Source: a virus. Taken from it: DNA of 24,063 bases. The position numbers were made by a program, and so were the translations under genes. The stretch spans positions 1 through 24,063 of the IMG/VR virus record IMGVR_UViG_3300007074_000111; one strand, given 5' to 3'. Within the stretch, counting starts at the first letter, position 1. Each line of letters begins with the position of its first letter. The notes beneath the pieces were generated by a model, which saw only the letters and a list, made by a program, of their open reading frames with translations, was not told the origin of the DNA and made no database searches. Positions 1 through 24,063 of the stretch are shown here, piece by piece.

Positions 1-1
1 T

Positions 2-208
2 CATGAGGCTAGGGAAGCGTTTAACGCGGACTTCATCGTATGGGTAGACCGCATTAAGGAGAGCCGTTTTGAGGACACAAATAAGCTGTTTGTGCCCCCT
101 GAGAAGTTTAACGTGCGCATCAGCGGCCAGTTTAGCATGCAGTACTACGCTGAAGAAATAGCCCGAACGTTAAAGCCTGCCAAAAAAATTAACTTTAGGT
201 TAACGTAA
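2..208 (+). CDS. C-terminal end of a truncated gene (possibly a P-loop kinase-like protein)
   Basis: An open frame runs from the window edge to a TAA that directly abuts the ATG of the next gene. The 68 visible residues are highly charged. They contain a stretch resembling the C-terminal part of phage adenylylsulfate-kinase-like P-loop proteins (VWVDRI, then RFEDTNKLFVPP). The start and any Walker A motif lie outside the window, so the family call comes from recalled resemblance only. It precedes the virion genes on the same strand and probably belongs to the same transcript. Confidence 0.55.
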   Translation, partial: HEAREAFNADFIVWVDRIKESRFEDTNKLFVPPEKFNVRISGQFSMQYYAEEIARTLKPAKKINFRLT

Positions 209-694
209 ATGACTCAAGCTGTCACCCTTACACCATCGCCAAAAATGCAGTTTTTTACTGCTGCGGGCATTCCTTTAGTTGGCGGAAAACTTTATACCTA
301 CGCCAGCGGCACGGCTGTGCCATTGGTCACATACACCGACAGCACGGGCAACTTTGCTAACACAAACCCGGTAATCCTTGACTCACGCGGCGAAGCCGAA
401 GTTTGGGTAGGCCCGTCAAGATACACGTTTGTGCTGGAAGACGCAGATGACAACTTGATTTGGACTGTTGCAGGGGTGGGCACCATCCAAGGCAAGCAAA
501 ACCCTGTCACTGTTGCAGCATCTCTCCAAACCGTGTTTACGGTGCCTGAATATGGCCTTGGTGGTTATTTGTTAGTTATTGTTGACGGACTCGTAAAAGA
601 ATTTAACGTAGACTATACTGAAAGCAGCACGACAAGTATTACGTTTGCTACTGGCCTTACGGCTGGTCAACGTGTTATAACTCGGATGCTGTAA
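209..694 (+). CDS. Head-binding / tail-fibre-like virion protein
   Basis: The 161-residue product is probably a virion appendage protein. Residues 20-95 match a pattern common at the N-terminus of phage tail-fibre and tailspike-type proteins: an IPLVGGKLYTYASGT segment, a TYTDSTG turn, NPVILDSRGEAEVWVG and a YTFVLEDAD strand. Residues 100-161 are a second beta-rich block ending in AGQRVITRML, like a small fibre-shaft module. No receptor-binding or enzymatic domain follows, so it may be an adaptor or a short decoration. The ATG directly follows the TAA of the preceding gene, and the ribosome site (AGG about 12 nt upstream) is weak, which suggests translational coupling. The general class is fairly safe; the exact role is not. 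Confidence 0.75.
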   Translation: MTQAVTLTPSPKMQFFTAAGIPLVGGKLYTYASGTAVPLVTYTDSTGNFANTNPVILDSRGEAEVWVGPSRYTFVLEDADDNLIWTVAGVGTIQGKQNPVTVAASLQTVFTVPEYGLGGYLLVIVDGLVKEFNVDYTESSTTSITFATGLTAGQRVITRML

Positions 695-706
695 ACACAA
701 ACCGTA

Positions 707-738
707 TCGGTGAGGTTCACCGAGGAATCCAAGGATTC
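707..738 (+). promoter_or_regulatory. Tandem inverted repeats in the scaffold-gene leader
   Basis: Two inverted repeats sit side by side just before the scaffold ATG at 744. The first is TCGGTGA (707-713), loop GGT, TCACCGA (717-723). The second is GAATCC (725-730), AA, GGATTC (733-738). The likely Shine-Dalgarno AAGGA (731-735) lies in the loop and right arm of the second, so pairing could hide it. A translational control role is inference. Confidence 0.5.
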
Positions 739-743
739 ATTAC

Positions 744-1541
744 ATGACTGAAGAAGTCCAAAACCTAGCGGAAGTAGACTCCGTGCCAGCGCAGGATGTG
801 ACGGCCACACCTGATGTTGTTGAAAATTTGCCGGAAGTAACTGATGACCAGCCCGATTCTTCTGCGACAAAGACATTTACGCAAGAAGAACTTGACGCCG
901 CCATTGGTAAACGACTCGCAAGAGAACAACGTAAGTGGGAACGCGAACAAGTTTCTCGACAAGCGGAAACGCAAACTCGAAGTGCTGCTCCAGTAGATTT
1001 TCCGTTGATTAGTAGTTTTGAAAGCCCCGACGCCTATGCGGAAGCATTAGCAGTTCGTAAAGCTGAGGAAATGATAAATCAGCGTGATGCACAAAAGCAG
1101 CAAGCAAGCCTTGTTGAAGCATATGGTGAACTTGAGGAAAAAGCACGGGACAAGTATGACGATTTTGAAGACGTCGTTTACAACCCTAAGCTGCAAATCA
1201 CGAACACTATGGCTGAGTCAATTCAGTCATCTGATAACGGTCCTGACCTAGCCTATTGGCTTGGGTCTAACCCAAAGGAAGCTGAACGCATTTCCCGCTT
1301 GTCACCTCTCATGCAAGCAAAGGAGATTGGAAGAATTGAGGCACGAGTTGCTGATAATCCTCCAGTCAAAAAGACAACATCTGCGCCAACACCCATTAGT
1401 CCGGTGACTGCGCGGTCTTCAGGAAGTCCGAGCCATGATACAACTGATCCTAGATCAATTAAAACCATGTCTACATCGGATTGGATTGAGGCCGAACGCA
1501 ATCGCCAGATTCGCAAGGCTGAGGCGTCACGCTCTCGTTAA
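744..1541 (+). CDS. Capsid scaffolding protein
   Basis: The 265-residue product is the likely internal scaffold that directs coat-protein assembly into the procapsid and then leaves. Residues 1-42 are strongly acidic. Residues 45-69 carry the FTQEELDAAIGKRLAREQ signature followed by a charged helix, common in phage scaffold proteins. The middle is Glu/Gln/Lys-rich and probably coiled coil. The C-terminus (about 238-265) is a basic helix, as in the P22 scaffold, where such a helix binds coat. The length is close to that of P22 scaffold (303). It lies immediately upstream of the coat gene, with the two starts separated only by a short leader. An AAGGA ribosome site lies about 9 nt before the ATG, inside a small inverted repeat. 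Confidence 0.88.
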   Translation: MTEEVQNLAEVDSVPAQDVTATPDVVENLPEVTDDQPDSSATKTFTQEELDAAIGKRLAREQRKWEREQVSRQAETQTRSAAPVDFPLISSFESPDAYAEALAVRKAEEMINQRDAQKQQASLVEAYGELEEKARDKYDDFEDVVYNPKLQITNTMAESIQSSDNGPDLAYWLGSNPKEAERISRLSPLMQAKEIGRIEARVADNPPVKKTTSAPTPISPVTARSSGSPSHDTTDPRSIKTMSTSDWIEAERNRQIRKAEASRSR

Positions 1542-1556
1542 CTTTTAAGGACTCAC

Positions 1557-2765
1557 ATGGCTAATAGCATTCTCACCATTGACATGATTACCCGCAAATC
1601 GCTGGAAATTTTGGAAAATAATCTTGTAATAACGCGCAACGTAAACCGCCAGTACGACGACAGCTTTGCTGTTGAAGGTGCAAAAATCGGTTCTACTCTG
1701 CGTATCCGATTACCTGACCGCGCTTTAGTAACTGACGGTGCTGCTTTGGCAGTTCAAGATGATGCTGAACAATTCACCACATTGGCTGTTTCTAGCCAAA
1801 AACACATTGGTATTAACTTTACTTCTGCTGAACTAGCCCTGCAAATGGACGACTTTGCGGAGCGTGTGTTGAAGCCACGTCTCAGTCAGTTGGCCGCATC
1901 GGTTGACGCTGACGTTGCTAACGCATACCAGTCCATTGGTAACTCTGTGGGCACTCCCGGCACTACTCCTGCTACTTCATTGGTCTTGCTGCAAGCCCAG
2001 CAAAAGTTGAACGAGAGTGCTTCTGGAATGTCTCCACGTTACGCTACTGTAAATCCTGCTGCTAACGCTGGTTTGGTTGAAGGCTTGAAGGGTCTATTCA
2101 ATCCTACAACCACAATAAGTCAACAGTTTAAGAACGGCATGATGGGCACTGGCGTGTTGGGGTTTAATGAAATCAACATGTCTCAGTCCATTAAGCAGTT
2201 TGTAACTGGCACACGTACTGCAACTGGTGGCACATTGTCTGCTTCTGTAACTGCTGAAGGCGCTACAATCATCGCCATTACTGGTGCTGGCGCAGGTGGA
2301 ATTGTTAAAGTAGGTGACGTGTTTACCGTGGCTGATTGCTTTGCTGTCAACCCACAAACCCGTGAATCTACTGGGTCACTGTTCCAGTTTGTTGCTGCGG
2401 CTGCTACAACGTTAAGCGGCGGTGGTGCCGGTAACATTACTGTGGTGGCCATGTACTCTGCTAGTGAGGCTTTGGCTACCGTGGCTGCGCTACCTTTGAC
2501 TGGTAAAGCTGTTGTGTTTGTAGGTGCTGCATCTACAACATATGCTCAAAACCTGGTGTACCACAAAGACGCGATCACTTTTGCGACCGCTGACTTGTTG
2601 TTACCACAAGGCGTTGACATGGCCTCCCGTGCTGTTCACAACGGTATTAGCTTGCGTATCGTTCGCCAGTACGACATCAACAACGACCGTATGCCTTGTC
2701 GTATTGACGTGTTGTATGGCTACAGCGCAATCCGTCCTCAGATGGCTGTGCGTATGTGGGGCTAA
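1557..2765 (+). CDS. Major capsid protein, P22 coat-protein family
   Basis: The 402-residue product forms the icosahedral shell. The N-terminal part (MANSILTIDMITRKSLEIL, then NRQYDDSFAVEGAKIGSTLRIR and a KHIGINFTSAELAL block) is characteristic of the P22 gp5-type coat family. A Gly/Ala/Thr-rich middle (about 220-325) occupies the place of the P22 insertion domain. The C-terminus (VDMASRAVHNGISLRIVRQY, then IDVLYGYSAIRPQMAVRMWG) is also typical. The length is close to P22 coat (430). Its leader ends TTTTAAGGACTCACATGGCT, a good ribosome site shared in form with the next two genes. It follows the scaffold gene at 15 nt. Confidence 0.95.
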   Translation: MANSILTIDMITRKSLEILENNLVITRNVNRQYDDSFAVEGAKIGSTLRIRLPDRALVTDGAALAVQDDAEQFTTLAVSSQKHIGINFTSAELALQMDDFAERVLKPRLSQLAASVDADVANAYQSIGNSVGTPGTTPATSLVLLQAQQKLNESASGMSPRYATVNPAANAGLVEGLKGLFNPTTTISQQFKNGMMGTGVLGFNEINMSQSIKQFVTGTRTATGGTLSASVTAEGATIIAITGAGAGGIVKVGDVFTVADCFAVNPQTRESTGSLFQFVAAAATTLSGGGAGNITVVAMYSASEALATVAALPLTGKAVVFVGAASTTYAQNLVYHKDAITFATADLLLPQGVDMASRAVHNGISLRIVRQYDINNDRMPCRIDVLYGYSAIRPQMAVRMWG

Positions 2766-2772
2766 CTTGGCT

Positions 2773-2786
2773 GGGGCTTCGGCCCT
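2773..2786 (+). other. Short GC hairpin with UUCG tetraloop after the coat gene
   Basis: A 5-bp stem (GGGGC / GCCCT, with one G-U pair) closes a TTCG tetraloop eight bases after the coat stop codon. A T-rich stretch (TTTTATTTTT) follows about 10-15 nt later. The tetraloop is a stabilising RNA form. The T tract is too far away for a canonical terminator, so it may be an mRNA 3'-end protector, processing signal or weak terminator. Confidence 0.4.
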
Positions 2787-2819
2787 TGTCATTGCATTTT
2801 ATTTTTAAAGGAATTTACC

Positions 2820-3074
2820 ATGGCTACAATACCTAACGGCGGTGCCGCTTACCAAGTTTCAGACGGCAACACTGCCTCTGCTGTTTTACTTGGCACAGAT
2901 ACTGTCACATCATCAACTGGTGCTGGTCTATACTTTTTAACTGAAGCTGTTACAGCTAACACTACAACAACATCGGCTCCTGCTGGTTCTATTGGTGTAA
3001 CAACCAACGCTACCGGCAACGACTCAATGTTTATGTCTGATGGCAGCAAATGGCAATTTGCCGTAGTTGCTTAA
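2820..3074 (+). CDS. Small hypothetical virion-associated protein (possible head decoration)
   Basis: The 84-residue product is rich in Thr, Ala, Gly and Ser, with few charged residues and a likely all-beta composition. I do not recognise a named family. It lies immediately after the coat gene with a strong ribosome site (TTTAAAGGAATTTACC before the ATG), and a strong stem-loop follows it. Position, expression signals and composition fit a head decoration or minor capsid protein, but this is inferred from context only. Confidence 0.75.
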   Translation: MATIPNGGAAYQVSDGNTASAVLLGTDTVTSSTGAGLYFLTEAVTANTTTTSAPAGSIGVTTNATGNDSMFMSDGSKWQFAVVA

Positions 3075-3084
3075 TTGACTGAGT

Positions 3085-3111
3085 AAGTAGGAGGGGTTGC
3101 CCCTCCTACTT
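3085..3111 (+). terminator. Strong stem-loop, probable terminator or attenuator of the capsid genes
   Basis: A perfect 12-bp stem (AAGTAGGAGGGG at 3085-3096, CCCCTCCTACTT at 3100-3111) encloses a TTG loop, ten bases after a stop codon. Only three T residues end the right arm, so termination may be partial. That would lower expression of the tail genes relative to coat. Confidence 0.7.
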
Positions 3112-3123
3112 TAAAGGAATCAC

Positions 3124-3336
3124 ATGGCTGTAATTTATTTAAATCACCCCACTCATGGTGCTAAAGTTGCCACAATGGAACTTGAGGCCGTGGCTGATGA
3201 AAAAAATGGCTGGACGCGTTATAATCCAGACACGCCTTCGGACTCCGAAAGTGCGGCCCCTGCGAACGCATTGGGAACCAAGCGCAAATACACCCGCCGA
3301 ACCGAAACTGTCGAGGGTGAAACTGAAGGAGTCTGA
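3124..3336 (+). CDS. Small hypothetical protein with basic patch
   Basis: The 70-residue product has a beta-like N-terminus (MAVIYLNHPTHGAKVATME), an acidic middle and a basic KRKYTRR patch near residue 54, then an acidic tail. Short proteins of this kind often lie between the coat gene and the head-completion genes of podoviruses. I recognise no defined function. The ribosome site TTTAAAGGAATCACATGGCT closely copies those of the two genes upstream, which supports expression. It ends 2 nt before the next gene. Confidence 0.7.
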   Translation: MAVIYLNHPTHGAKVATMELEAVADEKNGWTRYNPDTPSDSESAAPANALGTKRKYTRRTETVEGETEGV

Positions 3337-3338
3337 CA

Positions 3339-4055
3339 ATGGCAACGTACACCGCTGGCAATCAAATTAACCGTGCATTGCGATTGCTGGGCGTACTTGC
3401 AGAAGGTGAAACACCCTCAGCAGATATGTCAAATGACGCTTTAATGGCGCTCAACCAAATGATCGACTCGTGGAACACCGAGCGGTTATCAGTTTTTAGC
3501 ACAAAGGATCAAGTATTCACATGGCCTGCTGGTGAGATTACCCGAACCCTTGGGCCTACTGGCGATTTCGTAGGAATACGGCCTGTGCTAGTTGATGACG
3601 CGACGTATTTTATTGTACCTGGCACTGGTGTGTCGTATGGTATTAGCCTCATCAATGACCAGCAGTACAACGCTATTGCGCTTAAAACCTCCACTTCGAC
3701 CGTTCCGCAATTGTGTTTTGTGAACATGGAGTACCCTAACATTTCGATGTCGGTTTACCCAAAGCCAACGCAGGACTTGGAATGGCACATTGTGTCTGTT
3801 GCACCGTTAACCGAGGCTGCGACTTTGGCAACAGTGATGGCGTTTCCGACAGGCTATCTTCGCGCGTTCACGTATAGTTTGGCTATGGAAATTGCGCCAG
3901 AGTTTGGCGTTGAACCAAGTTTTCAAGTGTCGCGTATCGCCATGACAAGCAAGCGAAACATAAACCGCATTAACAACGACAACGACATTATGTCAATGCC
4001 TACTGACGTTGTGTCCAATCGCCGTGGGTTTAACATTTACATTGGCAATTACTAA
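3339..4055 (+). CDS. Head-to-tail adaptor, P22 tail accessory factor gp4-like
   Basis: The 238-residue product is probably the adaptor that binds under the portal and helps seal packaged DNA. The N-terminal helix pair (QINRALRLLGVLAEGETPSA, then DALMALNQMIDSWNTERL) is the typical opening of the gp4-like adaptor family. The middle is beta-rich and the C-terminus (SKRNINRINNDNDIMSMP) carries the conserved tail. It is longer than P22 gp4 (166) but similar to many relatives in environmental podoviruses. A GGAG lies before the ATG. Its TAA shares one base with the ATG of the gp10-like gene (TAATG), indicating coupled translation. Confidence 0.85.
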   Translation: MATYTAGNQINRALRLLGVLAEGETPSADMSNDALMALNQMIDSWNTERLSVFSTKDQVFTWPAGEITRTLGPTGDFVGIRPVLVDDATYFIVPGTGVSYGISLINDQQYNAIALKTSTSTVPQLCFVNMEYPNISMSVYPKPTQDLEWHIVSVAPLTEAATLATVMAFPTGYLRAFTYSLAMEIAPEFGVEPSFQVSRIAMTSKRNINRINNDNDIMSMPTDVVSNRRGFNIYIGNY

Positions 4056-5710
4056 TGAAGACGCCAATCCTTGGGTCGTCCTATGTAGCGCGTAGTGTTA
4101 ACGCTGCTGACGCCCGAATGGTTAACCTTTTTCCGGAAGTTGTCCTTGAGGGGGGTAAAGAACCGGGATTTTTAAACCGCGCTCCCGGATTGCGCCTTGT
4201 CGCAAACATGGGGGATGGTCCTATTCGCGGCATGTGGCAATTCAACGGGTTTGGATATGTTGCGTCGGGTGAGGTGTTGTACCGTGTTGATAGTTTATGG
4301 AACGTGTTTCCAATTGGTACTATTTCTGGGTCATCTGGTCCAGTCAGCATGTCTGATAACGGCACACAACTGTTTGTGGCGTGCAACGGCCCCAGTTTCA
4401 TCTACAACAGTTTAACTTTAGAGTTTAAGCAAATTGACGATCCTGATTTCCCCGGTGCTGTTACCGTGGGTTATTTAGATGGTTACTTTGTATTTAACGA
4501 ACCCAACAGTCAACGCCTGTGGATCACTAGCCTGTTTGATGGTACATCCATAGACCCACTTGATTTTGCAAGCGCTGAGGGTTCCCCTGATGGGCTTGTG
4601 TCGGTTTTAATAGACCATCGAGAAGCGTGGTTGTTTGGTACCAACTCGGTTGAGGTTTGGTACAACTCAGGAGCAGCCGCTTTTCCGCTGACACCCGTTC
4701 AAGGTGCGTTCAACGAGGTGGGGTGTGTTGCATCTTTTTCAGTTGCCAAGTTAGATAACGGTATTTTTTGGCTAGGTGCGGATGCCCGTGGTAAGGGTAT
4801 TGTGTACCGCGCTAATGGCTACAGCGCACAGCGGATTTCAACTCACGCTGTTGAATGGCAGATTCAGCAATACGCTGACATGAGTGATGCAATTGCTTAC
4901 ACATACCAACAAGACGGCCACTCGTTTTACGTTCTAATTTTTCCTTCAGCAAACACCACATGGGTTTACGATGTGGCTACGTCACTGTGGCATGAGCGTG
5001 CTGCGTTTATCAACGGCTCGTTCACTCGTCATCGCTCAAACTGTCAAATGGCGTTTAACGGCGAAATTGCTGTGGGTGACCATGAACTAGGTAACATCTA
5101 CGTTTTTGATCTAGACGTGTATTCGGACAACGGCGATGTGCAAAAGTGGTTGCGGTCGTGGCGAGCGCTGCCTACCGGCGCAAACGATCTTAACCGTAGC
5201 GCGCACCATTCGTTGCAACTTGACGCAGAAACTGGTGCAATTGACTCAAGTGTACAAACGCCGGTTGTTATCCGAGATATTTCTGAACTTGACCAAAAAC
5301 TGCTTACCGAAAGCGATGACGTTTTGGCTTGGGAAGAACCCGACCCGGACAACAATGAAGTGCTGTTGACTGAAGCTGGCGACGATTTAGTTCAAGAAGA
5401 CGGCGGCAAAATCGTTCTTGTAACAAACACTAAAGTTGGTGGCGCGTTGCTTATTGAAAAAGGCTTGCCAGAAGCGTTTGCGATTGACCCGCAAGTTATG
5501 CTGCGTTGGTCTGACGACGGCGGTCACACTTGGAGCAACGAACACTGGCGGTCGATGGGTAAGACGGGCGCGTATGGCACCCGAGTTATTTGGCGCAGGC
5601 TGGGCATGACGCTAAAGTTGCGCGACCGTGTGTACGAAGTTTCAGGCACGGACAACGTAAAAATTGCAATCATGGGTGCTGAGTTAAAAGCGAGCGCCAC
5701 AAATGGCTGA
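4055..5710 (+). CDS. Packaged-DNA stabilisation protein, P22 gp10-like
   Basis: The 551-residue product is probably the second tail accessory factor, forming the hub below the gp4-like adaptor. The N-terminal KTPILGSSYVARSVNAADA and VNLFPEV signature, the APGLRL element and the repeated beta-propeller-like strands match the P22 gp10 family. The C-terminal block (about 465-551: VMLRWSDDGGHTWSNEHW, then GTRVIWRRLGM) is also typical. P22 gp10 has 472 residues. The excess includes an acidic insertion near 413-460 with two LLTE-containing copies (416-428 and 437-449). It overlaps the genes on both sides. Confidence 0.9.
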   Translation: MKTPILGSSYVARSVNAADARMVNLFPEVVLEGGKEPGFLNRAPGLRLVANMGDGPIRGMWQFNGFGYVASGEVLYRVDSLWNVFPIGTISGSSGPVSMSDNGTQLFVACNGPSFIYNSLTLEFKQIDDPDFPGAVTVGYLDGYFVFNEPNSQRLWITSLFDGTSIDPLDFASAEGSPDGLVSVLIDHREAWLFGTNSVEVWYNSGAAAFPLTPVQGAFNEVGCVASFSVAKLDNGIFWLGADARGKGIVYRANGYSAQRISTHAVEWQIQQYADMSDAIAYTYQQDGHSFYVLIFPSANTTWVYDVATSLWHERAAFINGSFTRHRSNCQMAFNGEIAVGDHELGNIYVFDLDVYSDNGDVQKWLRSWRALPTGANDLNRSAHHSLQLDAETGAIDSSVQTPVVIRDISELDQKLLTESDDVLAWEEPDPDNNEVLLTEAGDDLVQEDGGKIVLVTNTKVGGALLIEKGLPEAFAIDPQVMLRWSDDGGHTWSNEHWRSMGKTGAYGTRVIWRRLGMTLKLRDRVYEVSGTDNVKIAIMGAELKASATNG

Positions 5711-6407
5711 CCAAAACATAACCAAAATTCCGGCACCCCGAGTACCGGTTTTAGACCAACGGACGGGTTTGATTTCGCGGGAGTGGTTTCGTTTTTTTAA
5801 CAATATTTACGTCATTACGGGCGGCGAAACTCAGGGTGTTATTCAGATTGATAGCGGCGGCACCGGCGCGTCTACGGCTGCGCAAGCACGCGCCAACTTA
5901 GGCGCGGGTACGGGTAACGGCAGCGTAACCGAAGTACAAGGTACAGGAAACGTTAACGGTATTACGTTAACAGGCAACGTTACAACGGCTGGTTCTTTAA
6001 CGCTAGGCGGGACGCTATCTGATGTTGATCTCGCCACTCAAACCACGGGCAATCTTGACGTTTCCACCCGAGTGTCAGGCGTATTGCCAACTGCCAACGG
6101 CGGCACAGGTGTCGCAGCGGTGACAATTGAGACAAAAACCGCCGATTTCACTATCGCCGACACTGAACGGTGGTTGATTAACGACAAGACCGGATCGTCT
6201 TGCGTGGTCACACTACCCGACGCTACGCTGTGGGGTGGTCGCCAGTTGAGTTTTAAAAACCTGCAAGCGCAGACTGTCGTGTCAGATTCAAGCAATGTTG
6301 CACCTATTGGCAGCGCCACACTTGGTACTGCGATTCTCCCTGCAACTGTAGGCGCGTGGGCAACATTGGTGTCAGATGGTACAGACTGGGTGGTGATGGC
6401 ATCATGA
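5703..6407 (+). CDS. Tail-fibre-like structural protein
   Basis: The 234-residue product is probably a short fibre or fibre-attachment protein. Residues 10-40 (PAPRVPVLDQRTGLISREWF, then RFFNN) are a frequent N-terminal motif of phage proteins near the tail hub. Residues 51-67 (SGGTGASTAAQARANLG) and a second NGGTG near 133 are classic fibre-shaft elements. The C-terminal part (about 140-234) is beta-rich and ends in a capping module (GAWATLVSDGTDWVVMAS). It starts inside the end of the gp10-like gene (8-nt overlap) and ends in an ATGA overlap with the next gene. It carries no recognisable receptor-binding domain, so host range may depend on another protein. Confidence 0.8.
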   Translation: MADQNITKIPAPRVPVLDQRTGLISREWFRFFNNIYVITGGETQGVIQIDSGGTGASTAAQARANLGAGTGNGSVTEVQGTGNVNGITLTGNVTTAGSLTLGGTLSDVDLATQTTGNLDVSTRVSGVLPTANGGTGVAAVTIETKTADFTIADTERWLINDKTGSSCVVTLPDATLWGGRQLSFKNLQAQTVVSDSSNVAPIGSATLGTAILPATVGAWATLVSDGTDWVVMAS

Positions 6408-7237
6408 TTACAGTGACTTACGGTAAAGGGTTTGGGCTGTCAACGGCTGATAAAGTTAACGCGTTGCAAAATGAATTGCTAAAAATGCCACAAGCTGACA
6501 TTATTACGACGCACACGTTTCTTCCTAGCGTCTATGAGCGATCAATTACTATTCCAGCATGGACTGTGCTGACTGGTGCGGAGCATAAAACACCGTATAA
6601 GGTGCGTTTGGAAAAAGGCACAATTGCAGTAAATACCGACAATGGTGTTAAGGTGTTGACCGCACCTTGTGAGTTTGACGCAAGTGCTGGTGTACAGCGT
6701 GCGGGTCGAGTGTTTGACGAGTCTGTTGTGTGGGTTGATGTTTACGACAACCCTGACAACTGTACCGACTTGTCTGTCCTAGAAGACCGACTTTACGTTG
6801 TACCAAGTTGTGGCTTGGCTGCCAGCCGAACCAGCAGCCAGGCTGCAAAAATTGACTACGGGTTGTTTTTACATCAATTGGGTACAACAGACACAGAGTT
6901 GTCAAAAGTTGTTAAAATTGAGTCAGATTTAATTGACATGCCTGCTGAATGGGCAGTTGAAATGCGCCAGTCGGACATACACGGTATTGGTTTGTTTGCT
7001 ACTAAAGAGTTTGATGCGGGTGATGTTGTTTGCCCCGGAAGGCTTAATGGCAAGCGTACACCGGGTGGAAGATTTATAAATCATTCCCAGAACAATAACA
7101 TTTACCCTAACCTGGTGGGAGATGACATTTTTGCAATTGCTGCGTGTAAAATCAACACGGGCGATGAATTGTTAGTGGACTACAGAGCGTCAATGAGAGT
7201 CAATTTTGGCATCACGATGCAAGGGGAACTATTATGA
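6404..7237 (+). CDS. Cupin-like plus SET-domain fusion protein (putative lysine methyltransferase)
   Basis: The start at 6404 makes an ATGA overlap with the fibre gene; a longer version from 6356 has no support. Residues 36-130 resemble phage cupin-like domains (SITIPAWTVLTGAEHK, a GTIAV strand, an APCEF turn, a VVWVDVYD strand). Residues 185-262 form a compact SET domain with GIGLFAT (194-200), RFINHSQNNN (223-232) and GDELLVDY (253-260). These hold the N-H-S cofactor motif and the usual catalytic Tyr (Y260). SET proteins transfer methyl groups from S-adenosylmethionine to lysine. SET-I and post-SET cysteines are absent. The gene ends in an ATGA overlap with the ejection-protein gene, so the product may act on, or be part of, the virion. 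Substrate unknown. Confidence 0.8.
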   Translation: MITVTYGKGFGLSTADKVNALQNELLKMPQADIITTHTFLPSVYERSITIPAWTVLTGAEHKTPYKVRLEKGTIAVNTDNGVKVLTAPCEFDASAGVQRAGRVFDESVVWVDVYDNPDNCTDLSVLEDRLYVVPSCGLAASRTSSQAAKIDYGLFLHQLGTTDTELSKVVKIESDLIDMPAEWAVEMRQSDIHGIGLFATKEFDAGDVVCPGRLNGKRTPGGRFINHSQNNNIYPNLVGDDIFAIAACKINTGDELLVDYRASMRVNFGITMQGELL

Positions 7238-8655
7238 GCGGATGGGTAGCAGGTGCAATTGTTGGTGGGGCGGTAATCATGGGTAAAACTGCTAAAAGTG
7301 CCGCAGCCACTCAAGCCGGTGCCGCTGTGCAGGCGGGTGAAACTTCACTTGAAGGTTTAGCTTTGCAAATTGCAGCCGACAAAGAGTCGGTTGATAAACA
7401 AATTGCTGCTCAGAAAGAAGCGCTTGCTCAAACTCTTGCTGCTCAAAATATAGCAAACATGGCAGGTGAGCAAGCAAACACTGTCGCGTTAGACAAACAA
7501 CTAGCCGCGCAACAAGCAGCCCTTGACCAGACGCTGGCGTTTCAACGCGAGATTTACAACAAGCAGGTTGAAAACCTATCATCGTTTACAGAAGCTGGCG
7601 AAGCTGGTCAGTCTAGGTTAATGGACTTGCTGGGTTTAAGCGAGAACACCGAAGCTCCGGGGTTTGGTTCAGCCGCAACCGCGTTTAACGTTGAGGGGTT
7701 TGACCCCGGCACTTTGTTTGAGAATTTTAATACTCAGCAAATGGAGATAGACCCTGGTTACGCGTTCCGTTTATCAGAAGGCCAGAAAGCCATTGACAGG
7801 TCTGCCGCCGCTCGTGGTGGTTTGCAGTCAGGTGCTGCTCTTAAAGCTGCTGCTGAGTATGGTCAAAACATGGGTTCGCAGGAATACCAAAACGCATATA
7901 ACCGCTTTCAAGCCAGTAAAGCGTCTAACTCTCAAGAGTACGGTAACGCATTTAATCGTTTTCAAACCGAGCGTGCCAACAGATTAGCACCGCTACAGTC
8001 GCTGCAAGGCATTGGTCAAGCGTCTGCCGCAGGGCAAGCCACAGCCGCTGGCAATTTGGCGTCAGGCTCGTCACAAGCAATTCAAAACTTTGGGTCTGGC
8101 TCAAGTGCTGCTTATCGTAACTACGGTGCCAATGCGTCAAACCTTGCGTCATCTTTAGGTAACAACCAGTCGGCTGCATACAGCGATTACGGTGCTGGTG
8201 TGTCAAACATATACGGCAACTCAAGTGCAGCGCGTCAAAGCGCCTATGCTACAAACACAGCCAATCAGATGAACGCAATTACCGGCGCGGCCAACGCAAC
8301 AGCAGCAGGTCAAATTGGAGTTGGTAACGCGTTTACCAATGCCGTAGGTCAAGGTGTTAATTTTTACGGTCAGTATCAGCAAAACCAATTGATGAATAAA
8401 TATCTGAACCAAGGCGGCTCACAAATGCCATTGCTGGTCGGGTCAGATATAACAATTAAAGAAGACATCCGTAAAATTGGTGTGCTTGACAATGGTTTAA
8501 ATTTGTACAAGTTTCAATACAAACCCTTTTATAAAGACGCGTGGGGTCATGGTGAACAAATTGGGGTTATGGCTCAAGAAGTTGAGAAGGTCATCCCTGG
8601 CGCTGTTTGTGAACACCCTGACGGATACAAGCTCGTGAACTACGCGATGATTTAA
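7234..8655 (+). CDS. Ejection (DNA-transfer) protein with C-terminal S74-type chaperone domain
   Basis: The 473-residue product is probably an internal virion protein released into the host during DNA entry, comparable to P22 gp7. The N-terminus is a Gly/Ala hydrophobic segment followed by a long Ala/Gln coiled coil (about 35-115). Residues 175-250 hold the PGYAFRLSEGQKAIDRSAAA block of this class, then two copies of SQEYxNAxNRFQ (215-226 and 233-244). A Gly/Ser/Ala/Tyr repeat follows (about 270-360). Residues 404-473 resemble the S74 intramolecular chaperone: SDITIKEDI with Ser404 and Lys409 in dyad spacing, then GVMAQEVEKVIPGAV and a final VNYAMI. The domain is short (70 residues), so self-cleavage is uncertain. 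Confidence 0.82.
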   Translation: MSGWVAGAIVGGAVIMGKTAKSAAATQAGAAVQAGETSLEGLALQIAADKESVDKQIAAQKEALAQTLAAQNIANMAGEQANTVALDKQLAAQQAALDQTLAFQREIYNKQVENLSSFTEAGEAGQSRLMDLLGLSENTEAPGFGSAATAFNVEGFDPGTLFENFNTQQMEIDPGYAFRLSEGQKAIDRSAAARGGLQSGAALKAAAEYGQNMGSQEYQNAYNRFQASKASNSQEYGNAFNRFQTERANRLAPLQSLQGIGQASAAGQATAAGNLASGSSQAIQNFGSGSSAAYRNYGANASNLASSLGNNQSAAYSDYGAGVSNIYGNSSAARQSAYATNTANQMNAITGAANATAAGQIGVGNAFTNAVGQGVNFYGQYQQNQLMNKYLNQGGSQMPLLVGSDITIKEDIRKIGVLDNGLNLYKFQYKPFYKDAWGHGEQIGVMAQEVEKVIPGAVCEHPDGYKLVNYAMI

Positions 8656-8668
8656 TAAGGATTAAGTA

Positions 8669-10045
8669 ATGCCACTCGACCCACGCATACCCCTTGGCGC
8701 ACAATCGCCGCAGATTGACTTTGCCAATTTTTCAAATACAAACGCGTTATCAAGCGCTATGAAAATTCGCGGGATGGACCAGGAAAATCAGCTTAACGCG
8801 CAGTCTTTAGGTGAGCAAAATAATCTCCGATCTTTTTTGGCTGGAAACCCTGACCTTGAAAATGCAGCCGTTAAACGAAGGCTTGCTTCTAACTTTGGTG
8901 ACAGCGGTCGCGAAATTGTGTCAAGTCTTACCGGGATTGACACTGCTCAAACTACTGAAGCAACTCGCCGTCAAGCGTTGGCGGTGTCTACTACAGCGCA
9001 ATACCAGAATCTATTGTCGGGTGTTAACACTAGAGATCAGGCAATAGGGTGGGCTGTTTCTCAAAAAAACGATCCTGCATTAGCGGATACACCTATTGGT
9101 AAAGCATCACTAGAGCAAATATTAAATGGGATTCCCACCGATGAAGCGGGGTTTACCCAATGGAAAGACCAAACAGCCATGGGAATGGCTAAATGGTCCG
9201 AGCAAAACAAGCCCAACTTCACATCTCAAAATGTTGGCAATGCAACACAAATTATGTCAACGCCGGGTCGGGGCGGTCCAGCAACAGTAGTGTCGGGGTC
9301 ACGACAGACGATTAAACCAAGTGACGCTGAGAATCAAAGGTTGGCTATCCAGCGAGCTCAGTTAGGAGTTTCTCAGCAAAACGCCGACTCTGCGTCACTT
9401 AGTGCAACTAATCAGCCGATAACGGCAATCGAAATCGAAGACCCTAACAACCCTGGCACGTTTAATGTAGTCGATGGGCGTACTGGAAGGGTACTTGGGA
9501 GAGCCCAGTTGACAGCAGCCCAAGCAAAAACACTGGCTGAAACAAACGACCGCAATACCAAACTTGACAGTGCCATATCTTCAGTCAAAAGCATCCTTGA
9601 GCCGGGTGGGTTACTCGACGTGTCAACTGGCAGTGGGTTTGGCGCAGCAACTGACGCAAGTGCTAGGGTGTTTGGCATCAGCACTGAGGGTAATGTTGCG
9701 ATTGCCCAATTGCAACCAATCGCAGACATGGTTCTTAAATTGGTTCCTCGATTTGAAGGACCACAGTCAGACAAGGACGTTGAGACATACAACAACGCCG
9801 CAGGTAAACTTGCTGACCCATCGATACCAAACACTATTCGGAAATCCGCTGCTCAGACTATTCTTAAATTGATGGAGAAAAGCAGAAACCAAGCTACACC
9901 ATCAGGCGCACCATCAGGAAACCAGGCTGCACCATCAGGCGCACCTCAGTCTGCTGTTGACTACCTTCGCAGGAACCCAAACATGAGTTCCGCATTTGAC
10001 GCAAAGTATGGCCCAGGCTCAGCTAAAAAAGCATTAGGGAACTAA
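8669..10045 (+). CDS. Probable internal virion / ejection protein
   Basis: The 458-residue product is hydrophilic and helix-rich, with many Gln and Ala. It lies between two other likely ejection proteins, where podoviruses encode proteins carried inside the head. Residues about 1-60 (PLDPRIPLGAQSPQIDFANF, then a Gln-rich helix) and the C-terminal AVDYLRRNPNMSSAFDAKYG segment resemble other phage internal virion proteins. A Pro/Ser/Gly linker with repeated APSGAP units lies near residues 410-428 and separates the C-terminal segment. No catalytic motif is visible. An AAGGA ribosome site lies 7 nt before the ATG. Confidence 0.72.
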   Translation: MPLDPRIPLGAQSPQIDFANFSNTNALSSAMKIRGMDQENQLNAQSLGEQNNLRSFLAGNPDLENAAVKRRLASNFGDSGREIVSSLTGIDTAQTTEATRRQALAVSTTAQYQNLLSGVNTRDQAIGWAVSQKNDPALADTPIGKASLEQILNGIPTDEAGFTQWKDQTAMGMAKWSEQNKPNFTSQNVGNATQIMSTPGRGGPATVVSGSRQTIKPSDAENQRLAIQRAQLGVSQQNADSASLSATNQPITAIEIEDPNNPGTFNVVDGRTGRVLGRAQLTAAQAKTLAETNDRNTKLDSAISSVKSILEPGGLLDVSTGSGFGAATDASARVFGISTEGNVAIAQLQPIADMVLKLVPRFEGPQSDKDVETYNNAAGKLADPSIPNTIRKSAAQTILKLMEKSRNQATPSGAPSGNQAAPSGAPQSAVDYLRRNPNMSSAFDAKYGPGSAKKALGN

Positions 10046-10049
10046 CAAA

Positions 10050-12446
10050 ATGGCAGCTAACCCATTCGACCAGTTTGACACGGTAGAGGTAAACCCATTT
10101 GACCAGTTCGACGCGCCAGCAGCGCCTAAGAAAGCCAAACAGTCAAGTGCGTTAGCACAGTTTGGGCAATCCGCTGCGTCTTTGGCAGACATGGTTGTTG
10201 GTGACATCCCAGCGGCAGTTGTTGGGCAAGTTGGATATGCGGGTGCTCGTGCGTTTGGCCAATCACCCGAACAGGCTACAGCCACATCAGGATCAATGGC
10301 TGCACCATTTGAGTCGCCAGTTGGCAACTTGTTTGGTGTAACCAATACACCAAACTATCAGCAAGAAGCATCTCGACGGTTTGCTGGGGCTGTTGGCGAA
10401 AACGTCATGGCTCCTGTTTCTAACGCGCTTGCGCGAACAACTGGGATGTCTGAGCCTGACGCTCAAAACATGTTGGGCACTGCTCTCTTTACAACGCCGC
10501 AGGCTGTCCGTGGTGGCAGACAAGCTGCTGGCGCAGCCAAGCAAGCCGTAAGTGAGATACCAGCGGTTAAAGCGCGTACTGACCGAATTGCGCAGCAAAA
10601 GTCGCAAGTATCTTACGACAGAGCATCCCAGATTGACGCTGCTAAAGCAGCCCAACGTCTTGACATTGGACTTAACCCCGCCGACTCGAATCCTACAGCA
10701 GTTAACAGGTCAATTGTTGCAGCAGCAGGTGAGGCTGGTGTTAACGACAAACTGGCTCAATCAAACATACCCAAGTGGAACAAACTTGCGCGTAAAGACT
10801 TAGGTCTGCCTGAAAACACTCCACTTACAGACAGCGCATTTGACCAAGCTCGGAATCTGCACTCAGCGCCTTACGACAAAGTTCGCACAATGGGTCAGAT
10901 GACTCCCGACGCTACTACAATCCCCACACTAGAAGGGCTGCGCATTCCTGAGTTAATTGGCGGCGCTGAGAACAAAGCTAAGATTGACAGACTGGTGGAC
11001 GACGCTGTTCTTAAAATCGAAAGTGGTATTGATGGTGAGATAGTTGTTAAGAACATCCGTGAGCAGCGCAAGCAGGCAAACGCTGTGTACAACGCTCAGA
11101 AAAGCGGCAGCCTTGTGTCACCTAGCCAGATGGCAGAAGCTGACGCTCGGATGGGTATTGCAGACACGCTAGAGGGTCTTATTGAAAGCAACATACGGGA
11201 CCCTAAAGCACTATCAGATTTTAAAAACGCTCGCACAGCTTTAGCCAAAACATATGACTGGGAACGCGCTACAAGCGTTACAGGTAATCAAGTTGACCCT
11301 ATGCAGGTTGTCAAACTCGCTGAAAAGGGTAAGAAACTGACGGGTGTGCTGTTAGACATATCCAAAGTGGCTGGCAACTATCCTAAAATATCATCTCTTA
11401 CGAAAATGGCCGACGAGCAAAACTACCAGCGTTTACGCCGGGGTGGTGCAGGTGCAACATTGGGTGCTGTAACAACTGGGTTTAACCCAGCCGGTGTTAT
11501 AGGTGGTGCGGCACTGGGCTTTATAGGTAGCGAGGTATTGGCCAATCGGTTAACAAGGCCGGGTGTTCAAAGACGGTTTGCAATGCCTGAAGACAACCGC
11601 ATTCCGCTTGCCCGTCAGGAAGTCCCACCCATACCTCAGAATCGTTCTGTTGTGCCCTACACCACGCCGCAGGAACTGCTAATGCCTGGTGAAGGACCAT
11701 ACCAGCCCAACTTTACCCTACAGCCAAACCAGTACGGACCACGCGTAACCGCTAGTATGCCTGAGGGTGGGCCACCTGCTCTTAACGCACCCAGTGCTCA
11801 AGGCACCATGAATGCGTTGCGAACAGAGGACCTTCGCGCTAGGAACATGGCTGCTTCGCTAGACGAGCAAGCACAGGCTGCTGCTGAGTCTCAATCAATG
11901 GCTACACGCCGCCCAGCGTCTCGTGAAGTCATACTCGATTTTGACCCAATAACAAACAAGTACCGTACTGGCAGCCAAGGACTTAAAGGCGCAACACCTG
12001 ACACCTTTGTTAATTTTGGCGCATCATTGGAAACAGCCGCAAACAAGGTGTCGAAGGGCACTAGGTTTGACATGACTGCCGCTGAAAAAGTGGCGTGGGA
12101 AAGAACAAAGGTTGATTTAGCAGAAGTTGCCCCTGGGTTAAAAGCACTGTCTGATAAAGCTGTTGCTGAGAAAATGCTTGACCGCACTTGGGTTGAACAA
12201 GCGTCAGCCAAGGCACGCGAAAAAGCTGCTGCTTTTGATGAAATCGCTAACCGCGCTGCCAATGAGCAAAGCCGACAATCTGCCATAATGAACCGTGAAC
12301 GGCTAATGGACTTAGTTGACCAGCTTGATGAAAGTCTGCGTACACCTCGTCCAGTGTCTAGGGGTGGTCAGGGTCCAAAGACACGAGCGTTTCAGCGCAA
12401 CATGTTGACACCTGAGCAGGAAATCCAAAACTCTTTACTAAAGTGA
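10050..12446 (+). CDS. Large internal virion / ejection protein
   Basis: The 798-residue product is the largest virion gene here and probably the third ejection protein, in the position of P22 gp16/gp20-like proteins. The N-terminus has a tandem NPFDQFD motif (residues 4-10 and 15-21), seen in many phage internal virion proteins. The body is mostly helical and charged. A Gly/Ala-rich hydrophobic stretch (about 464-500, GATLGAVTTGF then GVIGGAALGFIGSEVLA) could cross or insert into a membrane, fitting a role in forming a DNA channel. The region after it is Pro-rich, then helical to the end. I see no transglycosylase catalytic motif. It begins 5 nt after the previous stop. Confidence 0.78.
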   Translation: MAANPFDQFDTVEVNPFDQFDAPAAPKKAKQSSALAQFGQSAASLADMVVGDIPAAVVGQVGYAGARAFGQSPEQATATSGSMAAPFESPVGNLFGVTNTPNYQQEASRRFAGAVGENVMAPVSNALARTTGMSEPDAQNMLGTALFTTPQAVRGGRQAAGAAKQAVSEIPAVKARTDRIAQQKSQVSYDRASQIDAAKAAQRLDIGLNPADSNPTAVNRSIVAAAGEAGVNDKLAQSNIPKWNKLARKDLGLPENTPLTDSAFDQARNLHSAPYDKVRTMGQMTPDATTIPTLEGLRIPELIGGAENKAKIDRLVDDAVLKIESGIDGEIVVKNIREQRKQANAVYNAQKSGSLVSPSQMAEADARMGIADTLEGLIESNIRDPKALSDFKNARTALAKTYDWERATSVTGNQVDPMQVVKLAEKGKKLTGVLLDISKVAGNYPKISSLTKMADEQNYQRLRRGGAGATLGAVTTGFNPAGVIGGAALGFIGSEVLANRLTRPGVQRRFAMPEDNRIPLARQEVPPIPQNRSVVPYTTPQELLMPGEGPYQPNFTLQPNQYGPRVTASMPEGGPPALNAPSAQGTMNALRTEDLRARNMAASLDEQAQAAAESQSMATRRPASREVILDFDPITNKYRTGSQGLKGATPDTFVNFGASLETAANKVSKGTRFDMTAAEKVAWERTKVDLAEVAPGLKALSDKAVAEKMLDRTWVEQASAKAREKAAAFDEIANRAANEQSRQSAIMNRERLMDLVDQLDESLRTPRPVSRGGQGPKTRAFQRNMLTPEQEIQNSLLK

Positions 12447-12448
12447 CT

Positions 12449-12643
12449 ATGTCAAACGAAAAAGACTTTCAGCTAACCGACGCTCAAATTGAAGCCATCG
12501 CAAACAAGGCCGCCGAGGTCGCGTTGAATCGGGTTTACACAGAGGTGGGAAAGTCTGTGCTAAAGAAGTTAAGCTGGTTGGTCGGCGTGGCTGTTATAGG
12601 TTTATTCATGTGGCTGGCGGGTAACAACGCATTGCCAAAGTAA
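12449..12643 (+). CDS. Small single-span membrane protein
   Basis: The 64-residue product has an amphipathic, mostly acidic N-terminal helix (MSNEKDFQLTDAQIEAIANK) and one hydrophobic span at about 41-58 (LSWLVGVAVIGLFMWLAG). Small proteins like this often precede lysis genes. I chose the ATG at 12449; a GTG at 12443 would form a GTGA overlap with the previous stop and add two residues. Neither has a clear ribosome site, so coupling to the upstream gene is likely. It could be a lysis accessory protein, but function is not proven. Confidence 0.7.
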   Translation: MSNEKDFQLTDAQIEAIANKAAEVALNRVYTEVGKSVLKKLSWLVGVAVIGLFMWLAGNNALPK

Positions 12644-12646
12644 CCC

Positions 12647-13090
12647 GTGCTGGCTGAAATCGCCATCGCAAACGCTGCGTGGGCGGTTTTGAAGGAGGGG
12701 CTGGCCAACGGTAAATCCATGCTAGACATGGCCAAAGACGCGGCAGATTATTTTGACGCTACATCTGTTATTGACAAAAAAGCTCAGGCTGAAGGCAGTT
12801 CATCAGCCGCATTTTTTGCTAGGGAAGACCACAGAGAAAGACAAATAAAGCTCAAAGAGATGCTTATTTGGGCTGGTAGCGCTGGGCAGTACGACCGATT
12901 CCTAGAGTTCAAGCTGGAGCGAAAACGTGAACGCGATGCGATAGAACGGGCTCTCAGAATTAAGAAGATGAAGCGTCTAAAAGCCCTTACGGATGTCGTC
13001 ATCGGTGTCTGTATTTTCATACTGTCCATTACCGGAATAGGCGTACTGCTTTTTGTAGTCTGGCTAATCATTACGAAGGTTTACAAATGA
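12647..13090 (+). CDS. C-terminally anchored membrane protein of the lysis region
   Basis: The 147-residue product starts at a GTG only 3 nt after the previous stop. Residues 1-50 are helical and Ala-rich, 58-110 are very charged (REDHRERQIKLKEML, then ERKRERDAIERALRIKKMKR), and 115-143 form a strongly hydrophobic anchor (VVIGVCIFILSITGIGVLLF). The likely topology is a cytoplasmic domain with a C-terminal anchor. Its TGA overlaps the ATG of the holin gene (ATGA). I do not recognise a named family. Position suggests a structural or lysis-control membrane protein. Confidence 0.68.
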   Translation: MLAEIAIANAAWAVLKEGLANGKSMLDMAKDAADYFDATSVIDKKAQAEGSSSAAFFAREDHRERQIKLKEMLIWAGSAGQYDRFLEFKLERKRERDAIERALRIKKMKRLKALTDVVIGVCIFILSITGIGVLLFVVWLIITKVYK

Positions 13091-13518
13091 TCCCAATACT
13101 CACAAGCCTTATAGGACTAGGCGGCACATGGATGGAAGGCAAGCAGGAGCAGGCCAAGGCTGCATCTGCGGCTGCTATCGTTGGCATCCAGGCTCAGGCA
13201 GACATCGAGAAGGCCAAAGCTATATCAGCCACAAGGCAAGCTGAAACTGGCCAAGGCCAAGACTACGATTTAGACCGCATAGCAATGGAGCAGATGGCAA
13301 AGAGCTGGAAAGACGAGTTTCTGCTTATTGTTTTCTTGACCCCCATGGCCATGGCGTTTGTTCCATCACTGGCCCCACACGCCCTAGCTGGTTTTGAAAT
13401 TATCGGGAAAATGCCACAATGGTATATGTACACAATTACCGGCATGGTAATCGTAATTTATGGCATGCGCGGCATGGTCAAGGCCCTTGCTAATAAAAAG
13501 ATTGGCCTGCAAAAATAG
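13087..13518 (+). CDS. Holin, GTA-type (gene-transfer-agent holin family)
   Basis: The 143-residue product probably forms the membrane lesion that lets the endolysin reach the wall. After an Ala/Gln/Lys helix (20-56), a WKDEFLLIVFLTPMAMAFVP segment (74-93) leads into the first clear span (about 78-95). A Trp-Tyr motif (PQWYMY, 110-115) and a second span (111-128) ending GMRGM follow. This layout (W-x-DEF, hydrophobic run, P-x-WY, hydrophobic run, G-x-R) is typical of the GTA holin family. A weak third hydrophobic stretch lies at the N-terminus. It lies before the endolysin with one small gene between. Confidence 0.78.
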   Translation: MIPILTSLIGLGGTWMEGKQEQAKAASAAAIVGIQAQADIEKAKAISATRQAETGQGQDYDLDRIAMEQMAKSWKDEFLLIVFLTPMAMAFVPSLAPHALAGFEIIGKMPQWYMYTITGMVIVIYGMRGMVKALANKKIGLQK

Positions 13519-13528
13519 GGAGTAGGTT

Positions 13529-13759
13529 ATGGTCTGGCTGCCTGTGGCTTTTGTTTGTTTGTTTGGCGGGGACTGCGTTTTTCACAGCGGTGACTTGTCA
13601 GTATCTGTTGAACAATGCACGGATCAAAATTATCAAGTCAGACACAAATTTGCCACTAACCCTCGCATATCTAAATTTCAAATAACCTGCATCGAAATCC
13701 AATCAAGGGAGCTACTCAATGACATTTCATTTATCACAGCGAAGCCTGGACAACCTTGA
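13529..13759 (+). CDS. Small exported cysteine-containing protein
   Basis: The 76-residue product begins with a short hydrophobic segment (MVWLPVAFVCLFGG), probably a signal peptide or anchor, followed by a polar domain. Four cysteines (C10, C16, C30, C54) could form disulfides in the periplasm. There is no clear lipobox. A GGAG ribosome site lies 7 nt before the ATG. The last 41 nt overlap the endolysin gene in another frame. Small exported proteins with scattered cysteines are common near phage lysis genes, but I know of no assigned function. A spanin-like role is a guess without motif support. Confidence 0.6.
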   Translation: MVWLPVAFVCLFGGDCVFHSGDLSVSVEQCTDQNYQVRHKFATNPRISKFQITCIEIQSRELLNDISFITAKPGQP

Positions 13760-14189
13760 GGGTGTTGACCCTCAGATGGTTGCTGTTGTCAAACTGGCTA
13801 TCACCAAAACTAAAATAGATTTTGGCGTTATTGAGGGGGTGCGCACTATCGAGTGCCAGCGTGAGCTCGTGGCAGCCGGTGCATCTAAAACAATGGACAG
13901 TAAGCACATTTTGAGCATCGTCACAGGGTATGGCAATGCTGTTGACCTAATGGCATACATTGGTTCTCGTGGCTCATGGGAACTAAACTTGTATGATGAC
14001 ATAGCCGACGCCATGTCAGAAGCTGGGCGCGAGCTAAACGTTCCTATTAAGTGGGGCGCTGCGTGGACTGTGAACGACATCTGCGAGTGGGGTGGTTCAA
14101 TGGAGTCGGCTATGAACAGCTACATTGACACTCGCCGTAGTCAGAACCGCCGTCCGTTTATTGATGGGCCTCATTTCGAGCTCTCATAA
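13719..14189 (+). CDS. Endolysin, M15-family peptidase (VanY / L-Ala-D-Glu peptidase type)
   Basis: The 156-residue product probably cuts peptide stems of peptidoglycan at the end of infection. The opening FHLSQRSLDNLEGV, the VIEGVRT strand (38-43) and the C-terminal FIDGPHFELS are diagnostic of the M15 group. Likely zinc ligands are H63 (SKH), D76 (GNAVDL) and H152 (GPHFEL). The distance from H63 to D76 is longer than in the usual SxHxxGxAxD form because about six residues are inserted. There is no signal peptide, consistent with holin-dependent export. A GGGAG ribosome site lies 7 nt before the ATG. The end overlaps the last codons of the convergent minus-strand gene. Confidence 0.88.
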   Translation: MTFHLSQRSLDNLEGVDPQMVAVVKLAITKTKIDFGVIEGVRTIECQRELVAAGASKTMDSKHILSIVTGYGNAVDLMAYIGSRGSWELNLYDDIADAMSEAGRELNVPIKWGAAWTVNDICEWGGSMESAMNSYIDTRRSQNRRPFIDGPHFELS

Positions 14190-14332
14190 ATATTTTTGGC
14201 AACAACCACCTCTTTTGTTGTGAATCGGTGGTTGTTAGCGCACACGTAGCGGCGATAGGTGGAACCATTGGCGCGTTGGCGCGTCTCTTTAACCTCAGTC
14301 CAAGCGCGGCACTCTAACTCTGGGCATATCAT
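14171..14332 (-). CDS. Small zinc-ribbon protein, NrdR N-terminus-like
   Basis: I place the start at 14332, one nt after the helicase stop, because AAAGGAG lies 6 nt before this ATG; the longer frame from 14404 has no such support. The 53-residue product has a zinc-ribbon pattern: C3 and C8, a basic middle (KETRQRANGSTYRRYVC), then C31 and H35 followed by RFTTKE. This resembles the ribbon of NrdR, which ends ERFTTFE, and other small phage zinc-finger regulators. The ATP-cone of NrdR is absent. It is the last gene of the minus-strand replication operon. Nucleic-acid binding is likely; the target is unknown. Confidence 0.75.
   Translation of the reverse strand: MICPELECRAWTEVKETRQRANGSTYRRYVCANNHRFTTKEVVVAKNIYESSK
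14201..14236. repeat. 10-bp perfect inverted repeat near the convergent gene ends
   Basis: AACAACCACC (14201-14210) and GGTGGTTGTT (14227-14236) are exact inverse copies, 16 nt apart, inside the zinc-ribbon gene and just past the endolysin stop. Neither strand has a T run after it, so it is not a standard terminator. Confidence 0.5.
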
Positions 14333-14333
14333 G

Positions 14334-15740
14334 TCAAACTCCTTTAGACTGACGATACTGTTTAACAGCATTGCGTAATCCCGACTGTGTAATGGCTTTT
14401 TCATCGAGCACCAAGGCTTGCGCTTGGTCCAACGTGTCTTTCATTAAAATACGATGGCATATGACTGGTACACCTTGACCCTGACGCCTGATGCGTGCGT
14501 TAAGTTGGTCATACAAATCAAGACTCCAGTTAAGGCCATACCACACAACGATGTGACCGTTGCTTTGCAATCCATCAATACCATGACCCATGCTGGCAGG
14601 ATGGCCAATCATTAACTGACAGTCGTTTGTTTTCCATCGGTGCATGGCGTTCGTCAGCGACAACTCACTCTTACACTCTGTCAAGTTAATCGGGCGCAGT
14701 GCTTTAAACTTTTCCATAATGCGCTGGGCATCGCTGCGGTAAGCGTATGAGCACAGCACAGGCTCACCCTGCGCCTCATCGATAATTTCCTCCAATGCCT
14801 CTAACTTCAAGTTGTGTATGACTTCCCACAACGGCATCCCAGCAATAGGGTATATAGCGCCATTGGAAAACTGCAAACACTTATTGGTAAGCGCAGCTTG
14901 GTTAAACACCTCAACCTCTTTACCATTGTCCAGTGTTAAAAACAACTCACGCTCCATTTTTTCGTACTTGCCGCGCAACTCGTCAGGCATTTCAATCTCA
15001 ACATTGTTGACTATAAGATCAGGCAACGGGTTGTAATCTTCTGCGCTCATCTCAAGTGTAATGTCACCGATTAACTTTTTAATCGTGTCCTCAGTGTCTT
15101 CATATGCAACTTCTTTATACGGTCCAACTTTGCGGTAGAACCGGGTGCGAAACGCAGTCTTGCTTGTACCCAGACGTTCACCACGGTCAACCACTAAGAA
15201 CTGACCATGTAAATCCTTATAGCCGTTAGACGCAGGTGTACCCGTAAGCCCTGTTGTCCAATCGAACTGATCGGCAATTTTCTTAAACGCCTTAACTCGA
15301 TTGCTAGCGCTGTTTTTCATTTTGCTAATTTCGTCCCACACAATACCGTTGAAGGGCATCGGGCGATTCTTTTTAACAAAGTAGGTTTGCAGCGTTTCAG
15401 CAAGCCAGCCAAGGTTTTCGTAGTTCACCATGTAAACGTCAGCAGGGCGCAACAGGGCGCGAGTGCGTTGGTCTTTGGTGCCAGCAACCATGCTGAACTT
15501 CAAATGCTTCGTGTGCTCCCATTTAGCAGCCTCTTGACGCCACACCAATCGAATAACTCGAATGGGTGCAACAATAATGACACCTCGCAAGAATTTAGTG
15601 TTGAGCAGGTGACTCAACGATGTAAGCGTGACCACGGTTTTACCCAGCCCCATATCCAACCACAGCATTGAGTTGGGATGCGTGGCTTGAAAGTTGACTG
15701 CCTTCTTTTGGTAGTCATGCAGTATGTCAGGGGTTAGCAT
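14334..15740 (-). CDS. SNF2-type superfamily 2 helicase
   Basis: The 468-residue product is an ATP-driven DNA translocase or helicase of the SNF2 type often carried by phages with family B polymerases. Visible motifs in order: Q-motif-like YQ (10-11), Walker A MGLGKT (30-35), APIRV (59-63), Walker B DEIS (136-139), motif III TGLTGTPASN (163-172), motif V region GHPASMGHGIDGLQ (379-392) and motif VI ARIRRQGQ (415-422). The length is normal for compact phage versions without extra domains. It overlaps the VRR-NUC gene by 7 nt and the zinc-ribbon gene follows directly. A role in replication restart or recombination with the neighbouring nuclease is inferred. Confidence 0.92.
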   Translation of the reverse strand: MLTPDILHDYQKKAVNFQATHPNSMLWLDMGLGKTVVTLTSLSHLLNTKFLRGVIIVAPIRVIRLVWRQEAAKWEHTKHLKFSMVAGTKDQRTRALLRPADVYMVNYENLGWLAETLQTYFVKKNRPMPFNGIVWDEISKMKNSASNRVKAFKKIADQFDWTTGLTGTPASNGYKDLHGQFLVVDRGERLGTSKTAFRTRFYRKVGPYKEVAYEDTEDTIKKLIGDITLEMSAEDYNPLPDLIVNNVEIEMPDELRGKYEKMERELFLTLDNGKEVEVFNQAALTNKCLQFSNGAIYPIAGMPLWEVIHNLKLEALEEIIDEAQGEPVLCSYAYRSDAQRIMEKFKALRPINLTECKSELSLTNAMHRWKTNDCQLMIGHPASMGHGIDGLQSNGHIVVWYGLNWSLDLYDQLNARIRRQGQGVPVICHRILMKDTLDQAQALVLDEKAITQSGLRNAVKQYRQSKGV

Positions 15741-16018
15741 CCAAACACCATTACGTCAATCATTGCAGCACCATCGGGCACGTTATCGATTACAAATACA
15801 TTTACTTTTTGCACGCGGAGTTTGGCGTGTTCCCGATCCTGTGCAGGAGTTGGCTTCTGACCTGTTCGTTTGAATTCACAAAACCACACACGGCCATCTG
15901 GCGCGATGAGCAAACGATCGGGCACAGCAGCCCGTGCGGGGCTGGTGAACTTGTACGCAAGCACACCCTTTGAACGGGCGTACTCGCAAACTTTGGCTTC
16001 AATTTGTTTTTCCAACAT
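15734..16018 (-). CDS. VRR-NUC domain nuclease
   Basis: The 94-residue product is a stand-alone VRR-NUC of the PD-(D/E)xK group, which act as structure-specific nucleases on branched or flapped DNA. Catalytic motifs: E7 in the first helix, PD at 33-34 (AVPDRLLI), E48-F-K50 (WFCEFKRTG) and Q60 (TPAQ). The start at 16018 is an ATG with GGAAA upstream; the frame extends to a TTG at 16036, which is less likely. It overlaps the gene before it by 20 nt and the helicase after it by 7 nt. Such pairs of VRR-NUC and SNF2 helicase are common in phages. Confidence 0.92.
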   Translation of the reverse strand: MLEKQIEAKVCEYARSKGVLAYKFTSPARAAVPDRLLIAPDGRVWFCEFKRTGQKPTPAQDREHAKLRVQKVNVFVIDNVPDGAAMIDVMVFGC

Positions 16019-16280
16019 TGCGATTTTCCAATTCAATTAGTAACTCGATGTAGTGCTTTGCTTTTTCCAAGTCAGCTATGCCGTTCTTTTTGCGCCATCT
16101 GGTTACATACTTAACAACATTGCCTTCAAAGTAACCCAGCGCGTTGGCGTAGATGTACTCGACGGGCTGTATTGGTAATTCCTTATAGTGGCTGCCTGCC
16201 ACTTGTTTGCTTAGAGCGTTAAACGCCTCGTCTTCTTCTTTAGTCACGTCAGGTTTGGTCATCAAGCTAATCCCAGACAT
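15999..16280 (-). CDS. DUF3310 family protein
   Basis: The 93-residue product has the DUF3310 core: HYKELPIQPVEYI (31-43), ANALGYFEGNVVKYVTRW (45-62), then KKNGIADLEKAKHYIELLIE (64-83). The family is frequent in phage replication modules and often labelled a nucleotide kinase, but no P-loop is visible and I would not assert that activity. I keep the start at 16280 because GGAG lies 5 nt before it; an internal ATG at 16262 overlaps the polymerase stop and lacks a good site. The beginning is therefore encoded inside the 3' end of the polymerase gene. Confidence 0.88.
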   Translation of the reverse strand: MSGISLMTKPDVTKEEDEAFNALSKQVAGSHYKELPIQPVEYIYANALGYFEGNVVKYVTRWRKKNGIADLEKAKHYIELLIELENRNVGKTN

Positions 16281-18118
16281 AGTTTCTCCACTTCTTGAAT
16301 GTAATACTCAAAATCAATTGGTAATTTTTTAGCGTCTTTGATGTTGTTGCATGGTTGTATGTTCCACCCAGCCTCTACGCCAATCTTGCGCCATTGACCC
16401 GGCTTCTTAGCTAAAGGTGGCATCCACTTAAACAAATGACCACCACCCTTGGCGATGTAGTAACGTGTTGTGTTTTGCAATTGAGATGTAACACCGTCGC
16501 GCTCAATCGCAAGATGACTAGACCGTGGCACTTTAGTGCGCAACATGAAGTCCATCAACTCAGGCCAGTTCTCAATCGTCTCCCGAATGGGTGCGTTGTT
16601 CACCAGCACCTGTTCAACGACCTTGGGTACCACTAGACCACCGTGGTTCTGATGCCAACCCATGTCCCACTCGTAAGCACCCTTGCGCTTCACGCTGCCG
16701 TTCTCGTAGACTGCAATGTAGTTGTTTACGTCACGAATCATCATGGACTTGTAAACAGCTTCCTCAAGGTTTAACCCAGTGCGCTCTTGCCATGCTGCAC
16801 GGGCTAGGTCAACCAGCATCTTGCTGCTGCGCGGCACCTTAACCGTAAGACCATCGGTGTTCACCTGTATCAAGCGCAGGTTAGGTATCAGCATCAACCC
16901 TTCGGCCAACAAGCACAGCAACAGTTGACCGTTGAGCGTAATGCTCATGGTGAACAACGGGTCATAGAACACGCTAAACGGGTTGTTGCTGTCACCATAC
17001 ACACCGTTAAGCGCCAGCTTCAGCATGGCCGATTCTGCGGACTTCTTGGGGTACTGCTTGCGCTGTTCAAACAAGTGCTGGTAAATGCTGACAAACTCTT
17101 TTCCGAGATGGGCCGGGTAAAACCCATTCGTGATTGCCAAGTTTGGATAGTATGAAGTGACGTCCAAGTCCACAACGACGAACTCATCGTCTGACTCAAC
17201 AACTTCCGATTCGACCGACCCATGAATTCCCCCAAGTCCGAATACAAAACTGAATCCGTTGACCACTGCTGTGAGATCAGTAAAGACCCCTTTGGTTTCT
17301 GCGATTGACTGGTTCTTTAACCAGTCGGCTACTCGTGTAAGTTCAGGACTTTGGAACTCTATCCACGGCAAAATGGCTTCGCGCAAATGAATCACGGGGC
17401 GCTTTGTTTGACGGGGTGTGCGACCACTTGGACCAAAGTCATAGCACGACACACCAGCTTCCTCTAGCTTCATGACAAAGTAGTCTTTGCCAATCTTGGT
17501 GTCGTTGTGATTCATAAAGTCACGGTTGTACTTGTGCGTCAGTTCCTCACGAAACCGAATCATGTCAAGTGTCTCGCAATAGAACAATTTGGTCTGGTCT
17601 GTATCGTGCGCGTTGTACCGCTTTAGCACGTCAATCTGTTCGCGGTTAAGCATGGTGCCCACAGGAAACGGTAGGTCCTCAATGCTGTCTGAGCGCATGT
17701 TGAACTCAAGCATTTTGAGGCTGGTGCTTCTAGCCTTGTTGTCGAAGTGATGAATCTTAAACAAGTCAATCTGCTCGACGTAGTAGTCAGACGGCTTGAC
17801 ATAGTGCATCCACTTACTTGACTCATCATGCGAACCAATGATGGACATGGCCTTTTGGTACAGCGTATTGGCGTCACTGTGACCCATGCGAATGAGGGTA
17901 TGCAACACAGGGTAATCAAACCCGATGTTGTTAAAACCCACCATGCGCGAGTCGGTGTTCTTTAGGTGAGTCAGGAACTCAATAATTTGCTTGCTGTCGT
18001 TGCGCGAGTCGCTAATTTCAAACGACCACTTGAACGGTGCGTCGGCATGCTCTACCGCCAACGTAAACACGTTTGGGTACGTCTCGATGTCGTAAATAAA
18101 ATCGTTACTCATTACCAT
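16262..18118 (-). CDS. DNA polymerase, family B, with 3'-5' exonuclease domain
   Basis: The 618-residue product is the phage replicative polymerase. Exonuclease motifs: Exo I YDIET (D10, E12), Exo II GFNNIGFD (N64, D68) and Exo III YNAHD (Y168, D172). Polymerase motifs: A DLDVTSYYPNL (D319), B KLALNGVYG (367-375) and C QVNTDGLTV (418-426), where the usual DTDS is NTDG. A KRKGAY segment (477-482) matches the later basic motif. It is shorter than most cellular B polymerases, as expected for compact phage forms. The ATG at 18118 is close to a second at 18112; no clear ribosome site precedes either. It follows the ssDNA-binding gene after 93 nt. Confidence 0.93.
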   Translation of the reverse strand: MVMSNDFIYDIETYPNVFTLAVEHADAPFKWSFEISDSRNDSKQIIEFLTHLKNTDSRMVGFNNIGFDYPVLHTLIRMGHSDANTLYQKAMSIIGSHDESSKWMHYVKPSDYYVEQIDLFKIHHFDNKARSTSLKMLEFNMRSDSIEDLPFPVGTMLNREQIDVLKRYNAHDTDQTKLFYCETLDMIRFREELTHKYNRDFMNHNDTKIGKDYFVMKLEEAGVSCYDFGPSGRTPRQTKRPVIHLREAILPWIEFQSPELTRVADWLKNQSIAETKGVFTDLTAVVNGFSFVFGLGGIHGSVESEVVESDDEFVVVDLDVTSYYPNLAITNGFYPAHLGKEFVSIYQHLFEQRKQYPKKSAESAMLKLALNGVYGDSNNPFSVFYDPLFTMSITLNGQLLLCLLAEGLMLIPNLRLIQVNTDGLTVKVPRSSKMLVDLARAAWQERTGLNLEEAVYKSMMIRDVNNYIAVYENGSVKRKGAYEWDMGWHQNHGGLVVPKVVEQVLVNNAPIRETIENWPELMDFMLRTKVPRSSHLAIERDGVTSQLQNTTRYYIAKGGGHLFKWMPPLAKKPGQWRKIGVEAGWNIQPCNNIKDAKKLPIDFEYYIQEVEKLCLGLA

Positions 18119-18211
18119 TACTCAGTTAGGTGGGGTACTTGCCTCAGTTGGCTTGCTATCGACGGCACTTGCGCTTGATAGGTATCCAGCGTCGGCTTTC
18201 CCCCGATTCGA
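18119..18211 (-). other. Intergenic spacer before the polymerase gene
   Basis: This 93-nt spacer is the longest gap in the minus-strand replication operon. Two of its three minus-strand frames are open nearly throughout. In frame with the preceding gene, 29 codons follow its TAA before the next stop. In another frame a short reading ends in TAATG at the polymerase start. No strong promoter or terminator is visible. A 5-bp CTATC/GATAG pairing may form a weak hairpin. Confidence 0.4.
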
Positions 18212-18868
18212 TTACTGACCCATCATGAACGGTGGTAAGCCCATAGCTGCTGCTGGTGCAAAGCCGGGTGCAGCGCCGGGTGCGGCAGCTACAGCACCAA
18301 ACATGCCAGACGCATCAACAGCACCTTCACCAAACGGTGTGTCATCGCCAGCAAACTGAACAGCAATCAAGTCACAGCGAATACCGCGACCATGCTTGTT
18401 GTCTTGAGGCCAAGGCTTGATAGCAACGTTAACACGGCAACCACCATACAGCTTACGGGCCAACTGCATACACGCCATTGAATTAGACGGGTCAACAGGT
18501 GAACCATCGGCTTGAATGATCTGTGGCTGTGTGTCACGGCCAGCGGTGATGTATACGTTGTTGGCGTAACCATCGTAAGGTTGAAAGGTTTTCTTATTAA
18601 CCTTCTCATCACCACGACCAAAGCAGCGCGTCTTGCGGTCGTTCTGGATCATTTGCATAACAGCTTGCGCGTTGTCCTTCCACTTCTCCAAAGCCAACTC
18701 ACCATAACGCGCCATAAACTGGGCAAAGCCCGCGTGGTCGTTGGGCATAATAAACTCGCAGTTATACGAAATACGCTCCTTACCAGTTTGCTCATTGATT
18801 TGACGCTGTGGCTCTGCAAGGTGCGGAAACGACAAACGGACATTGGATAAAAAAATTACATCAGACAT
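18212..18868 (-). CDS. ssDNA-binding protein, DUF2815 family
   Basis: The 218-residue product belongs to the DUF2815 family, OB-fold single-stranded-DNA binders of phages. Visible features are the VIFLSNVRLSFPHLAEP opening (4-20), a YNCEFIMP strand (35-42), an FQPYDGYANNVYITAG block (95-110), a KLYGGCRVNVAIKPWPQDN block (139-157) and RGIRCDLIAVQFAGDDTPFG (161-180). The C-terminus (191-218) is Ala/Pro/Gly-rich and ends PPFMMGQ, without the acidic tip usual in bacterial SSB and T7 gp2.5. GGAG lies 8 nt before the ATG. It lies between the nuclease and polymerase genes and would coat replication intermediates. Confidence 0.9.
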   Translation of the reverse strand: MSDVIFLSNVRLSFPHLAEPQRQINEQTGKERISYNCEFIMPNDHAGFAQFMARYGELALEKWKDNAQAVMQMIQNDRKTRCFGRGDEKVNKKTFQPYDGYANNVYITAGRDTQPQIIQADGSPVDPSNSMACMQLARKLYGGCRVNVAIKPWPQDNKHGRGIRCDLIAVQFAGDDTPFGEGAVDASGMFGAVAAAPGAAPGFAPAAAMGLPPFMMGQ

Positions 18869-18883
18869 TACATTTACTCCGGT

Positions 18884-20176
18884 TTAAGATAACCAAGCGG
18901 GTAGCTCGGTTGGGGTATCAACTGCACCAAACATTGGCGCAGCATTCGTGGTGACGGCTTTACGCTCATCAGATTCAGATACTACTGTTAGCTTGCCAGC
19001 TAGTTTGACAACATATTCTTGCGACATGCGGTCAAGTTGGCGTTGGCTGAGTGACACCTTCTCACCATTGCGCTTTTCCCAAGACAGTTTTTCAGCCTTG
19101 GCAACAGATACAAGTTTGGTTTCATATATGGCAGTCTTAGGTATGCCCATCTTTACCAGCTTTACAGCCATGTCATCCTCGGTCAGTGACCAAGCGCGTG
19201 AACCGCGACCGTTGACTAGCTTTAACCCAGGTATTGATTGACCAGCCTGCATGCGACGCAAGGCTTCCTTTTCCACGCCTTCTAGTAGCTGGCGCATCAA
19301 AGGTGCTGCCTCCATGATCTGTGCGATCTGGGCGTCATCCATTGTGGTTGGGTCTTTATCTGCGCTTTGTTGCGCTACGTCGAGTGTCTCATTTACATTT
19401 ACGGGCTGGAACATGATTCCCACCTCCTTCATTACGTTATTTGCAAGTGCGGCACAAGAGCCTTTAGCTTTACAAAATTTACATTGACTGTCACCCGGCA
19501 CCAGTGGTGCTTCAACATCATCACAGCGCTGACCTTCTGTGGTAAGTGTGTCAATCATACCAAGGATGTCACTAACTGACACCTCGCTTGATGTAATTGA
19601 TTTCATACCCTTGATGGCCATCTTAGGCTGGACAACAGTCATGCGCACACGCTTCCATGGGTAGGTGCCACCATCTGGTATTTTTAGGTCAGACAGTGCG
19701 CCAAACGCGTAAAGTTGTAGCTGGTAGTTATCCTTGACATCGACAATGCCCATGCCGTCTTTGTAGTCAATAATCTCAAGCACCTCAGTACCTTTAATTT
19801 GAATATCAACCGTGCCACCCATGTCGGTGCGCCCTAATAAATGTGCTGGGTCTACTCGCGTTTCCGCAAGCACATGGCACATTCCAAACTGCTCACCAAT
19901 ACGCTGCTTCACGTAGTCGGTTGCCACCTTAACCCTGCTGGCACGGTCGTTGTCTACCTTAAACGAGCCGTCATCATCACTCAACACTTGACCAACCATC
20001 GAGCTAGGTTCAACACCCTCGCTTAGACAGTATTCAAGCAGTGTGTGCGAGTGGGTGCCGTCAATAGCAGCAGGCCCACTCCGACTGTCAGGATACTTTG
20101 CTTCTTCTCTAATCGAGCCGGGGCACAGCGCCCACCGATGGCGCTTGCTCGGTGAGAGAGATGAGTGGGTGGTCAC
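18884..20176 (-). CDS. DUF2800 Cas4/RecB-like nuclease with Fe-S-type cysteines
   Basis: The 430-residue product starts at a GTG whose GTGA overlaps the previous stop. It shows the RecB/Cas4 nuclease layout: an N-terminal WALCPGS with C18, the histidine motif GTHSHTLLEYC (40-50), D124 in GGTVDI, D137 and K139 in EIIDYKDG, and the YQLQLYAFG motif (151-159). Three further cysteines follow (C232, C235, C241 in CKFCKAKGSC). Together with C18 they form the four-cysteine set that binds a 4Fe-4S cluster in Cas4 and AddB. The C-terminal half (about 250-430) is helical. A likely role is DNA end processing in phage recombination, next to the ssDNA-binding gene. Confidence 0.9.
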   Translation of the reverse strand: MTTHSSLSPSKRHRWALCPGSIREEAKYPDSRSGPAAIDGTHSHTLLEYCLSEGVEPSSMVGQVLSDDDGSFKVDNDRASRVKVATDYVKQRIGEQFGMCHVLAETRVDPAHLLGRTDMGGTVDIQIKGTEVLEIIDYKDGMGIVDVKDNYQLQLYAFGALSDLKIPDGGTYPWKRVRMTVVQPKMAIKGMKSITSSEVSVSDILGMIDTLTTEGQRCDDVEAPLVPGDSQCKFCKAKGSCAALANNVMKEVGIMFQPVNVNETLDVAQQSADKDPTTMDDAQIAQIMEAAPLMRQLLEGVEKEALRRMQAGQSIPGLKLVNGRGSRAWSLTEDDMAVKLVKMGIPKTAIYETKLVSVAKAEKLSWEKRNGEKVSLSQRQLDRMSQEYVVKLAGKLTVVSESDERKAVTTNAAPMFGAVDTPTELPAWLS

Positions 20177-20601
20177 TTGAGTGCCTCAACGCCGGTGAAC
20201 AACGCTAGGTAGTGCTCAGGCTTAACATCATTAATGTTGCCGTAGCCTAACGCTGTCAAGACGCTTTGGATCTGAGCACCTTTTTGTGGACCAAGATTCT
20301 TGTACGCGCTCATCACATAATCAATTAGCGACTTGGGGTCGTTAAATGGAACACCGCTGGTAGCCGGTACTGGGGCAGGTGCCTCAAAAACAGGTGGGGC
20401 TGGCATAGCAGGCGCTGACACAGGTGTCTCCACTGCGACAGGTGTTGGTTGCAATGGAACAGCAACAGGTGCAGCAACTGGCGCAACAATGGCGGCAACT
20501 TTGTCATTGACTTCACGCGGGAGTGAATCAACGATAGACTGCAATACTTTGGTGTTTGCGATGATGGCTGAGGCAATCATCTGGATGGTTTGGTCGTTCA
20601 T
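20173..20601 (-). CDS. Hypothetical protein with Pro/Ala linker and small C-terminal domain
   Basis: The 142-residue product has three parts: an N-terminal helix pair (1-38, with IQMIASAIIANTKVLQSIV), a Pro/Ala/Val-rich flexible linker (39-82) and a compact C-terminal domain (86-142, NDPKSLIDYVMSAYKNLGPQ, then GYGNINDVKPEHYLALF). Similar C-terminal segments occur in small phage replication-region proteins, where the domain may bind a partner. I do not recognise a named function. It overlaps the regulator gene by 4 nt (ATGA) and the nuclease gene by 4 nt (GTGA). Confidence 0.75.
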   Translation of the reverse strand: MNDQTIQMIASAIIANTKVLQSIVDSLPREVNDKVAAIVAPVAAPVAVPLQPTPVAVETPVSAPAMPAPPVFEAPAPVPATSGVPFNDPKSLIDYVMSAYKNLGPQKGAQIQSVLTALGYGNINDVKPEHYLALFTGVEALK

Positions 20602-20783
20602 TTGAATAAGCTCTTTCTTTCGGGGTTGGGGATTACAGTTACACGGTTTTCGTTGAAAGCCGCAACAAGTTCACGCAAAACCTCAGATACACCACCGTAC
20701 TCGATGGCCTTGCGATGGAACGCTTTGTGGACTGGTGGTTCAAGCCTCACAGTCAAAAATTTGCTTTTAGGTTTAGTAGCCAT
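20598..20783 (-). CDS. Ribbon-helix-helix (CopG/Arc-type) transcriptional regulator
   Basis: I start this gene at the ATG at 20783, preceded by CGGAAT, rather than at the far upstream in-frame codon, because the protein then begins as is usual for the family. The 61 residues hold the RHH layout: a DNA-contacting strand KFLTVRLEP (8-16), helix A (PPVHKAFHRKAIEYG) and helix B (VSEVLRELVAAFNENR). It is the first gene of the minus-strand operon, next to the divergent control region with an inverted repeat. Autoregulation and control of the primase promoter are inferred. Confidence 0.85.
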   Translation of the reverse strand: MATKPKSKFLTVRLEPPVHKAFHRKAIEYGGVSEVLRELVAAFNENRVTVIPNPERKSLFK

Positions 20784-20801
20784 GAAAATAATTCCGTTTC
20801 G

Positions 20802-20841
20802 TTGACACAAGTGTAGCACAGTTCTGATACACTGTGACACA
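20802..20841. promoter_or_regulatory. Divergent promoter and operator-like inverted repeat
   Basis: AGTGTAGCA (20810-20818) and TGATACACT (20825-20833) are inverse copies at 8 of 9 positions, 6 nt apart. Each half reads as an extended -10 box (TGnTACACT) on one strand. On the minus strand GTCACA (20833-20838) stands exactly 17 nt from its -10, and the start would fall about 20 nt before the regulator gene. On the plus strand TTGACA (20802-20807) is 20 nt from the -10, longer than ideal. TGACACA also recurs at 20803 and 20835. Confidence 0.6.
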
Positions 20842-20859
20842 CGGCAACAAATTATTTAC

Positions 20860-20890
20860 AAAAAAATACCTCGGTTGTTACGCCGAGGTA
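20860..20890 (-). terminator. Hairpin reading as a minus-strand intrinsic terminator
   Basis: TACCTCGG (20867-20874) and CCGAGGTA (20883-20890) form a perfect 8-bp stem with an 8-nt loop. On the minus strand it is followed by seven T residues, a standard intrinsic terminator. It would stop antisense transcription from the primase gene before the regulator operon. On the plus strand the same hairpin ends two bases before the Shine-Dalgarno of the leader ORF. Confidence 0.65.
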
Positions 20891-20906
20891 CTAAAGGAGA
20901 AAATCA

Positions 20907-20951
20907 ATGAATCAACTGGCACTTGCATATACCAGCGATATTATTGTATGA
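20907..20951 (+). CDS. 14-codon leader ORF coupled to the primase gene
   Basis: AAAGGAG at 20894-20899 stands 7 nt before an ATG that opens a 14-codon frame encoding MNQLALAYTSDIIV. Its TGA overlaps the ATG of the primase gene (ATGA at 20948-20951). The primase start itself has no Shine-Dalgarno, so ribosomes probably reach it by terminating on this leader. It could be a leader peptide controlling primase translation, or the primase N-terminus separated by a frameshift. The ATGA form, repeated across this genome, favours coupling. Confidence 0.6.
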   Translation: MNQLALAYTSDIIV

Positions 20952-23425
20952 CATCGTTGCAATCTGTACAACAGCACCCTGCGTCAGTAGACGCGTACAT
21001 CAGACACGGATGGTCGCTTGTACCTATTCCACCTAACACCAAGGGTCCACGCACCACTGGCTGGAACAAACAAGAAAACGCGCTCAAGTCCATGGGCGAC
21101 TTGCCAGCAGGTTACGGCATTGGCCTGGCTCATGCTTACAGCGGCACCATGGCTTTTGACATAGACGAGTGGGGCACCACTTCGATGCTGCTGGGGCTGC
21201 AAGGGATTGATCTGCAAGCCCTTTACGATGCGCCAGACGCAGTGGTTATCGACAGCGGCAAGTCCGGTCACGGTAAGCTGCTGTACTCAATGCCTGTGGG
21301 TCTGTCACTGCCGTCTAAAAAGATTATGGCTGGTGGTGTCACAGCTTACGAGTTGCGCTGCGCCACGGCCAACGGGTTAACGGTGCAAGACGTTATGCCG
21401 CCATCCATCCACCCAGAAACACGTCAAGCATACCGGTGGGCTGGCAAAGGTCATTGGATGCGTCTGCCACCTATTCCACAAGCGTTGTTGGATGTGTGGC
21501 AGAAGATGCTTTCCCAAGAGCAGACACGATCAATCAACACGGGCGAACATGTCAATTCATCATGGGGTGAAATTCGGTCTGCGCTTGAGTCAGTAACCCC
21601 CAACTGCCCACGGGAGGAATGGATTAACTGCGGCATGGCGTTGCATTGGGCTGGCACGCAGACTGGTCAGTTGGACGATGCGTTGCATTTGTGGAACGAG
21701 TGGAGTCGTCCAAGCGACAAGTACCCCGGCGACAGGGCAGTAATGAGTCAGTGGCTTTCATTTAAGAGCGACAAAGATACGGCTGTCAAACTGGGCACGT
21801 TGTTCCATCTTGCACGTAAGGCAGGATGGTCACGGCCCATGCCTGATGCGGCCAGTTTGTTTTCATCTGTTACAGCGACTGCTACTGCGCCCACCACTAT
21901 TGTTAAAGGGTTGCGCCCTGTGCCGCCCAACATGGACATGGATGTGTGGCCATCAGTGCTTGCAACCCGTGCCCAAGAGGTTAGTGAAAGCGTGGGCTGC
22001 GACCCTTTGGTCCCACTGTTCGCAGGTCTTAGCGCTATCTGCGGCGTAATCGATGCGCAAACCCGTCTTGAGTTAATGCCGGGATACCAAGTACCACCTG
22101 TTTTGTGGTTGATGACCCTTGGCGCACCAGCCGATAAGAAGACACCAGGTAGTAAGCCAATGCTCTCACCTTTAAAGTTTTTAGAGGCTGAGGATAGGCC
22201 ACGTTTTGGCAAAGAGATGCTTGACTGGGAGGGCAAGGAGGCAGCATTCGCGTCTGCCAAAAAATCTTTTTTAGAGTTCTCGGCCAGTCCTGAAGCTATG
22301 CTATCGGGCGACCAAGCACCATCAGTGCCCGACATGCCAGACCAGCCAGTGGCACTCAAAATCACAGTTAACGACATCACCAGTCAGAAGCTGGTTCGTG
22401 AAGCATCATCACGGCCACGCGGTCTGTTGTGCCACCTTGATGAAATGAACTCGTGGATTAAAAAGCTCACCGATAAGTCCAGTGGCGAAGACCGTTCGGC
22501 GTGGGTGGTGAGTTACGAATCAGACTCTTACATAATGGACCGAGTGGGGGCTGGTTCAATTTTTTGTGAAAACTTGGCCATATCCATATACGGCAATATA
22601 CAGCCACGGGTGTTCAGAGACAACATGGCAGCTTTATCAGCCGATGGTCTGCTCCAACGATTCATACCAGCAATTTTGCGCGATGATAAGACACGCCTTG
22701 GCAACCCAGTGCCTGAGTATCTGACAACCGCTGCGGCGTGGGAAAACACGCTGCGCATGGTCTACGCAGTACCCGCTCAGACATACAAACTGTCCCCAGA
22801 AGCATATGTAGTTTTTCGAGAGTTTCAATCGTGGTATGAAGACGCCAAGCATGATGAACGTTTGCTGCACAGCGGTGATACGTTTATGACAGCGTTCGGT
22901 AAGCTAGAAGGCACCGCTGGCCGACTGATACTACTGTTCCATGTGACTGACTCGCCATTTACAACCTTGGTGCCAGCCGATGTGGTTCATAGGGTAATAC
23001 GATTTGTCAAGTCTTATTTGATACCTGCCTATCGGTACGCGTTTAATGAGGTGAGCGGCACCAGTAATTTCGACCAGTGGGTGACTGATTACATCATCCA
23101 TTACTGCGACCATGACCATATCACCATGTCCGAGATTAAGAGGGGCGCACGCAGGCAGATTGATGGCATCAGTCCGTGGCAAGCCGATCAGATGGTGCTT
23201 GGTGCTATGCAGATGTTAGAGGTGTCTGGATGGGTGATGCGCATGGACGATGGCACTAGAGAGACACAGCACTTTGCGCAGTGGGCTATTAACCCGTCAC
23301 TCGTAACTCAGTTTAAAGATTACCGTGAGCGTGTGATTAAAGCCAAGCAACGCCAGCTTGACGACATTTACAAGTTGTCTACAAAAGAAAAGCCCCGTGT
23401 CTATGGGGCTGATAACTACGAGTGA
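20948..23425 (+). CDS. Primase-helicase: prim-pol, PriCT-2 and DUF3987 domains
   Basis: The 825-residue product probably primes and unwinds DNA for the family B polymerase. Residues 15-185 are an archaeo-eukaryotic primase (prim-pol) domain: GWSLVPIPPNTKGP (21-34), catalytic FDID (70-73), SGKSGHGK (103-110) and PPSIHPETRQAYRW (151-164). Residues 207-294 match PriCT-2 (EIRSALESVTPNCPREEWIN, then a DALHLWNEWS helix). Residues about 330-680 match DUF3987, with a P-loop-like GAPADKKTPGSKP (392-404) and CHLDEM as a Walker B-like strand. I chose the ATG at 20948; the frame continues upstream to a GTG at 20834 without ribosome site or domain support. Confidence 0.9.
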   Translation: MTSLQSVQQHPASVDAYIRHGWSLVPIPPNTKGPRTTGWNKQENALKSMGDLPAGYGIGLAHAYSGTMAFDIDEWGTTSMLLGLQGIDLQALYDAPDAVVIDSGKSGHGKLLYSMPVGLSLPSKKIMAGGVTAYELRCATANGLTVQDVMPPSIHPETRQAYRWAGKGHWMRLPPIPQALLDVWQKMLSQEQTRSINTGEHVNSSWGEIRSALESVTPNCPREEWINCGMALHWAGTQTGQLDDALHLWNEWSRPSDKYPGDRAVMSQWLSFKSDKDTAVKLGTLFHLARKAGWSRPMPDAASLFSSVTATATAPTTIVKGLRPVPPNMDMDVWPSVLATRAQEVSESVGCDPLVPLFAGLSAICGVIDAQTRLELMPGYQVPPVLWLMTLGAPADKKTPGSKPMLSPLKFLEAEDRPRFGKEMLDWEGKEAAFASAKKSFLEFSASPEAMLSGDQAPSVPDMPDQPVALKITVNDITSQKLVREASSRPRGLLCHLDEMNSWIKKLTDKSSGEDRSAWVVSYESDSYIMDRVGAGSIFCENLAISIYGNIQPRVFRDNMAALSADGLLQRFIPAILRDDKTRLGNPVPEYLTTAAAWENTLRMVYAVPAQTYKLSPEAYVVFREFQSWYEDAKHDERLLHSGDTFMTAFGKLEGTAGRLILLFHVTDSPFTTLVPADVVHRVIRFVKSYLIPAYRYAFNEVSGTSNFDQWVTDYIIHYCDHDHITMSEIKRGARRQIDGISPWQADQMVLGAMQMLEVSGWVMRMDDGTRETQHFAQWAINPSLVTQFKDYRERVIKAKQRQLDDIYKLSTKEKPRVYGADNYE
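23385..23410 (-). terminator. Intrinsic terminator of the right-hand minus-strand genes
   Basis: AGCCCC (23391-23396) and GGGGCT (23405-23410) form a 6-bp GC-rich stem with an 8-nt loop. On the minus strand it is followed by TTTTCTTTTGT, a U-rich tract. It lies just past the end of the 57-residue gene, inside the last codons of the primase gene. Confidence 0.65.
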
Positions 23426-23429
23426 GATA

Positions 23430-23477
23430 GTTAAGTCATTTGGGAGCGTCTTTTATACGCAGAACAAATGACTTAAC
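23430..23477. repeat. 12-bp perfect inverted repeat between convergent genes
   Basis: GTTAAGTCATTT (23430-23441) and AAATGACTTAAC (23466-23477) are perfect inverse copies separated by 24 nt. A nested GCGT/ACGC pair lies in the spacer. The left arm contains the stop codon of the 57-residue minus-strand gene. It lies 4 nt after the primase stop. No T run follows on the plus strand, so it may be a 3'-end RNA structure or a protein-binding site. Confidence 0.65.
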
Positions 23478-23609
23478 CTGCTCATTGGTCATGTTCTTAG
23501 ACCTACGTTTTCCACCTACTGCACCAGCAGCAGAGCGCTTAAACCCCAAGTCGCTAGTGATAAAACTTTTCGGTATGTTGAATCCATTTGGCGTTGGTTC
23601 TTTTTTCAT
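23436..23609 (-). CDS. Small basic hypothetical protein (57 residues)
   Basis: The 57-residue product begins with MKKEPTPNGFNIPKSFI and has a basic centre (FKRSAAGAVGGKRRSKNM) and a helical end (NEQVKSFVLRIKDAPK). Its ATG forms an ATGA overlap with the stop of the gene before it, matching the coupling used throughout this genome. The net charge is strongly positive, so nucleic-acid or membrane-surface binding is possible. I do not recognise the family. The end lies in an inverted repeat and a terminator follows. Confidence 0.6.
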   Translation of the reverse strand: MKKEPTPNGFNIPKSFITSDLGFKRSAAGAVGGKRRSKNMTNEQVKSFVLRIKDAPK

Positions 23610-23830
23610 TTGAAATACGTTTGTATTAACGGTATGGACATGCCAGCAGAAAACGCTAGGAACATTACAATCAGCATGACCTTGGCCCAGGTGACGATAT
23701 TATCGCGCCACACCTCTGGCATCCGGAACTCGTAATCTATGTAAGGCTTTTCATCCTTTAACGGCGTGCCAGTCTTCACCTTACGCTTGATCCAAGCGTT
23801 CTCTCTGCGAATCTCTTTTGTAGCGTTCAT
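23606..23830 (-). CDS. Small single-span membrane protein
   Basis: The 74-residue product has a charged, mostly basic N-terminal half (MNATKEIRRENAWIKRKVKT), an aromatic middle and one hydrophobic span near residues 47-66 (WAKVMLIVMFLAFSAGMSIP), ending in a short tail. The likely topology is cytoplasmic N-terminus with a C-terminal anchor. GGAG lies 6 nt before the ATG. Its start overlaps the stop of the cell-wall hydrolase gene (ATGA), so the two are probably translated together. A holin-like or hydrolase-partner role is possible but is inferred from position only. Confidence 0.65.
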   Translation of the reverse strand: MNATKEIRRENAWIKRKVKTGTPLKDEKPYIDYEFRMPEVWRDNIVTWAKVMLIVMFLAFSAGMSIPLIQTYFK

Positions 23831-24063
23831 AATTTTCTCCTTGGGTATCTATAAAAAACGTGAAAACCTATAACCTCAGTCAACTCCAACCTAGCCGCCC
23901 ATGATGGGTACACCGCTATCGTGTGATAGTGCGTAGACCTGCGCGTGTTGTCCTTCAACCTCCCTGCCATTGCTTTAACAACAACCCGTTGCACTTTCTG
24001 CGTGTATGCCACCAGCATTGGATTTCGCGCCCTGTAATCGTTGGCCCAACTGAACTGCTTGCT
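23827..24063 (-). CDS. C-terminal part of a SleB-like cell-wall hydrolase (partial)
   Basis: The frame is open to the window edge, giving 78 residues of a longer protein. The visible part carries the closing motifs of the SleB-type hydrolase family (Hydrolase_2): a GRLKDNTRRSTHYHTIAVYP block, where THYH is the conserved ATHYH-like element, then PSWAARLELTEVIGFHVFYR, matching the P-x-WA ... IG-x-H-x-FYR ending. Such enzymes cut the peptidoglycan glycan strand. An internal ATG at 24018 is not the real start, because family similarity continues upstream. It is on the minus strand near the replication genes, not in the lysis cassette at 12.4-14.2 kb. Confidence 0.8.
   Translation of the reverse strand, partial: SKQFSWANDYRARNPMLVAYTQKVQRVVVKAMAGRLKDNTRRSTHYHTIAVYPSWAARLELTEVIGFHVFYRYPRRKL

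Follow-up and report, generated by a model that had tools for sequence, protein, structure and literature searches.

Does a phage tail operon encode a protein-lysine methyltransferase, and what would such an enzyme modify? The question is raised by one gene of a 24,063-base virus record (IMG/VR IMGVR_UViG_3300007074_000111), analysed over its whole length and hereafter called the window, which an initial annotation had read as a cupin-SET fusion made together with virion parts.

Genomic setting

The gene order in the window is coat, adaptor, gp10/Hc3, fibre, cupin-SET and ejection-like gene (Table 1), a tail-operon setting that the initial annotation had proposed and that profile and synteny evidence backs. 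The short overlaps that it had described with the fibre gene upstream and the ejection-protein gene downstream are ATGA at both junctions of the cupin-SET open reading frame (ORF), the fibre-like ORF ending at 6407 and the downstream ORF starting at 7234. An alternative upstream GTG start at 6356 would yield 293 amino acids; the ATG at 6404 is favoured because close relatives start at the equivalent ATG.

Table 1. Positions of the cupin-SET gene, its domains and its neighbours in the window.
Feature	Position	Strand	Remarks
gp10/Hc3 head-closure (phage stabilisation) protein	4055..5710	+	anchor of conserved gene order
Upstream fibre-like gene	5703..6407	+	weak PHROGs tail fiber matches; 4-nt overlap
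Cupin-SET fusion gene	6404..7237	+	277 aa, ATG start
Cupin (RmlC-like) domain, ~residues 31-133	6494..6802	+	phrog_12032 / phrog_24280 tail-module family and fold
Helical linker, residues 134-178	6803..6937	+	DSSP helices 144-159 and 163-170
Compact SET domain, residues 179-265	6938..7198	+	GxG 194-196, RFINHS 223-228, E255, Y260
Downstream DNA-ejection-like gene, C-terminal Peptidase_S74 chaperone domain	7234..8655	+	4-nt overlap

The Peptidase_S74 (endosialidase chaperone) domain that ends the ejection-like protein (E = 5.3e-10) is commoner in tail spikes and fibres, and the DNA-ejection label of this gene may need review. The fibre gene is variable, several relatives matching its two ends only. 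Elsewhere in the window, positions 20834-23425 encode a primase-helicase-like protein with Prim-Pol, PriCT_2 and DUF3987.

The SET domain and its predicted fold

Pfam SET (PF00856) was the sole Pfam domain of the window protein (E = 4.6e-8, 33.9 bits with a cut-off of 22.4) and was found in 84 of 88 homologues. The family profile matched MLL1 at 2.4e-10 and the vSET protein of PBCV-1 (1n3j) at E = 4.5e-6. The hallmarks read earlier from the letters (GIGLFAT, RFINHS, GDELLVDY) are all present, and in an 88-row alignment of diverse copies we determined strong conservation of the GxG SAM-binding motif (G194 87/88, G196 88/88), of the (R)FxNHS motif (R223 87/88, N226 88/88, H227 87/88) and of ELxxDY with the catalytic tyrosine (E255 and Y260, both 88/88). 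Thus N226, H227 and Y260, on which the initial annotation had staked its reading, are kept in the relatives; a set of 65 sequences, filtered at 85% identity, shows no change at N226 or Y260 and keeps H227 in 64 of its members. In addition, R218, T219 and G222 are invariant or nearly so. The Nei-Gojobori dN/dS ratio between close pairs was 0.05-0.06 for the cupin, 0.07-0.09 for the linker and 0.10-0.12 for the SET part, the last value indicating that selection keeps this part as a protein.

An AlphaFold2 model built with 88 sequences had a mean pLDDT of 88.9, with 95-98 in blocks over residues 171-260; given a pTM of 0.56, the mutual placement of the two domains in it is not trustworthy. The predicted SET domain superimposed on MLL1 (7u5v_A; Z 10.7, rmsd 1.6 Å, 78 residues aligned, 40% identity) and the predicted cupin, a double-stranded beta-helix fold, on 4e2g_A (Z 11.7, 91 residues aligned). 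Foldseek concurred on both folds, and a search of a viral structure library returned phage cupins and one phage protein labelled 'SET domain containing'. The cupin plus SET architecture is hence backed by profile and structure evidence alike, the model agreeing with known SET folds. A chance motif match is ruled out by the conservation in 88 diverse homologues, a dN/dS of about 0.1 and the fold.

Two points go beyond the initial annotation: the SET domain is compact and without SET-I, and it is an accessory module. As regards the first, the phage domain has the fold and the catalytic motifs in common with MLL1/KMT2A and with bacterial chromosomal SET proteins, but the distance from GxG to NHS (G194 to N226, measured on the alignment) is exactly 33 residues in 88 of 88 copies, whereas it is 67 residues in MLL1, as counted from the profile alignment, and likewise 67 in the three bacterial SET proteins in which GxG could be located. 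The stretch missing from the shorter span is, on established knowledge of SET domains, presumably the SET-I insert. SET-I forms part of the substrate groove in other SET enzymes; it is usual and variable and not strictly defining for SET methyltransferases. When 200 genomes of the same order as the Burkholderiales metagenome-assembled genome (MAG) G001 were searched, the compact profile was matched end to end solely by a phage-like copy in G001, and nearly all other matches spanned just its C-terminal half. The compact domain may be one of the smallest SET enzymes, and it could reveal what SET-I is needed for.

The cupin and its tail-module family

The N-terminal part of the window protein matched the PHROGs families 'short tail fiber' (1.7e-21) and 'tail fiber adhesin' (2.1e-18), the whole protein matched phrog_34170 (unknown function), and the tail-module cupin profile phrog_12032/phrog_24280 was matched by 88 of 88 members; in VvAW1 the cupin family is PHA00672. 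None of the Pfam cupin models was reached by the N-terminal part, and a profile search for a solved structure of a tail cupin gave best matches of E = 0.07 or worse. By inspection, no conserved HxH of the canonical cupin metal-binding motif HxH...E...H was apparent, columns 61, 65 and 67 being variable. The order Hc3, fibre, cupin, ejection gene is kept in the SET-less phages X14, VvAW1 and BA3, and the fused cupin-SET of Rhodoferax phage P26218 occupies the equivalent position. The cupins annotated as short tail fiber or tail fiber adhesin (VvAW1 gp04, X14 gp38, BPP-1 bbp23) have the same N-terminal domain and place in the genome as the window protein, but they stop soon after the cupin, without SET.

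From these data we infer that the cupin is a small tail or assembly protein, annotation and gene order pointing to a location in the virion. Alternatively, the enzyme could act late on host proteins (surface, ribosomal or defence), the cupin being an oligomerisation or targeting domain and not a virion part. Cupins are often enzymes or scaffolds, and the virion location of this family is here taken from annotation alone; we nevertheless consider such a role improbable in view of the constant place of the cupin in the tail module of diverse podoviruses, whether or not SET is attached.

Distribution and repeated gain or loss of SET

The cupin-SET fusion is a gene family of freshwater phages. Rhodoferax phage P26218, Pseudoalteromonas phage PH1, zth2-2 and Manatee Spring podovirus genomes encode the same fusion (28-30% identity). 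Hundreds of viral contigs carry it as well: IMG/VR yielded more than 540 related stretches in each of two alignment scans, the second figure being a lower bound, and 168 in a scan with the protein alone. A SET domain of the compact kind is present in 8 of 50,697 annotated phage records, the eight representing five distinct phages by genome, and is always fused to a cupin. Six loci from MAGs (L150-L155), on contigs of at most about 35 kb, were treated as probable phage sequence that had been grouped into bacterial bins.

Databases already contain the same fusion protein, or one very much like it, under phrog_34170, A0A6J5PTS6 (automatic label 'SET domain containing protein') and UOF81456.1 (automatic label 'pbcV-1 histone H3-lys 27 methyltransferase structure'), and for these three entries we found no description of the architecture or its function. 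Our literature search, in a collection with a minority of the subscription journals, returned no paper joining SET with a phage tail fibre. The SET and cupin folds themselves are known, and some entries carry a SET label.

Among 338 loci, 254 had the SET fused, 80 had the cupin alone and four were interrupted by the contig end; as both kinds of query were used to find the loci and some contigs were retrieved repeatedly, these counts do not reflect natural frequencies. SET lies within the cupin ORF in all 254 fused loci. A separate overlapping or split SET gene was also considered and rejected, no separate SET ORF being present in the 338 loci. The identity of SET-less cupins to fused ones reaches 98, 94, 93 and 93%; the SET-less genes of L073, L074 and L077-L080 are nearly identical to fused ones. 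The cupin tree of 128 rows requires nine gains or losses, at least six of them forced by well-supported branches, a count that is rough given few alignment columns and long branches. Short SET-like remnants at the C terminus of two SET-less cupins (L073, 5040-5582; L074, 4518-5009) suggest that SET was lost there by deletion. On the sequences compared, SET is therefore an accessory module on a tail-module cupin, repeatedly gained or lost.

A neighbour lost together with SET would be a candidate substrate. None was seen: between SET-minus and SET-plus partners the flanking genes are recognisable and in place, with identities of 68-87% for gp10, 56-90% for the ejection-like gene and 40-69% for the fibre (where both have it). 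Since the flanking genes persist when SET is absent, no neighbour is singled out as the substrate.

The missing SET-I and a domain that is dispensable in nature would both suit a SET fold that merely ends the tail protein as a non-catalytic binding or structural module. We regard this as very unlikely, because a purely structural role would not need the residues of the SAM motif and the catalytic tyrosine, which are essentially invariant at about 25-30% identity.

Proposed function

The catalytic residues persist in nearly all relatives, and protein methylation by these phages during virion assembly or infection is therefore probable. The reading that we favour, with a confidence just short of even, is a compact SET protein-lysine methyltransferase that its cupin holds on the tail and that modifies virion proteins while particles are being assembled. 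Its catalysis, its substrate and its presence in the particle are what we infer. Late in infection the enzyme would bind SAM inside the infected cell and methylate lysines on proteins brought close by the cupin, the likeliest substrates during assembly being cupin-SET itself, the fibre or the ejection protein; virion proteins are favoured since the enzyme is encoded in a structural operon, tail-linked and tethered. With SET-I, a part of the substrate groove elsewhere, missing, tethering by the cupin, and not a long peptide groove, would confer specificity. The same absence counts against the favoured reading, as the groove may be incomplete. The benefit could be conditional, for example stability or charge of surface lysines or resistance to host proteases, and this would fit a module that selection maintains although it is frequently lost. 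More tentatively, we propose that these are phage-specific minimal SET enzymes lacking SET-I, which owe their specificity to the tail cupin that they are fused with and methylate the proteins of the virion in situ.

Methyl transfer requires SAM, a cytoplasmic compound. Action would thus be possible late in infection, at assembly, or after delivery to a new host, and hardly on the cell surface. Delivery has a precedent in vSET (A612L) of PBCV-1, which is packaged in the virion and methylates host H3K27 (PMC7019647). Like the phage domain, vSET is viral and small, and it is a profile relative. It is, in contrast, a free 119-aa protein of an algal virus that acts on histone H3, whereas the phage SET is a core of about 87 residues fused to a tail-module cupin, and the likely bacterial host of the window phage is without nucleosomes. 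As has been suggested for vSET, the phage enzyme might ride on the particle, enter the host at ejection and methylate host proteins at the start of infection, and the gene downstream of it is indeed ejection-like. Nevertheless, annotation places the cupin family on the outside of the tail and not among the ejected parts, there is no known ejection signal, and an enzyme of early host control would have no need of fusion to a tail protein; we therefore hold delivery to be unlikely.

Should methylation of virion proteins during assembly prove true, bacteriophage morphogenesis would include a step of protein-lysine methylation, and lysine methylation, best known from histones, would have a part in how common aquatic phages are assembled or enter their hosts. 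What the methylation does could be tested in natural pairs of phages, one having SET and the other lacking it.

A separate observation concerns Bordetella phage BPP-1, for whose Bbp23 a literature search returned unrelated uses of the string only. In its genome (L086, 5483-6402, bbp24-bbp23) the gene immediately before the cupin gene encodes a GNAT acetyltransferase, so that here, too, an enzyme that may modify proteins adjoins a tail cupin.
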